Origin: Natrinema salsiterrestre
GTDB lineage: Archaea > Halobacteriota > Halobacteria > Halobacteriales > Natrialbaceae
Assembly (NCBI RefSeq): GCF_029502005.1
Contig: NZ_JAMQOT010000005.1
Coordinates: 62,001 to 126,000, forward strand
Direction: 5' to 3'
DNA length: 64,000 bases
Shown: piece after piece, positions 1-64,000 of the stretch
Position numbering within the stretch: position 1 is the stretch's first letter
How the letters are laid out: each line of letters opens with the position of its first letter
Notes under the pieces: model-generated
Database searches by the model: none
The model's input: the letters and a program-made list of their open reading frames with translations, nothing else
What the model was told of the DNA's origin: nothing
Program-made: the position numbers and the translations under genes

Positions 1-71
1 TCGTCGTACAGCGGGGCCAGCGCGCCGACGTTCGTGCTGTCAGCGCCGACGCCGGCGAGAACGACAGTCAT
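1..71 (-). CDS. Partial hypothetical protein (N-terminus only)
   Basis: Only the first 23 or so codons are inside the window. The reading frame runs leftward from an ATG at 71 and begins MTVVLAGVGADSTN, followed by GALAPLYDD, with no stop before the edge. The GVGAD start resembles the first strand of a nucleotide-binding or nucleotide-modification fold, but too little is visible to assign a family. The next gene on the same strand ends at 146, so the two could be co-transcribed. Confidence 0.55.
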   Translation of the reverse strand, partial: MTVVLAGVGADSTNVGALAPLYD

Positions 72-145
72 GGGAGTATTCGTATCCCGAGATGGGATCG
101 AGGCGGCGATAAAACCGCTGGTCGGCGGCCAGCGGGGACGGTCCG

Positions 146-406
146 TCAGCGATCGGTCGATCGAGCGGCGTAGTAGAGGGGGAGAGCGAGGATCAGAAAG
201 ACCGACCCCATCGCGACGATGCCGATCCAGACCGTCGACAGCCAGCGTTCGGGAAACACCCCGGCGATCTCGAGGACCCAGAGGAGACTGTAGACGCCTG
301 CGACGAGGACGATCGCGAGGTACGCCCGCAGGAGCCAGCCGACGACGCGATATAGCGTCGTCTTCGTGACCGACGGCGGGAGCGACTCCTCGAAGCGGCC
401 GATCAT
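146..406 (-). CDS. Small two-helix membrane protein, unknown function
   Basis: An 86-residue protein beginning MIGRFEESLP. The longer upstream frame is antisense to the neighbouring MBL gene, so the ATG at 406 is preferred. Two hydrophobic stretches are visible, at about residues 22-47 (around LLRAYLAIVLVAGVYSLLWVL) and 58-80 (around TVWIGIVAMGSVFLILALPLYY). They are joined by a short polar loop and the protein ends in a charged ARSTDR tail. This predicts a small integral membrane protein with both ends probably cytoplasmic. I recognise no family. It is divergent from the MBL hydrolase that starts at 584. Confidence 0.7.
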   Translation of the reverse strand: MIGRFEESLPPSVTKTTLYRVVGWLLRAYLAIVLVAGVYSLLWVLEIAGVFPERWLSTVWIGIVAMGSVFLILALPLYYAARSTDR

Positions 407-583
407 CCCCTCACCGTCGGATCGGCGACGTGCGATTCCATCGAAACGATATCGGAGATGATGGTTCCATTCGCTTGAATCTTTGTGCCGGCTCGAGGCG
501 TCCCGATCGCCCGTCGACGAGCGGGCGGAGCGGCGACGACGGCGAGCACTACCCTTATCGGGGAGGCCGTTCCAGAGCCGCGT

Positions 584-1318
584 ATGCGTGTTACCTTTCT
601 CGGAACGGGCAGCGCGATGCCCACGGGCGAACGCTATCAGGCGGGAATCCTCGTTCAGGACGACGGGCGAACGCTGCTGGTCGACTGCGGTGCCGGCGCG
701 CTGCAGCGGCTCCAGCAATCGGGCGTCGGCTACGAGAACGTCTCGACCGTCCTCCTCACCCACCACCACCTCGACCACGTCTCCGACCTGTTGCCGCTGA
801 TGAAGGCCCGCTGGCTCGCCGGGGAGGAGCACCTCGAGATCGTCGGCCCGCAGGGGACCAAGGCGCTGGTCGACGACCTGCTCGGGGTCTACGAGTACAT
901 GCGTGACAAACTCGAGCTCCAGGTTCGGGAGGTCGTCGCCGGCGAGTTTTCCGTGGCGGGGTTCGACGTCTCGGCCTACGAGACGCGTCACTCGGTGCCG
1001 TGTCTGGCCTACCGGTTCGACGACCGCTTCACGTTCAGCGGCGACAGCGAGGCCTTCGCCGGGCTCGCGAACTTCGCGGAGGGGTCGGCGATCCTCGCTC
1101 ACGACTGTTCGTTCCCCGACGACGTGGACGTCTCGAACCACCCGACGCCGGAGTCCCTCGGGCGAGAGCTGGCGGGCCGGGAGATCGGCCGCGTCTACCT
1201 GACTCACCTCTATCCCCACACCGAGGGTCGCCACGACGAGATGCTCGAGTCGATCGCCACCCGCTACGACGGGGACGTCCGATTCGCCGAGGATCTCACG
1301 ACGGTTTCCATCGAGTGA
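584..1318 (+). CDS. MBL-fold metallo-hydrolase, RNase Z-like
   Basis: A 244-residue protein that starts MRVTFLGTGSAMPTGER at the ATG at 584. The frame stays open upstream to 485, but that part is arginine-rich and not protein-like. The start is the RNase Z/arylsulfatase-type FLGTG strand of the metallo-beta-lactamase fold. The HHHLDH zinc motif lies near residue 66, an aspartate and further histidine ligands sit in FSGDSEA and AHDCSF, and a late THLYPH motif completes the metal site. Proteins of this type hydrolyse phosphodiester or ester bonds. Compared with tRNase Z it is short (about 307 residues is usual) and I see no exosite arm, so a generic hydrolase is the safer call. Confidence 0.85.
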   Translation: MRVTFLGTGSAMPTGERYQAGILVQDDGRTLLVDCGAGALQRLQQSGVGYENVSTVLLTHHHLDHVSDLLPLMKARWLAGEEHLEIVGPQGTKALVDDLLGVYEYMRDKLELQVREVVAGEFSVAGFDVSAYETRHSVPCLAYRFDDRFTFSGDSEAFAGLANFAEGSAILAHDCSFPDDVDVSNHPTPESLGRELAGREIGRVYLTHLYPHTEGRHDEMLESIATRYDGDVRFAEDLTTVSIE

Positions 1319-1472
1319 CCGAGAACTGACCGCCCACGGACCTCGGTGTGAGTTATCGTCGACAAACGGACGACGGAACGGTGGAAGCCAGTTCGAGACC
1401 GGGTACCGGTCGTCTCCACCGCCCTGAAAATCGGTGAGACGGAGCGGGCAGACATATCCGCGGCCGTGAAAT

Positions 1473-1497
1473 TGTTGTTAGTATTCGACTAACAACA
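1473..1497. promoter_or_regulatory. Perfect 10-bp inverted repeat, probable operator of the RND/TrmB operon
   Basis: The arms TGTTGTTAGT (1473-1482) and ACTAACAACA (1488-1497) are perfect reverse complements separated by ATTCG. A TATA-like TATATG follows at once at 1500-1505, and the GTG start of the exporter is at 1573. A further 12-bp palindrome, CGAATGCATTCG, lies at 1532-1543 in the expected leader. The geometry fits a dimeric repressor blocking the promoter. The TrmB-family regulator encoded at the end of the operon is the obvious candidate, but that is inference. Confidence 0.6.
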
Positions 1498-1572
1498 GGT
1501 ATATGTTCCCACGTTTACGAGAAGAGTACAACGAATGCATTCGACGATCAGACCGGTGGACGGTGATCGACG

Positions 1573-4500
1573 GTGAGCCTTCCAGAGCGCATCGCGGACG
1601 TGGTCACGACGCACTCGGCGATCGTCCTCGTCGCACTCCTGTTGACGACGGCGGTGGTCGGCGCGGGAGCGCCGATGGTCGACGACGAGTCGTCCCTCGA
1701 CCAGTACGAGAGCGACTCGCCCGAAGGGGACGCCCTCGAGTACGCACAGGAGAACTTCTCGTCCGACGACCGAGAGAACACGACGACGGTACAGGTGATC
1801 GTCAGGGGCGACGACGTCCTCGCGAAGGAGTCGTTGCGCTCCTCGCTCGAGTTCCAGCAGACGATCCGCGAGAACGAGTCGATAAACGCGACGCTGGTCG
1901 ACGAGGAGCCGATCGTCGGCGTCGAGAACCTCGTGGCGACGACCGCGATCCGCGAAGAGCAGGCCGACGAACTCGCCGACCGCGGGGCCGAACTCGAGGC
2001 CCGCAGCGCTGAGCTCAACGAGACCGCGGCCGCCCTCGAGTCGTCGCTGAACGAAACTGTCGCGCTCGAGACGGAGTACAGCGAGCTCAACGCCTCCTAC
2101 GAGGCCGGCGAGGTCTCCGAGGAGGAGTACGAGCAGCGTTCGGCCGAACTCGAGGCCGAGTTCGACCGCGTCTCCGAGAACGCCACGGCCGAACTGGACG
2201 ACGAACAGGCGGCCCGATTCGCCGACGCGATGACGAACGCGCGGGGGATTCAGTCCGAAATCGTCGCCCTCGAGCGATCGTACGCGGCCGGTGAGATCTC
2301 CGAGGAGGAATACGAGTCCCGCTCCGAGGAGCTCGAGGGACAACTCGAGGACGTCTACGTACAGGGGACGGAAGGCGTTCTCGAGGAGGAGTTCGCGCAA
2401 CTCGAGGCCGACAGCGAACGGCTCGCGGAGGACCGCGAAGAACTCGAGTCGGCCGGGCAGCCGCCCCTCGACGAACAGATCGACGCGCTCGAGTCGATGA
2501 ACGAGTCGGAGTACGAGGAGACGCTCACGAGCGTGCTCTCGGAAGACGGCGGTCAGGGCGGTGCCATGGCACTGCGCCTGATGCCGACGTCCTACGATCC
2601 GGGCACGACGGAGGCCGATGCGCGGATGCTGTTCGTCGTCCAGTCGACCGAGAACGGCGATTTCCAGGGCCCGGGATCGGTCGACGAGACGATCAGCGAG
2701 AGCCAACTCGAGTTGCGGGACCTCGCGGACGCGAACGACCAGGAAATGGTCGTCTTCGGCTCGGGTATCATCACCGACGAGATCGACCGCTCGATGAGCG
2801 ACAGTCTGGCGATCGTCTCGCCGCTCGCCCTGCTGTTCGTCGTCGTCGCGCTATTGATCGCCTACCGCGACCCGCTCGACATCGGTCTCGGCATCGCCGG
2901 GATTTTCGCGGTGCTGCTCTGGACGTTCGGCTTCATGGGCTGGGCGGGAATCTCCTTCAACCAGATGTTCGTCGCCATCCCGGTGCTCCTGATCGGGCTC
3001 TCGATCGACTACGCGATCCACGTCTTCATGCGCCACCGGGAGCAACGCGAGGCGGGCGTCTCGGACGCCGGGAGCGGATCGGGGGCTCGCGGGGACGTGC
3101 CGACGGACGTGCGCGGTTCCATGTCCGTCGCACTGGCGGGCGTCGGCGTCGCGCTCGTCTGGGTGACGGCGACCACCGTCATCGGCTTCCTCTCGAACCT
3201 CGTCAGCCCGATCGCTCCGATCCGGGACTTCGGTATCGTGAGCGCGTTCGGCATCCTCGCCGCGATGATCGTCTTCGGCGCGATGATTCCCGCGGCGAAA
3301 GTCGAACTCGACGCGCGACTCGAGGACCGCGGGATCGACCGCCACAAGCGAGCGTTCGGGACCGGTGGCGGCCGACTCGCCGACGCGCTCTCGGTCGGCG
3401 CGATCATCGCCCGGAAGGCGCCGCTCGTCCTCCTCCTCGTCACGCTCGTCGTGACCGCAGGGGGCGTCTACGGCGCGACCCAGGTCGACACCAGCTTCGA
3501 TCAGAACGACTTCATCGCGGACAGCCCGCCGGCCTGGACGAACGACCTCCCCGAGCCGTTCGAGCCCGGCGAGTACAGCGCGAAGTCCGACCTCGAGTAC
3601 GTCAACCAGAACTTCCAGCGCCAGGACTCGCAGGCCCAACTGCTCGTCAGGGGTGCGGTGAGCGACGACGAGACGCTCGATCGGGTGGCCGCTGCGCAGG
3701 ACGACGCCGCGAACAGCTCCGTCGCCTTCGAGCTGGCGAGCGGCGAGGCCGACGTCCGCAGTCCGCTGTCGGTGATGGAAGACGTCGCTGCCGAAAACGA
3801 GTCGTTCAACGAATCGTTCCACGCTGCGGACACCGACGGCGACGGGGTTCCCGACGAGAACGTCGAATCGCTGTACGACGACCTCTACGAGACCGACTCC
3901 GAAGCCGCGAGCGACGTGCTCTACCGCAGCGACGGCGAGTACGAGGCCGCCCGACTGGTCGTGTCGATCGAGGGCGACGCCTCGAGCAGCGAGACGACCG
4001 AGGGAATGCGCGAGATCGCCGCTGACTTCGCCGACGGCGACGACCGCTGGTCCGTGATCGCGACCGGCGATCCGATCGTCAGCTACGTCGTCGAACAGGA
4101 CCTGCTGGACACGGTCCTCGAGAGCCTGCTGATAACGCTCGTGGCCTGTCTCGCCTTCCTGACGATCGCCTACTGGCTGACCGGAAACAGCGCGACGCTG
4201 GGTATCGTGACCCTGCTCCCGGTCGCGCTCGCGGTCAGCTGGATCCTCGGGACGATGTACCTGATCGGGATGCCGTTCAACGTCCTCACGGGGATGATCA
4301 CCAGCCTGACCATCGGGCTCGGCGTCGCCTACAGCATCCACGTCAGCGCCCGCTACACGCTCGAGCTCGAGCGGCAGGGCTCCGTCTGGGACGCGATGGA
4401 GACGACGGTCACGGGGACCGGCGGCGCGTTGCTCGGCAGCGCGGCGACCACCGTCGGCGGGTTCGGCGTCCTCGCGTTCGCGATCTTGCCCGTGCTCGAG

Positions 4501-4689
4501 CAGTTCGGGATCATCACCGCGCTGACGATCGTCTACGCGTTCCTCGCGAGCGTGCTGGTCTTGCCGACCCTGCTCGTGCTCTGGACGCGGTACTTCGGCC
4601 CGGACGTGCCCTTCGAGTCGCCCTCGCCCGCGAGCCCGCAACCCGCGAGCGACGGCGGCCACCGCGAGGACGGAGGTGACGACGAGTGA
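1573..4689 (+). CDS. RND superfamily (MMPL-type) exporter with periplasm-side coiled coil
   Basis: A 1038-residue membrane protein with a GTG start. One helix (about residues 15-35) is followed by a large external domain, then a five- or six-helix bundle from about residue 411. The same pattern repeats in the second half, which is the two-fold RND/MMPL architecture. The first bundle carries GLSIDYAIH near residue 475 (the proton-relay GxxxDY motif). The matching site in the second half reads GLGVAYSIH and lacks the aspartate. The first external domain contains a highly acidic coiled coil at about 130-300, with two SHOCT-like repeats starting SYEAGE (175) and SYAAGE (236). The protein probably exports a lipid or hydrophobic compound using the ion gradient; the substrate is unknown. 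It overlaps the downstream regulator by 4 nt. Confidence 0.9.
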   Translation: MSLPERIADVVTTHSAIVLVALLLTTAVVGAGAPMVDDESSLDQYESDSPEGDALEYAQENFSSDDRENTTTVQVIVRGDDVLAKESLRSSLEFQQTIRENESINATLVDEEPIVGVENLVATTAIREEQADELADRGAELEARSAELNETAAALESSLNETVALETEYSELNASYEAGEVSEEEYEQRSAELEAEFDRVSENATAELDDEQAARFADAMTNARGIQSEIVALERSYAAGEISEEEYESRSEELEGQLEDVYVQGTEGVLEEEFAQLEADSERLAEDREELESAGQPPLDEQIDALESMNESEYEETLTSVLSEDGGQGGAMALRLMPTSYDPGTTEADARMLFVVQSTENGDFQGPGSVDETISESQLELRDLADANDQEMVVFGSGIITDEIDRSMSDSLAIVSPLALLFVVVALLIAYRDPLDIGLGIAGIFAVLLWTFGFMGWAGISFNQMFVAIPVLLIGLSIDYAIHVFMRHREQREAGVSDAGSGSGARGDVPTDVRGSMSVALAGVGVALVWVTATTVIGFLSNLVSPIAPIRDFGIVSAFGILAAMIVFGAMIPAAKVELDARLEDRGIDRHKRAFGTGGGRLADALSVGAIIARKAPLVLLLVTLVVTAGGVYGATQVDTSFDQNDFIADSPPAWTNDLPEPFEPGEYSAKSDLEYVNQNFQRQDSQAQLLVRGAVSDDETLDRVAAAQDDAANSSVAFELASGEADVRSPLSVMEDVAAENESFNESFHAADTDGDGVPDENVESLYDDLYETDSEAASDVLYRSDGEYEAARLVVSIEGDASSSETTEGMREIAADFADGDDRWSVIATGDPIVSYVVEQDLLDTVLESLLITLVACLAFLTIAYWLTGNSATLGIVTLLPVALAVSWILGTMYLIGMPFNVLTGMITSLTIGLGVAYSIHVSARYTLELERQGSVWDAMETTVTGTGGALLGSAATTVGGFGVLAFAILPVLEQFGIITALTIVYAFLASVLVLPTLLVLWTRYFGPDVPFESPSPASPQPASDGGHREDGGDDE

Positions 4690-5447
4690 GTGCCGACGAA
4701 GCCGACGCCCTCGAGGCCTTCGAGCGGCTCGGGCTCACGAGTTACGAGGCGAAGGTGTTCATCGGCCTCCACCGCATCGGGTCCGGGACCGCCCGGGACG
4801 TGGCCCGAGTCGTCGACGTCCCGCGCTCGCAGGTCTACGGCGTCGCCGAGAGCCTCGGCGAGCGGGGGCTGCTCGAGGTCCAGCAGTCGAACCCGATCCG
4901 CTACCGGCCCGTGAGCGTCGACGAGGCCCGGGAAATCCTCCGCGATCGGTTCGAGGCGGAGCAAGAGCGGGCGTTCGAGTACGTCGAGGACGTCGTCGAG
5001 GAACCCACCGTCGAGGAGGAACTGGAGGATATCTGGACGGTTCGCGGGAGCGGCCGCGTCGAGGACCGCATCGTCGACCTCGTCGCCAACGCGGAGGACC
5101 GCGTCGTCTTCGTCGTCCGGTTGCCGGAACTACTCACCGAAGAGATCGGCGCAGCGCTCGAGGAACGGGCCGCGTCGGGCGTCGACGCGTTCGCCGTCAG
5201 CAGCACAGTACCGGTCCGCGACCGGCTCGAGCAACTCGCGGACGTCGCCGTGTTCTCGCCGCCGACGCACCGGCGGGACGACGAGCGCTCGGGCCGCATC
5301 GTCATCGCGGACGACGACGCGATCCTGCTCTCCGTCGTCGACGACGACGGGAGCGAGACCGCGATCTGGAGCGCCGGATCGCTGTTCGCTTCGGTCCTGA
5401 TTCAGTTGATCGAGGCGGGCGAGGAGACGCCGTTCGGATCGGCGTAG
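4686..5447 (+). CDS. TrmB-family winged-helix transcriptional regulator
   Basis: A 253-residue protein. Residues 10-85 form a TrmB-type winged helix (LTSYEAKVFIGL, then DVPRSQVYGV as recognition helix and a wing around RGLLEVQ), followed by a short coiled segment (RFEAEQERAFEYV) and a C-terminal effector-like domain. The GTG start at 4686 overlaps the exporter stop as GTGA, with an excellent Shine-Dalgarno octamer GGAGGTGA at 4672-4679, six nt upstream. Translational coupling to the exporter suggests that it controls this operon, probably through the inverted repeat at 1473-1497. The ligand is unknown. Confidence 0.88.
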   Translation: MSADEADALEAFERLGLTSYEAKVFIGLHRIGSGTARDVARVVDVPRSQVYGVAESLGERGLLEVQQSNPIRYRPVSVDEAREILRDRFEAEQERAFEYVEDVVEEPTVEEELEDIWTVRGSGRVEDRIVDLVANAEDRVVFVVRLPELLTEEIGAALEERAASGVDAFAVSSTVPVRDRLEQLADVAVFSPPTHRRDDERSGRIVIADDDAILLSVVDDDGSETAIWSAGSLFASVLIQLIEAGEETPFGSA

Positions 5448-5477
5448 GGTCGCTGCGGACGGTTGTGCTGGGGGCGG

Positions 5478-6545
5478 TCACTCGAGGCGATAGCGCAACA
5501 GCGCCGCGATCCCGCCGAGGTTCGACAGCTGCTGGCCGGGCGGGAACTCGCTCGAGAAGACCGTCACGTCGCCGCCCTTCTGCTCCGTCGTGCGGACGAT
5601 CTCGTCGACGCTGACGGCCCACTCCCCGTCCGGGCCGCGTTCCTTCTGCAAGCGATCGTCGAGCACGAGCAGGCGCTCGATCGCGCCGAACTCGGCGGCC
5701 TTCTTCACCTGTTCGGGGCCGTACGCCGCCTTCGCGCCCTCCGCGATCCGCCGGGTGAGGTCGTCGATGTACTCGGCCTCGCTCTCGATGCGGGTCTCCT
5801 CCTGAACGTCCGCGACGGCCCCGCGCTTGAGCACCTCGTGGACGCCGCGGTCGCCGACGGCCGCCGTGTCGACCATCGTGATCTGCTCGGCGACCTCGGG
5901 CTCGTTGTTCTCGAGGTGCTTGTAGGCGTCCTGCTTCGTGAAGCCGGGGCCGGCGAGGATGATCGCATCGACGTCGAGCCGTTTGAGGACCGTCGCGAGC
6001 TCTTCGAACAGCTCCGAGCGCCCGCGGGCGTACTCGCCTTTGCCGGTCGTGCCGGTGATCGTCGCCCGCTCCTCGGTGCCGTACTGGGCGACGGTGTGGA
6101 CGTGGGCCTGTCCCTCCTCGACGGTCGCGATCGCGACGTCCGGGTTCTCCGTGGCCTCTTCGGCTTCCTCGAGGCGGGCCGTCTGATCGGGCTTGAACCG
6201 CTTCTCGATCGAGATCTCCTCGCGTTCCTCCACGTTGAGCGTGTGGTGAAACCCGAGCTGGTCCTCGCGCGAGCAGGCGACGATCTCGCCGCCGACTCGC
6301 AGCCGATTGGCGAACTTGTGGAACTCGATGTCGTCGACGGCGATGGCGACCCACATGGGCTCGCGCTCGCCGCCCGTGTCCCGCATCTGGTCGTCGTTGC
6401 GCTGGATGCGCCGTGTCGTATCGCCCGCGACGCGGTCGCCGGGCTCGAGGACGTACTGCAGGTGCCAGAGGTCGTCGACGCTCTCGGGGACGACAGTGAC
6501 CCGTTCGCGCCCGCCCTCGACCTGCTCCCGGTCTTTGATCTGCAT
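5478..6545 (-). CDS. pelA: Pelota (Dom34), ribosome rescue / mRNA surveillance factor
   Basis: A 355-residue protein starting [12 protein letters not shown] at the ATG at 6545. An upstream in-frame extension to 6635 is not conserved-looking. It shows the pelota three-domain layout: an N-terminal Sm-like domain with [12 protein letters not shown] and the VAGDTTRRI signature, a central eRF1-like domain with [11 protein letters not shown], and a C-terminal domain with [12 protein letters not shown] and an ending around [11 protein letters not shown]. Archaeal pelota binds the empty A site of stalled ribosomes together with aEF1A and splits them with ABCE1. It converges with the upstream TrmB gene. 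A second stalled-ribosome factor, RqcH, lies 2 kb to the right on the same strand. Confidence 0.96.
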
Positions 6546-6652
6546 GGGCGGTCGTTCGCGGGGTGGCGGTAAGTGGACTGCGATCGGTACATGTCGCGGG
6601 GATCGAGATTCGCGACCTTTGTCAACAATCATCATAGTTAGGGACTGAGGGT

Positions 6653-7297
6653 ATGACCGCTGCGAACCTCCGTACGAGTATGAACCTCGGATACATCTCC
6701 CAGTTCGAAGACTTCGGCACGCGGTCGCTCGCGACCCACGCTATCATGGCGCTGACGTTTGCCGGTGCGGTCGTGACGGGACTGTTCGTCGGCGGCGATA
6801 TCGGCCTCGTCTCCTTCGTCGCGTTCCTCAACTTCACCGCCGGCGTCTGGGTCGCTCAGTCGATCCACTCTCTCGGGAACGCACGGACCGACGACTCGTA
6901 CAACGGAATCCTGTCCGTATTGTCGGATACGACCGGCGAGAAGGAGTTCCACGGGCTCGATACCGGGCGACTCGCCCGACTGCTCACGCTGATCGCGGCC
7001 GTCACGGCGGTCTCGCTGCTGGTCTCCGGACAGGTCCTCTCGGGCGCGGTGGCTTCGATCGGTGCCGTCGCGATCGGTGCCGTCGCCCTCGTGACCGCGA
7101 TGGTCGGCTTCCTGATCGCGATGGGATCGGCGTACGATGCGTCCGAACGCCGGACCGATCGTCGCGTCGAAGGCGACGGCGCCCGCATCGAACGGGATCA
7201 GCCCGACCGACCGACGACCGAGTTCGACGACGCTTCCGACATCCGCATCTCGATTCACGAGATGCACATGGACGACTCGCCAGCCAAACATCGGTAG
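6653..7297 (+). CDS. Integral membrane protein, unknown function
   Basis: A 214-residue protein. An N-terminal polar segment is followed by two close hydrophobic helices (about 28-50 and 53-73), a polar loop, two more (about 105-125 and 128-160), and a hydrophilic acidic tail of about 55 residues ending in [10 protein letters not shown]. This gives four predicted helices with a cytoplasmic tail. ATG codons at 6653 and 6680 are both possible starts; the first is preferred because it lies about 15-20 nt downstream of an AT-rich promoter-like stretch (CATAGTTA). It is divergent from pelota. I recognise no family. Confidence 0.75.
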
Positions 7298-7362
7298 CGA
7301 CGCCTCTCGGAATCCGGTTCGCTCTTTACTCGAGCTGTCGTCGCCCGAATCCTCGGCCGTCG

Positions 7363-7737
7363 TCAGGAGAGTTCCGCAGTGACGTCGGTCGAGGAGATCA
7401 TCCCGACGTAGTCGTCCTTCTCGACGACCGGCAGGTGGCCGATGCCGAGACCGGTCATCATCGCGGCGATCTCTTCGAGGTAGAGGTCCGGCGGCACGGT
7501 CTCGACGGACTCCGTCATCACCTCGCTGACCTGCACGTCGGTCGGGTCACGGCCCTCGGCGGCCACATCCACGAGGTCGGTGCTGGTGATGATCGACGGT
7601 GGATCCGTCGTCACGACTAGCGCGGTGATCTCCTCGTCGCGCATCACCGTCGCGGCCTCCTGAATCGTCGCCGTCTTCGAAACTGTCTCCAGCGGCGTCG
7701 ACATCACGTCCTCGACGCGGGTGCTGTTTGGTGACAT
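7363..7737 (-). CDS. CBS-domain pair protein
   Basis: A 124-residue protein beginning MSPNSTRVEDVM. It consists of two CBS motifs: the first around VMSTPLETVSKTATIQEAA to TSTDLVDV, and the second around VMTESVETVPPDLYLEE to SSTDVTAEL, each ending in the adenosine-binding (S/T)xxD pattern. Stand-alone CBS pairs bind AMP, ATP or SAM and act as sensors or partners for other enzymes. The ATG at 7737 is used rather than an upstream GTG at 7764 because the conserved part starts immediately. The partner protein cannot be inferred from the neighbours. Confidence 0.9.
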   Translation of the reverse strand: MSPNSTRVEDVMSTPLETVSKTATIQEAATVMRDEEITALVVTTDPPSIITSTDLVDVAAEGRDPTDVQVSEVMTESVETVPPDLYLEEIAAMMTGLGIGHLPVVEKDDYVGMISSTDVTAELS

Positions 7738-7821
7738 ACGCACTGATACAGCGACGACCACCATGGGTTTTGCCCTCTCTCTGCCGTCCGAAACGGCGGG
7801 CGGACCGTCGTCGATCCGGCG

Positions 7822-8115
7822 TCAGTCTCGGAGACCTTCGATCTTCTCCTTCGCTTTCTCGAGGCCGGACTCGAACGTGTCTTCGATCTCCTCGACTGAA
7901 CGTTCGACGTAGTGGACGCGCTGGCGGGGGACTCGGCGGACGACGTCGTTCCCGTCGTCGTCGGTACCGTACGCGAACAGCCAGTGGTCCTGAAAGTAAG
8001 CGATCCGGTCGTTGTCGACGGTGACTCGCTCGACGTCTTCCTCCGGCGTCCGGTAAACGACGGTCGCAGTGCCCAGTTCCGGCTCGGTCTCCGTGTCTGT
8101 ATCGATATCTACCAT
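7822..8115 (-). CDS. Conserved haloarchaeal protein, unknown function
   Basis: A 97-residue acidic soluble protein starting MVDIDTDTETEP at the ATG at 8115 (a GTG at 8130 adds five residues). It has a beta-rich middle (TATVVYRTPEEDVERV, DHWLFAYGT, VVRRVPRQRVHYV) followed by an amphipathic helix ending LEKAKEKIEGLRD. The pattern looks like a small single-domain fold with a C-terminal helix. I do not recognise it. It lies 84 bp upstream of the CBS gene on the same strand. Confidence 0.75.
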   Translation of the reverse strand: MVDIDTDTETEPELGTATVVYRTPEEDVERVTVDNDRIAYFQDHWLFAYGTDDDGNDVVRRVPRQRVHYVERSVEEIEDTFESGLEKAKEKIEGLRD

Positions 8116-8224
8116 GGACGGGTCGTCCACCGTCGCGCGTGTAGTCGTGGGCCCGGTAGTCGCAGCCTTCGCTCGAGACCCGAGCCGAGAAACGGCGTCC
8201 CGGAGAAACGAGTGCTACCGTCCG

Positions 8225-8476
8225 TCACCCGGACTCGGAGCCGCGCCGCGAATCGGGTCGGTCCTCCGCGTCGGCGTCGCGATCGCCCTCGTCGTCGGTC
8301 GGCGTCGGCTCGGCGCTCTCCGCCTGATACGGTTGCGTTCCGGGACCGAACGTCAGGAATACGACGACACCGATTATGAGCACGATCGCGACGACGAGGA
8401 CCATGCCGATGACGTCCGTCGCGTCGATTCCGCCGCCGAGGACGGCGGGGTGGAGTGTCTCGAGTGGGAGGGACAT
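8225..8476 (-). CDS. Small single-helix membrane protein
   Basis: An 83-residue protein: a short N-terminus, one strongly hydrophobic helix (about residues 22-43, VIGMVLVVAIVLIIGVVVFL), then a very acidic disordered tail (TDDEGDRDADAEDRPD). This predicts an N-out, C-in small membrane protein. The ATG at 8476 fits. No family is recognised. It could belong to the same minus-strand set as the two genes to its left, but the 109-bp gap suggests its own transcript end. Confidence 0.65.
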   Translation of the reverse strand: MSLPLETLHPAVLGGGIDATDVIGMVLVVAIVLIIGVVVFLTFGPGTQPYQAESAEPTPTDDEGDRDADAEDRPDSRRGSESG

Positions 8477-8593
8477 CGTCTCCCCTAGTCAGGGCGTACC
8501 GATCAGTGTTGGGCCGTCAATAGCGGGGGTCAGTCGGATCCCCGGCGGGCGAGTCGCGATGACTCGCGACGGTCGAACCGGTCTCCCGTCCGA

Positions 8594-10741
8594 TCAGTCG
8601 TCTTTGATCCGGCTACCGCCCGGCGGCATGAAGTGTTGGATCCTGTCGGGGCTGGCGATCTTGCGGACGAACGTCTCGTCTTCGAACCGCTCGCGGAACT
8701 CGCGGTAGAGCCGCTTGGCCGTGTCCGCCTGCGCGTACTGTCCCGGCTCGAGTTCGATCGTGGTCACCGCTCGGCCCTCGATCGCCGACGGCGGGCCGCC
8801 GATGACTCGCGTGTACGGTTCACACTGGATTCCGACCGCCGCACCGACCGCCGTATCCCGGTAGTACGTTCGGTCGCCCCGAATCGCGAACCCGCCTTTC
8901 TCGAGGTACTCGCCGCTCTCTGGGGTCTTCGAGACCTGATCGGAGTCGACGGCGTAGACGTCGCCCGCGTAGCGGCCGTCCTTCCAGATCGACGAGTAAG
9001 AGACCGCGAACTGGGCGGCCTCCTCGAGGCTCGACTCGGGGAGTTCGATGTCGCTCGAGGACGCCTCGCTGGGATCGGTCGCTTTCAGCACAGTGACGGG
9101 GCCGCCGTGGGCCTGCGTGTGGAGCACCATATCGCCGGGCTCGAGATATTTCTTGACGAGTTCCTCGTTCTGGTCGGCGCTTCGCCCGCCGATCACGAGG
9201 AAGTCGTCGCTGGTCTCGAACCAGCGGAATCGGTCGAACCAGGGCTCGTTTTCGCGGATCGGGATAGATGGCTGGGAGAGCCAGTCGCGCGGGGCGGACT
9301 CCTCCTCCTCCGACTCGTCTTTCTCCGCCTCCCCGCTCTCGTCGGCCTCCCACTCGTCGCGGCGGCGCTTGGCGTCCTCGAGGTCCTCGCGCGTGTTCTC
9401 GATCGCCGCCAGCGCGCCCTCCTTCTTCTCCTCGACCCGCTTGGCCTCGGTGTAGAGCCGATCGGCGTTCTGCTCGACGCCCTGCCGAGCGACGAGATCG
9501 ATCCGTTCGCCGTCGATCTCGACGGTGACCGTTCCGTCGCTGCCGTCGACACCGACGACGGCTTCGGCGGCGTCGATGCCCCGGTCGGCACCTTCCTCGA
9601 ACCGGTCTCGGATCTCGTCCCAGGACCGGTCCTGCTCCCGGGCCTCCCGGACCGTCGAGAGGATGTCGTCGACCAGCCCGTACTTCGCGTACAGCAGTTC
9701 GGCCTGCTCGCGGAGGGACTCGGCCTCCTGTTCGAACCCCTCGATCGCCCCCTGCTGTTGTTCGATGATCCGCTCGTGTTTGGCGATCTCCGACTCGAAG
9801 TCCGGCCGCTGATCGGTCGGGTCCGGCTCCTCCTCGTCGGCGAGCTCGAGCCGGAAGAAGTAGTCGTCCAGCGCCGACAGGAACGAGTCGTAGGGTTCAC
9901 CGTCGAAATCGGCGTGTTCCTCGAGCGGGAACGGCGTCACGTCGACGACCTGCCCGCCGCTCGCGTCGTCGTCCTCGTCGGACTCGTCGTCGCCCTCGAG
10001 GTAGAGCCGCGGGTCGAAGTTTCCGTTCCGCAGGTCGAGCGCCAGCCGTTCGATCGCCTCGTAGAGCCGATCGTAGACGGCCTCGTCCGCGTCGTCGATG
10101 TCCATGCCCTTCTCGACCCCGGCGCGGGTACACAGCTCCTCGGCGTAGAGCCCCCCGAAGTTCAGTTGCGTGGCGAGCGTTCGAACCACGTCCGTATCGG
10201 AGTCCTCCATCTCGTGATCGAACGCCTCGCGGGAGATCGTCAGCGGGTTCGTCCGGGTGTCGGGGAACTCGTAGCGCGAGCCCGGAACGACGGTCCGCGA
10301 TTTCAGGCGCACGGTCTCGAGGCAGTCGATCACCTCGTACTCGCCGTCGGTGACCGCGACGTTGCCCTGGCCGAACAGCTCGACGATGATCCGGGTCGTC
10401 CCGTCGTCGCGCTCGAAGACGAACTCGAGGATGCGGTCGAACTCGTACTGTTCGACGCCGGCGAAATCGGCTCCGGACAACCGGTTCCGGAGCATCATCG
10501 CGAACTGCGGCGGGCGGCCCGGCGCGTCGGGGACTCGCTCGGGCGCGACCGTGTGTGCCCGCTTGACCTCGCCGACCTCGAGAATGAGTTCCATCCGGCC
10601 CCGATCGAAGTCCCGCATCTTGAGGCGGACGAGATCGTCGCCGTAGAGGTAGGCCTTGTCGACCTTCGCCCCCTCGTAGGCACCGAACTCCCCGACGAGG
10701 GCGGCGAGGTCGACGCTCGTAAGCTCCCGCTTTGGATCCAT
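8594..10741 (-). CDS. rqcH: RqcH / NFACT-family ribosome quality-control protein
   Basis: A 715-residue protein starting MDPKRELTSVDLAALV at the ATG at 10741. The domains in order are NFACT-N (about 1-200, with FDRILEFVF near residue 101 keeping the D-R pair that RqcH uses for tRNA), an acidic insert, a helical coiled-coil arm (about 310-370), and the NFACT-R/C part with WFETSDDFLVIGGR, followed by HTQAHGGPVTVLK. RqcH/Rqc2/NEMF proteins bind obstructed large ribosomal subunits and, in bacteria and eukaryotes, add C-terminal tails to stalled nascent chains. Its proximity to pelota suggests a ribosome-rescue neighbourhood. The promoter region at 10742-10985 is shared with a divergent gene. Confidence 0.93.
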   Translation of the reverse strand: MDPKRELTSVDLAALVGEFGAYEGAKVDKAYLYGDDLVRLKMRDFDRGRMELILEVGEVKRAHTVAPERVPDAPGRPPQFAMMLRNRLSGADFAGVEQYEFDRILEFVFERDDGTTRIIVELFGQGNVAVTDGEYEVIDCLETVRLKSRTVVPGSRYEFPDTRTNPLTISREAFDHEMEDSDTDVVRTLATQLNFGGLYAEELCTRAGVEKGMDIDDADEAVYDRLYEAIERLALDLRNGNFDPRLYLEGDDESDEDDDASGGQVVDVTPFPLEEHADFDGEPYDSFLSALDDYFFRLELADEEEPDPTDQRPDFESEIAKHERIIEQQQGAIEGFEQEAESLREQAELLYAKYGLVDDILSTVREAREQDRSWDEIRDRFEEGADRGIDAAEAVVGVDGSDGTVTVEIDGERIDLVARQGVEQNADRLYTEAKRVEEKKEGALAAIENTREDLEDAKRRRDEWEADESGEAEKDESEEEESAPRDWLSQPSIPIRENEPWFDRFRWFETSDDFLVIGGRSADQNEELVKKYLEPGDMVLHTQAHGGPVTVLKATDPSEASSSDIELPESSLEEAAQFAVSYSSIWKDGRYAGDVYAVDSDQVSKTPESGEYLEKGGFAIRGDRTYYRDTAVGAAVGIQCEPYTRVIGGPPSAIEGRAVTTIELEPGQYAQADTAKRLYREFRERFEDETFVRKIASPDRIQHFMPPGGSRIKDD

Positions 10742-10985
10742 ACTCACACTGCCCGGTCCGGTCAAAAAGACGTGTCGCTCCGACGGCGGGGCCGGGTCGA
10801 CGGTCGTACTCGCGTTCGAGGTCGACTCCCGGGAGCGTAGCCGAGGTCGGAAAACCTAATCCCCACCGGCACGCAGTGTCCGACATGGACGACGATATCG
10901 GTGGCGCTACCTGCGATTCGACCGGGTCGATATCGCACGACGGAGACGCGTGCCGAGCACGCGTACCACGAGGAGGGACGGCCGT

Positions 10986-11630
10986 ATGAGCGCGGACGAC
11001 GAACAACCGTGGGAGAACGTCTCCCAGTTCCCGGACTTCCTCGATCACCTCCACAACCAGGGCGGCGCAACCGTCAGCGGAATCATCGATCGGATCGACG
11101 CGGACGTCGACATGGACGGGGTCGTCTACCACGACCGCGGGATCCGATCGCCGGGCTACGACGCGACCTTCGTCCCGGAGCCGGAAGGGTCGCGCATGCG
11201 CCCCGCGTTCAGCGTCGAGCTCCACACGATCGGCCCGCGCAGCGTCTGGGCCGTGTTCGACGCGACGCTCTCGTGGGACTTCTACCTCCTCGAGGCCGAC
11301 GACATCGCGGCGATCGCCTGGGTGAGCGACGAGGAGTACAACGCCGAGGAAGCGGGGATGTTCCTGTCGAAACACGAGGCCCTCGCCGCGGGCCGGTTCT
11401 CCTTTGGCACTTTCATCTACGCCGGCGACGAGTGGCAGGAACAGCGCGATCTCATTGACGGAACCGACACGCCGGCGTTCCTCCAGCGCGACGACGGCAG
11501 CACGCTCGTGCCGACCAGCCAGTCCGATTTCTACAACGTCGTCAACGCGACCCCGGAGGACTTCCGAACGAACGGCGGCGGTGCCCCCGCTCATCTCGGA
11601 CTCCTCGAGCTCGAAGTGACGATCGAGTAG
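10986..11630 (+). CDS. Conserved haloarchaeal protein, unknown function
   Basis: A 214-residue acidic soluble protein starting MSADDEQPWENVSQFPDFL at the ATG at 10986. It has an N-terminal helix (FLDHLHNQGGATVSGIIDRI) and then mixed strands including SVWAVFDATLSWDFYLLEADD and SFGTFIYAGDEWQEQRDLI. It ends in a strand LLELEVTIE. There is no signal peptide or membrane segment. Cysteine is absent and tryptophan is unusually frequent. I do not recognise the family. It is divergent from RqcH. Confidence 0.75.
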   Translation: MSADDEQPWENVSQFPDFLDHLHNQGGATVSGIIDRIDADVDMDGVVYHDRGIRSPGYDATFVPEPEGSRMRPAFSVELHTIGPRSVWAVFDATLSWDFYLLEADDIAAIAWVSDEEYNAEEAGMFLSKHEALAAGRFSFGTFIYAGDEWQEQRDLIDGTDTPAFLQRDDGSTLVPTSQSDFYNVVNATPEDFRTNGGGAPAHLGLLELEVTIE

Positions 11631-12247
11631 GAACCCGCTCTCGGTTCGCTCGGGTCGGCGCAGCCAGAATCGTTTTCGGTCAGTGGTATCGGCTTCGAAG
11701 TGGACGCGATCGCCAGATTCGGGTCACTCGGTCGGTCCGGAATCGAGCGGTCGCTGCTCGTCGCCCTTGCAGACCGAACCGACGTATCCGGGTCCATCCC
11801 CGAGCGAGTCCGAGCCGCCGCCGTCGCTCGTTCTATCGACTACTGAACGCGGCCAGTCGACGGCAACTGTCCCCCGAGTCGGTCAGCGTCGACGTCCGGA
11901 GTGACCGATCCGAGAGCGAGTCCGTCCGATGCCGACGATCATAAAGGGGGTCCGGGTAGTGAGCGTACCGAACCGTCGCTCCAGGGGATCGAGCGAACGG
12001 GCGGGTGGAATCGGTACGCTCGGACGAGGGGCGATCAGAGTACCGCTGTCGAAGTGGGGTGCTGACAGCGGTGCCGACGGATGTCGGCATTAGCTATTAC
12101 CATTTCGGCCCTTATGAATTTTTCGAACAGTGTCAGTTCGATAATAACGAGGGCCAGCCGTCGGATTCGAATGAGCGCGGAGACCGGCGATCGGTCGACC
12201 GCCAGCAGCGATGGAACCAACGATGCGAGGGGCCGTTCGATGAGATC
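11631..12247. other. 617-bp intergenic region between convergent genes; no supported gene
   Basis: Several frames of 60-85 codons are open here, but they are arginine- and serine-rich and look like frame noise. A short AT-richer part (about 12085-12155) stands out against the GC-rich background, but I see no paired promoter, hairpin or protein-like reading frame. Both flanking genes end here, so it mainly holds two transcript ends. Confidence 0.5.
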
Positions 12248-13909
12248 CTACAGGCGTTTGCTGACGTACGGCCCGTCCTGATGGTAGCCGAGCTTGTTCC
12301 GATAGTACTCGCGAGCGCCGATGCCGGAGATCACGCTCACTTTGTCGTAGCCGGCGTCGGCGGCGAGCTCCTCGGCCCGATCCATCAGCCGGCGACCGTA
12401 CCCCTGATGCTGGTGCTGGTCGGTTGCTCCCTCGTCACCCATCGCGACCTCCGAGCCGTAGACGTGGAGTTCCCGGACCAGCGCCGTGTTCTCGAGTTCG
12501 GGCCGAACCGGGTCGTTCGGGAACCGGAGCCGACAGAAGCCGACGAGGAGGTCCTTCTCGAAGTCTTCGAACGAAATGAAGTGCTCGGTGCCGCCGCAGG
12601 CGTCGTACGTCATCACGTCGAGTTCGACGTTCTCCGCGGTCTCCTCCTGCATCCCGGCCTCCCGACAGCGGATGCACTCACACTCCCAGCCGTGCTCGTC
12701 CATGCGCTTGCGAGCGAGCTGCCGGAGGTTCGACTTCCAGACGCCTGCGTCGATGAAGTCCGCGGGAATGTCTCGCTGGACGCGCTGGAGTCGGGTGTAG
12801 CGGGGGATCATGTCCTTGATCTCCGCGATCAAGTCCGCCGCCTCGTCGTTCGAGAGGGGGTCGTACTCGTCTTTGTGCCACCAGTCGTAGGTCGCAGTGC
12901 CCCGCACCACGAGCGTCGGGTAGATCTTCAGGTAGTCGGGCTTCCACTGTTCTTCCTCGAAGAGCCGCCGGAAGTCCTCGAGACACATCTCCTTGCTCAT
13001 CCCGGGCTGGCCCGGCATCATGTGGAAGCCGACCTTGAACGCCGAGTCCCGCAGTCGCTGGTTGGCATCGATCGACTCCTGGACGCCGTGGCCGCGGTGC
13101 ATGTCGCGGTTGATCCGCTCGTAGGTCGTCTGGACGCCGACCTCGACTTTCGTCCCGCCGAGGTCGAGCATCCGATCGATCTGTTCGGGATCGCACCAGT
13201 CCGGCTTCGTCTCGAACGTCGTCCCGATGTTTCGGATGTCCGCGGTCTCGTTCTCCGCGATGACGTCCTCGAGGTACTTCCACTCGTACTCCGCGGGGTC
13301 CTCGGCGAAGCTGACGCCCTGGGCCGGCTCGGGCTCCTTGTCGACGTCGTAGTCGTTCATCGCCTCGAGCGCCCGCTTGACGAACCACTCCTGGTAGTCG
13401 TGGCTGCGGGCGGTCATCGTTCCGCCCATCAAGATCAGTTCGACCTTGTCGACGGGGTGGCCGATCTGGCGCAGCTGCTCGAGCCGGAGGGTCACCTGCC
13501 CGTAGGGGTCGTAGTCGTTCTGGACGCCGCGAGCGGCGGCGGGCTCCTCGCCCGTGTAGCTCTGTGACGACGAGAACTCGGAGTCCGGACCGCCGGGACA
13601 GTAGAGACACTTGCCGTGGGGACACCGCTCGGGCGAGGTCATGATCGCGACCGGCGAGACGCCCGACGCCGTCCGAACCGGCTTGCGCTGGAGTACGGGT
13701 TCCAGGTCCTCCCGGTACTCTTCCGGCGCGTAGTCCAGCAACTCGGAGTTCTTCGGTACCTTCGGTGCCGAGTGTTCCGAACAGGCCTCGAGTTTGGCTT
13801 TCTCGACCTCGTCGCGTTCGACCTCGCCGGCGAGGATTCGCTCGACGAGCGTCTCACAGACCCGTTCGAACGCTTCGGTCTCGGTCGGTTCTGGCGTCTC
13901 GGTACTCAC
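12248..13909 (-). CDS. elp3: Elp3: tRNA U34 carboxymethyl transferase (radical SAM + GNAT)
   Basis: A 553-residue protein. Residues 90-110 carry the radical SAM cluster motif CX4CX2C (C96, C101, C104, within CPHGKCLYCPGG). The radical SAM barrel follows, with GGTMTARSHDYQEWF and GVQTTYERINRDMHRGH. A second cysteine cluster lies near ECECIRCRE, and the last 150 residues are a GNAT acetyltransferase domain (HQHQGYGRRLMDRAEELA). Archaeal Elp3 acts alone on tRNA wobble uridine 34, making the cm5U group from acetyl-CoA and SAM. Length and domain order are normal. The start MSTETPEPTE at 13909 gives the usual acidic N-terminus. Confidence 0.96.
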   Translation of the reverse strand: MSTETPEPTETEAFERVCETLVERILAGEVERDEVEKAKLEACSEHSAPKVPKNSELLDYAPEEYREDLEPVLQRKPVRTASGVSPVAIMTSPERCPHGKCLYCPGGPDSEFSSSQSYTGEEPAAARGVQNDYDPYGQVTLRLEQLRQIGHPVDKVELILMGGTMTARSHDYQEWFVKRALEAMNDYDVDKEPEPAQGVSFAEDPAEYEWKYLEDVIAENETADIRNIGTTFETKPDWCDPEQIDRMLDLGGTKVEVGVQTTYERINRDMHRGHGVQESIDANQRLRDSAFKVGFHMMPGQPGMSKEMCLEDFRRLFEEEQWKPDYLKIYPTLVVRGTATYDWWHKDEYDPLSNDEAADLIAEIKDMIPRYTRLQRVQRDIPADFIDAGVWKSNLRQLARKRMDEHGWECECIRCREAGMQEETAENVELDVMTYDACGGTEHFISFEDFEKDLLVGFCRLRFPNDPVRPELENTALVRELHVYGSEVAMGDEGATDQHQHQGYGRRLMDRAEELAADAGYDKVSVISGIGAREYYRNKLGYHQDGPYVSKRL

Positions 13910-13976
13910 TACACGTGAATCGTCGCCGTTCGCGAATAAGCGTGTCGGACTCGTCGATCAGGTTTCCAAACGAGAC

Positions 13977-14813
13977 CTAGGTCATCGTTTCGCCCTCGAG
14001 TCCGGCTGCGAACTCGCGGAGTTCGCGATTGAACCGTTCCGGCTCCTCCCAGAACGGGGAGTGACCCACTTCCGGGTAGAACGACGTCTCCGCGGTCCCG
14101 ATCAACTCCGCGTGCTCCTCTGCGGCGGCGGGGAGGACGATCGTGTCCGCCTCGCCATGGGTGATGAGAACCGGCTTCTCGATCGCGCGGAGGTCCTCGT
14201 CGTGTGTGAGTGTCCGGGAGTGGAGACCCTCTCTGACGTGCGGCGGAACCACGGCGTTGTATCCGAGCATGAAATACCGGTCCTCGGGAAGCAGTTCCCC
14301 GTGGACGCAGCGCTCCACGAACGTCTCGAGCGCGTTCACGCTCTCTTCGGCGTCCGTCGACTCGAAGCCGGGGATCAGTTCGACGAACTCCTCCCCGATG
14401 ACGGCCATCGCGTCGTCGGTTCCGTTTTTCGAAATCGCACCGACCAGGTTGATACCGGCAATCTGCTCGTCGCCGTACTTCTCGAGGTAATCGGAAATGA
14501 TCAACCCACCGTACGACCAGCCGACGAGCACTGGCCGGTCCAGTTCCAGCGTCTCGATCACCCGCTGTACGTCGTCAGCCCACAGTTCCGACTCGGCGTA
14601 CGCGCTTTCCGGTTTCTCCGACTGGCCGTGACCGCGATTGTCCATCGCCACGAGCCGGAAGTCGTCCGCGAGAGTCGACTCGAGCTGTTTCGTCCACGAT
14701 CTCCGAGACTGAGTATAGCCGTGGATGAACAGAATGGGGCGGCCGTCTGCGTTTCCACGTTCCTCGACGTGGAGTTCGATCCCTCCGCCACCGGTAACAG
14801 TATGTTCCTTCAT
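13977..14813 (-). CDS. Alpha/beta-fold hydrolase
   Basis: A 278-residue protein with the full alpha/beta hydrolase pattern: oxyanion motif HGYT (31-34), nucleophile elbow GWSYGG with S100, acid D223 in HGEADTIV, and H251 in VGHSPFW. The cap region lies at about 125-200. It belongs to the epoxide-hydrolase/haloperoxidase-like esterase group; the substrate is unknown. An AT-rich minus-strand promoter (TTATATC/AATAAG region, about 14830-14845) lies about 20-30 nt upstream of the ATG, implying a short leader. It is divergent from the Mrp operon. Confidence 0.92.
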   Translation of the reverse strand: MKEHTVTGGGGIELHVEERGNADGRPILFIHGYTQSRRSWTKQLESTLADDFRLVAMDNRGHGQSEKPESAYAESELWADDVQRVIETLELDRPVLVGWSYGGLIISDYLEKYGDEQIAGINLVGAISKNGTDDAMAVIGEEFVELIPGFESTDAEESVNALETFVERCVHGELLPEDRYFMLGYNAVVPPHVREGLHSRTLTHDEDLRAIEKPVLITHGEADTIVLPAAAEEHAELIGTAETSFYPEVGHSPFWEEPERFNRELREFAAGLEGETMT

Positions 14814-14997
14814 AACTCACTCCATGGTATCTTATTGCACGATATAACTCTAGGGCCGAGTTGACGGTCACTGTGCCGTTACTCTCGATCGTGGCGGAAA
14901 CACTGTCACCGCTTGAGACGCGACGCGTTCCGGTCACCGCTCACTGAGAGCACAGCGAGAGCCGAAACCCTCGCTTCTCGATGTACGTGGCGGTGTT

Positions 14998-15018
14998 CCG
15001 AAAGGTAATCTCTTAAGG
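14998..15018 (+). promoter_or_regulatory. Probable promoter of the Mrp operon
   Basis: A purine-rich CCGAAAGG (14998-15005) resembling a BRE precedes TCTTAAGG (15011-15018), a TATA-like element. The expected transcription start is near 15038, which would leave a leader of about 10 nt before the mnhA ATG at 15048. Confidence 0.45.
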
Positions 15019-15047
15019 GACGTCTCGCCCTATCCTCCGCGTACCGA

Positions 15048-17486
15048 ATGTCCCCCGACCTGGCGATCGTCGTCGCCGCGGTCGCGTTGCCCTTCGTCGT
15101 CGCAGCACTCACGCCGGTGCTGTTCCGCGTGCTCGGCGAAGGAACGGGATTCGCCGGGACCGCGGTCGCACTGACGTCGTTCGGGCTTCTTGCGACTCAG
15201 TACGGACGAGAGGGGGCCGTCGCCCTGCCGTGGGTCCCGTCCCGAAACATCGCACTCCAGTTCTACGTGGACGGCTGGGCCTTGCTGTTCGCGCTGTTGG
15301 CCTGCGGGATCGGCGCACTCATATTCTCCTATTCGCCCGCGTACATGCACGGTGAGTCCGGTCTCGTCAGGTACTACGCGGCGTTGCTCGCCTTCATGGG
15401 ATCGATCGTCGGGGTCGCACTCGCCGCCGATCTGATCGCTATTTTCCTCTTCTGGGAACTCACCAGCCTCGCGTCGTTCGTCCTGATCGGCTACTACACC
15501 GCCGACGACTCCTCGCAGTACGCCGCCCGGATGGCCATGTTCATCACCGTCGGCGGCGGTCTCTTCCTGCTCGTCGGCCTCCTCTTGCTCTCCGTCGTCG
15601 CCGGCGACGTTCTCGGTCCCGGCGCGGCGTTCGATCTCGCCGCGATGCTCGAGAACCCCGACGAGATGCAGGGGGCCCTGCGCGATCGCGGGCTGTTCCT
15701 GCCGGTGCTCGGACTGCTCGCCATCGGAGCCGGAACCAAGTCCGCACAGGTCCCGTTGCACTTCTGGCTGCCCAACGCGATGGCCGCGCCGACGCCGGTC
15801 TCCGCATTCCTCCACTCCGCGACCATGGTCAAGGTCGGCGTCTACTTCGTCGGACGGACCCGACCGTTGCTCGTCAGCGCGGAGTGGCTGTTCCTCTTCG
15901 CGTCGCTCGGACTGACGACGATGACGGTCTGTGCGATTCTGGCCGTCGCGTCGACGGACATCAAGGAACTGCTCGCCTACTCGACGGCGAGTCACCTCGG
16001 ACTGATGATCGCCGGCTTCGGTTTCACTTCCGTGTACGGCGCTGAAGCGGGCGTCTTCCATCTCCTCAATCACGCCCTGTTCAAGGCCGCGCTATTCCTC
16101 GTCGCCGGCATCGTCGCCCACGAAGCCGGCACCCGCGAAATCGACGAACTAGGCGGCCTGCGACGCGATCTCCCGATCACGGCGGCGATCACGACGGTCG
16201 TCGCGCTCAGCATGGCCGGCATCCCGCCGTTCAACGGGTTCTACTCGAAGGAGTTGCTCTTCGAGGCCGCCGTCGAGGCGAGCCACCACCACGATATCGG
16301 GATCCTGGGCTGGCTCTACCCCGCAGTCGCCGTCTTCGGGAGCATCTTCACCGTGTTGTACTCGCTGAAATTCCTCTCGCTGTTCTTCGGCGAGCGACCC
16401 GAGGGGCTCGATCACGTCCACCGGCCGCCGGTTTCGCTGCTCGTCCCGCCGGCCGTCCTCGCCCTGCTCGCCGCGTTCGTCAGCGTCGACCCCCAGCGAG
16501 CCGTCGACCTCATCGTCCAGTCCGGCCTCGAGGCGACGGCGGTCGATCCCCACGAGATGCACGTCGGCATCCCGACCTCGTACTCGCCCGCGCTGGGAAT
16601 GAGCGCCGTCACGATCGGGGTCGGCCTCCTCGCGTATCCGACCTACGGACGGCTCCACGACGGGATCCGTGCGATCCCGCGAACGGTCCCGCAGGTCGGC
16701 GCGAACTGGTGGTACGATACCGTCGTCGACGGCCTCAGCGACGAGGGCCGCCGGTTCGCCGAGACGGTCCACAACGGCATGCTCCGGACGTACGCGACGT
16801 GGACGCTGGGTGCGACCTGTGCGCTCGCGCTCGCCGGCTTCGTCGCGGCCGGTGCGATCGAGCCGACCGCGCTCGGGATCAAGGCCACGGTTCCGATCGC
16901 GCTCGTCTTGCTCGTCGCGGTGATCGGCGCGGTCGCCGTCGTCACGTCCGATTCACACATCGCGGGCGTCCTCACGCTCTCTATCCTCGGGTTTATGGTC
17001 GCCATCTTCTACATCCTCGCGAGCGCGCCCGACCTCGCGCTCACCCAGCTCGTCGTCGAGACGCTCGTCCTCCTCATTTTCCTGCTCGTGATCGAGGAGA
17101 TCCCCGAATACTACGAGGTCGGGATCGGACGGGTCGCCCGCGATGCCGTCCTCTCGGTCGCCGTCGGTGCGACCGCGTTCGTGACGGTGCTGGTCACCAC
17201 CGACGCTCGCCCCGACGGCCCGACGGAGATCGCCCGCGGATACGCCGAGCAGGCGGTCCCCCGGGGTGGCGGAACCAATATCGTCAACGTCACCCTCGTC
17301 GACTTCCGCGGGTTCGACACGCTGGGCGAACTCGCCGTCGTCGCGCTCGCCGCGATCTCGATCCTGACGCTGATCGTCATGCGCGGTCGCGACGAGGGAC
17401 GGATCGGTCCGAGGGGAGAGGACCGTCCCGACGATCCAGCCGGGGCCCGCAGCGACGGCGACCCGTCCGGGGGTGACGACGAATGA
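15048..17486 (+). CDS. mnhA: Mrp/Mnh cation/proton antiporter subunit A
   Basis: An 812-residue multi-spanning protein of the MrpA/NuoL family. The proton-conducting antiporter core covers about residues 1-500 (conserved WELTSLASFVLIGYYT, PNAMAAPTPVSAFLHSATMVK, LLAYSTASHLGLM, and GIPPFNGFYSKELLFE). The C-terminal part carries the MrpA-specific extension, with ILASAPDLALTQLVVETL and the IEEIPEYYE segment. It ends in a hydrophilic tail. It is the largest subunit of the heptameric antiporter that exports sodium in exchange for protons. It is the first gene of a seven-subunit operon and its stop overlaps the mnhB start as ATGA. Confidence 0.95.
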   Translation: MSPDLAIVVAAVALPFVVAALTPVLFRVLGEGTGFAGTAVALTSFGLLATQYGREGAVALPWVPSRNIALQFYVDGWALLFALLACGIGALIFSYSPAYMHGESGLVRYYAALLAFMGSIVGVALAADLIAIFLFWELTSLASFVLIGYYTADDSSQYAARMAMFITVGGGLFLLVGLLLLSVVAGDVLGPGAAFDLAAMLENPDEMQGALRDRGLFLPVLGLLAIGAGTKSAQVPLHFWLPNAMAAPTPVSAFLHSATMVKVGVYFVGRTRPLLVSAEWLFLFASLGLTTMTVCAILAVASTDIKELLAYSTASHLGLMIAGFGFTSVYGAEAGVFHLLNHALFKAALFLVAGIVAHEAGTREIDELGGLRRDLPITAAITTVVALSMAGIPPFNGFYSKELLFEAAVEASHHHDIGILGWLYPAVAVFGSIFTVLYSLKFLSLFFGERPEGLDHVHRPPVSLLVPPAVLALLAAFVSVDPQRAVDLIVQSGLEATAVDPHEMHVGIPTSYSPALGMSAVTIGVGLLAYPTYGRLHDGIRAIPRTVPQVGANWWYDTVVDGLSDEGRRFAETVHNGMLRTYATWTLGATCALALAGFVAAGAIEPTALGIKATVPIALVLLVAVIGAVAVVTSDSHIAGVLTLSILGFMVAIFYILASAPDLALTQLVVETLVLLIFLLVIEEIPEYYEVGIGRVARDAVLSVAVGATAFVTVLVTTDARPDGPTEIARGYAEQAVPRGGGTNIVNVTLVDFRGFDTLGELAVVALAAISILTLIVMRGRDEGRIGPRGEDRPDDPAGARSDGDPSGGDDE

Positions 17487-17947
17487 CGACGGTTATCATG
17501 CGCACGACCGCGCGAGCGATCGTTCCGATCATCCTGGTCGTCGCCATCTCGCTGTTCTTCGAGGGGCACAACCTGCCCGGTGGCGGGTTCATCGGCGGCG
17601 TCCTCACGGTGACGGCCTTCGCGATCATCTACATGGCCTTCGGACTCGACTTCCTCGAGCGGGGCATCCTCGGCCGCGACGTCGACCCCGGGAAGGGGCC
17701 GTCGCGGGACCGAGTCGTCGTCGCGTACCGCCGCCTCTTCGCGTACGGGTTCGCGATCGCGGTCGGCAGCGGCCTCGTACCGCTGCTGTTCGGCCGGCCG
17801 TTCCTCACGCAGACCTACGAATCGCTCGAGGGAGTCCCGATCTACGGCTACCTCGGGATCGCCAGCGCGCTGGTGTTCGACTTCGGGGTCTACTGCGTCG
17901 TCGTCGGTGGCCTGCTCACGATCCTCTCGGTGGTGGGTGCCGAATGA
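17483..17947 (+). CDS. mnhB: Mrp/Mnh antiporter subunit B
   Basis: A 154-residue protein with four predicted membrane helices and the MnhB signature FFEGHNLPGGGFIGGVL. It starts at the ATG at 17483, overlapping the mnhA stop, with a Shine-Dalgarno octamer GGGGGTGA at 17469-17476, six nt upstream. It is a small membrane subunit of the Mrp complex. It overlaps mnhC by an ATGA junction. Confidence 0.94.
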   Translation: MTTVIMRTTARAIVPIILVVAISLFFEGHNLPGGGFIGGVLTVTAFAIIYMAFGLDFLERGILGRDVDPGKGPSRDRVVVAYRRLFAYGFAIAVGSGLVPLLFGRPFLTQTYESLEGVPIYGYLGIASALVFDFGVYCVVVGGLLTILSVVGAE

Positions 17948-18297
17948 CGGGGGTCGTGCTCGCGGCCGCGATCGGTGCGCTGTTCGCCCTCGGGACCTTC
18001 CTGCTCCTGCGGCGGGACCTGATCCGGGTCGTCTGGGGGCTGGCGATCATCAGCCAGGCCGCGAACGTCTACCTGCTGACGATGGGCGGGATCGCGCCGG
18101 CGACCGCCGACTCGGTCCCGGTGTTGGCCGGCCGCGGCGAACACGTGCCGGTGACGGCGGACCCGCTGGTGCAGGCGCTGGTGTTGACCGCCATCGTCAT
18201 CGGCTTCGGGATGACCGCCTTCGCGCTCGTGCTGTCGTATCGGGTCTACGAGGAACACGACACGCTCGACGTCACGGAACTGGGTGATCGCGAATGA
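17944..18297 (+). CDS. mnhC: Mrp/Mnh antiporter subunit C (NuoK-like)
   Basis: A 117-residue protein with three membrane helices, homologous to NuoK. It has GLAIISQAANVYLLTMGG in helix two and DPLVQALVLTAIVIGFGMTAF in helix three, the latter being the diagnostic MnhC segment. It is fused by ATGA overlaps to mnhB upstream and to a 26-codon micro-ORF downstream. Confidence 0.94.
   Translation: MTGVVLAAAIGALFALGTFLLLRRDLIRVVWGLAIISQAANVYLLTMGGIAPATADSVPVLAGRGEHVPVTADPLVQALVLTAIVIGFGMTAFALVLSYRVYEEHDTLDVTELGDRE
18282..18296 (+). promoter_or_regulatory. Translation-initiation element, first copy
   Basis: GGGTGATC (18282-18289) followed by the ATG at 18294. Nearly the same arrangement recurs 77 nt downstream at 18359-18373 before mnhD (GGGTGATCGGCGATGACG). 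This looks like a short duplication of the ribosome-binding and start context. Confidence 0.55.
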
Positions 18298-18374
18298 CCG
18301 CGGTGACGACGAGACTACTGCTGGGAACCGACCGACGACGGCCGCCGGCGGACGCGACGGGTGATCGGCGATGA
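18294..18374 (+). CDS. 26-codon micro-ORF coupled between mnhC and mnhD
   Basis: The frame ATG (18294) to TGA (18374) encodes 26 residues, beginning MTAVTTRLLLGTDRR and rich in arginine. It overlaps the mnhC stop by ATGA on the left and the mnhD start by ATGA on the right, so a ribosome could pass through mnhC, the micro-ORF and mnhD by termination-reinitiation. The peptide has no hydrophobic helix and does not resemble a Mrp subunit. It more likely acts as a translational coupling spacer, or arose when the initiation region was duplicated, than as a functional protein. Whether it is translated is not shown by the sequence alone. Confidence 0.45.
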   Translation: MTAVTTRLLLGTDRRRPPADATGDRR

Positions 18375-20020
18375 CGGCGACGCCCGGCGGGATGGAATCC
18401 CAACTCGTGATCGCGCCGATGGTGGTCGTCCTCGTGACGGCGGTCGGCTCGTTGCTACTGAGTCGGCGGCCGCGGGCTCGAGCGGCCGTGAGCATCGCCG
18501 GCGGTGCGGCCTACGCGATCGCAGTCGGGGCGATCGACTGGTATATCGTCCTCGCGCCGGACGCGCCGGGGATCGCGACCTACCAGGTCGGTGACTGGCC
18601 AGCACCCTTCGGCATCACGCTGGTCGCCGACGGGCTATCGGCGTTCATGCTGACGATGGTCGCGGTCCTCGGGGTCGCGTCGCTGGTCTTCTCGACCAGA
18701 CACCTGCCCGGCGGCGGGGGGCGCAGTTACTACTTTCCGCTCTTTCACTTCCTCGCGCTGGGCGTCACCGGCGCCTTCCTCACCGGCGACCTCTTCAACC
18801 TCTTCGTCTGGTTCGAGGTGATGCTGATGGCCAGTTACGTCTTCGTCGCCTACAGCGGCGGTCCCCAGCACACTCGGGCCGCGTTCTGGTACGTCGCGCT
18901 CAACCTGCTCGCCAGCGCCATCTTCCTGCTCGGCGTCGGCGGGATCTACGCGACGACGGGGACGCTGAACATGGCCGATCTCGCCCTGCGGCTCGCCGAT
19001 CCGGCGGCCTACGGACTCGATCCGGTCCCGGTCGTGGGCCTCCTCGGATTGCTCCTATCCGTGTTCGCCATCAAGGCCGGCCTCGTCCCCTTCCAGTTCT
19101 GGATTCCGACCGCCTATCGGGCCGCTCCACCACAGATCACCGCGTTGCTCGCAGGTGCGACGAAAAAGGTCGGGATCTACGCCATCATTCGACTCTCCTT
19201 TACGGTCTTCGCCGGTGCGGAGGTCGCCGTCGACTTCCCGATCCCGCTACTGGGGCTGTCGATCGCGGGCGATTCGCCGCTCCCGTTCGTCGGCGCGGCG
19301 CTGTTCCTCATGGCCGGTGCCAGCATCCTCGTCGGCGGTATCGGGGCCGTCGGCCGCGACTCCATGGAGGGCGTCTTCGCCTACTCGAGCATCGGACAGG
19401 TCGGCTTCATCGCGATCCCGGTCGCGATCGCCGCGACGACGATCGATCCGGGGCTGCGGGAACTTGCCATCGTCGCTGCGCTGGTGTACGCCCTCAACCA
19501 CACGCTGGCGAAGGGGCTGCTCTTCCTCGCGGTCGGCGCGGTCCGATCCGCGACGGGGACGAGCCGCTTCGCCGATCTCGGGGGGATAGCGAGCCGATCG
19601 CCCCCGCTGGCGATCGCGGTGTTCGTCGGCTCGCTCGCACTCGTCGGGATCCCGCCGCTGTCGGGCTTCTTCGGCAAGTTCCTCGTCTTCGAGGCCGCGG
19701 CGAAGGCGCGGGCGGGATCCGTGCTCGTCCTCCTGCTCGTCGGCTCGCTGTTGACGATCGCCTACGCGACCCGCACGTGGAATCGGAGCTTCTGGGGGGC
19801 GCAAACGGACGCCGTGGAGACGTCGACGGTCGATTCCGTGCAGGTGGCCGTGCTCGTCCTCCTCGCGGCGACGATCGTCGCCGTCGGCGTCGGCTTCGAA
19901 CCGGTCTACGCCTTCGCGGAAGCCGCGGCCGAAGCCGCCCTCGACACTGAGGGATACGTCGACGCGGTCGATCCCATCGATGCGAGCGAACTGGACGACT
20001 CGACCGGAGGTGACCACTGA
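18371..20020 (+). CDS. mnhD: Mrp/Mnh antiporter subunit D (NuoM/N-like)
   Basis: A 549-residue protein with about 14 membrane helices, homologous to NuoM/N and MrpD. It shows LFVWFEVMLMASYV, FQFWIPTAYRAAPPQITALLAG (a conserved channel helix with an ATKKVGIY lysine pair following), YSSIGQVGFIAIP, and GIPPLSGFFGKFLVFEAA. It is a proton-translocating subunit of the Mrp complex. The ATG at 18371 is preceded by GGGTGATC four nt upstream. The stop overlaps the mnhE start. Confidence 0.95.
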   Translation: MTATPGGMESQLVIAPMVVVLVTAVGSLLLSRRPRARAAVSIAGGAAYAIAVGAIDWYIVLAPDAPGIATYQVGDWPAPFGITLVADGLSAFMLTMVAVLGVASLVFSTRHLPGGGGRSYYFPLFHFLALGVTGAFLTGDLFNLFVWFEVMLMASYVFVAYSGGPQHTRAAFWYVALNLLASAIFLLGVGGIYATTGTLNMADLALRLADPAAYGLDPVPVVGLLGLLLSVFAIKAGLVPFQFWIPTAYRAAPPQITALLAGATKKVGIYAIIRLSFTVFAGAEVAVDFPIPLLGLSIAGDSPLPFVGAALFLMAGASILVGGIGAVGRDSMEGVFAYSSIGQVGFIAIPVAIAATTIDPGLRELAIVAALVYALNHTLAKGLLFLAVGAVRSATGTSRFADLGGIASRSPPLAIAVFVGSLALVGIPPLSGFFGKFLVFEAAAKARAGSVLVLLLVGSLLTIAYATRTWNRSFWGAQTDAVETSTVDSVQVAVLVLLAATIVAVGVGFEPVYAFAEAAAEAALDTEGYVDAVDPIDASELDDSTGGDH

Positions 20021-20625
20021 TGCGAGTTCGGACCTGGCCGGTCGCCGGCGTGGTCTTCGCGGTCCTGTGGGTGTTCGTCGTCGGACAGTCCCTCACTCCC
20101 TCGTCGCTCGTGGGTGGCTTCCTCGCCGGACTGATCGTCGGCCTCCCGGTCGCGTACGTCTTCCGGCGGCTGTACGGCAAGTACCTCGATCTCGGTCGCG
20201 GACTCCGCGTCCTCCCGTACGCCGGGCTCTATCTGGGCGCGTTCACGCGGGAACTCCTCCGAGCCAACGTCGACGTCGCCTACCGGGTGCTCTCGCCGGG
20301 CATGCCGATCGAGCCCGAAGTGATCCTGGTGCCGCTCCGCGTCGAGTCCGATATCGCGATCACCGTCATCGCGAACAGCATCACGATCACGCCCGGCACG
20401 GTGACGCTGGACTACGACGACGAGACCAACGCCCTGTACGTCCACGGCGTCAACGGCGAGGACCCCGAGGCGATCGCCGAGCCCATCCGCACCTGGGAGG
20501 ACTACGCCCTCGAGCTGTTCGACGAGGACGCCTCGCCCTCGGATCCGCCGCCGGCGATCGTCGTCTCCGGCGGGGAAAGAGACAGGACCCCGGACGGACA
20601 AAGCGGGGGTGACGGCGATGACTGA
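20020..20625 (+). CDS. mnhE: Mrp/Mnh antiporter subunit E
   Basis: A 201-residue protein with two N-terminal membrane helices and a conserved cytoplasmic domain (YLGAFTRELLRANVDVAYRVL, ANSITITPGTVTLDY, and LYVHGVNG), which is the MnhE signature. The C-terminal 40 residues are an acidic haloarchaeal extension. The ATG at 20020 shares a base with the mnhD stop and has the Shine-Dalgarno octamer GGAGGTGA at 20006-20013, six nt upstream. Confidence 0.94.
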   Translation: MRVRTWPVAGVVFAVLWVFVVGQSLTPSSLVGGFLAGLIVGLPVAYVFRRLYGKYLDLGRGLRVLPYAGLYLGAFTRELLRANVDVAYRVLSPGMPIEPEVILVPLRVESDIAITVIANSITITPGTVTLDYDDETNALYVHGVNGEDPEAIAEPIRTWEDYALELFDEDASPSDPPPAIVVSGGERDRTPDGQSGGDGDD

Positions 20626-20908
20626 CGCGACTCCGGCCGTCCTCGAGACGGCGATCCGCGGTGCCCTCGTCCTCGTCAGCGGGCTCTGCGTCCTCTGTGG
20701 CTACCGCGTGATCCGGGGACCGACGAATCCGGACCGCGTGGTCGCGCTGGACGCCATCGCGACCAACGTCGTCGCGATCGCCGTCCTGTTCGCGCTCCTG
20801 ACCGGGCGCGGGCTCTTCATCACCGTGAGCCTCGTGCTCGCGATCATCGGCTTCATCGCGACGGTCGCCGTCGCCAAGTTCGTCACCGACGGCGAGGTGA
20901 TCGAATGA
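20618..20908 (+). CDS. mnhF: Mrp/Mnh antiporter subunit F
   Basis: About 96 residues with three membrane helices and the MnhF pattern (YRVIRGPTNPDRVVALDAI). A GTG at 20609 is in frame but lies inside the GGGGGTGA Shine-Dalgarno motif (20605-20612), so the ATG at 20618, five nt downstream of that motif, is the better start. It overlaps mnhE by 8 nt and mnhG by 4 nt. Confidence 0.93.
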   Translation: MTDATPAVLETAIRGALVLVSGLCVLCGYRVIRGPTNPDRVVALDAIATNVVAIAVLFALLTGRGLFITVSLVLAIIGFIATVAVAKFVTDGEVIE

Positions 20909-21279
20909 TCCACACCGTCGTCGTGATCGCGCTGGTCATCGTGGGCGTCTTCTTCCTGACCGTCGGCACGATCGGCCTGCTCCGCCTGCCGAACGTCTAC
21001 AACCGGATGCACGCCACGAGCAAGCCCACGACGCTGGGCACCGCCGCGATCTTCGTGGCCGGCTTCGTCCGGTTCGGCCCGGGCAGCGAGGGGTTGACCG
21101 CACTCGTCGGGATCGTCTTCCTCTTCCTGACGGTCCCGACCGGCTCCCACATGATCGCCCGCGCCGCCGAGAGAATCGGCGTCCCCTTCCTCGGTAGCGT
21201 CACCTGGCCCGACGCCTCGGCGGTCGAGCGACCCGACCGCGCCGAGCAGGCGGAGGAAGCCGAGACGGACGACGACTGA
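20905..21279 (+). CDS. mnhG: Mrp/Mnh antiporter subunit G
   Basis: A 124-residue protein with three membrane helices and the MnhG signature (GLLRLPNVYNRMHATSKPTTLG). It has a short acidic tail. It is the last gene of the operon, and its start overlaps the mnhF stop by ATGA. With it the window holds a complete A-to-G set in the order found in bacterial mrp operons. Confidence 0.94.
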   Translation: MIHTVVVIALVIVGVFFLTVGTIGLLRLPNVYNRMHATSKPTTLGTAAIFVAGFVRFGPGSEGLTALVGIVFLFLTVPTGSHMIARAAERIGVPFLGSVTWPDASAVERPDRAEQAEEAETDDD

Positions 21280-21345
21280 GATCGAGTCTCGCGGGTGCTC
21301 GAGACTGGTTCCACGATCCCGGTATCGAGAGTCTGTGAGAGACCG

Positions 21346-21362
21346 TCCCGCTCACTGCGGGA
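21346..21362 (+). terminator. Perfect hairpin downstream of the Mrp operon
   Basis: TCCCGC (21346-21351), loop TCACT, GCGGGA (21357-21362) form a six-bp hairpin 67 nt after the mnhG stop. No T-run follows directly, so it may mark a processed or paused 3' end rather than an intrinsic terminator. Confidence 0.35.
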
Positions 21363-21392
21363 GGGGAGTGACCATTCAGACGAACGAAACTA

Positions 21393-21408
21393 TTTCACCG
21401 CTGTGAAA
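21393..21408. promoter_or_regulatory. Inverted repeat over the promoter of the DoxX-like gene
   Basis: TTTCAC (21393-21398) and GTGAAA (21403-21408) are a perfect six-bp inverted repeat with a 4-nt spacer. It lies 15-30 nt upstream of the ATG at 21423 and overlaps the only AT-rich, TATA-like sequence (CTATTTC), so a bound regulator would cover the promoter. Confidence 0.4.
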
Positions 21409-21422
21409 AGTATTCATAGACG

Positions 21423-21839
21423 ATGAAAGAGGTTCTGCACCGGCTCGAGCGACCGTTACTGTATCTGATGGGGCCGGCCTACGTCGTCGCAGGCGCGTTG
21501 CACTTCGTCGTGCCGGAGTTGTACGTCCAGATCGTCCCACCGATCTTGCCGGCAGCGCTCGCACTCGTCTACCTGTCCGGGCTCGCCGAAATGGCCGTCG
21601 GGGTCGGGCTATTGATTCCCCGAACGCGACGGCGCGCAGCGTGGGCGACGGTCGCGTTACTCGTCGCGATTTTTCCGGCAAACGTCTACATGGCGACCCA
21701 TGGGGTCGTCATCGAGGGGGCGCCGGGCGGTGGCGACCCCTCCGACCTCGTTCGCTGGGGACGACTGCCACTTCAGGGCGTGTTGATCCTCTGGGCGCTC
21801 TGGTATACCCGACCACCGACCGATACGGATCGCCGGTAA
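21423..21839 (+). CDS. DoxX-like small membrane protein
   Basis: A 138-residue protein with four predicted membrane helices. The N-terminal PAYVVAGALHFVVPELY, the central LVYLSGLAEMAVGVGLLIPRTR and FPANVYMATHGV are typical of the DoxX/TQO-small-subunit superfamily. Such proteins are linked to quinone-dependent or redox functions, but most short members are uncharacterised. The gene has its own promoter after the Mrp operon and a possible operator at 21393-21408. Confidence 0.78.
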   Translation: MKEVLHRLERPLLYLMGPAYVVAGALHFVVPELYVQIVPPILPAALALVYLSGLAEMAVGVGLLIPRTRRRAAWATVALLVAIFPANVYMATHGVVIEGAPGGGDPSDLVRWGRLPLQGVLILWALWYTRPPTDTDRR

Positions 21840-22036
21840 CACTGCCGGAAAGCGACCCTCTTCAGGCGGTTCGTAACCCAGCACCGGCGAGAATCGTTCG
21901 GCGGTCCACAGCAGGCTATACTGGGCAGAACATACCATTACGATTGTATTTCAGCAGTATCGTATAGGATCGACCGGTCAGAATCTCTCTTCGTACCGAG
22001 TCGTACCTGACTCCCAAACGGAACCAACGGACGTTT

Positions 22037-22507
22037 TCACCGTTCGTACTCGAGGTCCCGATCACGATCCCGATCGCCGCGATCGCGTTCTCGAGCCCAC
22101 CGTTCGGCGTCCTCGAGCGTCTCCGTGTCCAGTAGCCGCTCGAGTTTGCGTTCGAACTGGTCGTCGGTCAGTTCGCCCGCCGCGTAGCGCTCGCGAAGGG
22201 TCTCGAGCGCGTCGCGCGTGTCGGGGTCCCCGGCGGTCGTCGTTTCGGACTCGGGTTCGTCCGTACTCGTGTAGTCGTCGGCCCACTCGTCGCCGTCTAT
22301 CTCGTCGTCGAACAGGATCGCGGCTAACGGCACGACGACGATGTACCCGACGAGCAACGCTGCGAGCCACCACTCCTGCCCCGTGAACATGGCACCGAGC
22401 CAGACCGCCGTCACGAGCAGCGACACGACGCCGCTGGCGTTCTCGCGGAGGCGGGTCCACGGCGTGTCGGCACTGCGTTCGCGACCGTCCCCCTCGATCG
22501 CATCCAT
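22037..22507 (-). CDS. SHOCT-domain membrane protein
   Basis: A 156-residue protein with two membrane helices (about 24-42 and 47-66), an acidic linker, and a C-terminal SHOCT motif (LETLRERYAAGELTDDQFERKLERLL). It ends in a tail of alternating charged residues (RDRGDRDRDRD). SHOCT is a short helix-turn-helix of unknown biochemical role found at the ends of many haloarchaeal proteins. The ATG at 22507 is used; another ATG lies 4 nt away out of frame. Confidence 0.82.
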   Translation of the reverse strand: MDAIEGDGRERSADTPWTRLRENASGVVSLLVTAVWLGAMFTGQEWWLAALLVGYIVVVPLAAILFDDEIDGDEWADDYTSTDEPESETTTAGDPDTRDALETLRERYAAGELTDDQFERKLERLLDTETLEDAERWARERDRGDRDRDRDLEYER

Positions 22508-22980
22508 ACTGCACCCTTCACCACGGTATCGGAAATACGTTACCGGTCCGAGGTGTTCGCGGCTCGAGACCGCGCTCTCAGTGGACCGCTCAGTGACGGA
22601 CGGCGTTCGGTACAGACAAGCTGCGCATTGCTATCGATTGATCAATCGACACGCGGTGGCGCACGCCGTCGGACGACCGAACGATAGTGAGGGCGGCCGG
22701 CAAAGCCGTGCGAGGGATGAGCGAGTGACCGACGGGAACGAGCGAATCGGCTGGGGAGGGCGTGGCGATTCCGTGTTGCCAGAATGGCAGAACGCGTCGT
22801 CTCTGTCTCCTCCGAGTCGTATCCAGTCGCTCTATTCGCATGTATGGCGTCCCCCTTTGTCGGTCGATATCTAACCGAAAGACCGATTCGATGGCACTGC
22901 TTCTGACGCAGTCTGCACTCTGTATCTCCGGACCCCGCTTCCCATCTCACGACCGCTGGTACTCGAAGCCCAGTCCCCAC
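22508..22980. other. Non-coding region with a 16-bp palindrome
   Basis: No protein-like frame is evident. The perfect palindrome TCGATTGATCAATCGA (22634-22649) stands alone in a slightly AT-rich stretch. The segment from about 22680 to 22790 has the purine-rich GAGCGAG/GGGAACGAGCG composition often seen between haloarchaeal genes. Open frames here are arginine-rich noise. Confidence 0.4.
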
Positions 22981-23157
22981 TCACGCCGGCTCTCGCTCGA
23001 GCCACAGGATAAATCCATCACCGAAAACAATAGGTATAAGTAACAACGCGGTGACGAGTAATTCGGAGGCCACGTCTCCGTGGGGGCGTACGCAAACGCC
23101 CCGGGTGCTAGGAACACCCGAGACTGGCTTCCAAACCGTGACAGGTTTCGGAAGCAT
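22981..23157 (-). CDS. Possible leaderless 58-residue single-helix membrane miniprotein
   Basis: On the minus strand TTTATA (23185-23180) lies about 25 nt before an ATG at 23157, the ideal spacing for a leaderless haloarchaeal transcript. The frame runs MLPKPVTVWKPVSG, then a basic stretch, then a hydrophobic helix (ELLVTALLLIPIVFGDGFILWL), and stops at 22981. G/C at third positions is only about 59 percent by my count, well below the neighbouring genes. The first 88 bases coincide with a hairpin array. The locus may therefore be a real small gene, a structured RNA, or both. Confidence 0.4.
   Translation of the reverse strand: MLPKPVTVWKPVSGVPSTRGVCVRPHGDVASELLVTALLLIPIVFGDGFILWLEREPA
23035..23040 (+). 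promoter_or_regulatory. Plus-strand TATA element before the hairpin array
   Basis: TATAAG at 23035-23040, preceded by the purine-rich CCGAAAACAATAGG. The expected start near 23062 would place the four hairpins at 23070-23155 at the very 5' end of a plus-strand transcript that could continue into the zinc-ribbon genes at 23259. Confidence 0.4.
23070..23155. ncRNA. Array of four consecutive hairpins, candidate structured RNA or leader
   Basis: Four stems follow one another almost without gaps: CCACG/CGTGG (23070-23083); GGGGCGT/ACGCCCC (23083-23102, seven bp, six-nt loop); CGGGTG/CACCCG (23102-23120); and GCTTCCAAACC paired with GGTTT-C-GGAAGC (23127-23155, eleven bp with one bulged C). TATA elements point at the array from both sides (23035-23040 on plus, 23185-23180 on minus). 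It could be a leader of the zinc-ribbon operon, a minus-strand small RNA, or the remnant of a mobile element with palindromic ends. The strand is undecided. Confidence 0.4.
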
Positions 23158-23258
23158 GATTCCGTACATTCTACCGGGATATAAACGTCCCGCACGACAG
23201 CCGAATCGCCCGACAGGATTAGCCTCGCCGCCGTCGCCGGACTCGAGGCGCGATCGCC

Positions 23259-23492
23259 ATGTGTGACGACCGCGACGCGAGACGTGACGACTCGGACGCG
23301 TGCGATGAGCACGACGTGCCGGACGGCCGCGACTCGTTGCCGCCCGACTGTCCCACCTGCGGCGAGTCCGTGCACGTCGTCACCGCCAGTGGTCCGTACG
23401 CGGGCACCGCCTTCCCCTGTGGCTGCTCGGTGGGTCCGGGCCGGATCACGCGCGATCACGACGGGCGCGAGGTCGACGGGAGGACCCAATGA
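23259..23492 (+). CDS. Small zinc-ribbon-like protein
   Basis: A 77-residue acidic protein. Its first 30 residues are almost all charged, followed by CPTCGE (C31, C34) and FPCGC (C54, C56), a plausible four-cysteine zinc site. It has no membrane segment. It belongs to the many haloarchaeal CPxCG-type miniproteins, whose roles are mostly unknown. The stop overlaps the start of the next gene as ATGA, so the two are translationally coupled and may work together. Confidence 0.65.
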   Translation: MCDDRDARRDDSDACDEHDVPDGRDSLPPDCPTCGESVHVVTASGPYAGTAFPCGCSVGPGRITRDHDGREVDGRTQ

Positions 23493-23635
23493 GCGGGCCT
23501 CGAGAACTGGGGTCGAAGCGCTGCCTCGAGTGCGGGGCCGTGCTCCCCATACCCGACCCGATCGTGGGCTGGTGGCTCTGTGATGACTGCGAACTCGCGT
23601 TTAACTCGGACGGTGAGCGGGTGACGGAGCGGTAG
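23489..23635 (+). CDS. 48-residue zinc-ribbon miniprotein
   Basis: The ATG at 23489 overlaps the preceding stop (ATGA), and the frame ends at TAG 23633-23635. The protein has two CxxC knuckles, RCLECG (C12, C15) and LCDDCE (C31, C34), separated by a hydrophobic PIPDPIVGWW segment, and ends in a charged tail. This is a compact zinc-ribbon layout. Its coupling to the upstream cysteine-motif protein argues for a functional pair. The function is unknown. Confidence 0.7.
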   Translation: MSGPRELGSKRCLECGAVLPIPDPIVGWWLCDDCELAFNSDGERVTER

Positions 23636-23796
23636 CCGGTCGGACCCGTTCAGTGGGGCCGCGGGTGGCGGGCAGGAACCGACCCGTGTACCACCGTTGA
23701 GTGCGTCGGTCCCGTGGAACTATCTCAAAACGACGAGGAACGTTCCGACGCTGCGCTGTCGCTACTCGATCTAACGGACGACGGAGAAGGCGAGTC

Positions 23797-26061
23797 TTAC
23801 GCGAGCGTCTCGCCGAGCGCCTCGAGTGCGGCCTTGCGGACCGCGTCGCGTTCGCCGGGCAGGAATTCGACGTGGCCGTCCCGTCCGCCGACGACGCTGA
23901 CGCCGCCGTTCGGTACCGCTTCGGCGATCGCGTCGCCGAGATCGCGCACGTTCACGGGTTCGGTCGCGCGGACGTGGAGTTCGTCGTCGCCGACGCCGAG
24001 CGTGACGACCGGCGGGTCGGCCCGGTCGCGCTCGCTCCGGTGGAGCGCGTCGAGCAGCAGGATCGTCGTCGGGAAGTTGTACCGGTGGGTGAAGGCGTCC
24101 GTATCGAGCACGGAGACGGTGACCCCGTCGACGCCCTGTACCGTGAGGTTCTCGCGCGCCGTCTCGAGTTCGGTCTCGAGCTTGTCGCGGAACTGCTCGG
24201 AGACGTGGGCGGCCAGGTCGCCGTTTCGGGGCCGATCGGACGCCTCGCCGTCGCCGAACAGCAGGTCGATGATGAGTTCGCGTTTGTCCTTGTAGGACTG
24301 GTAGTAGGCCTCGAGCGCGACGGCCTCGCGGCGCTCGGAGATGCCGGTCTCGTCGTAGCCGGCCTCGGTCGCGAGCTCGAGGTAGTCCTCGGGGGCGTCC
24401 TCCCAGTAGCTGACGGCGGGGAGGTGCTCGAGGTCGCTTCGGACGTCGTCGTTGACGTGGGCGGCGACGTTGGACGCCAGCGCGGTCGCGGTGACGTCCG
24501 AGACGTCGACACCGGCGAGCGAGGGCGCGACGGCGACGTCGACGGCGTCGCCGACCTCGTCGTCGGCCCGGCTGTCGTCGATGACGAGCGAATCGGCGTC
24601 GTACAGCGAGAGGAACTCGTAGCCGTCGGTGGACTCGATCGTCGAGCCGGCGTCGACGAGGACGACGAGCGGTACCTGTTCGCCGTGGCGGTCGCGGGCC
24701 TCGAGCATTGACGTGACGTCGTTCGTCGCGGCGTCCATGTCGTAGACGCGACCGTCGAGCGGCCGGCGCTCGAAGTAGTGATACTCCGCGTCCTCGCGGG
24801 TGTGTTTCTCGCGGATCAGCGGGAGCACGGCGCGTTCGATGGCGGCGCCGGCGACGTAGCCGTCGGCGGTCGCGCCGTGACGGACGACGATCGGGCGCGC
24901 CTCCATGACGGCGCGACGGATCGCGGTCGCGGCGTCGCCGATGTTCTCCTCGACGGCTGCGACCGCGTCGTGGTCGGCCAGTGGCGCGACCTCGGCCGGA
25001 CGCGCCTCGCGTTCGATCGCGCTCTCGAGGCGGTCGACGATCGTCTCGCCCTCCTCGCCCTCGAGGATGTCGAGGGACTCGGTCTCGACTTGCAGGTCGC
25101 CGTGATGGCGTTCGACCTCGCCTTCGAGGCGGACGACGTCGTCGAGTTCGACGTCGGGGTAGGCGCGGACGCCGGCTTCCTCGAACGCCGCGCACTCGAC
25201 GGTGCCGGTCTCGTCGCGCAGTTCGAAGACCGTGGGGCCGCTGGTCTGGCGGACGCCGGTGATCTCGCCCTCGAGGCGGACGACGCTGCCGACCTGGTTC
25301 TCGATGGCCTCGACGGTTGTTCGCTTGAGTCCGGGTTCGGACGCGGCCTCGTGGTCGGCGTCGGTGGCTTCGTCGGTCGCCGGCGTCGATGCGGCCGCGG
25401 ATTCGGTCGCGACGGAGCCGCTACTCGCGACGGCGCCGGCCGTTTCTGCGGCCGCTGGCTGACCGCCCTCGGCGGAGTCGGTCTCCGATTCGGAGTCCGT
25501 CTCCTCGGCGGCCGCCTGTAGCTCGCCGGCTTTCGCCGCTCGGTCGTCGGTGAGGTCTTCGGTTGCGGCGGCCGATTCGTCGGACGACTCGTCAGCCGTT
25601 TCGGTGGCCGTCTCGCTGGTGGACTCCTCAGCCGATTCAGTGGTCGGTTCGGAAGACGACTCGTCGGTGTCGTCTTCGAGCTCCTCGGGCCGATACTCGT
25701 CGTCGGCCGTCTCGATCAGGTGCCCGCGGAACTCGCGTTCGCGCTGGCGGATCGACCAGCCGAGGTCGACGTTTCCGTTGTCTCGAACGTCGAGCACCTG
25801 GACGAAGACGTCGTCCCCCGGTTCCCAGTCGAGACTTTCGAGCCGCTGGTCGAGTTCGCTTCTGTGCAACAGGCCGGTGACGTGATCTCCGATGTCGACG
25901 AAGACACCGAAGTCGGCGTAGCCGTCGACGGTCCCCCGGTAGTAGCGACCGGGTGTGAGCTGCGAGGCGGTCGTGCCGCGAAATTCGAAGACAGCATCCT
26001 CCTCGTGACTCTCACAGATCTCGCCGTCAACGGGTGTGCCGCAGATGATACAGTTACCCAT
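23797..26061 (-). CDS. DHH/RecJ-like protein with S1 and OB domains; DHH motif degenerate
   Basis: A 754-residue protein. In order: a half zinc knuckle (C4, C7, C16, H19), an S1 RNA-binding domain (about 36-108, RGTVDGYADFGVFVDIGDHVTGLLH), a long Ser/Thr/Glu/Asp-rich linker (about 120-245), an OB fold (GEITGVRQTSGPTVFELRDE), and a DHH-phosphoesterase-like domain with the DHHA1-type end (NGGVSVVGGRDGHVEF). Motif I is RHGATADG rather than HxDxDG, and the DHH motif position reads IDDSRADDE, so the metal-binding histidines are gone. The family includes archaeal RecJ/GAN nucleases and the inactive Cdc45 relatives; by sequence this one looks non-catalytic or altered. Confidence 0.85.
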   Translation of the reverse strand: MGNCIICGTPVDGEICESHEEDAVFEFRGTTASQLTPGRYYRGTVDGYADFGVFVDIGDHVTGLLHRSELDQRLESLDWEPGDDVFVQVLDVRDNGNVDLGWSIRQREREFRGHLIETADDEYRPEELEDDTDESSSEPTTESAEESTSETATETADESSDESAAATEDLTDDRAAKAGELQAAAEETDSESETDSAEGGQPAAAETAGAVASSGSVATESAAASTPATDEATDADHEAASEPGLKRTTVEAIENQVGSVVRLEGEITGVRQTSGPTVFELRDETGTVECAAFEEAGVRAYPDVELDDVVRLEGEVERHHGDLQVETESLDILEGEEGETIVDRLESAIEREARPAEVAPLADHDAVAAVEENIGDAATAIRRAVMEARPIVVRHGATADGYVAGAAIERAVLPLIREKHTREDAEYHYFERRPLDGRVYDMDAATNDVTSMLEARDRHGEQVPLVVLVDAGSTIESTDGYEFLSLYDADSLVIDDSRADDEVGDAVDVAVAPSLAGVDVSDVTATALASNVAAHVNDDVRSDLEHLPAVSYWEDAPEDYLELATEAGYDETGISERREAVALEAYYQSYKDKRELIIDLLFGDGEASDRPRNGDLAAHVSEQFRDKLETELETARENLTVQGVDGVTVSVLDTDAFTHRYNFPTTILLLDALHRSERDRADPPVVTLGVGDDELHVRATEPVNVRDLGDAIAEAVPNGGVSVVGGRDGHVEFLPGERDAVRKAALEALGETLA

Positions 26062-26151
26062 CTACTCGAACCAAGCGGTTTCGCCCTAAAACGGTTGTCG
26101 AAATGCGTTCGCGAAGCGAGTCGCGGTCACAACTGCGGAACAGCGCCGCCG

Positions 26152-26415
26152 TCACTCGAAAACGGGCGAATCCTCCTCGAGCGACTCGATCTGGTCGACG
26201 AGATCCCGAACGTCGTCCGGGAACAGCGAGACCTGGATTTCGTTGTCGTCCTCGTCCTCGAAGACGAGCTTGACTCGCTTGTCGCCGAACTCCCTGGCCT
26301 CGGCGGCGTCGACGTCGAACAGCTTGACCGTCGCCGCCTTGTTGTTCGGACCGACGTTCTTGATCGCGCCGTCGTTCAGCTCTACCATGAACTCCTCGAG
26401 CGTGAGTGCGAGCAT
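26152..26415 (-). CDS. Conserved haloarchaeal protein, unknown function
   Basis: An 87-residue acidic protein starting MLALTLEEFMVELND at the ATG at 26415 (the longer frame to 26604 is not protein-like). It has a compact pattern of strands (KAATVKLFDV, KRVKLVFEDEDDNEIQVSLF) and a C-terminal helix (VRDLVDQIESLEE). It lies 90 bp upstream of the RecJ-like gene on the same strand and could be co-transcribed. I do not recognise the family. Confidence 0.75.
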   Translation of the reverse strand: MLALTLEEFMVELNDGAIKNVGPNNKAATVKLFDVDAAEAREFGDKRVKLVFEDEDDNEIQVSLFPDDVRDLVDQIESLEEDSPVFE

Positions 26416-26824
26416 AGTCGCCGTACGGCCCCCGGGTAAAAAACGGCACGGCATCGCCGTCCGGACGGTGTGTGCCAACGTGAACGACGCGGGCGTTCGG
26501 ACGGCTGCTGCCGAGGGGATGGGAGGGGGTCGTCCTGGAAATCGCAGCGGCGTCGCCGACGGCACTCGACCGGCGGTCGAACGGGGTGCGATCCCAGACC
26601 GCATGCGTGGTGTGTCAGTTCGCGTGCGGCTTTCTATCGTACTGAGAACGAACGTATAAACATTGGTGATAGTACATGTCCTCCGCGGCGTCTCAACCGC
26701 GTATTTATGACTTTTATAATGGAGGGACGGAGCGACGTTCCGTCCGGCACCAGTCAGTCATCGGTGCGAACCGGACTGACGCTACCCACTTTTATGGTGA
26801 TCTCGTCCGAACGACGTAGGTGCT
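26416..26824. other. 409-bp divergent promoter region
   Basis: This separates the minus-strand gene starting at 26415 from the plus-strand UPF0173 gene at 26825. It contains three TATA-like sites: GTATAAAC near 26655, TTTTATAATGG near 26712-26722, and TTTTATGG at 26790-26797. No protein-like frame is visible. The two upstream elements are unused by any gene I can see and could drive a non-coding or longer leader transcript. Confidence 0.45.
26790..26797 (+). promoter_or_regulatory. TATA element of the UPF0173 gene
   Basis: TTTTATGG centred near 26793 places transcription start at about 26818-26820, five to seven nt before the ATG at 26825. This is the nearly leaderless arrangement usual in haloarchaea. 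Confidence 0.5.
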
Positions 26825-27553
26825 ATGGAACTCACCTGGCACGGCCACTCGACGTGGCACGTCACCGTTGGAGAAACGGAACTGTTGATCGATCCGTTCT
26901 TCGACAACCCGAAGACCGATCTCGAGCCGGCAGACGTCGACACGCCGGATTACGTCCTGTTGACGCACGGCCACGCCGATCATATCGCTCACGCGGGCGC
27001 GTTCTCGGACGCGACGCTGGTCGCCACGCCGGAGTTGACGTCCTACTGTCAGGCGGAGTTCGGCTTCGAGGACGCCGTCGGCGGCATGGGGATGAACCTC
27101 GGCGGCACGGTCGAGTGCGGCGACGCCTACGTCACGATGCACCGCGCCGACCACACGAACGGGATCATGACCGAGAACGACTCGAGCGGCGGGATGCCGG
27201 GCGGCTTCATCGTGTCGGATACGAAGCCGACGCAGGTCGGCGACGAGGAGTCGACCACGTTCTACGACGCCGGCGACACCGGCCTCATGACGGAGATGCG
27301 CGACGTCATCGGCCCCTATCTCGAGCCCGACGCGGCCGCGGTCCCGATCGGGGACCACTTCACCATGGGGCCGATGCAGGCCGCCATCGCCGTCGACTGG
27401 CTGGACGTCGACCACGCGTTCCCCCAGCACTACGATACCTTCCCGCCGATCGAACAGGACCCCGACGACTTCGCCAGCGAAGTCCGAGGCGTCGGCAGCG
27501 ACGCCGAGGTACACGCGCTCGAGGCCGACGAGCCGTTCGAACTCGAGTCCTGA
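26825..27553 (+). CDS. Metal-dependent hydrolase, UPF0173 (MBL fold)
   Basis: A 242-residue protein starting [13 protein letters not shown]. It has the UPF0173 signature pair WHGHS at the N-terminus and [10 protein letters not shown] (HxHxDH) near residue 46, then [26 protein letters not shown] and [11 protein letters not shown], together forming the binuclear metal site and active-site loop of this small MBL family. The substrate is not established. Length and motif order are normal for UPF0173. Confidence 0.93.
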
Positions 27554-27588
27554 GCCGACGGGAACTCGAGCGGCTGACGATCGCTTCG

Positions 27589-28188
27589 TTATTCTTCGCT
27601 CGTCGCACTGTACTGGCGCTCGTCGGCCGCCGTTCGAGTCCCGATCCGGTATCGCGTCTCGATCGGGTACCGCTCGCGTCGAGCGAGCACCAGATGGAGG
27701 CCGACGGCGACGGCGAGCAGTCCGAAGTTCCAGAGTGGCGAGTCGTAGTAGACGACGTCGACGATGATCGGCTCCGAGTAGATCGGCCAGAACGGCTTGA
27801 TCGGCGGGGCGATGTCCGGCGCAGAAAGGATATCGGCGAACAGATGGCTGACGCCGCCGAGGAGTAGCCCGCCCGTCGCGAAGACGAAGACCGTCTCGGC
27901 TGAGATTTCCGTGCTTCGGATCCACCGGTGATCGTTGAGCCATGCGGTGAGCCACTTCGCGGCGACGACGCCGACGAGGATGCTCACCAGGAAGACGAAC
28001 AGCAGCGAGTGTGTCACACCGTGATGAGTGATAGGGAGGTACTGCTGGAGAACGAGATCGACGTCAGGTAGCATCGCCGTCCCCAGCGTGAAGGCGACGA
28101 ACGCGAGCGCTACTCGTCGACCCCAGATCAGCCACGCCGGCGCGGCGAACAACAGCGCCATCCCGAGGTGCCCGGTGACGTCGACCAT
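27589..28188 (-). CDS. Membrane-bound metal-dependent hydrolase, DUF457/YdjM type
   Basis: A 199-residue protein with about five membrane helices. It has the family pattern HLGMALLFAAP at the start, then LPDVDL (acidic metal ligands), THHGVTHSLLF and GGVSHLFADIL with histidines spaced as in YdjM/DUF457 proteins. A shorter relative is at 60170-60655. The biochemical activity of the family is uncertain. A short gene encoding a basic 64-residue protein ends 12 bp upstream on the same strand. Confidence 0.85.
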   Translation of the reverse strand: MVDVTGHLGMALLFAAPAWLIWGRRVALAFVAFTLGTAMLPDVDLVLQQYLPITHHGVTHSLLFVFLVSILVGVVAAKWLTAWLNDHRWIRSTEISAETVFVFATGGLLLGGVSHLFADILSAPDIAPPIKPFWPIYSEPIIVDVVYYDSPLWNFGLLAVAVGLHLVLARRERYPIETRYRIGTRTAADERQYSATSEE

Positions 28189-28200
28189 CGTTCACTCGAG

Positions 28201-28395
28201 TCAGCGGAACCGCCGGATCAGCCGGAGTAACAGCGAGACGGCCGTCCCGATACCGGGAATCCGGGACGAAAGCGCCGCCGCACCGAGGAGCAGGAGGCCG
28301 CTCTTCGGATGGCCGCGCCGGAACTCCATCACGCTGTCTACTACCGTCGAGAGCATGCTGATCTTGTTCACCGATCGCCTGTTGAGGGTCGCCAT
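28201..28395 (-). CDS. Small basic membrane-associated protein
   Basis: A 64-residue protein starting MATLNRRSVNKISML. It has a hydrophobic segment around SGLLLLGAAALSSR and a second, amphipathic one (GTAVSLLLRLIRRFR). It is unusually basic for a halophile (at least eleven arginine or lysine residues). It lies 12 bp upstream of the DUF457 gene and is probably co-transcribed. The function is unknown. Confidence 0.6.
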   Translation of the reverse strand: MATLNRRSVNKISMLSTVVDSVMEFRRGHPKSGLLLLGAAALSSRIPGIGTAVSLLLRLIRRFR

Positions 28396-28609
28396 GGTTC
28401 GTTCGCTAAGGTACCGGCGCGGGTACTAAATGATATTTCGCTGCAGGCGCAGGGTGTCGACGCCGCCACGTCCCGACCCCGTTCGGTCGGCTCGGAAAGT
28501 CGATTTCGCCGCTCCAGTCGTGAGATATCCGTCGCAGTGTCTCCCTCGAGCGGACGGCGATCGTTCGACCGTCGAAACGCTTTTGCAGTGATCTTTCGTT
28601 CGCCGTCGT

Positions 28610-29155
28610 ATGCTAGATCTGCCGCTACAGACGGGTATGGGGGGAGCCGTCCTCGGTATCGCCTTCGTGATGTTCGTCATTCTGGTCGTGGCCCTTTTCA
28701 GCGCGATCGAAATCGTCGAGCCGGACGAGCGGAAGGCGCTGTTCGTCTTCGGGGAATTCAGGGACGTGATCGAGCCGGGGCTCAACGTGGTACCGCCGTT
28801 CGTCTCCCGGACGAAACCGATTCCGACGTCGCTCCAGACGGTCGAGGTCGTGCTCGAGGACGTCGAGACTGCCGACGGATCGACCTGTTCGGTACTGATC
28901 CGGGTGGACGTTCGCGTCGTCGATGCCAGCGCGGCGTTCACCGAAGTGGACAACTACCGATCCGCGTTCACCGACGTGGCCCTGTCGACGACCCGCAGTG
29001 CGGTGCAGTCACACGAGATAGCGGCGCTGCGAGACCCCGGCCAGCTAGAGCGGCAGATTCAGGACGATCTCTCCGCTGCCGTCGACGAGTGGGGCCTGGT
29101 CGTGCCGGCAGTCGAACTGGAGCTCGCGTCGCGAGCGCCGGAGGCGCGCCCGTGA
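28610..29155 (+). CDS. Short SPFH/band-7 domain membrane protein
   Basis: A 181-residue protein with one N-terminal membrane helix (about 12-35) followed by an SPFH domain: IVEPDERKALFVFGEFRDVIEPGLNVVPP is the classic opening, and LRDPGQLERQIQDDLSAAVDEWGLVV is the closing helix. SPFH proteins form membrane-associated oligomers that recruit partners. The protein ends soon after the SPFH core, so it lacks the coiled coil of flotillins and stomatins (commonly 250-400 residues). No frameshift is evident; it appears to be a genuine minimal form. Confidence 0.82.
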   Translation: MLDLPLQTGMGGAVLGIAFVMFVILVVALFSAIEIVEPDERKALFVFGEFRDVIEPGLNVVPPFVSRTKPIPTSLQTVEVVLEDVETADGSTCSVLIRVDVRVVDASAAFTEVDNYRSAFTDVALSTTRSAVQSHEIAALRDPGQLERQIQDDLSAAVDEWGLVVPAVELELASRAPEARP

Positions 29156-29283
29156 GCGGAGTCGACGGAGCCCGTCCTGACGAACCGGGGCGAATCGAGC
29201 CGACGTGGTCGCGTCCCTCACTCTCCGCCCATCACACCGACGGGACAACGTTTACACCGTCGCTCGTGGACGTTTCGACTGCC

Positions 29284-29679
29284 ATGGCGAAGCGAGTTAC
29301 CACCGTCTCCGACGAGGGGTACAGCGCGACGAACGAGATTCGCGACTTCGAGACGACGATCGACGCCAACGGCGAGGACGCTCCCGACACGCTCGAGACG
29401 CTGCTGGCGGCTTACGGCTCCTGTTACGTGCCGGCGGTGCGCGTCGGCGGCCAGCAGCGCGGGGCCGACGATCTCGGGCGGATCGAGATCGACGTCGACG
29501 GGGAACTCAACGACGACGACAAACTCGAGTCCGTCGCCTTCGACATCCGCGTGGAAGCCGACGTGGACGACGACACCGGCGAGGAAATACTCGAGCGCGC
29601 GTTCGAACTCTGCAAGGTGCACGACGCCCTGAAGGATAGTCTTCACGCGGACACGAGCTTCGAAGGCAACGCGTTCTGA
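29284..29679 (+). CDS. OsmC/Ohr-family thiol peroxidase-like protein
   Basis: A 131-residue protein starting MAKRVTTVSDEG at the ATG at 29284; the frame extends far upstream but is arginine-rich there. It has the OsmC fold pattern with the two redox cysteines, C47 in AYGSCYVP and C110 in ELCKVHD. Family members reduce organic hydroperoxides, but the YeiN/OsmC-like subgroups vary. The gene follows the SPFH gene by 128 bp and has a TTTACA promoter-like element about 40 nt upstream. Confidence 0.9.
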   Translation: MAKRVTTVSDEGYSATNEIRDFETTIDANGEDAPDTLETLLAAYGSCYVPAVRVGGQQRGADDLGRIEIDVDGELNDDDKLESVAFDIRVEADVDDDTGEEILERAFELCKVHDALKDSLHADTSFEGNAF

Positions 29680-29881
29680 GGACGGGGGCACTCCCCTCGA
29701 GCCGGGATCTCCGTGACAGGGCGAGCAGGGTCGGCCCGTCGTTTGCGGCCGCGAATCCGTCGCCGTTTGCTCTCCGAGTGACGGCAACCACGTGATCCCT
29801 ACGTGTTAGAAAATTCAACTTTCAGTCCCTCAAACGAGCCAAAACGACCAAATCAGTCCAGCGCATGGGAGTGGAACACGA

Positions 29882-30931
29882 ATGCGACGACCCCTCCTGG
29901 TCGTGGCGGTCGCGGGGCTACTCGTCCTCTCGGGATGTAGCGGCGTGATCGACGACGTGGACAGCGACGACGAGTCCGTCACGCCCGACGTCAGCGGCGA
30001 ACTCGAGATCCACCACATCGACGCCGGGCAGGCCGATTCGACGCTCGTCGTCACGCCGGCGGGGGAAACGATCCTGATCGATACGGGCGATTATCGCGAC
30101 GACGGAGAGACCGTCATCGAGTATCTCAGAGCCCACGATATCGACCGCATCGATCATCTGGTCGCGACCCACGGCCACGCCGACCACATCGGCGGCCATC
30201 CCGAGATCATCGAGTACCTCGAGGAAGCGGGCGACGGCGTCGGTGCGGCCTACGACTCCGGCGTCCCCCACACGACGGCGACCTACGACAACTATCTCGA
30301 CGCCATCGAGGAGTACGACGTCCGGCTCTTCGAAGTCGCGGCGGGCGATACCCTGCCGCTCGAGGACGACGACCTCGAGGCGACGGTCCTGAACCCGCCA
30401 GCGGAGGAGAACGGAGACGACGTCGACGCCAACGGCGTCGTTCTGACCCTCGCGTTCGGCGAATTCTCGTATCTGACGACCGGCGATATCGAGGCGGGAA
30501 CCGAGCAGCGGCTCGCGGACGAGTACGGCGACGATCTCGCGGTCGACGCCTATCAGGCGGGCCACCACGGCTCGTCGACCTCCTCGAGCGAGCCGTTCCT
30601 CGAACGGGTCGATCCCGACGCGGCGATCGTCTCGAGCGCGCTCGACTCCCGATACGGACACCCCCACGATGAGGTGCTCGAGGCCTTCGCCGATCGCGGG
30701 ATCGAGACCTACTGGACCGGTGTCCACGGCGACATCGTCCTGACGACGGACGGGACCGACTGGTCGGTCGAAACGGAACGCGACGGCCCGACCGACCCGG
30801 ACGAACTGCTCGAGCGGAAGCAGGAGGCGCAGTCCGCACTCGGGGTTCCGCCGGCCGACGGAACGCGGCCGCTGATCGACGGCGACCGACCATCGATTGA
30901 TGGCGCTGCCCCGCGTACCGCACCCCGATGA
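29882..30931 (+). CDS. Secreted MBL-fold lipoprotein, ComEC C-terminal-like
   Basis: A 349-residue protein with a signal peptide and lipobox LLVLSGC (C19), followed by an acidic linker. An MBL domain of the ComEC/Rec2 type starts at residue 40 (IHHIDAGQADSTLV), with H97, H99, D101 and H102 in [11 protein letters not shown], then TTGDIEAGTEQRL, YQAGHHGSSTSSSE and SRYGHPHDEVLEAF. Such extracellular domains are suspected nucleases or phosphodiesterases. The C-terminal 40 residues are a proline- and arginine-rich tail. A DUF3006 gene follows 3 bp later, a pairing known also in bacteria. Confidence 0.92.
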   Translation: MRRPLLVVAVAGLLVLSGCSGVIDDVDSDDESVTPDVSGELEIHHIDAGQADSTLVVTPAGETILIDTGDYRDDGETVIEYLRAHDIDRIDHLVATHGHADHIGGHPEIIEYLEEAGDGVGAAYDSGVPHTTATYDNYLDAIEEYDVRLFEVAAGDTLPLEDDDLEATVLNPPAEENGDDVDANGVVLTLAFGEFSYLTTGDIEAGTEQRLADEYGDDLAVDAYQAGHHGSSTSSSEPFLERVDPDAAIVSSALDSRYGHPHDEVLEAFADRGIETYWTGVHGDIVLTTDGTDWSVETERDGPTDPDELLERKQEAQSALGVPPADGTRPLIDGDRPSIDGAAPRTAPR

Positions 30932-30934
30932 CCG

Positions 30935-31222
30935 ATGAGTGAGACGCACACCGCAGTCCTCGACCGCATCGTCGACGGGGAGAACGCGGTCCTCCTGCTC
31001 GAGGCGGACGGCGAGGTAGTCGACGAGCGCATCGTCGACGTCGAAACGCTACCCGAAGACGGGCGACACGAGGGCGCCGTCTTCGAGGTGATCGTCGAGG
31101 AGGGCGCGCTGCTCGAGGCCAGCTACCGCGGGGCCGCTGAACGGGAGCGACGGGAATCGGCACAGGAGCGGTTCGACCGGCTCTCGGAGCGGTTGCCGAG
31201 CGACGAGCGGGACGAAAGGTAG
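30935..31222 (+). CDS. DUF3006 domain protein
   Basis: A 95-residue protein with the DUF3006 core AVLDRIVDGENAVLLLE, then VDVETLPEDGRHEGAVFEVIVEEG, a small beta-barrel-like domain, ending in a charged helix. It starts 3 bp after the MBL lipoprotein stop and so is in its operon. DUF3006 proteins recur beside ComEC-like MBL hydrolases, suggesting an accessory role, but no activity is known. Confidence 0.88.
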   Translation: MSETHTAVLDRIVDGENAVLLLEADGEVVDERIVDVETLPEDGRHEGAVFEVIVEEGALLEASYRGAAERERRESAQERFDRLSERLPSDERDER

Positions 31223-31293
31223 GGACGACGGGCGGCGAACCTGCCGGCTCCCGGATGGGCACCTTCAAGACGGTCCTCGAGACAGAAACGGCC

Positions 31294-31794
31294 ATGCTAC
31301 GATCGTTCGACGGAACGGAACCGCAGGTCGCCGAGTCGGCGTACGTCGACGACGCCGCGGTCGTGATCGGCGACGTCGTCATCGAAGAGGATGCGAGCGT
31401 CTGGCCGAACACCACGATACGCGGCGATCACGGGACGATCGTCATCGGCGAGGGGGCGAACGTTCAGGACAACGCCGTCCTCCACGAGACGGCCGAACTC
31501 GAGCCCTACTCGACGGTCGGCCACAGCGCCATCGTCCACGACGCGACCGTCGGCGAGCGCGCGTTAATCGGGATGAATGCGGTGGTCCTCGACGGCTCCT
31601 ACGTCGGCGAAGGTGCGGTCGTCGCCGCCGGCAGCGTCGTCACGGAGGACACGGAGATTCCCGAGGCCACGCTCGTCGCCGGTGCGCCCGCCGAACCGAA
31701 AACAGAGATCGACGATCCCGCCCTCGAGGCGACGGCTGATCGGTACGTCGAACTCTCGAAAACGCACGCGGAAACGTCCGAACGACTCGACTGA
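31294..31794 (+). CDS. Gamma-carbonic anhydrase-like hexapeptide-repeat protein
   Basis: A 166-residue protein starting MLRSFDGTEPQV at the ATG at 31294. It is a left-handed beta-helix of hexapeptide repeats (VVIGDVVIEEDASVWPNTTIRGD) with three histidines, H64, H77 and H82, at the spacing of the gamma-carbonic anhydrase zinc site (NAVLHE, then VGHSAIVH). It ends with a helical cap (YVELSKTHAET). Members form trimers; some hydrate CO2 and others are inactive. The acidic loop of Methanosarcina Cam is absent, as in the CamH subgroup. Confidence 0.92.
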   Translation: MLRSFDGTEPQVAESAYVDDAAVVIGDVVIEEDASVWPNTTIRGDHGTIVIGEGANVQDNAVLHETAELEPYSTVGHSAIVHDATVGERALIGMNAVVLDGSYVGEGAVVAAGSVVTEDTEIPEATLVAGAPAEPKTEIDDPALEATADRYVELSKTHAETSERLD

Positions 31795-31798
31795 GGGT

Positions 31799-32845
31799 TC
31801 AGTCGGTACGCTCGCCGTCGGCGTCCGCTCCGAAGACGACCTCGCGGACGTCGTCCACTCCGGCGCGGCGGACCACGGCTCGGACCGGGTCGCGCGCACC
31901 GACGAGATTGTCCGAAGCTCCGTCGAGCACCAGAAGCCGGGCGTCTCGTCCGGGCTCGAGCAGCCCGTACTCGAGGCCGGCGATCTCGGCCCCGTTTATC
32001 GTCGCCGCCCGGAGGATCTCGGGGGCCGGCAGTTCGGAGAGCTTCGCGAGGAACTCCATCTCGCGGAACATCGACGGCGAGTTGAGGAAGACGTTGTCCG
32101 TTCCCAGCGCGAGCGTCGTCCGTTCGCTGAGTTCCTCGTACGGCGATAATCCGACGTCGGTGACGAGGTTCGAGCGCGGGCAGACGACGATCGGCACCTC
32201 CTGCTCGGCGACGCGTTCGAGGTGATGCGCTTCGGGGTGAACCATGTGGACCAGGAAATCCGGCTCGAGGTCGAGCGCGGGATCGATGTCGCTCTCGTCG
32301 ACCTCGCCGGCGTGGATGCCGAAGGGCTTGCCGGCCTCCCGCGTCGCCTCGCGCTCCCGGCCGAACTCGGAATCGTTCGCCCCGCTCGCGCCGAAGCCGT
32401 CCCCCGCGCGCATCGCATCGACGGAGCCGCGAGCGAAGGAGAGCGCGTCGATCGGGAGTCCGTCCGCGGCGGCCTCGAGCATCGACACGCCGTCGACGTC
32501 GCCCTCGCGGAAGTCCAGACACGCGGCGGTTCCGGCCCGTTGCATGAAGCGCAGTGACTGCGCCATCGCCGTCACGAGCTCGTCTCGCGAGGCGGCCCGG
32601 AGCAGCCGGTGTTTCAGGCCGTCCGGCGGCGCGACGAGTTCCTCGAGCGAGAGGCCGCCGCCGGCCTCCTTGGCGATCGAGTCGCCGATGTGAGTGTGGG
32701 CGTTGACGAACGCCGGCAGGATTATGTCGTCGCTCTCGGTCGACGTCTCTTCGATGGCCTCGATGCGGCCGTCGTCGTCGACGACCACCCGTCCCTCGAC
32801 GGGTTCGAACTCGCGGCCGCGGAGAATCGTTCCCGTTCGTTCCAT
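31799..32845 (-). CDS. Amidohydrolase-family protein (metal-dependent)
   Basis: A 348-residue protein. The HxH motif of the amidohydrolase barrel is in NAHTHIGDS near residue 50. Further ligands follow in GIHAGEVDES and MVHPEAHHLE, and the catalytic aspartate is in ALGTDNVFLNSPS. The small beta-sandwich domain is at both ends (GTILRGREFEPVEG, RDARLLVLDG). It resembles the chlorohydrolase/guanine-deaminase subgroup, so deamination of a base or similar is likely, but the substrate is not visible. It converges with the carbonic anhydrase gene, 4 bp apart. Confidence 0.9.
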   Translation of the reverse strand: MERTGTILRGREFEPVEGRVVVDDDGRIEAIEETSTESDDIILPAFVNAHTHIGDSIAKEAGGGLSLEELVAPPDGLKHRLLRAASRDELVTAMAQSLRFMQRAGTAACLDFREGDVDGVSMLEAAADGLPIDALSFARGSVDAMRAGDGFGASGANDSEFGREREATREAGKPFGIHAGEVDESDIDPALDLEPDFLVHMVHPEAHHLERVAEQEVPIVVCPRSNLVTDVGLSPYEELSERTTLALGTDNVFLNSPSMFREMEFLAKLSELPAPEILRAATINGAEIAGLEYGLLEPGRDARLLVLDGASDNLVGARDPVRAVVRRAGVDDVREVVFGADADGERTD

Positions 32846-33000
32846 ACGAATGGGTTCGCGGTCAGTGCCTTCAACCGTTCGGGGTCGGAACGGCGCGGTG
32901 TCTTCGCCGGTTCGGCGCTGGAACGGCGGCGAACTCGATTCGGGCCGTCGATCTCGAGCGCTCTACACTTCAAAAGCGACTGTAAAAGCCCTGAAATCCG

Positions 33001-34233
33001 CTAGTCGACGAACTGATCCAGCGTCGCGTCACGGCCGTCCCGGACCTCGGTGACCAGCGCACCGTCGATATCCAGGCCGAGGACGTCGACGGCGGTCCGA
33101 CCGATTCGCTCGCGCAGGTCCGGCGGCGAGTAGACGCCGAGGCGCCACTGCGAGTACTGGGCCGCACGCAGCGCGTCCACGAGCGGCGACTGCTGGCCGA
33201 GTCGCCGGATCTCGCCGTTGACCATGACGCGCGTCGTCGATTCGGTCATCGACGGGCGACTCGGGACGTCGAGGATGACGTGGTCCGGGTCGACGCCCGC
33301 TCGATCGCTGATCTCGCGCTCGAACTCGCGGATCGTCCCGTGATCGGCCTCGATGATCCCGCCCGGAACGTCGTCCATTTCGGCCCACACCGCTCGCTTG
33401 AACAGATCGCGGTGGTCCAACCGGCGGGAGAACGCGGCCGTCTCGTCGCACGAGCGCAGCGCCGCGATCAGATCGTGATCGTCCATCCGCTGGAGGGTCT
33501 CGGCCTCGAGATCGGTCGCTGGGGACTCGAGCAGCCGCTCGGACGCCCGGCGGAGCATCGCCTTGCTGATCCGGGCGACGCTGTGGCTGTAGACGGTCGG
33601 GTTCATCAGCGCCCGGGCGACCAGCAGGCTCTCCGCGGTCTGGACGTTCCCCTCGTCGAGGACGAGTTCGCCGTCGACGAACGTGAGCTCTCGCACGAGC
33701 CGGCCGTGATCGATCGTCCCGTAGGGAACGCCCGTGTGGTGGGCGTCGCGCACGAGGTAGTCCATCCGATCGACGTCGAGCTCGCCCGAGACGAGCTGGC
33801 CGAATCGGCCCTCCCCGGCGACCAGATCCGCGACCGCCGCGGGCTCGAGGCCGTGGTCCCGCAACACGTCGCCGACCGCTCCGTCCGCCAGTAGCTCGTG
33901 GACGTCGTCGTGGTAGCGCCCCGTCCGGCGGTGCGTGAGCGATTCGATGTTGTGGCTGAAGGGGCCGTGGCCGACGTCGTGGAGCATGGCCGCGGCGCGG
34001 ACCCGTTCCGCTCGCCGGCCGTCGACGGCGAGTTGCTCGAGGGCCTCGCAGGCGAGGTGGTAGACGCCGAGGCTGTGCTCGAAGCGGGTGTGGTTGGCCG
34101 AGGGATAGACCAGGGAAACGGTCCCGAGCTGGCTGATTCGCCGGAGCCGTTGCAGTTCCGGCGTGTCGAGGAGCTCCCGGGCGACGCCGTCGACCTGAAT
34201 GTGGTCGTGGACGCTGTCCTTGATTATCTTCAT
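33001..34233 (-). CDS. HD-domain phosphohydrolase, dGTPase/SAMHD1-like
   Basis: A 410-residue protein starting MKIIKDSVHDHIQVDG. It has the dGTPase/SAMHD1 opening LQRLRRISQLGTVSLVYPSA, H-containing TRFEHSLGVYHLA, the HD motif AAMLHDVGHGPFSHN, and LDVDRMDYLVRDAHHTGVPYG with the final metal-binding aspartate. Such proteins hydrolyse (deoxy)nucleoside triphosphates and are often regulated by nucleotides. The C-terminal 80 residues appear specific to archaeal members. It is divergent from a small gene at 34344. Confidence 0.92.
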   Translation of the reverse strand: MKIIKDSVHDHIQVDGVARELLDTPELQRLRRISQLGTVSLVYPSANHTRFEHSLGVYHLACEALEQLAVDGRRAERVRAAAMLHDVGHGPFSHNIESLTHRRTGRYHDDVHELLADGAVGDVLRDHGLEPAAVADLVAGEGRFGQLVSGELDVDRMDYLVRDAHHTGVPYGTIDHGRLVRELTFVDGELVLDEGNVQTAESLLVARALMNPTVYSHSVARISKAMLRRASERLLESPATDLEAETLQRMDDHDLIAALRSCDETAAFSRRLDHRDLFKRAVWAEMDDVPGGIIEADHGTIREFEREISDRAGVDPDHVILDVPSRPSMTESTTRVMVNGEIRRLGQQSPLVDALRAAQYSQWRLGVYSPPDLRERIGRTAVDVLGLDIDGALVTEVRDGRDATLDQFVD

Positions 34234-34343
34234 CGGTCGCGTTTCGGCCCGTTCCTACAAAAACGGTCGTCCGAAACGCGCGGTCTCGAGTTGCGAATAC
34301 CGGCTCAACTACTACCGGCGTAGGCCCCCTCCGGTACGAATAG

Positions 34344-34592
34344 ATGACCCACCTGACGATCCCCACGGACGCTGATACGAATCGAACTGAGGCGCTCGTT
34401 CGAGAGCATCTCGAAATCGGCGATTTCGTCGAGGTTCGCAGCGAGGAACGAACCGAAGACCACCTGACGGACGCCACCGGCGAGGTGACGGGCTTCGAAG
34501 CCGGCTATCTCGAGCTCGACGAGCAGCCGCCCGGGGAGGGAAGCGTTCGATACGACGAGATCCACACGGTCGACCGGATCGAAGACGAGTAG
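34344..34592 (+). CDS. Small acidic protein, unknown function
   Basis: An 82-residue protein starting MTHLTIPTDADTNRTE. It has a helical N-terminus (ALVREHLEIGDFVEVRS) and a beta-rich end (TGFEAGYLELDEQ, VRYDEIHTVDRIEDE) that resembles a small SH3-like barrel. It is very acidic and lacks cysteine. It is divergent from the HD gene. I do not recognise a family. Confidence 0.72.
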   Translation: MTHLTIPTDADTNRTEALVREHLEIGDFVEVRSEERTEDHLTDATGEVTGFEAGYLELDEQPPGEGSVRYDEIHTVDRIEDE

Positions 34593-34682
34593 TCGACGGT
34601 CGAGGGCGATTCGAGTCGATCTGGGGAAGACGACCGGCGGCATCACTCGGGGACGGAGACGGCAGTTGTTACTCGGCTTCGG

Positions 34683-35843
34683 CTACTCGAGCCCGACCCA
34701 CTCGCCGCGGTCGTCGCTCTCCTCGATCGCGGCGAGGACCCGCTGTGCGGCCAGGCCGTCCTCGAAGTTCGGTGCGAACTCGCGGCCCTCCGCCACGGCG
34801 CTCAGGAACTCGTAGTTCTCGTGGACGAACGTGTGCTCCCAGCCCAGCACGTGGCCCGGCGGCCACCAGTGATCGACGTAGGGGTCGTCCTCGTCGGTGA
34901 CCAGAATCGTCTCGTAGCCGCGATTGTCGTCGCTTCGGAGCACCTCGAGTTCGTTCAGCCGCTCGAGGGAGAACCGCAGACTGCCCTCGGAGCCGTGGAT
35001 CTCGATGGTGTGGTCGTTCTTGTGGCCCGTCGCCGCCCGGGTGGCCTCGATGGTGCCCATCGCGCCGTGTTCGTACGCGAGCTGTGCGGAGTAGGCGTCG
35101 TCGACGGTGACCGGCCGCGTTTCGACGGCGTTGCCGTCTCCGCGAGACTCCTCCGGAGTCTCGCCCTCGACCGGCCGTTCGTCGACGAACGTCTGCAAGT
35201 GACCGCTGACGCGTTCGATCTCCCCCGCGAGGTCGTCGTCACCGACGAGAAAGCGAAGGAGATCGACGGTGTGCGCGCCGAGGTCGCCCAGCGCCCCCGA
35301 GCCCGCCATCTCCTCGTCGTTGCGCCACGACCACGGTGCCTCGGGGTCGACCAACCAGTCCTGCAAGTAGCGCCCGCGGACGTGGCGGATCTCGCCGAGT
35401 TCGCCGTCGTCGAGCAGTCGCTTCGCGTACCGGATCGCCGGCACGAAGCGGTAGTTGAACGCACAGCCCGCGGGTACGTCGCCCCCGGCCTCGCGCGCCG
35501 CCTCGGCCATCGACTCGGCGTCCGCGAGGGTCGGTGCCAGCGGCTTCTCGCAGAAGACCGGCGTGCCGGCCTCGAGGGCGGCGATCGACGGCTCGGCGTG
35601 GACGTGGTTCGGTCCGAGGTTGTAGAAGACGTCGACGTCGTCGACGACCTCGGCCCAGTCCGTCGAGATCGATGAGAACCCGAGTCGGTCGGCGGCATCT
35701 GAGAGCGCGTCCTCGTCGCGACCGACTAACACGCTGCGTTCGATCTCGGGCGCGTCCGGGAAGAACATCGGGAGCCGCGCCATCGCGTTCGCGTGTGCCT
35801 TCCCCATGAATCGGTAGCCGAGCACGCCGACCTCGAGTGTCAT
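34683..35843 (-). CDS. Gfo/Idh/MocA-family NAD(P)-dependent oxidoreductase
   Basis: A 386-residue protein. The N-terminal Rossmann domain begins VGVLGYRFMGKAHANAMARLP (a GxRxxG dinucleotide motif), with the conserved VFCEKPLAPT motif near residue 95. The C-terminal alpha/beta domain has DLGAHTVDLLRFL (the GxHxxD catalytic pattern) and IHGSEGSLRFSLE. The family oxidises or reduces sugars, inositols and related compounds; the substrate is unknown. It is complete and of normal length. The TATA-like TTCTAAC about 25 nt upstream implies a leaderless transcript. Confidence 0.94.
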   Translation of the reverse strand: MTLEVGVLGYRFMGKAHANAMARLPMFFPDAPEIERSVLVGRDEDALSDAADRLGFSSISTDWAEVVDDVDVFYNLGPNHVHAEPSIAALEAGTPVFCEKPLAPTLADAESMAEAAREAGGDVPAGCAFNYRFVPAIRYAKRLLDDGELGEIRHVRGRYLQDWLVDPEAPWSWRNDEEMAGSGALGDLGAHTVDLLRFLVGDDDLAGEIERVSGHLQTFVDERPVEGETPEESRGDGNAVETRPVTVDDAYSAQLAYEHGAMGTIEATRAATGHKNDHTIEIHGSEGSLRFSLERLNELEVLRSDDNRGYETILVTDEDDPYVDHWWPPGHVLGWEHTFVHENYEFLSAVAEGREFAPNFEDGLAAQRVLAAIEESDDRGEWVGLE

Positions 35844-36288
35844 ACCAATTGGTTCACGGTTGGTGCTGTTAGAAGTTTCCGTACGGCCGTTCGGTCCGTC
35901 AGAACTGCCACCGGGTTCGACGGACTCTGGATCCGAGGACGGCTACGCCGCCCGGTACGCCTCGCCCGGTTGTCCCTGGAAAACCGCTCGCTCGAGGGGG
36001 TCGATCGCCTTCTCGAGGCCCCTCTCGCGAACTGGTCGCACGTTCGACTCTAGTAGTCGTTGAAAGTCATTGCACTCCCGCTCGAGTGCGAGCGGTGAGT
36101 AACTCGTTTCAACGACTACTATCGCTATAGCGGTGCATCCGCGGACCGGACGACGCTACTCGTACCCGGATCGACCGAGAGCACGTCGCGATGAATCGCT
36201 GGAATCGGTTCGTCTGCGAACACGTCCGTTCAATGTGTCACGACAACGTTTCACTCACTCGGGGCCTACGCGGGGGTGCGAAGACCGA
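35844..36288. other. 445-bp divergent intergenic region carrying an inverted-repeat element
   Basis: This lies between the oxidoreductase start (minus) and a hypothetical gene (plus). The left 30 nt hold the minus-strand promoter. The rest has no protein-like frame. Its main feature is the 71-bp inverted-repeat element at 36051-36121. Confidence 0.5.
36051..36121. repeat. 71-bp element with perfect 15-bp terminal inverted repeats and nested hairpin
   Basis: The ends TAGTAGTCGTTGAAA (36051-36065) and TTTCAACGACTACTA (36107-36121) are perfect reverse complements. Inside, ACTC-CCGCTCG (36074-36084) pairs with CGAGCGG-T-GAGT (36089-36100) around the loop AGTG, with one mismatch or bulge. The element sits in a divergent promoter region where neither neighbour needs a terminator. 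Size and symmetry fit a miniature palindromic repeat (MITE- or REP-like), and cruciform or RNA-hairpin formation is possible. Confidence 0.6.
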
Positions 36289-36900
36289 ATGAGTATCCGA
36301 ATCGATCCCGACGAGCACGAGAGTATCCGATTGACCGGTGTCGACGTCCGGACGGTGCCACCGGATCGTCTCGAGTTCGCTATCGAAGGGACCCTGACGG
36401 TCGGTTCCGCCCTGCTCGCCGAGTTCGAGGGAGCGACGCTGAATCCGGTCGCGGTCACGGTCTCCACCGCGGACTCGGAGCCCGTCTCGATCGACCTGAC
36501 GGGGCCGGCATCGGTTCGCCTCGAGGACGTCGACGTCGGCATCGCCGCGCCGGACGGGGAGGACATCGCAGACGACATTCGCGCCGTTCGTCCGTCGACT
36601 GACGGCGCCGATTCGGTCGATTCGCCGTCCGGTGTGATCGCGTTTACCGTCGAGGGGACCATCCGAGGCCTGACTGCGACGACGTTCGAGCCGATCGCGG
36701 ACGACGGGCCGACGATCGACTCGGTCGAGTTCGCCGTCGACGAACCGATCCGCGGCGACGGCGGGTCGGAGACCGACGTGATCTTCGAACTGACCCTGTT
36801 CGGCTACGGGATCACCGTTCGTCGGGACGGCGCGATCGGCATCGGAACGGGCGGTCGATCGTTCGGTGTCGATCCTCGCGACTGGGAGCACGGTTCCTGA
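36289..36900 (+). CDS. Hypothetical acidic protein, unknown function
   Basis: A 203-residue protein starting MSIRIDPDEHESIRL at the ATG at 36289. It is beta-rich with an internal similarity: DRLEFAIEGTLTVGSALLAEFEGATLNPV in the first half resembles IAFTVEGTIRGLTATTFEPI in the second, suggesting a duplicated beta-sandwich. It has no signal peptide, membrane segment or cysteine. It ends FGVDPRDWEHGS. I do not recognise the family. Confidence 0.72.
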   Translation: MSIRIDPDEHESIRLTGVDVRTVPPDRLEFAIEGTLTVGSALLAEFEGATLNPVAVTVSTADSEPVSIDLTGPASVRLEDVDVGIAAPDGEDIADDIRAVRPSTDGADSVDSPSGVIAFTVEGTIRGLTATTFEPIADDGPTIDSVEFAVDEPIRGDGGSETDVIFELTLFGYGITVRRDGAIGIGTGGRSFGVDPRDWEHGS

Positions 36901-36970
36901 CGCCGTCCCGTCGTCGCTCTCGAGGAGGCGACGCTCCGTCACGGACTTCCGTTAACGGCTCGGATCGCCC

Positions 36971-39541
36971 CTAGCGATCCCGATCGCGTCCGCGCCCGCG
37001 TTTCTCCCGCCACTTCCGGCGTTTGAGTCGCCGGTAGAGGGCCATCACGTCCTCGAAGTCCTCCTCACCGTCGCCGTCGATGTCGTACCGGCCGGGTACC
37101 GGCTCCGGGTCCGTGATCGACGCCTCGTTCTCGACGGTCAGCGTCGTCGTCTCGTCGCCGACCGAGAGCTCGTACTCGCCGGCCTCGACCACCCTCGCCC
37201 GGTCGCCGGGCACGTCGCCGGGGACGACCTCGAGCGTCGCGAGGTCGAGTTCGACGTCGACGGTCGCGGACTCGCCGGGCTCGAGGGCGACTCGCTCGAA
37301 CCCCATCAGCCGACGGTGGGGCTGCAGGACGGACCCGTAGAACTCGGTGTTGTACACCTCGACGATGTGCTCGCCGGGCCGCTCGCCGGCGTTTTCGACG
37401 CCGACGGTCGCCGTGACGGTCGAGGTCGACGACGGGTCCCGGACCGAGTCCGTCGACAGCGAGAGCCCCGAGTACTCCCAGTCGGTGTACGAGAGGCCGT
37501 GTCCGAACTCGTACTGAATCATGCCGTCGGCCGCGCCGATCGACTGGCGCGGCGGATAGTCGTCGTAGAACAGCGGCACGTGACCGACGTTCGCCTCCCA
37601 GGTGAACGGGAGCCGCCCCGAGGGATTGTAGTCGCCGAAGAGCGCGTCGGTGACGGCGACGCCGGTATCGCTGCCGGGCTGACCGGCGAACAGGATCGCG
37701 TCGAGATGACCGAACGTGTCGGCGGTTCCGCGCGGACTACCGGCGAGGATCACGCCGACGACCGGAACGTCGTCCGCGGTCTCCTCGTCGATCAGTTCCA
37801 CGAGCTCACGCTGGGCCTTCGGGAAGCGCATCTTGTCGCGGTCGCCAAAGCCCTCGTTGTGGGGGCCTTCGCCGAGAACGACGACGACGGCGTCGGCAGT
37901 CCCCGCGGCGTCGACGACCGCCGCCTCTTGGTCGTCCGTCACGTCGAAGAAGCCGTTATCGAAGTTCTCGTAGATGCTCGCATAGGGAGCGGCCTCGAAT
38001 TCCGTTGGGACGTGCGTGAACCGCTCGCCGAGCCGATCCGACAGCTCCCCCGCGATCGTGTTCTGTCGCGGCCGCGGACCGTCCTCGGTCAGATCGCCGT
38101 CCTCGATCCCCTGCCAGCCGAGCGTCCAGCCCCCGTGTTGCATCAGGAACCGATTCTCCGTTCCCGCCTCGATCCCCGGCCCGGTCAACAGCAGTGACTC
38201 GGACCCCTCGAGCGGGAGCGCGTCGCCCTCGTTTTCCAGCAAGACGAGCGACTCCTTGGCGAGTCGCTCCGAGACGTCCCGCGCACCGCCGACGAGGTCG
38301 CCGATCTCGCCTTCCGGGACCGTCGGTCGATCGAACAGACCGAGATCGCGCTTCAGTTCGAGGATCCGACGGACCGATTCGTCGATACGATGCTCGGAAA
38401 TCTCGCCGCTCTCGACGAGGTCGATCGTCGTCTCGATAAAGTCCGTCGGTGCCGTCTCGCCGCCGCACATGTGCATGTCGATCCCGGCCTCGAGGCCCTG
38501 CTTGACGGCTCGTCGCCACCCCGACTCCATGTCGGGCAGGTACTCGTGGTTTGAAATCAATCGCCGGAAGTCGTCCCAGTCGGTGAGCACGACGCCGTCG
38601 AATTCGTAGCGCTCCCGGAGCACCTGCGTCAGCAGCCACTGCGAGACGTGGGCGGGCTTGCCGTTGACCGCCCCGCTGTTGACCATCACCGTCTTCGCCT
38701 CCTCGAGCGCTCGCGCGTAGGCCGGGAGCTGGCGGGTGCGGAGATCGCGCATCGACGTCCGAGCGTGTGCGCGGTCCTTCCCGGTGTTGGGCGTTCCGTA
38801 GCCGGCGAAGTGTTTGACCGTCGCGGCCACGCGATCGCTCTGCTGGAACCCGCGCGCTCGTGCACGTCCCAGTTCGCCCAGCAGCATCGGGTCCTCGCTG
38901 TGGCCCTCGAAGTACCGCCCCCAGCGCATGTCGCGGAGCACGTCGACCGTCGGCCCGAAAATCCAGTGGCCGCCCATCGCCGCGATCTCGGTGCCGGTGT
39001 GCGTCGCCGCCGCCTCGACGAGGTCGACGTCGCGGGTCGCCCCCATGTTGAGCCGCTGGGGGAAGCTCGTACAGCCGTCCAGCAGGGTGTTCCCGTGGAG
39101 GGCGTCTCCGCCCCAGAGGAAGGGGATTCCGTGCTCGGTGGTCGTCACGGCGTACTCCTGAAGCCGGTTGAGCCCCGCGACGAACTCCTCCCCGTCCCAC
39201 GTCGGGCCGGACGCGCCGCCGTTGAGGACCGATCCGACGTGGAGGTCGGTAAACAGCTCGCCGAGCGTGTCGGCGTCGTCGTGGTCGTTGAACTCGGTGT
39301 CGGGACCGAACCCGTCGCCGAGGTCGTCGATCGCCACCTGCGTCATCTGTCCGACTTTCCGCTCGAGGCTCATCTCGGCGATCAGACCGCCGATATCGTC
39401 GCCGCCTCCCTCGGCGGCGGCCGTATTCGCTCCGACGCCGATCGCGGACGTCGCAGTCGCCACACCGGTCGATTTCATGAACGTTCGGCGCGATTCGTCG
39501 ATCGATTCACCCTCGTATCTCGATGTCGTTTCTTCTGACAT
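36971..39541 (-). CDS. Tat-exported GH3 glycoside hydrolase with dockerin-like C-terminus
   Basis: An 856-residue protein. A twin-arginine signal (ESRRTFMKSTG, residues 16-26, then a hydrophobic stretch ending TAAAEG) directs folded export. GH3 N-domain: substrate-binding KHFAGYG (K243, H244) and nucleophile D321 in VLTDWDDF. GH3 C-domain follows from about 400 (LVLLENEGDALPL, LFAGQPGSDTGVAVTDAL, LPFTWEANVGHVP). A fibronectin-III-like domain comes next (HIVEVYNTEFYGSV). The end carries a single calcium-loop repeat DIDGDGEEDFEDV like half a dockerin, then a strongly basic tail. It probably acts as an extracellular beta-glucosidase or xylosidase. The TATA TATAAAAA at 39569-39576 (read on minus) gives a nearly leaderless transcript. 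Confidence 0.93.
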   Translation of the reverse strand: MSEETTSRYEGESIDESRRTFMKSTGVATATSAIGVGANTAAAEGGGDDIGGLIAEMSLERKVGQMTQVAIDDLGDGFGPDTEFNDHDDADTLGELFTDLHVGSVLNGGASGPTWDGEEFVAGLNRLQEYAVTTTEHGIPFLWGGDALHGNTLLDGCTSFPQRLNMGATRDVDLVEAAATHTGTEIAAMGGHWIFGPTVDVLRDMRWGRYFEGHSEDPMLLGELGRARARGFQQSDRVAATVKHFAGYGTPNTGKDRAHARTSMRDLRTRQLPAYARALEEAKTVMVNSGAVNGKPAHVSQWLLTQVLRERYEFDGVVLTDWDDFRRLISNHEYLPDMESGWRRAVKQGLEAGIDMHMCGGETAPTDFIETTIDLVESGEISEHRIDESVRRILELKRDLGLFDRPTVPEGEIGDLVGGARDVSERLAKESLVLLENEGDALPLEGSESLLLTGPGIEAGTENRFLMQHGGWTLGWQGIEDGDLTEDGPRPRQNTIAGELSDRLGERFTHVPTEFEAAPYASIYENFDNGFFDVTDDQEAAVVDAAGTADAVVVVLGEGPHNEGFGDRDKMRFPKAQRELVELIDEETADDVPVVGVILAGSPRGTADTFGHLDAILFAGQPGSDTGVAVTDALFGDYNPSGRLPFTWEANVGHVPLFYDDYPPRQSIGAADGMIQYEFGHGLSYTDWEYSGLSLSTDSVRDPSSTSTVTATVGVENAGERPGEHIVEVYNTEFYGSVLQPHRRLMGFERVALEPGESATVDVELDLATLEVVPGDVPGDRARVVEAGEYELSVGDETTTLTVENEASITDPEPVPGRYDIDGDGEEDFEDVMALYRRLKRRKWREKRGRGRDRDR

Positions 39542-40016
39542 GCAAGCACATACGACTATCTTATACTGTATAAAAATTGCCTACAGAAATAGTAATAAAT
39601 AATATTTTTTGGACGACTACATGGTTTTTCGATTATGGGTTCGTCGCGGGTTCGTGCGGTCCGGACCGCCGGTTCTCAATTACTGCCACCGCTCGATTCG
39701 GATCGACAGCCCGAGTCGTCCGAGATCGTACCGCCCGGACGGATCGAATCGGCGTGCAACGGTACAGCGCTGTTCTCAGTTGGCTTCGGGCACCACATGC
39801 CACGTATCGGAACGGAGTCAACAGTTCGTACTATCCAGTCAGTTGAACACCCCTTTCGTCGCACGTGGCAGTAAACGAACGATCGGACGAGCCGACTCGC
39901 GTCGAAGTCGCCGCGGTCGACTGCCGATCGAGAATCAGGATACTCCGTCCCGTCGATTCAATACGTGGCCGAAACGCCGTCGGACTCGGACGCAAAACGT
40001 TCCGACGCCGTCCCGA
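39542..40016. other. 475-bp intergenic region upstream of the GH3 gene
   Basis: The first 75 bases are strongly AT-rich and hold the GH3 promoter (minus-strand TTTTTATA at 39576-39569, centred about 30 nt from the ATG). Runs of A and T at 39586-39612 may also mark regulatory sequence. The remainder (39615-40016) has no convincing frame and receives the end of the methionine synthase operon. Confidence 0.5.
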
Positions 40017-41090
40017 TCAGTCGTCGGCGGGCGTCGGCGCGCCGCGCTCGACGTCGATGTTACCCGCGTCGAGATCGGCCTCGACGTTACGGGCCGCCTG
40101 CACCATGTTCGCCATCTTGCCGTAGGCGACCTCGCGGGGCAGCAGCTTCACGCCGCAGTCCGGCGAGACGACGAGCTGTTCCGGCGGGACGACCTCGAGA
40201 CCCTTCTTGATGTTCTCCTCGATCTGCTCGACCGACTCGACTTCCGCGACGTGGGCGTCGCAGACGCCGAGGGCGAGGTCCTTGCTGAACTCGGGGTCTT
40301 TGAACACGTCGAGCTGGTCGTAGTCGCCGTTCGCGAGCTCGAGGTCGAACTCGTCGACCGGGAACTCGAGGATCTCGGGGTAGATGCGGGAGTAGTCGCC
40401 GTAACAGACGTGGAGGCCGATGCGGACGTCGTCGGGAATGTCGGCGACGATGTGCTCGAGTGCCTCGCCGACGATCGCGTGGTCGTCGGGCGTGGTCGCG
40501 AGCGCGGGCTCGTCGATCTGGATGTAGCGCGCACCGGCGTCGACGAGCTTCTCGATCTCCTCGTTGACGAGGTCGGCGAGCTCGAGGGTGAGCTCGTCGT
40601 CGTCATCGTAGGCCTCGTTGAACGACCAGTTTGCGAGGGTGTAGGGACCCGTGATCGGGACCTTGACCGGCCGGTCGCTCGCCTCGGCGGTGAACTCGTA
40701 CTCGTCGACGAGCCAGCTCTCGTCGTACTCGACCTCGCTGACGACGCTTGGCTTGTCGAAGTAGTTGTGTCCCCAGACCTTGACGGGGCCGTTGAACTCG
40801 TAGCCCTCGATGCGGTGGGCGAAGAACTCGACCATCTCGTTGCGCCGCATCTCGCCGTCGACGACGACGTCGAGGCCGGCGCGCTCGTGTTCGTTCGTGA
40901 TGAGGCGGGCCGCGTCGTCTTTGGCCTCCTGATAGTCGTCTTCGTCGAAGCCGTGATCGTCGTCCTGATAGAGCTCCTTCGCGCGGTTGAGCCACTTGGG
41001 CTTCGGGTAGGAGCCGACGACGGTCGTCAGCAGGAAGTGGTCGGACTCGTGATCCGGCTGTCGGAACTGATCTTTGTTTTCGTTGCTCAT
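40017..41090 (-). CDS. metE: Methionine synthase, MetE C-terminal catalytic domain type
   Basis: A 357-residue protein starting MSNENKDQFRQ at the ATG at 41090. It matches the catalytic barrel of cobalamin-independent methionine synthase: TTVVGSYPKP opening, ITGPYTL, IQIDEPAL, and zinc ligands H227 and C229 (HVCYG), E251 (DLELAN) and C312 (PDCGVK). Archaeal core-MetE proteins use methylated corrinoid protein or an unknown methyl donor rather than methyl-THF polyglutamate. The start overlaps the stop of the upstream companion gene as ATGA, so the two subunits are coupled. Confidence 0.93.
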   Translation of the reverse strand: MSNENKDQFRQPDHESDHFLLTTVVGSYPKPKWLNRAKELYQDDDHGFDEDDYQEAKDDAARLITNEHERAGLDVVVDGEMRRNEMVEFFAHRIEGYEFNGPVKVWGHNYFDKPSVVSEVEYDESWLVDEYEFTAEASDRPVKVPITGPYTLANWSFNEAYDDDDELTLELADLVNEEIEKLVDAGARYIQIDEPALATTPDDHAIVGEALEHIVADIPDDVRIGLHVCYGDYSRIYPEILEFPVDEFDLELANGDYDQLDVFKDPEFSKDLALGVCDAHVAEVESVEQIEENIKKGLEVVPPEQLVVSPDCGVKLLPREVAYGKMANMVQAARNVEADLDAGNIDVERGAPTPADD

Positions 41091-42091
41091 GCTGCTTTCA
41101 CCTCCGCGAGGTCCGCGGCTTCCGCGAGGACCTCGAGTTTCTCCACGTACTTGCCGTAGGGCAGGTAGAACGTCTCCGTGTTCGTCGTCAGGTAGACCGT
41201 CTCGAAGTCGGTGACGCCGAGTTGGCCTTCGACCCACTCGGTCCGGTCGCGGATCGCTTCGGGATCTTCGACGAGCGTGTTCTGGCCGTCGGCGAGGCCC
41301 AAGGCGATGTCGTCGGGTGCGCCGTACTCCTGAATGTTGTAGAGGTTGTCGTCCTGGTTCGCGACGAAGTCGAAGCCGACGGCGTCGATGTCGGCATCGA
41401 GCAGGTGCGCGTAGACCTTCTCCTCGAGCGCGCCCCAGTAGGGCTGGACGACGACGTCGGCGTCAGTCGCGCTCGCGACGCGATCGATCGCCTCGCTCGC
41501 TCGCTCGTCCTGCCCGTCCTCGGGCGCCGACTCGACCAGCGAGGGTTCGAGCAGGAACAGCGTTTCGTGCTCGGGGAAGGCGTCGACCTCGCCCTCGAGG
41601 AACTCCGCAACGGCGCCGAGGAACGCCGCCTCGTCACCGTAGTGTTCGTCGGTGGCGAGATCGGCGAGCGAGTACGGACCGGGGAGAACGGCCTGCAGGT
41701 CGTCGGCGGCGGCGAGTTCCGCCGCGGTCTCGAGTTCGTCGGCGACGTCGCCGGTGGGCTCGAGATCGTCCTGTACGACCGGCTCTCGGTAGAAGTTGTT
41801 GTTGTCGTAGTAGCGGACGATCCCGCGCGTTTCGACGGCGTCGGCGACCGCCAGCGGGTGGGCGAGCATGTCGTCCCAGCGCAGCTGGCCCTCGACGATG
41901 CGGTCGAGACCGGCATCCTGCTGGACGCCGATCACTTCCTCGCGAGCCTCCTCGTAAGCCGTCGTGATTTCTTCGCCCTCATCGCCGCTGATGAGGTCGT
42001 GTTTCTGGTGCCCTTTCAGATCCGAAAGGTCGTCTTTCGCCCAGTCCGGGAGCGGATACAGCCCCGGCGTGGTCGAAACGTACTCAGTCAT
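41087..42091 (-). CDS. MetE N-terminal-like companion protein
   Basis: A 334-residue protein starting MTEYVSTTPGLYPLPDW at the ATG at 42091. It has the MetE-type barrel pattern (VEGQLRWDDMLAHPLA, VLPGPYSLADL, FLLEPSLVE, DADVVVQPYWG, DAVGFDFVANQD, LALGLADGQNTL) but no cysteine at the zinc positions of the catalytic partner. It therefore corresponds to a non-catalytic or substrate-binding half. It is translationally coupled to metE by a 4-nt overlap. A TATA-like AATATTAAG near 42123 (minus) leaves a leader of only about 6 nt. Confidence 0.88.
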   Translation of the reverse strand: MTEYVSTTPGLYPLPDWAKDDLSDLKGHQKHDLISGDEGEEITTAYEEAREEVIGVQQDAGLDRIVEGQLRWDDMLAHPLAVADAVETRGIVRYYDNNNFYREPVVQDDLEPTGDVADELETAAELAAADDLQAVLPGPYSLADLATDEHYGDEAAFLGAVAEFLEGEVDAFPEHETLFLLEPSLVESAPEDGQDERASEAIDRVASATDADVVVQPYWGALEEKVYAHLLDADIDAVGFDFVANQDDNLYNIQEYGAPDDIALGLADGQNTLVEDPEAIRDRTEWVEGQLGVTDFETVYLTTNTETFYLPYGKYVEKLEVLAEAADLAEVKAA

Positions 42092-42320
42092 CGTGTCCCC
42101 GGCTAGGCTATACCGACGCTTAATATTTTCCATCCGTTCTAATACACAGCAGTAATTTGCTCGGGTTTCGGCCGATTCCGGCCCCGATTTCGAGACGTGC
42201 ATGAGCAAGCGTCACACATCTGCTACCCGACAAACAGCTGTCGGATCGAAACCGAAACGAGCCGCTGTCGATCGGCAAGTCGACTCGAGTGTGTCGGACG
42301 CAGCGATGGGATTCGCAGTA

Positions 42321-43532
42321 TCACTCCAGTGCCAGCAGGGCGTATGTCCCGTCGTCGACCTGTGCGACGACGTAAACCGTGCCGTCGTCGAGCACCGGTC
42401 CAGGGCCGACACGCCCCGCGAACTCGCGCTCGAAGCGGACTGCTGGGCCGCCGCTCGGACTGTCTCCCGGTGTCGGATCCAGGGCGCGGAGACGATCGCC
42501 GCCGACGAAGACGGTATCGCGACCGTACGCCGGCGCGGTGTGTCGCCAGTCGCCGATGTCGTAGTCCCAGTACCGATCACCGGATTCGGTATCGACGGCG
42601 TGAATCCCTTGCCCGTTCGCGACGAGAGCGATCCCGTCGGCCACGGCGATACCGCGGTCGGCCCAGCCGGTATCGGCCGTCCAGTTCCGGGTCGGGTCCG
42701 ATAGCCCGTCGTCCATCAGCGCGTACGTGGTTCCGTCTCTGCAGTTGACGTAGACCGAGTCGGTGTCCGCACTGGGCGGCGCCGTCGGCTCGGCGGGTAG
42801 TTGCCACCGTCGTCCACCCGTTCCGTCCCCGTCCAGCAGATACACCATCCCGGCTCGAGTGGTGATGACGAACCAGTGGGCCTTGAAGACGGCCGGATGG
42901 TTCTGGACCTGACCGAAGACCTCGCGGTCCCAGCGAACCGACCCGTCGTCGGGATCGAGCGCGACGACCCGTTCCCCTGCGCCGCAGACGAGTTGCTCAC
43001 CGGCGCGCGTCGCCGGCGTCGTCACCACACCGGGCGTCTCGAATTCCCGTTCCCACAGCTGCTCGCCCGTGTCGGCCTCGAGCGCGCGAATCGCATCTCC
43101 GGTCGAGACGTAGGCGACATCGTTCCAGAGCAACGGCACCGTCCCGACGGTCTCGGTCGTCCACAGTTGCGATCCGTCGGTGGCATCGAGGACCCGAAGG
43201 GTGTCCACGTCGGGCTGGTAGACACGGCCGCCGGCGACGACCGGTGCCTGATACGCGGTTTGTGCGACCTCCACGCGCCAGCGCTCGGTGACGCCATCGA
43301 CCGGTGCCTGACCGTCGGCAACCTCGCGCGTATTGGCCCCATTGCAGCCGAACGTCGACCACTCGCCGTTCGCACCGCGGGCGCTATTCCCGGGATCCGG
43401 TAGCTCGTCGACACCGGACGGCGGCGGGTCGTCGGGGCCCCTAACTCGCGAGAGCAGCGAACAACCGGCGAGCGCGACGCTCCCGCCGGTCGCACCGACG
43501 CTCGCCAGTAGAGTCCGTCGGGTGGAGGGCAT
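42321..43532 (-). CDS. PQQ-type beta-propeller lipoprotein (Tat signal)
   Basis: A 403-residue protein starting MPSTRRTLLASVG at the ATG at 43532. The double arginine and hydrophobic segment end in the lipobox ALAGC (C24), giving a Tat-exported lipoprotein. The body consists of repeated beta-propeller blades of the PQQ/BamB type (GRVYQPDVDTLRVLDATDGSQLWTTE, AIRALEADTGEQLWERE, VVALDPDDGSVRWDRE, GIHAVDTESGDRYWDYD). No catalytic residues are evident; such proteins act as scaffolds or binding proteins at the cell surface. The gene ends in the propeller closure without truncation. Confidence 0.9.
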   Translation of the reverse strand: MPSTRRTLLASVGATGGSVALAGCSLLSRVRGPDDPPPSGVDELPDPGNSARGANGEWSTFGCNGANTREVADGQAPVDGVTERWRVEVAQTAYQAPVVAGGRVYQPDVDTLRVLDATDGSQLWTTETVGTVPLLWNDVAYVSTGDAIRALEADTGEQLWEREFETPGVVTTPATRAGEQLVCGAGERVVALDPDDGSVRWDREVFGQVQNHPAVFKAHWFVITTRAGMVYLLDGDGTGGRRWQLPAEPTAPPSADTDSVYVNCRDGTTYALMDDGLSDPTRNWTADTGWADRGIAVADGIALVANGQGIHAVDTESGDRYWDYDIGDWRHTAPAYGRDTVFVGGDRLRALDPTPGDSPSGGPAVRFEREFAGRVGPGPVLDDGTVYVVAQVDDGTYALLALE

Positions 43533-43602
43533 CACGCGAGACCTCCCACTCATCGGAAAAGAATCTTCGGATGACGTATTTCCACCGACCGCCTCTCGGC
43601 TG

Positions 43603-44175
43603 CTATCGGAGCAACTCGAGCACCGTCAGCGTCTCGAACGGGAACGACTCGTCGGCGACGGCGACCGCGCTGAAGCCCGCCTCGCCGGCCCGCTCGACGA
43701 CCCCGTCGACTCCGGTGAGGCTGCTCACGAGCAGATAGACGACGCCGTCGGGAGCGAGGACGCGGCCGACGTTGTCGAGGAACGGATCGATAACGGCGCG
43801 GCCGTCCTCGCCGCCGGACAGCGCGTGTTCCATCCAGTCGTCCCACTCGTTCTCGGGGTCGGTCGGCAGGTAGGGAGGATTGAACACGACGGCATCGAAC
43901 GTCTCGTCCCGAAACGGCGAGACGAGATCCGCCCGCACCGTCTCGACGCCCTCCCGACGGGCCTGTCGCACGGCGTGTGGGTTCAGATCCGACGCGATCA
44001 CGCGAGCGCTCGTCCCGTCGGCGATCCGTCCGGCGACGTAGCCGGAGCCCGTTCCGACCTCGAGGACCAGGTCGCTCCCCCCGAGGCGCTCGCAGGCCGC
44101 CTCGGCGAGCAGTTCCGAGTCCTCCGCGGGCTGGTAGACGTCCGGTTCCCGATCGCGGCGCTCCTCGAGTCCCAT
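43603..44175 (-). CDS. HemK2/MTQ2-type protein methyltransferase
   Basis: A 190-residue class I SAM methyltransferase. It has VYQPAEDSELLAEAA, the SAM motif LVLEVGTGSGYVAGRI, D in ASDLNPHAVRQAR, and the substrate motif NPPY near residue 98 (VVFNPPYLPTDPENEW). This is the HemK2 pattern that methylates glutamine (release factor aRF1) or other residues. The gene ends directly before the MscS stop codon and sits in a conserved translation-linked block. Confidence 0.9.
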   Translation of the reverse strand: MGLEERRDREPDVYQPAEDSELLAEAACERLGGSDLVLEVGTGSGYVAGRIADGTSARVIASDLNPHAVRQARREGVETVRADLVSPFRDETFDAVVFNPPYLPTDPENEWDDWMEHALSGGEDGRAVIDPFLDNVGRVLAPDGVVYLLVSSLTGVDGVVERAGEAGFSAVAVADESFPFETLTVLELLR

Positions 44176-45339
44176 CTACGTGTCCTCCGGTGTCGTCATG
44201 CGGTGTTCCGTTCCGGTATCATCCTGATCGTCCGAGGGCGGGCTTCGGTCCTCGTCGGCGATCCGGAAGCCGTCGGTTTCCGCGCGACCGGAGAGTTCGC
44301 GCTGCGGGAACGGGATCTTGACGTCCTCGTCCTCGAAGGCGCGTTTGACGGCGTCGATCGCGGCGGTTCTGGCCTTCCAGTAGCGTCTGGCACTCGGCTT
44401 GTCGATCCAGAACCGGACTCCCAGTACCACTTCGGAGTCGCCGAAGGACTTGCCGACGACCTGCGGTGACGGCGCGGTCATCGCCTCCTCGACGTCGTCG
44501 ATCGCTTCCTCGGCGAGTTCCGCCGCCCGGTCGACGTCGGTGCCGTAGTCGACGCCGACCTCGATCTCGAGTCGCAGTCGCCCTCGTTTCGAGCGGTTCG
44601 TCACCATGCTCGAGGCGATGACGTCGTTGGGGATCATGATGTACTCGCCGTCGAACGACCGGATGCGGGTGTTGACGATCGAGATATCGGTGACGATCCC
44701 CTCGTTGTCCTCGACTTCGATCCAGTCGCCGATCTCGAAGGGCCGTGCGAACATCAGGACGAAGCCGGACAGCATCGTTCCGAGGGTCTGCCGGGCGGCC
44801 ATACCGAGGACGATCCCGAGGAACCCGGCCCCGACGAGCAGGCTACCGAGGTCCTCGATCCAGATCCCCAGAATGATGACGAGCGAAGCGGACCAGATGG
44901 TCACCTGCGAGAGCCGATGTGTGACCTGTCGCTGGTGTTCGGTGACGGCCGCCGCCGAATTCATCACCTCCTCGATGATCCGTCGAACGAATCGGGAGAC
45001 GATGACGGTCGCGATGAGCAGAACGAAGGAAAACACGGCACGCGGAACGGTGTCGGTACTGAGATTGAGGCCCACGAAGAGCTGCTGGATCGCGTTCGTC
45101 CGACCCCACACGCCCGTCACGACGACGAGGCTCACCAGACAGCTTCCGATGAGCAGCGTCATCGAAAGCACGTCGGCGTATATCGGTCTCGTCCGATCGG
45201 CCAGCCACGTGTGATGCCGCCGGTAGGAGACCAACACGGCGATGACGAGTCCGACCGCTACGACCGACACCGCGAGTTTGAGGGGGGTCGTCGGAAACAG
45301 CTCCGACAACCAGTCGGGCCCAGTCAGTAGTCCGGTCAT
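44176..45339 (-). CDS. mscS: Small-conductance mechanosensitive channel (MscS family)
   Basis: A 387-residue protein starting MTGLLTGPDWLSELF at the ATG at 45339. Four membrane helices are followed by the pore-lining helix (LVGAGFLGIVLGMAARQTLGTMLSGFVLMFARPFEIGDWIEV) and the MscS beta domain (GIVTDISIVNTRIRSFDGEYIMIPN) and C-domain. It protects against hypo-osmotic shock, which matters to a halophile. It ends with an acidic extension. It converges in direction with rsmA upstream (same strand) and overlaps no gene. Confidence 0.93.
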   Translation of the reverse strand: MTGLLTGPDWLSELFPTTPLKLAVSVVAVGLVIAVLVSYRRHHTWLADRTRPIYADVLSMTLLIGSCLVSLVVVTGVWGRTNAIQQLFVGLNLSTDTVPRAVFSFVLLIATVIVSRFVRRIIEEVMNSAAAVTEHQRQVTHRLSQVTIWSASLVIILGIWIEDLGSLLVGAGFLGIVLGMAARQTLGTMLSGFVLMFARPFEIGDWIEVEDNEGIVTDISIVNTRIRSFDGEYIMIPNDVIASSMVTNRSKRGRLRLEIEVGVDYGTDVDRAAELAEEAIDDVEEAMTAPSPQVVGKSFGDSEVVLGVRFWIDKPSARRYWKARTAAIDAVKRAFEDEDVKIPFPQRELSGRAETDGFRIADEDRSPPSDDQDDTGTEHRMTTPEDT

Positions 45340-45454
45340 GCGTTCGTCTCTCAGCCCCTCGTCCGTGCAGCTTTGAGTATCCGTTGATTGGGGGGTGCCG
45401 GGGATAGTCGCCGGATCCGGTCGAATCAGTCGTCCGCCGCCGCTCGAGACGGGA

Positions 45455-46294
45455 TCAGCGGTCGTCGGGCTCGCCGACCTCCCACGCGAGCTGGGCGAGC
45501 GCCGCAAAGTCGGCCGGGGCCATCGCGCCGGCTCGCTTCCGGAGCACGTCCTCTTCGGCCGCGTCCACGACCGCCTCCGGCTGCTCGAGCCCGGAGATGT
45601 GAGCCGTGTTCCGTATCGCGTTCCGGATCGTCTTTCGCCGCTGCGTGAACAGCGCCTTGACGAACCGCAGGAAAAAGTCCTCGTCCTCGACCGCGTAGTC
45701 GGGCTCCCGCGGAACCGCTCGAATCACCGCGCTCTGGACCGCCGGCGGCGGCGAGAACGCCTCCTTCGGGATCGATTCGACGAGTTCGATATCCGCGTAG
45801 TGCTGGCTCGAAACGGACAGTCGCCCGTACTCCGACGTATCGGATTCGGCGACCATCCGCTCGGCGAACTCCTGTTGAAACATCAACACCAGCGGCTTCT
45901 CTTCCGGGAAGAGTCGGAACGCGATCTCGCTCGAGACGCCGTAGGGAAGGTTCGAAACCGACGCCGAAAAGTCGGGCAGGTCGACGTCCAGAGCGTCGCC
46001 CTCTATCACGGTCAGTTCGCCGGCGTCGATCTCTTCCGCGAACTCCTCGCGCAGGAAGGCGGCGAGATCGCGGTCCCGCTCGACGACGGTGACCTCGTCG
46101 CCGATCGCGAGCAGTCGATCCGTCAGCGCGCCCGTTCCGCCGCCGATCTCGAGCAGGTGGCTCGTGTCGGCGTCGATCTCGGTTAGATAGGTCGGTAGCC
46201 GGTCCAGAACGCGATCGTCGACGAGGAAGTGCTGATCGCGGTCCGGATCGCCGCGGACGCCCGCGCGGGCGATCAGTCCGTCTGGATCTCTCAT
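45455..46294 (-). CDS. rsmA: RsmA/KsgA rRNA adenine dimethyltransferase
   Basis: A 279-residue protein. The QHFLVDDRVLDRL opening, SAM motif LLEIGGGTGALTDRLL, VVERDRDLA and the catalytic NLPYGVSSEIAFRLF motif are all present, then the C-terminal helical domain. It dimethylates two adjacent adenines near the 3' end of 16S rRNA during small-subunit assembly. It belongs to the archaeal cluster L21e-RpoF-DUF655-RsmA-HemK2 seen here from 47906 leftward. Confidence 0.96.
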   Translation of the reverse strand: MRDPDGLIARAGVRGDPDRDQHFLVDDRVLDRLPTYLTEIDADTSHLLEIGGGTGALTDRLLAIGDEVTVVERDRDLAAFLREEFAEEIDAGELTVIEGDALDVDLPDFSASVSNLPYGVSSEIAFRLFPEEKPLVLMFQQEFAERMVAESDTSEYGRLSVSSQHYADIELVESIPKEAFSPPPAVQSAVIRAVPREPDYAVEDEDFFLRFVKALFTQRRKTIRNAIRNTAHISGLEQPEAVVDAAEEDVLRKRAGAMAPADFAALAQLAWEVGEPDDR

Positions 46295-46380
46295 TGTCGA
46301 CGCTTTGGCCGGGGCGGGTGTAAACGCACCGTCTCGGGGTCTCGGTCGGTATCACTCGAGCGGTCCCGATGGAGAGCGAC

Positions 46381-46542
46381 TCACAGCCCGTAGAGATACC
46401 GATCGAGTATCGAGTCGAGCACAGACAACACGACGGCGAAGGCGGCCATCAGAACTGCGCCGCCGACCGTCTCCAACACCAGCCACCCGAATGCGAATCC
46501 GGCGCTTCCGACGAACCCGCCCACGACGACTCGTCCGTTCAT
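46381..46542 (-). CDS. 53-residue two-helix membrane miniprotein
   Basis: An ATG at 46540-46542 opens a 53-codon frame to TGA at 46381-46383. It starts MNGRVVVGGFVGSAGF and is nearly all hydrophobic with two helices (about 5-23 and 25-45), ending DRYLYGL. It lies in the 297-bp gap between rsmA and the DUF655 gene, on the same strand, and G/C is strong at third positions. It is likely a real small membrane protein co-transcribed with the cluster. The function is unknown. Confidence 0.62.
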   Translation of the reverse strand: MNGRVVVGGFVGSAGFAFGWLVLETVGGAVLMAAFAVVLSVLDSILDRYLYGL

Positions 46543-46591
46543 GAGTACAGACCGATTCGGAAACTATCCCGAACTCGGGTGAGAGATCTCG

Positions 46592-47188
46592 TTACTGGTT
46601 CTGTTCCTGCTCGCGCCGGCCCACGAACGTCTGGTACTTCAGATCGTCGTCGCGAAGCTCCTCGAGGATGCGGTCGACGAGTATCTGATCGGGATCGTGC
46701 AGCCCGGAGACGCGCTCAGAGAGCTCCTCGAAGCTCTCGAAGGGCTTGCGCTTGCGCTCGTCGAGGATGCTGTTGCGGAGTTTCTTCCCGATGCCCGGCA
46801 GCAGGTTCAGCTGGTGGAGTCGCAGCGTGATCGGCTGGGCGTCGTTGTAGAAGTCGACGAAGCGCTCCTCGTCGTCCTCGACCAGATCCTGGACGACGTA
46901 CTCGAGTTCCGATTGGGCCCCCGACGAGAGGTCCTCGTACTCGACGCGGTGGCACTCGGTGACGATATCCCGTTCGTCCGGCGGTTCGACGACGACCTCG
47001 CTCCCGATGGTCAGGCGCTCGTCTTCGTCGAACGCGACCTGGTAGAGCTGGAAGTCATCGATGCCGACAGCGTAGCCTGCCGGGGATTTCGCGTACTGCG
47101 GTCGGCCGTCGTCCGACAGCCCGTGTGCGAGGTAGTCCAACACGACCGCGCGCCGAACGTCCGTCTCGTCGCCATCGGCTTCGCTCAT
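46592..47188 (-). CDS. DUF655 protein, putative RNA-binding
   Basis: A 198-residue protein. The N-terminal OB-like part (RRAVVLDYLAHGL, AVGIDDFQLYQVAF, LTIGSEVVVEP) is followed by a helix-hairpin-helix domain (LLPGIGKKLRNSILDERKRKPFESFEELSERV), the DUF655 arrangement. DUF655 lies next to rpoF, rpl21e and rsmA in many archaea, implying a role in transcription-translation, but its activity is not known to me. Confidence 0.93.
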   Translation of the reverse strand: MSEADGDETDVRRAVVLDYLAHGLSDDGRPQYAKSPAGYAVGIDDFQLYQVAFDEDERLTIGSEVVVEPPDERDIVTECHRVEYEDLSSGAQSELEYVVQDLVEDDEERFVDFYNDAQPITLRLHQLNLLPGIGKKLRNSILDERKRKPFESFEELSERVSGLHDPDQILVDRILEELRDDDLKYQTFVGRREQEQNQ

Positions 47189-47233
47189 TGCGGTATGATA
47201 CGGTGACGGCGTACTTAAAGAGTCGGCTCGCTC

Positions 47234-47590
47234 TCAGGCGTACTTGGCGACGACGTTGAGAATCTCGTCGAGTTCGCCCCCCGACAGCGAGTACCGCTGC
47301 TTTGCGTACACCGACCGGAGTTCGTCCCGATCGCGTGGCAGGAGGTTAGCGATCTTGTAGGCCGTCGCTTCGTCGACCTTCTCGATGTCCCGCAGGTCGT
47401 CGACCAGCGCCTGTGCCTCCTCGGGCTCGAGGAGGGCAAAGCGGTTGGCGTGTTCGATCGCTCGCGCGAGCTCGTAGCGCAGCTCGCGATCCTCGTCCAT
47501 CGCGCGTTCGGCTTCGATGTCGGCGAGCAGCTCCTTCGTTTCCGAGACCGTCAGGAACTCCTCGTCGACGATCTCTTTGAAGATCGTCAT
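47234..47590 (-). CDS. rpoF: DNA-directed RNA polymerase subunit F (Rpb4)
   Basis: A 118-residue helical protein with the Rpb4 pattern (LTVSETKELLADI, AIEHANRFALLEPEEAQALVDDL, ATAYKIANLLPRDRDELRSVYA). RpoF pairs with RpoE (Rpb7) to form the stalk of archaeal RNA polymerase. It sits 7 bp downstream of rpl21e, so is in its operon. Confidence 0.95.
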   Translation of the reverse strand: MTIFKEIVDEEFLTVSETKELLADIEAERAMDEDRELRYELARAIEHANRFALLEPEEAQALVDDLRDIEKVDEATAYKIANLLPRDRDELRSVYAKQRYSLSGGELDEILNVVAKYA

Positions 47591-47597
47591 CCTGCGG

Positions 47598-47906
47598 TTA
47601 GATCCGGTTCTTCTCCTGGTTCTGTGCGCGCATGTGGGCCGCGGTCACGAGCAGGGTCTTGTCTTTCCCGCCGTCGTTGATCGCGACCTTGAACGCGTCG
47701 CCCTGTTTCCCGACGACTTCGCCGGTGCGACCGTCGAATCGCGGGTGGAAGCGACCGTCCGGGATACTCGGGTCGATCTTCAGGTGGACCTTCTCCCCTT
47801 CCTCGTACTCCTGAATCGCGCGCTGTGGCGGCGACGTACCGCGATCTCGAGGACTGTTCGCGAGCTTCTTCCGGGTTCCCTGACGAGGGCCATTAGATTT
47901 CGGCAT
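47598..47906 (-). CDS. rpl21e: 50S ribosomal protein L21e
   Basis: A 102-residue basic protein starting [18 protein letters not shown] at the ATG at 47906, the normal L21e opening. The SH3-like barrel follows ([39 protein letters not shown]). The conserved archaeal gene order L21e-RpoF-DUF655-RsmA is kept. The promoter TATA TTATAAAA at 47936-47943 (read on minus) leaves a leader of about 8 nt. Confidence 0.97.
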
Positions 47907-47962
47907 AGTCGTACGACCGCTTTGTCCGGTGACGGTTATAAAACACACGTATTACGCCCACC

Positions 47963-48015
47963 TTTTTTATCGGAGTCCTCGGCCGGCTGCGCCGGCCTCG
48001 AACCCCGATAAAAAA
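47963..48015. terminator. Bidirectional terminator-like hairpin in a divergent intergenic region
   Basis: TTTTTTATCGG (47963-47973) and CCGATAAAAAA (48005-48015) are perfect 11-bp inverted repeats. Between them GGCCGGC (47981-47987) pairs with GCCGGCC (47991-47997) around TGC. A T-run ends the structure on both strands, as in bidirectional intrinsic terminators. It lies between two divergent genes (rpl21e leftward, metB-like rightward) and so does not terminate either. Confidence 0.5.
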
Positions 48016-48032
48016 TCTGGACCAAAAAAAGG

Positions 48033-48055
48033 CCGCGCTCGCTCCGCTCGCGCGG
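48033..48055. repeat. GC-rich inverted repeat next to the terminator-like hairpin
   Basis: CCGCGC (48033-48038) and GCGCGG (48050-48055) flank TCGCTCCGCTC. A run of seven A residues precedes it (48024-48030). Such CGCTCGCTCCGCTCGCG tracts are common between haloarchaeal genes. Its meaning here is uncertain. Confidence 0.35.
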
Positions 48056-48134
48056 TACTACTGCTTGCAGCCGACCCGACTGCACACTAATATCTTCCCC
48101 AACAGTGATCTAACCGCGAACCGCCTATCCCAGT

Positions 48135-49301
48135 ATGGACGACGATTCCGACCATCGGATCGAGACCAGATCCATCCACGCCGGCCAGGAACCCGACGCC
48201 GACACCGGCGCGCTGATGACGCCGATTCACGCGAACTCTACGTACGAGCAGGACGCCCCGGGGGACCACCGCGGCTACGAGTACTCGCGGACCGGTAACC
48301 CGACCCGAAGCGACCTCGAGGCGAACCTCGCGAGCCTCGAGAACGCCGCGTACGGGCGCGCCTTCGCCAGCGGGATGGCCTCGATCAACACCGTGCTCAA
48401 CCTGCTCGAGGCCGGCGATCACGTCGTCACCGGCAACGACGTCTACGGCGGTACCCACCGCATCTTCACGCAGGTCTACGAGGACTACGACCTCGAGTTC
48501 AGCTTCGTCGATATGACCGATCTCGACGAAATTGAGACGGCGTTCCGAGAGGAGACGGCGCTGCTCTGGCTCGAGACGCCGACGAACCCGCTCATGTCGA
48601 TCGTCGATATTTCGGGAGCGGCCGAGATCGCCCACGCTCACGACGCGCTCTGTGCGATCGACAACACGTTCGCGACGCCGTACCTGCAGCGACCGCTGGA
48701 CCTCGGCGCGGACATCGTCTCCCACTCGCTGACGAAGTATCTCGGCGGCCACTCCGACGTCGTGGGCGGGGCCTTACTCACGAACGATGAGGATCTGGAC
48801 GAGCGGCTGGGCTTCTATCAGAACTCCGTCGGCGCGACGCCCGGCCCCTTCGAGTCCTTCCTCGTCCTCCGCGGGACCAAGACGCTGCCCGTCCGGATGG
48901 ACCGCCACTGCGAGAACGCCCGGCGGATCGCGGGCTGGCTCGACGACCACCCCGACGTCGACCGCGTCTACTACCCCGGGCTCGAGTCCCATCCCGGCCA
49001 CGAGATCGCCGCCGAGCAGATGGACGACTTCGGCGGCATGCTGAGCTTCGAACTGGACGCGAGCCTCGAGGAGGCCAGCGAGGTCGTCTCGAACACCGAG
49101 GTGTTCACGCTCGCGGAGAGCCTCGGCGGGGTCGAGAGCCTGATCGAACAACCCGCGCCGATGACCCACGCCGCGATTCCGCGCGAAGAGCGGCTCGCGG
49201 CCGGCCTCTCGGACAGCCTGATCCGCGTCAGCGTCGGGATCGAGCACGTCGACGATCTGATCGCGGACCTCGAGGGCGCGATCGAAGCGGCGCTCTCGTA
49301 G
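48135..49301 (+). CDS. metB: Trans-sulfuration enzyme, cystathionine gamma-synthase/lyase type
   Basis: A 388-residue PLP enzyme of the Cys/Met metabolism family. The PLP lysine is K201 in [17 protein letters not shown]. Also present are [11 protein letters not shown] at the start, [23 protein letters not shown] and the C-terminal [13 protein letters not shown] with MTHAAIP. It makes or splits cystathionine, connecting cysteine, homocysteine and methionine. Synthase versus lyase versus sulfhydrylase cannot be settled from sequence here. A methionine synthase pair lies 7 kb to the left. Confidence 0.92.
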
Positions 49302-50297
49302 CTACTTCTTCCCTTCGCTGGCCATGTGGTAGCGGAGTATGGTTTCGAAGCCCTCGAGGTACGCGCCGATGTCGACGCTCTCGATGTCGGGCTCGAACCG
49401 GCTGGCGTTCTCGTACTCGGTTCGCCAGCGATCGAGGAAGTAGTCCTCGACGCCGGAGTCGCTGATCGCATCGACGACCGGGTCGATCGCGTCGTCGGTC
49501 GGCTGCTGCCGGATCGACCGGAGCTGCTCCCGTGAGATAATGTCACTTTCGAGCGCGTGGACGACGACGCCGGAGCACCAGTCGCCCTCGTCGAGTTCGC
49601 GCTTCCAGGTCGAGAGCCAGTTGCCGATACGGGCCATCCGTTCCGTTCGATCGATGACCTGCCGCAGCGAGGCGAGGTCGCTCGAGTCGAACGACGACGC
49701 GTTCGCGAGGTCGATGTCGGCGTAGACGAACATCAGCATGTTGCGGGCGTCGTACCGCCAGAGCGCCCGCTCCGAGACGAGACCGGGATGGCGATTCGCG
49801 AGGTACGAGTACTCGATCGCCTGGAGCGCCTGTCGGAGGTCGAACCGGAGCAGGTCCGCGAACTCGTCCGCGCGCGGTCCCGCGTCGTACGCCACTTCGA
49901 AGCGGTCCCAGAGATCCATTAGGAACCGAACCACGTCGCCGTCGACGGCGGATCGATCCGGGTCGGGACGGCGACCGTCGAACGGGATCGTCGCGAGTTC
50001 GTCGAACGTCGCCCGATCGGCGTGGCGTTCCGCGACGTCGTCCGCGACGACGATGTACATCGTCGCGATCAGCTTCGCGTCACGGACCGTCCGACTCCGG
50101 TCGGCGTCGACGCACGACAGCCGAAACGACGGAAACAGGTGATAGAGCCAGCGCCAGAGGAATCGATCCCTGTCGCCGACGGTTTCCTCGTACGTATCGA
50201 TCAACGGAACGACCGTCTCGGGGAGTCCCTGCTGCCGAACGGCAGCGAGCTGCGCATCGTCGTCCTCGAGCAGTGGCACCTGAACCTCGTTTTGCAT
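49302..50297 (-). CDS. Class I terpene synthase-like protein
   Basis: A 331-residue all-alpha protein with no signal peptide. It carries the set of class I terpene cyclase signatures at the usual positions: an Asp-rich DDVAE (86-90) after a hydrophobic helix; an NSE-type triad NWLSTWKRE with N226, T230 and E234; an R-Y pair (R322, Y323) near the C-terminus; and an arginine/aspartate pair (R181, D183) about 45 residues before the triad, where the diphosphate sensor lies in bacterial enzymes. Length equals bacterial sesqui- and diterpene cyclases. This predicts cyclisation of a prenyl diphosphate. It may alternatively be a diverged isoprenoid-fold protein with other substrates. It converges with metB (stop codons adjacent) and shares a divergent promoter with an MBL gene. 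Confidence 0.7.
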   Translation of the reverse strand: MQNEVQVPLLEDDDAQLAAVRQQGLPETVVPLIDTYEETVGDRDRFLWRWLYHLFPSFRLSCVDADRSRTVRDAKLIATMYIVVADDVAERHADRATFDELATIPFDGRRPDPDRSAVDGDVVRFLMDLWDRFEVAYDAGPRADEFADLLRFDLRQALQAIEYSYLANRHPGLVSERALWRYDARNMLMFVYADIDLANASSFDSSDLASLRQVIDRTERMARIGNWLSTWKRELDEGDWCSGVVVHALESDIISREQLRSIRQQPTDDAIDPVVDAISDSGVEDYFLDRWRTEYENASRFEPDIESVDIGAYLEGFETILRYHMASEGKK

Positions 50298-50352
50298 CGC
50301 GCTCGACTACATAGCCGATGGTAATAAAACGAATGTAATTAAATTGCTTACG

Positions 50353-50372
50353 CCGGAATAAATGTTTTCCGG
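50353..50372. promoter_or_regulatory. Inverted repeat in the terpene-synthase/MBL divergent promoter
   Basis: CCGGAA (50353-50358) and TTCCGG (50367-50372) are perfect reverse complements eight nt apart. They lie between the minus-strand TATA-like TTTTATTAC near 50322 (about 25 nt before the ATG at 50297) and the plus-strand gene at 50440. This is a possible shared operator. Confidence 0.35.
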
Positions 50373-50439
50373 GCGACTCGAACGCGCTCCGCGCTCGCGG
50401 AGGGGCAAATCTATCGTGCCGGCACCGAATACCTCCTGT

Positions 50440-51117
50440 ATGCAGAACGATGCCGGCGTTCACACGCTCCCGATTACGGTCGAATACGACGACAGAGAGA
50501 TCACGGTCACCCCGACGGCCGTCGAGACCGATCGCGGACTCGTATTGATCGACGCGGGTCCCCAGGGTGCCGTGGGCGGCCTCGAGACGCATCTCCGATC
50601 ACTGGGATACGAGCTGACGGACGTCTGGCTGGTGATTTTGACCCACCACGACGCGGACCACGCCGGCGGTCTCGCGGCCCTGCTCGAGAGAGTCGATGCG
50701 ATCGTCGCAACCCATCGCGACGAATCGGCGTACGTCTCGGGCGAGACGGAACCGATCAAGGGCGACGGTGACCGATATCCGCCGGCCGACGTCGATATCG
50801 AACTGGCCGATGGGGTCCGGTTCCCGACGCTCGCGGGACCGATGGAGGTCGTCGCGACGCCCGGCCACTCGCCCGGGCACGTTTCGCTGTACTTCCCGGA
50901 CGGGTCGTTGCTCGTCGCCGGCGATGCCCTCGTCGCGGACGGAGCGGAGCCGCTCGACGGTCCGAAACCCCACTTCACGCCCGACATGGACCGCGCCGTC
51001 GAATCGCTCGGGACGCTGGCCCAACTCGAGATCGAGCACACCGTCTGCTATCACGGCGGGTACGTCGACCGGGGAACCGAACGAATCCGAGAGATACGCG
51101 AGCAGTTGGCGGAGTGA
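50440..51117 (+). CDS. MBL-fold metallo-hydrolase (glyoxalase II-like)
   Basis: A 225-residue protein starting MQNDAGVHTLPITVEYDD at the ATG at 50440. The MBL zinc motif is THHDADHAGG (HxHxDH near residue 68), with further ligands in TPGHSPGHVSLYF, LVAGDALVADG and CYHGGYV. The TPGHSPGH motif is typical of glyoxalase II and quorum-quenching-type hydrolases. The substrate is unknown. It is divergent from the terpene-synthase-like gene. Confidence 0.9.
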   Translation: MQNDAGVHTLPITVEYDDREITVTPTAVETDRGLVLIDAGPQGAVGGLETHLRSLGYELTDVWLVILTHHDADHAGGLAALLERVDAIVATHRDESAYVSGETEPIKGDGDRYPPADVDIELADGVRFPTLAGPMEVVATPGHSPGHVSLYFPDGSLLVAGDALVADGAEPLDGPKPHFTPDMDRAVESLGTLAQLEIEHTVCYHGGYVDRGTERIREIREQLAE

Positions 51118-51227
51118 CTCGAGGCCGCCGGATCACCGTCTCGGCGTTGCGAGGGGGCGAGCGCGCGGTCGCGGTGGGGCGAGTAGAAGCGGAATTCTCA
51201 TCGGTATCCAATGCCAACGGACGTGTA

Positions 51228-51662
51228 ATGCGAATCGAACTCCGCGTCTGTCAGCACTGTCTCAACGGTGAGCACGGCAACGAGCGTCGGACCGCCCTCC
51301 TCAACGACATGGTCGACTGCGCCGAGCAGATCAAGGAGTACAAGGAGGTAATCGACCTCGACGAGGTACACATCCGCAAGGTCAGGGACGACGAGCCGGG
51401 GAAGCCCGCAGCCCTGCCGGTCGTCTCGGCGACGATTCAGAACGACCAGGTCGTCCTGAACGATACCCAGCTCGTCGCGGAGGGACAGGACGGGAACATG
51501 CTGGTCTACACCAGTCCCGACGACGTGGTGACGGTCCTCGCGGGGAACCTGGACGAAATCAGTAAAGCGGTTACCGAGGACGTGACGGTCGATCTCTCCC
51601 CGGTCGGTGCGGAGATCGTCTCGGAGGCCGATCTGGGAGCGAATCGGGATCGAGATCGATAA
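51228..51662 (+). CDS. Conserved haloarchaeal protein with CxxC motif
   Basis: A 144-residue acidic protein starting MRIELRVCQHCLNGEHGNERR at the ATG at 51228. A CxxC (C8, C11) is followed by a histidine and a third cysteine in MVDCAEQI, which could form a metal site. The remainder is a mixed alpha/beta fold (VVSATIQNDQVVLNDTQLVAEG, MLVYTSPDDVVTVLAGNLDEI). No membrane segment is visible. I do not recognise the family. Confidence 0.75.
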   Translation: MRIELRVCQHCLNGEHGNERRTALLNDMVDCAEQIKEYKEVIDLDEVHIRKVRDDEPGKPAALPVVSATIQNDQVVLNDTQLVAEGQDGNMLVYTSPDDVVTVLAGNLDEISKAVTEDVTVDLSPVGAEIVSEADLGANRDRDR

Positions 51663-51830
51663 CGCGGTTCCGAACCCCTCGCCGTGCCGCCGAACGGGAT
51701 TCTCGAGCATTTCGTTTCGTCGAAATGCGCACCTCCGACGCGCCGGGAGCCCGTTCTCGATAGCCACTCTTCGTCCGTATGCAGCCTTCATCGATGACCA
51801 CGGCAGCGGTTCGTCGCGATGCCGGTCGAC

Positions 51831-52748
51831 TCATCCCACCACTGAGACCAGCGTCGTTCCGAGGACGACGACGGTCGCAGCGGCTGTGACGCGCCACGTG
51901 ACGCGCTCGAGTCGCCGCGGGAGAAAGAGTACGGAGAGAACGACCACGAGCAGCGGCGTGAGCTGTAACAGCGGCATGACCACGACGACGGGAGCGACGG
52001 TGAGCGCCGCGAAATACGCGAGGAAGGCGACGGTAGTCGAGACGCCGCCCGCGACGTACCACGCAGTAGACGCGCTCCGGAGCGGAACGCGACCCAGCGA
52101 ACCGGCCCAGGCGAGGTAGCCGGTAAAGCAGACCGTTGCGACGGTGGCCATGACCGCGAGTCCGGGCAGAATCGGGGTTCCCTCGGCGAGCCCGGTCGAC
52201 ACGAAAATCGGTTCGATACCGATACAGACGGCGGCGGCCACCGGGAGCGCCAGCATCGTCCCGGTCTCCCGAAGCGACCGGTCGGGACCCGTCGCGGCCG
52301 CGGTTTCCCAGGAGACGACCGCGATCCCGGCGACGATCAGCACGATCCCCAGGAAGTGACTGGCAGTCAGCCGTTCCCCCAACAAAACGACGGCGAAGAC
52401 CGTCGCGAAGAGGACGTTCGAGGCGATCACGGGCGAGGTGATGCTCGCACCGAGCGCGTCGATACTCGTGAACATCAGCAGGCGGGCGACGAACATCCCC
52501 GCGATACCGGCCGCTGCGAAGGAGATAGCCGAGAGCGGCGTGAAAAGCGCCGAATACGGCGGTGCGTGCGTGACGAACGCGATCGGAACGACGATGAGGA
52601 CGTTACAGCACAAGACGACGAGGACCGCGTCGGTGACGTCGCCGTCGTCCGTCCCGAGCCGAACGCAGAGAAACTGCCCCGCGAACCCGACGGCGGCAAC
52701 GCTCGCCAGACCCACACCGAGCAGCGAGTTCGACGCCTCGAGAACCAT
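51831..52748 (-). CDS. EamA/DMT-superfamily transporter
   Basis: A 305-residue protein with ten predicted helices in two five-helix halves. The first half ends with the ASNVLFATVFAVVLLGERLTASHFLGIVLIVAGI signature of EamA domains. The second half ends with MPLLQLTPLLVVVLSVLFLPRRLERVTWRV. Such transporters export amino acids, nucleotides or other metabolites; the substrate is unknown. The ATG at 52748 is chosen because the upstream extension is polar and arginine-rich. Confidence 0.9.
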   Translation of the reverse strand: MVLEASNSLLGVGLASVAAVGFAGQFLCVRLGTDDGDVTDAVLVVLCCNVLIVVPIAFVTHAPPYSALFTPLSAISFAAAGIAGMFVARLLMFTSIDALGASITSPVIASNVLFATVFAVVLLGERLTASHFLGIVLIVAGIAVVSWETAAATGPDRSLRETGTMLALPVAAAVCIGIEPIFVSTGLAEGTPILPGLAVMATVATVCFTGYLAWAGSLGRVPLRSASTAWYVAGGVSTTVAFLAYFAALTVAPVVVVMPLLQLTPLLVVVLSVLFLPRRLERVTWRVTAAATVVVLGTTLVSVVG

Positions 52749-53498
52749 ACAGCCAGATTCCGCTCGCAAGTCATAACGCCGCTGAAACCGCTTCGAAACC
52801 GTCGAGTCCGAAGTTCGATTCGATGCGATCCGATCGGTTATCGTAGCCGCTGACACGAGTTACACACCACTCACAATGTCATCATGCGATTCGGCGCGAC
52901 CGCGACTCACGGCTGTGGGACGTCGCTATCGGTCGAAGAAAATCAACGGTTTCGAAGATGTACCGTCACAGTGGTTGGGATCGAATCGGTTCGAGTGGCC
53001 AGTCGGCGTGATCGAGTCGTATCGTTTCTCCCACCTCTATGATAGTCGGTAGCACACCACACGATATTAAACGTTGGTGTTGAGGCAGATCTGGCCCCGG
53101 TTTCGAGATCCGTCCGCTCACTCGGTATCTCAAAACTGTCTCCATCACACTATTCCGGAGTCGTTCTCGCAGCGACGGGGGTCCTCTCCGACCGAGGTGT
53201 CCGAAAACCGCGCCGGAGTCACGTCACGATGACGGACCCGCATCTGGGCTTCGCCGAGATCGATATGGCCGTTAGTACATCCCTGAACGTCGATCTGATG
53301 TGGACGCGAGGGCGACTCCCGACCTCGATCTTCGCGCGGCGACACGCCAGCCGGTCCCCGATGGGGTCGGAACTCGTCACCGGCGACGAGTCTCGCGAAT
53401 CGGTGGGGCCGTCTCGAGTGCGGCGGCTTTTCCATCAGCTCGACACGGCCGCCGCTATCGTGGAGCGACGAACGGCTGCAAAACGCGAGAACGGCGGC
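52749..53498. other. 750-bp intergenic region without a supported gene
   Basis: This is the longest gap in the window. An open plus-strand frame of 58 codons (52876-53052) starts MSSCDSARPR and contains several aromatic residues, but its third-position G/C is near 60 percent and no motif is visible. A minus-strand frame of 60 codons (52966-53148) is no better. The composition between about 52860 and 53110 is less GC-rich than the flanks, which could mark a degraded insertion. I see no terminal repeats. Confidence 0.5.
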
Positions 53499-53765
53499 TT
53501 ATATCCGACCGACGTTTTCGACGGCGACGCTCTCGACACCGTCGACGTCGGCGAAGCTCTCCTCGACGGTCTCCGTGCCGCCGGATCCGTCCGGAACGAT
53601 CACGGTCGGGTAGAGCGCGACGAGACCGAACGCGACTTCGTCGCGTTCGACGCCGTTGATCTTCGCGCCCTCGGGGAGGGCGCTCTCGAGGCGCTCCTGG
53701 AGCGCGTCGAGATCGATGTCGGGGCTGTCCGGCATGACCTTGATTTTGGCAGCGACTTTTCCCAT
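53499..53765 (-). CDS. ef1b: Translation elongation factor aEF1-beta
   Basis: An 88-residue protein starting [16 protein letters not shown] at the ATG at 53765. It matches the small archaeal EF1B nucleotide-exchange domain: [41 protein letters not shown], ending [13 protein letters not shown]. It recharges aEF1A with GTP. It starts 2 bp after the stop of the zinc-finger gene upstream, so the two form an operon. Confidence 0.95.
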
Positions 53766-53767
53766 TG

Positions 53768-53947
53768 TTATGGTCCGGTGAACCCGCAGTCGGGGCACTC
53801 GTAGAGGTTGCTCTGTTTGCGACACTTGGCACAGCGGTAGATCTGCTGGCCGCAGTCGGGACACTTGAACGCAGCGGCGTTCGTGCCCGCGATGTTGAGC
53901 CCGCAGGAGACGCACGAGCGCGTCTCTCGGTCGTCGGTCGTACTCAT
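53768..53947 (-). CDS. Four-knuckle zinc-finger miniprotein (HVO_2753 family)
   Basis: A 59-residue protein with four cysteine knuckles, CVSCG, CPDCG, CAKC and CPDCG, giving two zinc fingers. This matches the haloarchaeal HVO_2753-type protein encoded beside aEF1-beta; from general knowledge that Haloferax protein binds zinc and affects swarming and biofilm. It starts at the ATG at 53947, with a minus-strand TTAAAAA promoter element about 25 nt upstream. Its gene precedes aEF1-beta by 2 bp. Confidence 0.92.
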
Positions 53948-54230
53948 ACGTCTCCTTTTCCGCCCGCCGTTTTTAACGGTTGTCTTTCGGCGGCCGTCCG
54001 AACGTCGGTCGACGACCGACTGCACACACCACCCGATGGTGTACTGTCGGGTGACCGTTTTCAGCCTCAGAGAAAGCGCTGTCGGATATTTCATACACCG
54101 GATCGAACACGGGAGTGGGGTTCGGTCGCCCGCCGGACCTCTGCCTCTGACACGTTTGCGGTCGCCGGGTAGACGAAACCGGCGGCCCGAAACTCAACAT
54201 TCAACACCGTGCCCTCCCTCTTTCGAGTGA

Positions 54231-55532
54231 ATGCGCCTCGACGACTACATCGAGGACCTCGAGCCCGACGAGGAGGCCGAGCGCCGCCGCCTCGCCAAGG
54301 AGAAGTCCTACGCGATCACGGATCATCTGGCGGATTTCGAACGGAAGTTCGACGACGCCCTGAGTGGCGACACGCTCGTCGGCTCGACCGCGCCGTCGAT
54401 CTTCGTCGGCCGGTCGAACTACCCGGACATCCCAGTGGGACTACTCTCGCCGGTCGGCGACGAGGACGCCGCCGCGGAGTACGTCACCGACGGCGACTGG
54501 TACCAGCAGGGGTACGCGATCGACGACGTGCTCCAGCGCCGGACCGGACTCCTGAACTCGAGCAAGCGCGCGAACGTCGACTCGCCGTCCATTGCGAGCC
54601 GGATGACCCCCTCGGTCGACGACGTCTGGGACGGCTTCGTCGGCGTCCAGCGCGAGGTCGCCATCGCGGATCGACCGGTCGACCTCGAGATCGGACTGGA
54701 CGACAAACCCGACCTCGGACTGGACGCGGGCACGGACGTCGCCACGCCCCGCGGTCCGCGCGCCAACGCAAGCAACGCGGAGCTGCGGGAGAACCCCTAC
54801 GTCCCGCGGCCGGTCAAGAAGACGCTCGAGGACGACGACTGGCAGGCTCAGGGGGCGATGACCTACCTCTACCGGCGCGGGTTCGACGTCTACGAGATCA
54901 ACTCGATCCTCTCTGCGGGCGCCCTCGGGCAGACCGAGCAGCGGCGGCTGGTTCCGACGCGATGGTCGATCACCGCGGTCGACGACACCGTCGGCAAATT
55001 CCTTCGCGGCCGCATCCGGAATGCACCCAGCATCGACGAGGTGCAGGTCTGGGCCAACGAGTACGTCGGGAATCGCTACTGGATCGTCCTCGCGCCCGGT
55101 AACTGGGAGTTCGAACTCGTCGAGATGAAGGCTCCGGGCAGCATCTGGAACCCCGACCCCGAAGACAACATCTGGATGGCGAGCGCCTCGGAGGGGTACG
55201 AGGGCCGCTCGAGCTACGTCGAGGAGACCGCCGGCGCTTACTACGCCGCCCGGCTGGGCGTCCTCGAGCACCTCGAGTCGATCGGTCGCCAGGCGAAGTG
55301 TCTCGTCCTGCGAGAGGTGAGCGACGACTACTGGGCACCGGTCGGCGTCTGGCAGGTCCGTGAAAGCGTTCGCAACGCCTTCGAGGGCGAGTACGGCGAA
55401 GCGGAGACCTTCCACGACGCGGTCTCGGGGGTCGCGAGCCGGTTGCCGGTCTCTTACGCACGGCTGCGGCGCAAATCCGAACTCGCGGCCGGGTTGCAGT
55501 CGAATCTGAGCGCCTTCTCTACCCCCGACTGA
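54231..55532 (+). CDS. nreA: DNA repair protein NreA
   Basis: A 433-residue protein of the archaeal Nre family. It shows the conserved GSTAPSIFVGRSNYPDIPVGLLSP, SSKRANVDS, LGLDAGTDVATPRGPRA, AQGAMTYLYRRGFDVYEINSILS, GAYYAARLGVLEHL and the C-terminal PCNA-interacting peptide QSNLSAF (Q423, L426, F429). NreA works with PCNA in repair of DNA damage such as that by mitomycin C. The protein is complete and the PIP box is at the extreme C-terminus as expected. Confidence 0.95.
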   Translation: MRLDDYIEDLEPDEEAERRRLAKEKSYAITDHLADFERKFDDALSGDTLVGSTAPSIFVGRSNYPDIPVGLLSPVGDEDAAAEYVTDGDWYQQGYAIDDVLQRRTGLLNSSKRANVDSPSIASRMTPSVDDVWDGFVGVQREVAIADRPVDLEIGLDDKPDLGLDAGTDVATPRGPRANASNAELRENPYVPRPVKKTLEDDDWQAQGAMTYLYRRGFDVYEINSILSAGALGQTEQRRLVPTRWSITAVDDTVGKFLRGRIRNAPSIDEVQVWANEYVGNRYWIVLAPGNWEFELVEMKAPGSIWNPDPEDNIWMASASEGYEGRSSYVEETAGAYYAARLGVLEHLESIGRQAKCLVLREVSDDYWAPVGVWQVRESVRNAFEGEYGEAETFHDAVSGVASRLPVSYARLRRKSELAAGLQSNLSAFSTPD

Positions 55533-55728
55533 ACGACCGGCGTCTCCTCCTGTGGTAGCCACCGCAAGTGGCCGGTAGCGGTCCGAATCCAGCAGCGGGA
55601 CTGTCGTGACTACGGTCGCGTCGCGAGCCCTGTCGAATGGGGCCCCGACGCCTCGAGTTCGAGCGATTGTGACTGATTTGGATATCTAACTGTCCCGTCG
55701 GCAGTAATATGGCCACTGGTACCGCAAG

Positions 55729-55778
55729 GCATACGTTTGAGTAATAAACCACTCTATTTTTATGCTCCAAACGCATAC
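55729..55778. promoter_or_regulatory. NhaC promoter flanked by an imperfect inverted repeat
   Basis: GCATACGTTTG (55729-55739) and CAAACGCATAC (55768-55778) are inverted repeats with two mismatches in eleven. They bracket the TATA-like CTATTTTTATG (55754-55764), which lies 20-30 nt before the ATG at 55784. A dimeric regulator bound to both arms would cover the promoter. Confidence 0.4.
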
Positions 55779-55783
55779 TGCGG

Positions 55784-57223
55784 ATGATGACATTCGACTT
55801 TACACCGACGTCGGTCGACGATCTCGACCCCGAACGGCGGCCGTCGTTCGGTCTCGCACTCGTTCCAGTGCTCGCGGTGATCGTGTTTCTCGGCATCGGC
55901 TCGGCCCTGTTCGGGCTGGCACCGCACGTGCCACTCCTCTGGAGTATCGTCTTCGTCGGCGCGTACGGTCGCTACCTCGGCTATCGGTGGAGCGACCTCT
56001 CCGAGGGCATCTCGAACGGACTCCTGATGGGGCTCCAGGCCCTGCTGATCCTCTTCACGATCTACGCGCTGATCGCCACCTGGGTCGACGCCGGAACGAT
56101 CCCGGCGATGATGTACTACGGCCTCGAGCTGTTGACCCCGACGGTGTTCCTGCCCGTCACGGCCGTTCTGGCGGCGGTCGTCGCGTTCTCGATCGGCTCC
56201 TCGTGGACGACGGTCGGAACGCTGGGCGTCGCGTTCGTCGGGATCGGCGCGGGGCTCGGCGTCCCGGCACCCATGACCGTCGGTGCGGTCATCTCGGGCG
56301 CCTACGCCGGCGACAAGCAGTCGCCCCTATCGGACACGACCAATCTCGCGGCGGGCGTGACGAACACGCCGCTGTACGATCACATCTACCGCATGCGAAC
56401 GGGCACGGCCGTCGCGTTCGGTCTCGCAGTCGCCGGATTCGCCGCCCTCGGCCTCCGACGGAGCGGCGAGATCCCCGTCGGCCGCGTCGCCGAGATTCAG
56501 ACCGCGCTCGCGGGCACGTACGACCTCTCCGTGCTCGTCTTCCTGCCGCTCGCGGTCACCTTCGGTCTCGCGCTCTACGGCTACCCCGCGCTCCCGACGC
56601 TCGTGGCCGGCGTCTTCGCCGGGGTCTTCACCTCCATTCTGGTCCAGGGCACTGGCTTCGTCGCCGCCTGGGAGGTCTTCATGAACGGGACCGCGCCCGA
56701 GACGGGCACGGATCTCGTGAACGATCTCCTCGCGACCGGCGGGCTCACCGGCTCCGCCTGGACGATCACCGTCGTCGTCGCCGCGCTCTCGCTGGGTGGC
56801 CTGCTCGAGCACACCGGCGTGCTGGCCGTCCTCGCCGATCGCCTCTCTCGAGGCATCCGTAGTTCCGGCGGCCTGATCGCCGGCACCGGCCTCTCCGCGA
56901 TCCTCATCAACGCGCTCACCGCCCAGCAGTACATGAGCATCGTCATGCCGGGACTGACGCTCCGAAACCTCTACGAGGAGTTCGGCCTCGACAGCGAGGA
57001 GCTCTCACGGGCCGTCGAAGCCGCCGGGACGCCGACCGGCGCACTCATTCCGTGGCACGCCGGCGGCGTCTTCATGGCCTCCGCGACCGATGTTCCGACC
57101 CTCGAGTACGCGCCGTTCTACCTGTTCGGGCTGCTGTCGCCGCTCGTCCTGTTCGCGATGGCGCTGACCGGTCGCGGCGTGCCGACGAGTCGGCGCACGG
57201 AGCGCGCTCAAACCGCCGACTAA
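55784..57223 (+). CDS. nhaC: Na+/H+ antiporter, NhaC family
   Basis: A 479-residue protein with about twelve membrane helices. It carries the NhaC-family segments GSSWTTVGTLGVAF, GAVISGAYAGDKQSPLSDTTNLAAGV and SSGGLIAGTGLSAILINALTAQQYMSIVMPG, followed by AAGTPTGALIPWHAGGVFMA. It exchanges sodium for protons, complementing the Mrp complex. A second ATG at 55787 is equally possible. It may be controlled by the inverted repeat flanking its TATA box. Confidence 0.94.
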   Translation: MMTFDFTPTSVDDLDPERRPSFGLALVPVLAVIVFLGIGSALFGLAPHVPLLWSIVFVGAYGRYLGYRWSDLSEGISNGLLMGLQALLILFTIYALIATWVDAGTIPAMMYYGLELLTPTVFLPVTAVLAAVVAFSIGSSWTTVGTLGVAFVGIGAGLGVPAPMTVGAVISGAYAGDKQSPLSDTTNLAAGVTNTPLYDHIYRMRTGTAVAFGLAVAGFAALGLRRSGEIPVGRVAEIQTALAGTYDLSVLVFLPLAVTFGLALYGYPALPTLVAGVFAGVFTSILVQGTGFVAAWEVFMNGTAPETGTDLVNDLLATGGLTGSAWTITVVVAALSLGGLLEHTGVLAVLADRLSRGIRSSGGLIAGTGLSAILINALTAQQYMSIVMPGLTLRNLYEEFGLDSEELSRAVEAAGTPTGALIPWHAGGVFMASATDVPTLEYAPFYLFGLLSPLVLFAMALTGRGVPTSRRTERAQTAD

Positions 57224-57336
57224 ACGCCTCTCGAGCCTCTTCGAACGAAACGCTGCGGCGTGGCTCGTCGGACCCGTTCTTCCGTTCGATATCGGTTTCG
57301 GAGAACTGTCTCGAGACGGAGTCACGACCGGTTCGA

Positions 57337-57774
57337 CTAGAGGTTCGCGTACGCCTCGTCGACCATCTCGCCGGTCGCGTCGACGATCTCCTGCCAGTTC
57401 TCGTCGTCGGGCGCGATGCCGAGCAAGCGCGCGATCTTCATGATCGAGACGTGGTAGACGACCTGTCGGCCGGGTTCCTCCTCCCAGACGACGACGTTAC
57501 AGGGGAACAGCGCGCCCATCCGTTCGGTCACGTCCAGTACTCGGTCGGCCATCTCGGGATTACAGGCACCGAGCACGTAGTAGGGATCCCGATCCGCGTC
57601 GACCTTCTCGTTGAGCAACTCCGAGGGAGAGAACTCGGCCGGCACGCCGAAGCCGGCCTCGGTGAACACCTCGCGGGCGTGTTCGATGGCTTCCTCGTGG
57701 CCCATCTCGAGCACCGCGCGGTGTTCGCCGTAATCCTCCGGTTCGATCTTCGTCGGGTCGATTGGCAGTGTCAT
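57337..57774 (-). CDS. DUF302 domain protein
   Basis: A 145-residue protein with the DUF302 pattern (EEAIEHAREVFTEAGFGVPAEF, YYVLGACNPEMADRVL, MGALFPCNVVVWEE). Residues GACNP and FPCNV carry two conserved cysteines at positions typical of the family. The function is unknown, with proposed links to heme or sulfur chemistry. It converges with nhaC and is followed upstream on the same strand by a CPBP-like gene 76 bp away. Confidence 0.9.
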   Translation of the reverse strand: MTLPIDPTKIEPEDYGEHRAVLEMGHEEAIEHAREVFTEAGFGVPAEFSPSELLNEKVDADRDPYYVLGACNPEMADRVLDVTERMGALFPCNVVVWEEEPGRQVVYHVSIMKIARLLGIAPDDENWQEIVDATGEMVDEAYANL

Positions 57775-57850
57775 ACCGGACTCTTGGCCGGCCTGTTCCT
57801 TATACTGGTCGCTGAAGATGTGTGGCGGGACTGACTGATCAGACCGTCGG

Positions 57851-58546
57851 CTACACCGGAATCGGCAGCCACTCCAGGAACCGCACCACGAGTATCGGAT
57901 CGAACACCGGTTCGTGGAGGACCAGCCAGTCGAGGAGGACGAGGCCGCCGCCGTGGGCGACGACCGAGGGGAGAATGGAGTCGGACTTGTAATCGATAGC
58001 GCCGAACAGGATATCGGTCGGCCCCGACAGCACGAACTCGATCGGGGGTTTCGAGGCGTGGTGTAGCATGTAGACGACGGGGCTGATGAACACCGCGCCG
58101 AAGCCGATCTCTCTGACGCCGACGCAGAGCAACCCGCGGTAGTAGGTTTCGGCCGCCAGGGCGAGTGCGAAGAGTTTGATCGCGTGCGGGACGAACGCCG
58201 CCGGCGCCGCCGAGGTCGACCAGATCGGGTAGAACGCCCGGATCGTCGGCAAGGTCGACCCGACGAGGTAGAAGGGGAGGACGAACAGCGCGAGGAGGAC
58301 GGTGTTTCGAACGGCGGTTCGATCGACGCGCCAGCCGATGCGGTTCCCGTGTGACAGCCCGAGCGCGAGCGGGGCGCCGATCAGGAGCACGCCGTCGACG
58401 ACGACCCGCCGGGTCAGGTCGCTGGGGACGAATCGCATCCACAGCACCGTCAGTACGGCACCGAGCAGTAACGCCTTCTGGACCCAGGACAGTTGCAGAC
58501 GGTCCCGGAGCCAGCGGCCGCTGCCGCGACCCGACTCGGAGGCCAC
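57851..58546 (-). CDS. CPBP-family intramembrane protease-like protein (degenerate motif)
   Basis: A 231-residue protein with about six or seven membrane helices. The CPBP motif 1 (EExxxR) reads A-E-T-Y-Y-R at 132-137, so only one glutamate is kept. Motif 2 is YMLHH with H163 (FxxxH pattern), and H198 in VVAHGG is the motif 3 histidine. Members are Abi/CAAX-type intramembrane proteases. Loss of one glutamate leaves activity doubtful. The start is GTG. It follows the DUF5789-like gene by 4 bp. Confidence 0.72.
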   Translation of the reverse strand: MASESGRGSGRWLRDRLQLSWVQKALLLGAVLTVLWMRFVPSDLTRRVVVDGVLLIGAPLALGLSHGNRIGWRVDRTAVRNTVLLALFVLPFYLVGSTLPTIRAFYPIWSTSAAPAAFVPHAIKLFALALAAETYYRGLLCVGVREIGFGAVFISPVVYMLHHASKPPIEFVLSGPTDILFGAIDYKSDSILPSVVAHGGGLVLLDWLVLHEPVFDPILVVRFLEWLPIPV

Positions 58547-58550
58547 GGTG

Positions 58551-58838
58551 TTACTCGTCGGCGGTCGGGACGGGGCCGGTCCCGATCACGTCGCGGACGT
58601 GGCCCTCGAACTCCTGGTGGCGCTGGAAGTACGTCTCGTCGACGGCCTCGAGCACGCCGGATAGCTCCCGGGGGCCCTCCGGCGTGCGAATGACCGTCTC
58701 ACCCTCGAGACGGTCGACCTCGCTCTTCTCTTTGGGCCAGGTCAGCCGCGAACTCACGCGGGCGAGGGGGGCGCCCTCGACGGGAGTGTGCTCTCCGAGC
58801 GAAACCGCCGGTTCCGCATCCTCGTCCTCGTCGCTCAT
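58551..58838 (-). CDS. DUF5789-like small acidic protein
   Basis: A 95-residue protein starting MSDEDEDAEPAVSLG at the ATG at 58838. It contains VEGAPLARVSSRLTWPKEKSEVDRLEGE and TYFQRHQEFEGHVRDVIGTGPVPTADE, which I recognise as the haloarchaeal DUF5789 pattern. It is acidic and soluble. It is in one operon with the CPBP-like gene (4-bp gap). The function is unknown. Confidence 0.8.
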   Translation of the reverse strand: MSDEDEDAEPAVSLGEHTPVEGAPLARVSSRLTWPKEKSEVDRLEGETVIRTPEGPRELSGVLEAVDETYFQRHQEFEGHVRDVIGTGPVPTADE

Positions 58839-59052
58839 GGCCGGTCGTTTGCGAGGGCGGTGATTCAAGCTTTCGTTTCCACGGGTCGCGATTGAGCCAC
58901 ACCCTCGCCCTACGATACAGCCGATGAGAGCTTGGAGCCGGGACTGACTCATCGCCGGAATCGACCCGTCCCGAATCACGACCGGGATACACCTCCAACA
59001 ACCGAGATGTGTCTGACGTATCGTTTTGTGATGGGACGCCGAACGACCGGGT

Positions 59053-60027
59053 ATGACAAGCCTGACCGAAGCCTACGATGGGACCGCACCGGGGGTGACG
59101 AGTCGCCGGTTGTACGCGGGAACGGCGCTCGTCTTCCTCGGCGCGCTTCTCGCCGTCGTGGCCGTACTGGTGGCGACGACCGATCTCTTCGGCGGGTACG
59201 CAGTCGCCTTCTGGGGAGAGCTAGCCGCTCGATTCGCGACCGTCCGGGCTGCGGGAATTCTGGCCGGGCTCAGCGTTCCGACCGTTCTCATCGGCGTCTT
59301 CGTCGTCTTGCCGGCCAGCCGTCGCATCCAGGCCACGGCCGCGATCAGCGCGAGCCTCTGCCTGCTCGGCGTCGTCCTCTTCTGGCACGCCTACCCCGAA
59401 CACTGGCGTTACGGCGGCGACCAGCTCACGTTCGAGGTCTCCGCGATCTATCTGCTCGGCCTCTTGCCCGCGCTCTGGTGTCTGTTCGTCGCCGTCGCCA
59501 CGTTCAAGCGGCGCAACGACCCCGGCGGTCACCTCGAGATGAACGTCACCCGTCACAACCGGACCGTCCTCGAAGTCGACGAGTCGACCGACTCGAGTGG
59601 ACTCGGCGGCATCGGTTTCTTCGGCGGCACGCCGGACGGTGAAGTGGAGACGCAGACTAACGGGGACGACGAAAGCGGGACGGCGCTCTCCTACGACGAG
59701 AACGCGGGGAGCCGATCCTCGCAGCGGTCATCTCAGTCGTCGCGGACTGGATCGACCCCCGGTCGGGCCGTCGGCGCTGCGACCAGCGACGGTGGCTCCG
59801 CGGCCACGGATATTTCCTCGCCGCTCGATTCGAGCGGTGGAACCGACGCCGAGATCGTCGAATCGCCGACCGAAACGTCCGACGAGCCGGCGGATCGCTA
59901 CTGCGGCAACTGCGAACACTTCGAGTACGTTCGCTCCTCGGAGGGGATGGTTCCGTACTGCGCTCGCCACGAGACGGCGATGGACGATATGGACGCCTGC
60001 GAGGAGTGGACGGCGAACCGGCGATAG
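59053..60027 (+). CDS. Membrane protein with cysteine-rich C-terminal domain
   Basis: A 324-residue protein. The first 155 residues hold four hydrophobic helices (about 22-42, 68-88, 95-116, 135-155). A polar, Ser/Thr/Gly-rich linker of about 110 residues follows, then a compact cysteine domain: YCGNCEHFEY, MVPYCARHETAM, DACEEW (four cysteines, three histidines), likely a zinc or iron-sulfur site. The linker is low complexity and probably disordered. I do not recognise a characterised family. Confidence 0.78.
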   Translation: MTSLTEAYDGTAPGVTSRRLYAGTALVFLGALLAVVAVLVATTDLFGGYAVAFWGELAARFATVRAAGILAGLSVPTVLIGVFVVLPASRRIQATAAISASLCLLGVVLFWHAYPEHWRYGGDQLTFEVSAIYLLGLLPALWCLFVAVATFKRRNDPGGHLEMNVTRHNRTVLEVDESTDSSGLGGIGFFGGTPDGEVETQTNGDDESGTALSYDENAGSRSSQRSSQSSRTGSTPGRAVGAATSDGGSAATDISSPLDSSGGTDAEIVESPTETSDEPADRYCGNCEHFEYVRSSEGMVPYCARHETAMDDMDACEEWTANRR

Positions 60028-60050
60028 GACACAGGCGGTCGTAGACGGGC

Positions 60051-60058
60051 CTTTTTTG
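60051..60058 (+). terminator. T-run terminator after the membrane protein gene
   Basis: A run of six T residues (60052-60057) after a G/C-rich segment (CGGGCC) lies 25 nt downstream of the stop at 60027, matching the T-tract termination used by archaeal RNA polymerase. It lies between convergent genes. Confidence 0.5.
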
Positions 60059-60169
60059 AGAGCGAGACTCGTATACGGTCTCTCGGTGAGGACGGATACG
60101 TACTGACGAAGAGACGGCCGATTCGCGGTTCGGCGGGCACGCGTCGTGTACCGAGAACGGAGGCGGCGA

Positions 60170-60655
60170 TCAGACGCCGAGCATCTGGCGACTCATCTCG
60201 AAACCCCGCTGAGGGATCTCGAAGACGAACAGTGCGACGATCGCCAGTTCGGCCACGGTGACGATTACCATCATGATATCCGACCGCTTGCTGCTGACCG
60301 CGACGCCGATCGGCAGCCCGAATTCCTTCTTCCAGAGCGGGTAAAACAGCGCGATTCCGCGCTTGCTCCCCGCGATGTCGAGCACGTAATGGGTCAGGAT
60401 ACCGATCCAGACGAACTCGAGGTTCCCGAAGAAAATCGGAAACGCGTAGAACCCGGCCAGAATCGGGAGGTTGTGTAACGTCTTTCTGTGTTTACCGAAT
60501 TCGGTGTCGACGTCGGGAAAGAGCGCACCCAGCGTCACCGGGACGCCGACGACGAGGATCGTTCGAAACGTTTCCAGGCTTCCCGACGGCTCGAGGATAT
60601 ACCCCAGCCCGAGGCTCAACAGGACGGCGTTCAGCACGTGTCCTTTCTTGTTCAT
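60170..60655 (-). CDS. DUF457/YdjM-type membrane metal-dependent hydrolase
   Basis: A 161-residue protein with four helices. It starts MNKKGHVLNAVLLSLGLGY, carries LGALFPDVDTEFGKHRKTLHNLPIL and LTHYVLDIAGSKRG, which place aspartates and histidines as in YdjM-type proteins. It is a shorter relative of the protein at 27589-28188. It ends EMSRQMLGV. The substrate is unknown. Confidence 0.85.
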   Translation of the reverse strand: MNKKGHVLNAVLLSLGLGYILEPSGSLETFRTILVVGVPVTLGALFPDVDTEFGKHRKTLHNLPILAGFYAFPIFFGNLEFVWIGILTHYVLDIAGSKRGIALFYPLWKKEFGLPIGVAVSSKRSDIMMVIVTVAELAIVALFVFEIPQRGFEMSRQMLGV

Positions 60656-60782
60656 CTACTCGCATCTGGGAGTCGGCAGGGGAATAGTTTTCTCTCGAGA
60701 CTGTCCGCCGTTCCTCTATTCCACCGGAAGCGAAGGGTAAACGAGCTAGGGAGATTCCGTTCCGATTCGTCGATCGACGGTC

Positions 60783-61295
60783 TCAGCGCGTCTCGACTTC
60801 TTCGAGCAGATCCTCGAGCCCCCGCTCGACGGTTTTCGCGCGAACGGCCGCACGATCACCGTCGAAGACGTACCGAGAGACGGTCGCGTACGATTCCTCG
60901 CTTCCCCACGGGGCGCCGTAGGAAATTCCGATGTAGACGGTTCCGACCGGGTTCTCCTCGGTCCCGCCGGTCGGCCCGGCGATTCCGGTCGTCGAGAGAC
61001 CCCAGGTCACGTCCGTGACGTCTCGAACGCCTCGCGCCATTTCGCGGGCCACGGGTTCGGAGACGGCACCGTGCTCGTCGAGCGCTTCGCGACTGACGCC
61101 GAGGTGACGGCGCTTGGCGTCGTAGGCGTAGGTCGTCAGCCCCGTATCGAAGTAGTCGCTCGCCCCCGGAACGGCGGTGATCGCAGCGCCGATCAGCCCG
61201 CCGGTGCAGGATTCGGCAACTGCCAGCGTCTCGTCCGTTTCCCGAAGCGCGTCGCCGACGGCCATCGGCAGATCGCGATCGATGTCGTCGTTCAT
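60783..61295 (-). CDS. CinA-family nicotinamide-nucleotide amidase
   Basis: A 170-residue protein starting MNDDIDRDLPMAVGD at the ATG at 61295. It has the CinA C-terminal (PncC) motifs TLAVAESCTGGLIGAAITAVPGASDYF, GLTTYAYDAKRRHLGVS, GLSTTGIAGPTGGTEENPVGTVYIG. PncC deamidates nicotinamide mononucleotide in pyridine-nucleotide recycling. The N-terminal molybdopterin-binding domain of full CinA is absent, as is normal for stand-alone PncC. It is divergent from the aminotransferase gene. Confidence 0.92.
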   Translation of the reverse strand: MNDDIDRDLPMAVGDALRETDETLAVAESCTGGLIGAAITAVPGASDYFDTGLTTYAYDAKRRHLGVSREALDEHGAVSEPVAREMARGVRDVTDVTWGLSTTGIAGPTGGTEENPVGTVYIGISYGAPWGSEESYATVSRYVFDGDRAAVRAKTVERGLEDLLEEVETR

Positions 61296-61449
61296 AGTCG
61301 ACGCCACGCGGGGCTCCGTTGTGAAAGCGAGGGGTACAGCAGTGTCCGTCGGTCCGATTCGAGCGCGAGGCGATGGCAATCAACGGACCGCTGCCGCGTT
61401 CGACCCCCAAACGGAAAGAAAGACGGGATCTGAATGCCGAGTACCGGCT

Positions 61450-62550
61450 ATGAATTACGAGACGCCGCTGTTCTTCCGCGTGATGAAGTACGCGGACGCG
61501 GCTGACCGCGACGTCGTCGACATGGTCAGCGGGAATCCCGACTGGGAGCCCCCGGAGGCGCTTCGAGCGGGGCTGCGCGAGTACGCCGATCTCGCCCCCG
61601 ATCGGTTCCAGTATCCGCCCAGTGAGGGCCTGCTCGAGCTCCGCGAGGAGATCGCGGCCCGCCGGAGCGTCGACGCGGATCAGATCGTCGTCACGAACGG
61701 GGCCGGCGAGGCGAACTACCTCGCGATGGCGCGGGCCCTCGAGCGTGACAGCGGCGAGGAGATCCTGCTCACGGACCCCGTTTATCCGTACTATCCCGGG
61801 AAGACGACGATGCTCGGGGGGACCCAATCCTACGTCGCGACGGACGACGAGGGACAACTCGACCCGGAGGACATCCGCGCGGCCGCGAGCGAGGAGACGG
61901 CCGCGATCGTGGTGAACACGCCGAACAACCCGACCGGTGCAGTCTACCCCGCCGAGACTATGCGGGAACTCGTCGCCATCGCGGAGTCCTACGACGCGAT
62001 TCTGGTCAGCGACGAGGTGTACGACCACTACGACCTCTCGGGGCGATTCGCGAGCGCGCTCGAGACCGACTCTACCCACCGGGTCGTCACGAACGCCTTT
62101 TCGAAGTCGATGGCGATCACCGGCGTCAGAGTGGGCTATGCGATCTTCCCGCCGGAGCTCGTCGCGGACGCCGAGAGCCGGCACATGCTGGTCAACGTGG
62201 CTACCACCCGCCCCGGCCAGTACGCGGTTCTGCAGGCGCTGCGCGAGACGGGACCGGACTACTACGAACGCAACCGAAAACGGCTCCGCGAGCGCGTCGA
62301 GACGTTCACCGACGCGCTCGATGCCGCCGGAGCGGCGTACACGCGCCCCGACGGCTCGTTTTACGTGATGGCTCGCTTCGACGGCTATCCCGGCACGCTC
62401 GAGAACGTCGAACGGCTCATCGACGAGGCCGGCGTCGCCGGAATGCCGGGCGAGGCCTTCGGGAGTTCGCGAGCGGAGTGGCTTCGGTTCGCGCTCGTGA
62501 CCCCTCGCGTCGAGGAAGCGGCCGAGCGGCTGGCGACGTTCTTCGACTGA
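61450..62550 (+). CDS. PLP-dependent aminotransferase, class I/II
   Basis: A 366-residue fold-type I aminotransferase starting MNYETPLFFRVMKYAD at the ATG at 61450. It has VSGNPDWEPP, VTNGAGEANYLA, NTPNNPTGAVY (N160), VSDEVYDHY (D188, Y191), and the PLP lysine K219 in TNAFSKSMAITGVRVGY. The C-terminal arginine is in ALVTPRVEEA or LRFAL. It transfers amino groups between an amino acid and a 2-oxo acid; the substrate is not resolved. Confidence 0.93.
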   Translation: MNYETPLFFRVMKYADAADRDVVDMVSGNPDWEPPEALRAGLREYADLAPDRFQYPPSEGLLELREEIAARRSVDADQIVVTNGAGEANYLAMARALERDSGEEILLTDPVYPYYPGKTTMLGGTQSYVATDDEGQLDPEDIRAAASEETAAIVVNTPNNPTGAVYPAETMRELVAIAESYDAILVSDEVYDHYDLSGRFASALETDSTHRVVTNAFSKSMAITGVRVGYAIFPPELVADAESRHMLVNVATTRPGQYAVLQALRETGPDYYERNRKRLRERVETFTDALDAAGAAYTRPDGSFYVMARFDGYPGTLENVERLIDEAGVAGMPGEAFGSSRAEWLRFALVTPRVEEAAERLATFFD

Positions 62551-62629
62551 CGGCCCGACCGAGTCGATTCGACTCGACTGACAATCCGGCCGAAATACCG
62601 ATACGTCGGGGGTGCCGATCCACCGCGTG

Positions 62630-64000
62630 ATGGTGCTCGAGTTCGTCGTCGCGGTGTTCGCCCTGACCCAACTGGCCTACTTCGTCGGTAACTGCGCGCT
62701 AGTGACGCTGCTCGTGCACCGGTCCGACACCGTGGTCGACGACGCCACCGTAGATCGGGTCATCGCCGAGGCGGCCGAAAGCGATCGTGAGCGGCCGCTA
62801 GCACGAGCGGACGGGGGTTCGGACGCCCGCGTCGATCCGTCGCTGACGGGGGCGGAGAAGCCGATGCGCGGGTCTCGATCCGGAGCCACCTCGGACTGCC
62901 GGCTCCCCTCGTCGGCGGTCCGCCGGATCTGCGTCCTGATGCCGATCTATCGCGAGCGGCCGGCCGTCATCGAGGAGACGCTGGAGAACCTCGCGTCCCA
63001 GCGGTATCCGACCGCTGACGTCTCCGTGTACGTGATTTACGAACCGGACGATCCGACCGTGCCGGCGGTCCGCGAGGCGATCGCGGCCCGCGAGGACGGC
63101 CTCAGCGTCGAGTTCGTCGCCGTCGATCGGGAAGCGCTCGCGGCCGACCGCGCGCCCGGCGACTGGACGTTCAGCGGGACTGGCGTCCCGCGGACGAAAG
63201 CGGCCGCCCTGACGTACGCCTTCACGACGCTGTCGTTCGCGGCCGACGACGTCGTGACGGTCTTCGACTCCGACACGCAGGTTCCCCGCGACACGTTCGA
63301 ACTCGCCGTCGCCGGCCTCGCGGAGTACGACATCGTGCAGGCGAAACAGACCGCGCGAAACGTCGCGGACGGCTGGCTCCCGCTGCTCGAGTCGATGGGG
63401 ATCGCGGCGTGGTCGGACACCGTCTACGCGAACTCGACCGACGGGCCCTACCAGCTGCTGGGAAAGGCCTACTTCGTCCCAGCGGGCGTCCTCTACGATC
63501 TCGATCGGTGGCAGCTCGACGCCGTGACAGAGGACATGGCGCTGGGTATCGCCGCCCACGAGCGCGGCTGCACGCTCGGCATCATCGACCGCTACGTGCA
63601 GGACTTCTGTCCGGCCGACTTCGAGGCGTGGATCCGGCAGAAACGCCGCTGGGTTCGCGGCCCCTACCGCCACCTGCTGACACCCGGGTGGTCCGGGCTC
63701 GAGCGCGGGCGGTTCTGGGCCGGGACCGTCCTGACGCAGCTCCTGTCGGTGACGAACGTCTTCGGACTGCCGGTCGGGCTCGTCGTCCTTGGACTGACCG
63801 TCATCGGCTCAGCGGGGACCGTCGTTCCGTCGGCGCTGTTCCCGCTGGTCCTGTTCAACGGCGTCGTCTGGCTGTATTACAGCTGGCGGTCCTACCGCGC
63901 CGCCTGGGACGCCGTCCCCTTCGAGAGCCGATGGGACCGACTTCGGTACTCGCTGGTCTCGAACCCGATCACGCAGGCCCTGTACGCGACGCTGTGGACC
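62630..64000 (+). CDS. Membrane glycosyltransferase, family 2 (partial at right edge)
   Basis: 457 codons are visible with no stop before the window end. An N-terminal membrane helix (from the ATG at 62630) is followed by a polar low-complexity insert, then a GT2 domain: VLMPIYRERPAVIEETLENL, YEPDDP, the metal-binding DSD (213-215), TED (E301, D302) and the QKRRW motif (337-341), then membrane helices from about residue 363. This is the processive cellulose-synthase-like GT2 layout, so it probably makes a surface polysaccharide or glycolipid. A GTG three bases upstream is also a possible start. Confidence 0.9.
   Translation, partial: MVLEFVVAVFALTQLAYFVGNCALVTLLVHRSDTVVDDATVDRVIAEAAESDRERPLARADGGSDARVDPSLTGAEKPMRGSRSGATSDCRLPSSAVRRICVLMPIYRERPAVIEETLENLASQRYPTADVSVYVIYEPDDPTVPAVREAIAAREDGLSVEFVAVDREALAADRAPGDWTFSGTGVPRTKAAALTYAFTTLSFAADDVVTVFDSDTQVPRDTFELAVAGLAEYDIVQAKQTARNVADGWLPLLESMGIAAWSDTVYANSTDGPYQLLGKAYFVPAGVLYDLDRWQLDAVTEDMALGIAAHERGCTLGIIDRYVQDFCPADFEAWIRQKRRWVRGPYRHLLTPGWSGLERGRFWAGTVLTQLLSVTNVFGLPVGLVVLGLTVIGSAGTVVPSALFPLVLFNGVVWLYYSWRSYRAAWDAVPFESRWDRLRYSLVSNPITQALYATLWT

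Follow-up and report, generated by a model that had tools for sequence, protein, structure and literature searches.

To our knowledge, few natural cis-regulatory RNA switches have been described in archaea, and none was found for haloarchaea in the open-access literature searched. The closest counterparts of the RNA leader analyzed here are translational riboswitches and orphan riboswitch candidates, which likewise occupy a 5' leader, form a conserved multi-branch domain, and carry an exclusive helix beside the start codon. The leader differs from them in having no match in Rfam, no Shine-Dalgarno (SD) sequence at the start codon, up to 34 copies per genome, and genes for zinc-binding and mobile-element proteins downstream instead of metabolic genes. 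Ribosomal proteins bind their own mRNA leaders and stabilize one fold, and such autoregulatory leaders resemble the one studied here in combining a structured leader with a small product of the nucleic-acid-binding type. However, no rRNA-like binding site was recognized in the new leader, and its downstream genes differ between clades. In Haloferax volcanii, the synthetic theophylline switch E masks the AUG region by folding and thereby controls translation (PMC8241225), as is likewise proposed below, but that switch is engineered and has a known ligand, whereas the leader is natural.

The leader was identified in Natrinema salsiterrestre, in a stretch of 64,000 nucleotides (the window). On its plus strand, a promoter at 23022-23040, consisting of the BRE-like sequence CGAAAACAATAG and the TATA box TATAAG (23035-23040), precedes a structured region, a short leader open reading frame (ORF), and two small genes for zinc-ribbon proteins, referred to as ZR1 and ZR2. 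The initial annotation had correctly pointed out this TATA element and the coupling of the two zinc-ribbon genes but missed the short ORF (23156-23266) between the stems and these genes. The structured region is likely to be a cis-acting two-state 5' leader of the plus-strand operon that controls translation of the leader ORF, ZR1, and ZR2. Among the copies of the element described below, AGNTATAAGT is conserved in nearly all 57, and the distance from the TATA box to the first RNA strand is 27 to 28 nt in 51 of 54, despite the variable intervening sequence. Given this constant spacing, the first strand of the structure should mark the start of transcription, which would then lie at about 23062-23065. 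Riboswitches are found in the 5' untranslated regions of the genes that they control, and, by position in the sequence, 53 of the 57 copies similarly have a TATA box before them and, behind them, an ORF that overlaps the next gene.

Four adjacent hairpins can be folded on the plus strand from 23064 to 23155, immediately 5' of the AUG at 23156, with stems at 23064-23070/23074-23080, 23083-23089/23096-23102, 23103-23107/23115-23119, and 23127-23137/23144-23155. These are the four abutting stems that had been recorded at 23070-23155, and they are foldable on either strand (z-scores against dinucleotide shuffles of -4.4 for the plus strand and -3.3 for the minus strand). The accompanying statement that such a density of stems is unique in the window did not hold, as 21 of 5,326 segments of 96 nt (both strands) fold better for their G+C content. 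With approximately 20 other stretches of the window folding similarly strongly, folding strength alone is not the argument, which has to be a comparative one. The 96-nt segments that fold even more strongly for their G+C content than the array include those at 47929 (minus strand), 53617, and 36049.

Comparison of the copies revealed a feature that had been overlooked, namely, that the first and the fourth stem share a partner. The 5' strand GGAGGCCACGTCTC (23065-23078), which takes part in the local hairpin hp1 (23064-23080; the first of the recorded stems), can also pair with GAGACTGGCTTCC (23120-23132), forming a long-range helix P1 in which every pair shows double changes. The last 7 nt of the latter strand (GGCUUCC, 23126-23132) constitute a switch strand with two possible partners: the 5' end, with which it closes a multi-branch structure by P1, and the strand that touches the AUG, with which it forms the pre-start hairpin hp4 (23127-23155; 3' strand CGGAAGC). 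When fully formed, hp4 excludes P1. Two further hairpins, hp2 (GGGGCGT/ACGCCCC, 23083-23102, with a loop often ending in GAAA) and hp3 (GGGTG/CACCC, 23103-23119), are enclosed by P1, and hp5 (CGGGAU-AUAAAC-GUCCCG, 23175-23192) lies inside the leader ORF. The hp1 hairpin appears in the minimum free energy structure of the isolated leader but is exclusive with P1. When RNAalifold was run on a plain MAFFT alignment with no structure supplied, it returned P1 (5' strand GGAAGCCxGUCUC with GAGACxGGCUUCC, enclosing hp2 and hp3), hp2, hp3, and hp5, and did not return the four-hairpin array. Similarly, full-length folding of 12 copies gave mostly the P1 fold.

Covariation was assessed by comparing how well a strand pairs with the partner from the same copy and with partners taken from other copies. 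Cognate partners beat swapped ones, with none of 2,000 permutations matching them, for P1 (z = -5.4), hp2 (z = -7.0), and hp4 (z = -10.1); covariation of hp1 was weaker (z = -2.6). The variants of hp2 among the copies include GGGGCG/CGCCCC, GGGACG/CGTCCC, and GGGGCAT/ATGCCCC. In hp3, 100% of the cells pair, and distant copies carry CGATG/CATCG, GCGTG/CACGC, and other swaps, and double changes in hp5 turn CGGGA/TCCCG into CGAGA/TCTCG. Both pairings of the switch strand covary in two independent sequence sets: in 51 Natrialbaceae copies, the z-scores were -6.5 for its pairing with the 5' strand and -5.0 for its pairing with the pre-AUG strand, and in 19 copies from other families they were -6.5 and -4.9, none of 5,000 permutations reaching the observed value in any of these cases. 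For instance, a Haladaptatus copy (L163) carries GGAAGACC, GGTCTTCC, and GAAGACC in place of the GGAGGCC, GGCTTCC, and GGAAGC of the window, a joint change of the three strands. In an alignment of 73 diverse copies that had been fitted to the model and is biased in its favor, unlike those used in the own-versus-swapped test and the RNAalifold run, the P1-state structure had 92.2% of its cells paired and 327 double-change cells, compared to 76.5 +/- 8.0 in shuffles, and structures slid along this alignment collapsed. The leader therefore has a conserved structured domain with compensatory changes, the evidence that had been called for to support the view of this region as a structured RNA or as a regulatory leader preceding the zinc-ribbon genes. 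That suggestion is now strongly supported, and amino acid conservation alone would not explain the covariation.

The switch strand can form hp4 in all 54 copies tested. Calculated for 37 C and 1 M salt, not for molar KCl, and obtained by splitting the domains, the energy difference between the P1 and hp4 folds is -0.6 kcal/mol for the window leader and averages -4.2 +/- 3.0 kcal/mol over the 54 copies. The mutually exclusive structure that characterizes a riboswitch expression platform is thus present, with a switch strand that covaries with both partners and two nearly isoenergetic folds. Still, P1 is favored in most copies, and by more than 6 kcal/mol in 17 of the 54, so that the hp4 fold (state A below) may need active help. 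In some copies, GGTTGCC or a similar sequence replaces GGAAGCC before the AUG, weakening the lower part of hp4, and in a minority subtype (L149, L152, L161, and L307) the partners are arranged differently. A second subtype, comprising L149, L152, L161, L302 to L304, L307, and L312, has a long P1 with a GCGGACC-type core and an extra hairpin; its leader peptides contain, e.g., PGFKRP, SGHKSP, or GLERP, and it is found upstream of integrase, PadR, and zinc-ribbon genes.

In most Natrialbaceae copies, the RNA ends directly at the AUG of the leader ORF. In the window, this ORF (23156-23266, plus strand) encodes 36 amino acids, starting with MIPYILPGYKRPARQPNR, and overlaps the next start codon by 8 nt. 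Among the copies, it starts with MIxYILPGYKRPAR and varies from 33 to 64 codons with its frame kept; in 53 of 57 it is open and overlaps the zinc-ribbon start, mostly by 4 or 8 nt. Decayed-looking tandem duplicates, L032b and L033b, account for two of the four exceptions. Codons 7 to 13 (GGA TAT AAA CGT CCC GCA) are nearly invariant even at third positions, in a G+C-rich genome; the RNA is constrained here as much as the protein, or more. The Haladaptatus copies have no leader ORF, which is therefore not essential. An SD-like word is found ahead of the zinc-ribbon start in 36 of 54 copies but ahead of the leader AUG in only 13.

The same codons bear on the minus strand, for which an inward-facing promoter and a leaderless miniprotein of 58 residues had been proposed. 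A TTTATA word does occur on that strand in most copies, but it is accounted for by the leader-ORF codons GGA TAT AAA CGT and the hp5 hairpin, of which it is a part, and in 7 of 55 copies it becomes TTTATG. The minus-strand ATG is a mechanical consequence of the palindrome CATG, and the ORF that it opens is not conserved, ranging from 3 to 232 codons across the copies. A minus-strand gene is thus extremely unlikely, and the structured region is better regarded as the two-state leader of the plus-strand operon.

The search for copies elsewhere, which the initial annotation had suggested, showed the element to be repeated throughout the genome, a property absent from that account. Nucleotides 22950-23300 gave 27 BLAST matches in the genome of origin, and a covariance model search found 28 copies. 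Most other Natrinema genomes carry copies that are recognizable by sequence alone. In the family Natrialbaceae, the model search detected the leader in 85 of 125 genomes and 24 of 29 sampled genera (including Natrinema, Halovivax, Natrialba, Halostagnicola, Halopiger, Natribaculum, and Natronorubrum), with up to 34 copies in one genome. Other families of Halobacteriales show a patchier and thinner presence. All 32 positives in a phylum-wide sample of 392 genomes belonged to Halobacteriales, and no match came from any other order in that sample. None of the 4,227 Rfam families matched the window at gathering scores, relaxed thresholds yielding only chance-level matches, and a tRNA search found none. 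The window element was not found in the phage collection, nor were ZR1 and the leader pattern found in viral contigs; the diverged SNJ2 leader described below provides the sole connection to a virus. The leader is a member of an RNA family that is undescribed in Rfam and in the open-access literature searched, an earlier account outside these sources being possible.

A dispersed element of this kind could be a mobile palindromic repeat of the MITE or REP type that carries hairpins by chance, as might be suggested by the spread of the 27 BLAST copies over many contigs and by a tandem duplication (L032 and L033) whose second copy has decayed. However, the alignment shows no common end point, identity fading gradually instead, the helices covary, nearly every copy has the same promoter-ORF-gene layout, and the L003 locus shares its flanking genes with loci of other species. 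This origin is very unlikely, and a MITE/REP-type repeat was rejected: the copies are tied to a leader ORF and a gene, and gene-free copies with shared ends were not seen. Slightly less improbable, but still unlikely, is the idea that the leader yields a trans-acting small RNA by processing, the downstream ORF being secondary. The many similar copies per genome and the stable fold of about 95 nt would suit such an RNA. Yet a free small RNA needs neither a fixed position ahead of overlapping ORFs, which 53 of 57 copies show, nor an alternative strand adjoining the AUG, which is found without exception. A cis-acting leader is preferred to both.

Two observations concern the surroundings of the copies. 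A second dispersed repeat (22660-22810; 47 matches in the genome) is found within 1 kb of 9 of the 28 leader copies, compared to approximately 0.5 expected by chance genome-wide, and often lies 100 to 250 nt upstream. In L032 and L033, the tandem duplicate lies approximately 0.5 kb away, with the second copy near 2007-2222 (minus strand), and shows apparent decay: its TATA box is altered, and the L032 duplicate has ACG where the start codon would be.

The genes behind the leader are diverse. In Haladaptatus, it precedes SWIM zinc-finger genes in many plasmid copies. On a Haladaptatus halobius plasmid (L315), the leader and the SWIM zinc-finger gene are followed by genes for a helix-turn-helix protein and an SprT-like protease, and several plasmids carry many places related to this locus. 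Elsewhere, the leader is found upstream of tyrosine recombinases (L303 and L312), of a PadR regulator gene (L161), and, in L156, L158, and L299, of an operon encoding a CxxC protein and a protein of roughly 300 amino acids without an assigned family. The L299 operon, scanned as a representative, had no match in Pfam, PADLOC, or PHROGs and none above the cut-off in NCBIfam. The gene for the CxxC protein (146 to 203 amino acids) overlaps or abuts that for the roughly 300-residue protein (GDGxVTDRHHASAD...SPFxLSGWLRHGCE) in L156, L158, L291, L292, and L298 to L301, where this operon recurs behind the leader in other families. A diverged leader also lies directly upstream of orf3 in the operon for recombination accessory proteins and integrase of the Natrinema pleolipovirus SNJ2 (L313, 2985-3121; E = 1.9e-6). 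The SNJ2 copy differs from the window leader in its diverged P1 and hp4 and in these downstream genes. Transcription of this operon, orf3-orf2-int, is reported to start at two alternative sites (PMC8371274). Given such varied downstream genes, the leader is a portable control element and not part of one gene family. The products comprise zinc-ribbon, SWIM, PadR, integrase, and unassigned proteins; zinc binding recurs among them, no single pathway does, and no metabolic or transport gene was seen.

The latter result bears on whether the leader is a riboswitch proper, in which a small molecule or ion would bind the P1-hp2-hp3 junction. The conserved junction with its GAAA-type loop, the nearly invariant GGGTG/CACCC beside GAGAC, and the exclusive helix adjoining the start codon are what such a riboswitch would have. 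On the other hand, besides the absence of metabolic and transport genes downstream, the sequences of hp3 and P1 change with almost no restriction in distant copies, so that a pocket would have few invariant nucleotides to draw on. A riboswitch in this narrow sense is possible but doubtful.

An alternative input could be the gene product itself, and here the zinc-ribbon proteins deserve attention. ZR1 (23259-23492, plus strand; 77 amino acids, CPTCG...PCGC) was aligned with paralogues and orthologues (41 sequences), which revealed six invariant columns, four of them Cys; the protein has one CPxCG and one PCGC motif, and its length across the copies is 47 to 112 amino acids. It resembles the haloarchaeal C(P)XCG zinc-finger micro-proteins (PMC11241148, PMC6562870), which are small one-domain zinc proteins with many paralogues, and differs from them in its single CPxCG plus PCGC, in belonging to no Pfam or NCBIfam family, and in being encoded behind an RNA leader and a coupled leader ORF. 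Searches of ZR1 against Pfam, NCBIfam, PADLOC, and PHROGs gave nothing above the threshold. The AlphaFold2 model (pLDDT of 71 overall and 85 in the core) contains short strands, and its weak Foldseek neighbors are mostly ribosomal proteins, many of them zinc-binding; with a best E value of 0.4, these matches are not significant and are not usable as evidence of function. ZR2 (23489-23635, plus strand; 48 amino acids, with a WWLCDDC motif) overlaps ZR1 by 4 nt, is present only in the subfamily of the window (13 copies), and has weak Pfam matches below the cut-off, all to zinc-finger models, the Cas12f TNB domain (E = 0.01) being one of them.

The genes behind the leader most often encode a small zinc-binding protein, a class able to bind RNA. 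Such a zinc-ribbon (or SWIM) product could bind the junction and stabilize one of the folds, making the leader autoregulatory; this would be a specific version of the two-state explanation, and the mostly ribosomal, often zinc-binding structural neighbors of ZR1 would accord with it if they were significant. However, integrases, PadR, and other proteins encoded downstream would not share one binding mode. Autoregulation is therefore put forward only tentatively, and the leader, which would work like a riboswitch or an autoregulatory leader, is assigned to neither class.

With either input, the two-state leader could work as follows. The analysis in silico shows that the two helices exclude each other and covary, that the promoter spacing is constant, and that the ORFs overlap; from this, transcription, translational control, its polarity, and reinitiation can be predicted. 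The transcript would start at the first P1 strand. In state B, this 5' strand would pair with GAGAC..GGCUUCC, closing the junction around hp2 and hp3 and leaving the strand before the AUG free. In state A, GGCUUCC would pair with the AUG-abutting strand, giving four separate hairpins and placing a long helix right up against the start codon. Which of the states is adopted would set the frequency of ribosome initiation on the leader ORF, and ZR1 and ZR2 would then be translated by termination-reinitiation via the overlapping stop and start codons. As hp4 leaves no nucleotide unpaired ahead of the AUG, state A is expected to be the OFF state and state B the ON state, although this polarity is a guess. 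Since P1 is made first in transcription and is usually stabler, hp4 probably needs either conditions that disfavor P1 or a transcript without the 5' strand. Control of initiation by strand exchange, with the zinc-ribbon genes reached by reinitiation, is proposed because H. volcanii uses no SD sequence at its 5' untranslated regions (PMC3986360), a synthetic AUG-hiding switch works in that organism, and archaeal overlapping genes are coupled by termination-reinitiation (PMC6728339). The distribution of SD-like words, common at the zinc-ribbon start and rare at the leader AUG, fits this proposal.

On balance, the leader probably represents a new natural class of two-state gene-control RNA that is confined to Halobacteriales, reaches about 34 copies per genome, and serves a large paralogous family of cellular zinc-ribbon genes as well as plasmid and virus genes (SWIM, integrases), combining strand exchange at an SD-less start codon with a translated leader peptide that would relay the signal through reinitiation. 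Many of the downstream genes, like the leaders themselves, lack annotation and are hence invisible in current genome records. Through these leaders, a family of cellular genes is connected to an integrase operon of a temperate archaeal virus. Abundant, strongly covarying, and present in genetically tractable hosts (Natrinema, with Haloferax as a test host), this leader family would allow tests of structure-controlled translation without an SD sequence and of the input that drives dozens of leaders.

Follow-up and report, generated by a model that had tools for sequence, protein, structure and literature searches.

The window, a 64,000-nucleotide stretch of the 4.79 Mb genome of Natrinema salsiterrestre, carries a terpene synthase-like gene flanked by one convergent and one divergent gene. 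The features are as follows.

49302..50297, minus strand (read 50297..49302): terpene synthase-like coding sequence, 331 aa, ATG start, single open reading frame
50321..50329, minus strand: TATA-box-like TTTTATTAC, -32 to -24 from the ATG, conserved among congeners
48135-49301, convergent: PLP-dependent cystathionine-lyase-type gene, named from its own sequence
50440..51117, plus strand: metallo-beta-lactamase-fold hydrolase gene (PF00753, E 1.5e-25), divergent neighbour

The earlier note had the extent of the gene and its 331 residues right; the strand is minus. Its stop codon abuts that of the convergent cystathionine-lyase-type gene, and at the other end it shares an intergenic region with the hydrolase gene. 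The AT-rich promoter of its own that had been proposed is there: TTTTATTAC is kept as (T)TTTATTAC at the same distance from the ATG in all seven nearest congeners checked (L038-L040 and L042-L045). The conserved position suggests that TTTTATTAC is the TATA box of a leaderless haloarchaeal promoter. An orthologue in a congener is 93% identical to the window protein. Against four congeners the dN/dS of the gene is 0.20-0.31, and the gene is under purifying selection.

Within the Natrinema/Natrialba clade the hydrolase gene is a recurrent partner of the synthase. Of its 34 occurrences 33 are at position -1, and it is invariably on the strand opposite to the synthase, across 16 groups defined by synthase identity. 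A number of small conserved genes and the cystathionine-lyase-type gene are also kept nearby, and this conserved chromosomal setting rules out contamination or recent transfer in the window clade. A prophage or plasmid origin was likewise rejected: there was no phage match and just six plasmid matches, all haloarchaeal, in records that label the family members ‘hypothetical protein’. Two genes upstream of the synthase, at 51228-51662 on the plus strand, lies a gene for a 144-aa protein without a Pfam match that is also kept in this clade.

Three stretches of the coding sequence bear on what the protein might do.

50028..50042, minus strand: Asp-rich motif DDVAE, codons 86-90, at the end of helix 65-90, predicted Mg2+ ligands
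49596..49622, minus strand: NSE-type triad NWLSTWKRE (N226, T230, E234), codons 226-234, in helix 205-236
49728..49760, minus strand: codons 180-190, with breaks between helices 176-181, 183-187 and 189-198 (predicted model and alignment)

The gene had been said to encode the full set of four class I terpene synthase signatures. We counted residues over 134 non-redundant relatives, and the two metal-binding motifs proved near-invariant. In the Asp-rich motif D86 is kept in 129/134, D87 in all 134 and E90 in 113, with Asp in another 20, so that an acidic residue stands there in 133. In the triad N226 is kept in 133/134, T230 in 132 (Ser in the other two) and E234 in 133. The whole pattern, DDxx(D/E) with Nxxx(S/T)xxxE, is found in 129/134, and the metal-ligand positions are kept in that number down to about 25-30% identity. 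This conservation shows that the motifs are not chance; together with a dN/dS of 0.2-0.3 it rules out a fortuitous match in a GC-rich reading frame. The exceptions are a clade with N-D-x-x-D (L092, L093 and L206), one sequence with E-D-x-x-E (L165) and L203, which has an internal stop and is likely a pseudogene.

The other two signatures are present in the window protein but fared differently in its relatives. R181 is kept in only 48/134, and position 183 has Asp in 78 sequences and Glu in another 19; at the C-terminus R322 is kept in 36/134 and Y323 in 71/134. This lack of conservation means that R181 and the R322-Y323 pair are not features of the family, and the ‘full set’ reduces to the two metal motifs. 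The helix breaks at 180-190 correspond in position to the G-helix break of terpene synthases, and at 182-188 the family has the consensus Y-D-x-H-N-M where the conserved sensor Arg would be. Other basic residues are near-invariant: R233 (133/134), R43, R212 and R223. D239, which comes after the triad, is likewise kept in 133/134.

An AlphaFold model of the window protein, based on a 61-sequence alignment, had a pLDDT of 92.8 and a pTM of 0.91 and was all-alpha, as had been claimed. In a Foldseek search of the PDB with this model the best matches were the diterpene synthase VenA (E 5.7e-5), T-muurolol synthase (TM 0.58/0.62), the N-domain of geosmin synthase and aristolochene synthase; prenyl diphosphate synthases ranked below them. 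A relative about 30% identical to the window protein (L172) was modelled separately (pLDDT 96.1) and at E<=0.001 matched terpene synthases only: AtTPS18 and abietadiene, hydropyrene, isoprene, taxadiene and aristolochene synthases, with the plant enzymes best. A fold other than that of isoprenoid synthases would have spoken against the original proposal; both models show the class I isoprenoid synthase fold. The TM-scores of 0.5-0.6 indicate a divergent branch. The motif-bearing helices 65-90 and 205-236 are consistent with terpene synthase helices D and H, and the geometry of the putative metal site is read from these helices in the predicted model.

Sequence comparison placed the family near terpene synthases. 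The profile search that had been recommended gave a divided answer: the window protein scores 18.0 bits against Pfam Terpene_syn_C_2 (PF19086), below the curated cut-off of 23.7, while relatives in about 28 genomes exceed it, the best with 35.5 bits. PF19086 is over the cut-off in 29/194 haloarchaeal genomes, and by position all of these matches except that in Actinarchaeum are members of this family. Among 61 members, 50 match PF19086 (best 1.7e-7) and 14 match PF03936 weakly (best 0.0012). Searches with the window protein gave no match in NCBIfam and, among PDB sequences, none to a terpene synthase. We used profile alignments because single-sequence hhalign against a terpene synthase, a GGPP-synthase-type protein and a phytoene synthase was uninformative. 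The family aligned with 11 bacterial-type terpene synthases at E 1.2e-4 over 227 columns (probability 55%), and the triad and the Gly-Asp that follows it fell in register. Against seven polyprenyl synthases the alignment was not significant (E 0.17, 37 columns); even the bacterial terpene synthases give no better than E 0.0019 when compared with the polyprenyl synthases.

These comparisons bear on whether the protein could instead be a prenyltransferase, either chain-elongating or head-to-head. Some prenyl diphosphate synthases do appear among the fold matches, but the family has no polyprenyl synthase profile similarity, and the second Asp-rich DDxxD of polyprenyl diphosphate synthases is missing, with NxxxTxxxE occupying the second site. 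The window protein matches neither PF00348 nor PF00494, and the host genome already has three genes of the first family and two of the second, a set that speaks for a supply of prenyl diphosphates; there is a single weak PF00494 match (E 0.036), in the relative L177. We regard a prenyltransferase as scarcely tenable. We have high confidence that the product of the window gene is a class I terpene synthase of a divergent kind, and the earlier suggestion of an undescribed branch of class I terpene synthase-like proteins is upheld by the predicted fold and the conserved metal motifs.

The family was found to be widespread. With one query it was present in 51/125 genomes of the host’s taxonomic family and in 120/391 Halobacteria genomes (about 31%), spread over 39/86 genera, so the earlier statement that such proteins are rare in archaea does not hold for haloarchaea. 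A profile search added members from the methanogen side of the phylum. We also searched for the peptide pattern IGNW[IVL][TSA]TW across 84,980 species genomes and confirmed 98 relatives, of which 80 were kept. These were almost all haloarchaeal, with a few contigs from metagenome bins labelled Methanohalobium, an archaeon, Anaerolineae, ‘Lysobacteraceae’ (30% GC) and a bacterium. In the midpoint-rooted tree, for which we claim no polarity, a single group of 123 rows with good support takes in the haloarchaeal sequences and separates them from those of methanogens and metagenomes. Haloarchaea inherit the family stably. Some genomes have two or three copies, as a tandem pair in one case (L055). 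Stop-interrupted copies occur in methanogen-side genomes (L203 at 7698-8480; C55 and C231 of G617; C57 of G539), which suggests repeated loss there.

The family is absent from NCBIfam, and we found no description of it in the open-access literature that we covered. The class I terpene synthase reviews examined there treat plants, fungi and bacteria, and bring in archaea solely for precursor supply.

The genes around the synthase showed a pattern of their own. We compiled 99 non-redundant loci, counted as signalling genes those with PAS, GAF, Bat-type HTH, HalOD1, FilR1-like or HATPase domains, and took as background the genes lying further out in these loci. Signalling genes made up 81/384 (21%) of genes within two positions of the synthase and 16/544 (3%) of those at four or more (Fisher p 2.6e-19, uncorrected for shared ancestry). 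When loci were merged at 60% synthase identity (49 clusters) p was 1e-5, at 50% (25 clusters) it was 0.008, and at 45% (14 clusters), where power is lost, 0.125. The linkage is seen in 50/99 loci, and of 44 long Bat-like genes in the flanking regions 40 are no more than two genes away from the synthase. This association, far above chance, holds outside the core of the Natrialbaceae; the window lineage is without such a neighbour and has the metallo-beta-lactamase-fold partner in its place.

The arrangement differs between lineages. In Haloarcula and its relatives a Bat-like gene, a HalOD1 gene and the synthase stand in line, and in Halorubrum, Halobellus and Halogeometricum the Bat-like and HalOD1 genes are divergent from the synthase. 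In some non-core Natrialbaceae and others a FilR1-like regulator gene and then a HalOD1 gene come after the synthase. Four-bp overlaps with the synthase gene are made by the regulator in L058, L060, L061 and L111 and by a FIST protein gene, at the synthase start, in L167. A 7TM histidine kinase lies 29 bp downstream of the synthase in L177, another directly after it in L172, and PAS kinases stand by the synthase in the Methanohalobium loci. Neither a P450 nor any other tailoring gene was recurrent in the haloarchaeal loci, which disposes of a classical terpene cluster and counts against the terpene synthase reading.

Two further loci stood out. In one (L092, 8494-10092) a synthase-like gene belonging to the N-D-x-x-D clade is followed, 79 bp downstream, by the gene of a protoglobin-MCP transducer of the HemAT type. 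In the other (L172, 195-5058, 30% GC) a methyltransferase, the synthase, a 7TM kinase and a polyprenyl synthase follow one another in a row. This is plausibly a terpene locus, and its ‘Lysobacteraceae’ bin is probably wrong.

The signalling neighbours can be read in a modest or a bold way. The modest reading is sensory control of an isoprenoid gene. Published work on Halobacterium puts bop and brp under the control of Bat, which is located close to the phytoene synthase gene crtB1 (PMC2253796). In the window’s own genome a Bat-like PAS-GAF-HTH gene (L210, 3-1355) lies 20 bp upstream of a phytoene synthase gene (1375-2415). It is this tie between Bat and pigment genes that makes sensory control the modest reading.

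The bold reading is a synthase-receptor module resembling LuxI/LuxR, in which a diffusible terpenoid would be detected by the neighbouring Bat-like, FilR1-like or histidine kinase protein. The concentration of signalling genes next to the synthase, robust at 60% merging and weaker at 50%, would fit this, as would the unrelated regulators found at the same site in different lineages, some overlapping by 4 bp or 29 bp away. Mere regulation of the synthase gene would give the same pattern, however, as with Bat and its targets, the enrichment has a p of 0.125 at 45% clustering, and the window lineage has no signalling neighbour. We think such a module rather improbable. The fuller version, an old archaeal synthase subfamily in sensor-coupled modules whose own terpenoid is the signal for the neighbouring Bat-like, FilR1-like, 7TM/PAS histidine kinase or FIST protein, is slightly more doubtful.

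A protein that keeps the fold without catalysis, and binds or senses prenyl diphosphates on behalf of adjacent regulators, could also explain the association with signalling genes, and it would suit such a protein that sensor Arg and RY pair have been lost. But the metal ligands are kept in 129/134, which would not be expected of a mere binding protein, and the window lineage has no regulator beside the gene for such a protein to serve. This makes a non-catalytic role very improbable.

For a catalytic class I terpene synthase the nature of the product matters. The enzyme might ionise a prenyl diphosphate and release a linear product, an alcohol of the linalool, nerolidol or geranyllinalool type or an acyclic diene. 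The motifs cannot separate cyclising from non-cyclising synthases, and the fold matches include a linalool/nerolidol synthase as well as isoprene synthase. Nothing decisive stands against a linear product, but the majority of known class I terpene synthases that have this fold are cyclases. A linear product thus seems possible though unlikely, and a cyclic one is probable.

The catalysis, substrate, product and regulation that we infer would fit together as follows. Polyprenyl synthases of the same genome would supply FPP or GGPP. By analogy with the superfamily, DDVAE and N226/T230/E234 would bind three Mg2+ that hold the prenyl diphosphate, whose ionisation would be triggered and the diphosphate released. 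R233, with R43, R212 and R223, may replace the sensor Arg and the RY pair in diphosphate binding. The hydrophobic helical cavity would steer the carbocation until it is quenched, giving a small and probably cyclic terpene, either a hydrocarbon or an alcohol. In many lineages an adjacent sensory regulator probably sets expression of the synthase; in the window lineage the gene has a promoter of its own and the divergent metallo-beta-lactamase-fold partner. Taken jointly, a divergent class I terpene synthase that is under sensory regulation and whose product is probably cyclic seems to us likely.

On our analysis the family is a divergent, widespread and unannotated class I terpene synthase subfamily, probably active on FPP or GGPP and giving a small terpenoid. 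If its members are terpene synthases, many archaea make terpenoids beyond carotenoids, squalene and membrane lipids. The family occurs in roughly one third of the haloarchaeal genomes surveyed, often by sensor or regulator genes, so archaea may make regulated terpenoids. If the sensor-coupled reading is true, this would be an archaeal chemical signalling system built on terpenes. The linkage to sensors makes the purpose of the terpenoid directly testable in culturable species, and the combination of conserved metal motifs with different diphosphate-recognition residues offers a test of which induced-fit parts are dispensable.

The closest known systems are the bacterial class I terpene synthases such as VenA, T-muurolol synthase and the geosmin synthase N-domain. 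The archaeal family shares with them the predicted all-alpha fold, DDxx(D/E), the length, and Nxxx(S/T)xxxE followed four to five residues on by Gly-(Asp/Glu), to which D239 corresponds. R233, beside the triad Glu, stands where the bacterial enzymes have Lys or Arg. Identity is about 15%, however, and the residue after the triad Asn is Trp in place of the bacterial Asp, within a motif specific to the archaeal family, MARIGNW(L/I)(S/T)TW(E/K)RE. The family also has Y-D-x-H-N-M at the helix break and a conserved C-terminal YHxAS-x-G-x-K. It lacks the conserved sensor Arg, canonically about 46 residues before the triad, and the RY pair that is invariant in 11/11 of the canonical bacterial-type enzymes aligned. 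Unlike the bacterial enzymes, it has signalling neighbours and no tailoring gene cluster. In comparison with the metal-binding domain of plant terpene synthases (PF03936), it is a single alpha domain, with no beta or gamma domains. With the PF00348 and PF00494 enzymes it shares the general class I fold and the first Asp-rich motif.

Haloarchaea also contain canonical bacterial-type synthases of the same superfamily, in Actinarchaeum halophilum (L226, 3886-5277 on the minus strand and 6016-7437 on the plus strand) and Halocatena marina (L227, 5010-6449, plus strand). These species are hypha-forming haloarchaea or relatives of such. Their synthases, annotated merely as ‘SRPBCC family protein’ or ‘hypothetical protein’, are fused to SRPBCC, plasmid-borne and beside polyprenyl synthases, in Actinarchaeum as two divergently oriented synthase-polyprenyl synthase pairs. 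They have the canonical Asn-Asp start of the NSE motif and the RY pair, score 169 bits against PF19086 in Actinarchaeum, and clearly form a group separate from the widespread haloarchaeal family.
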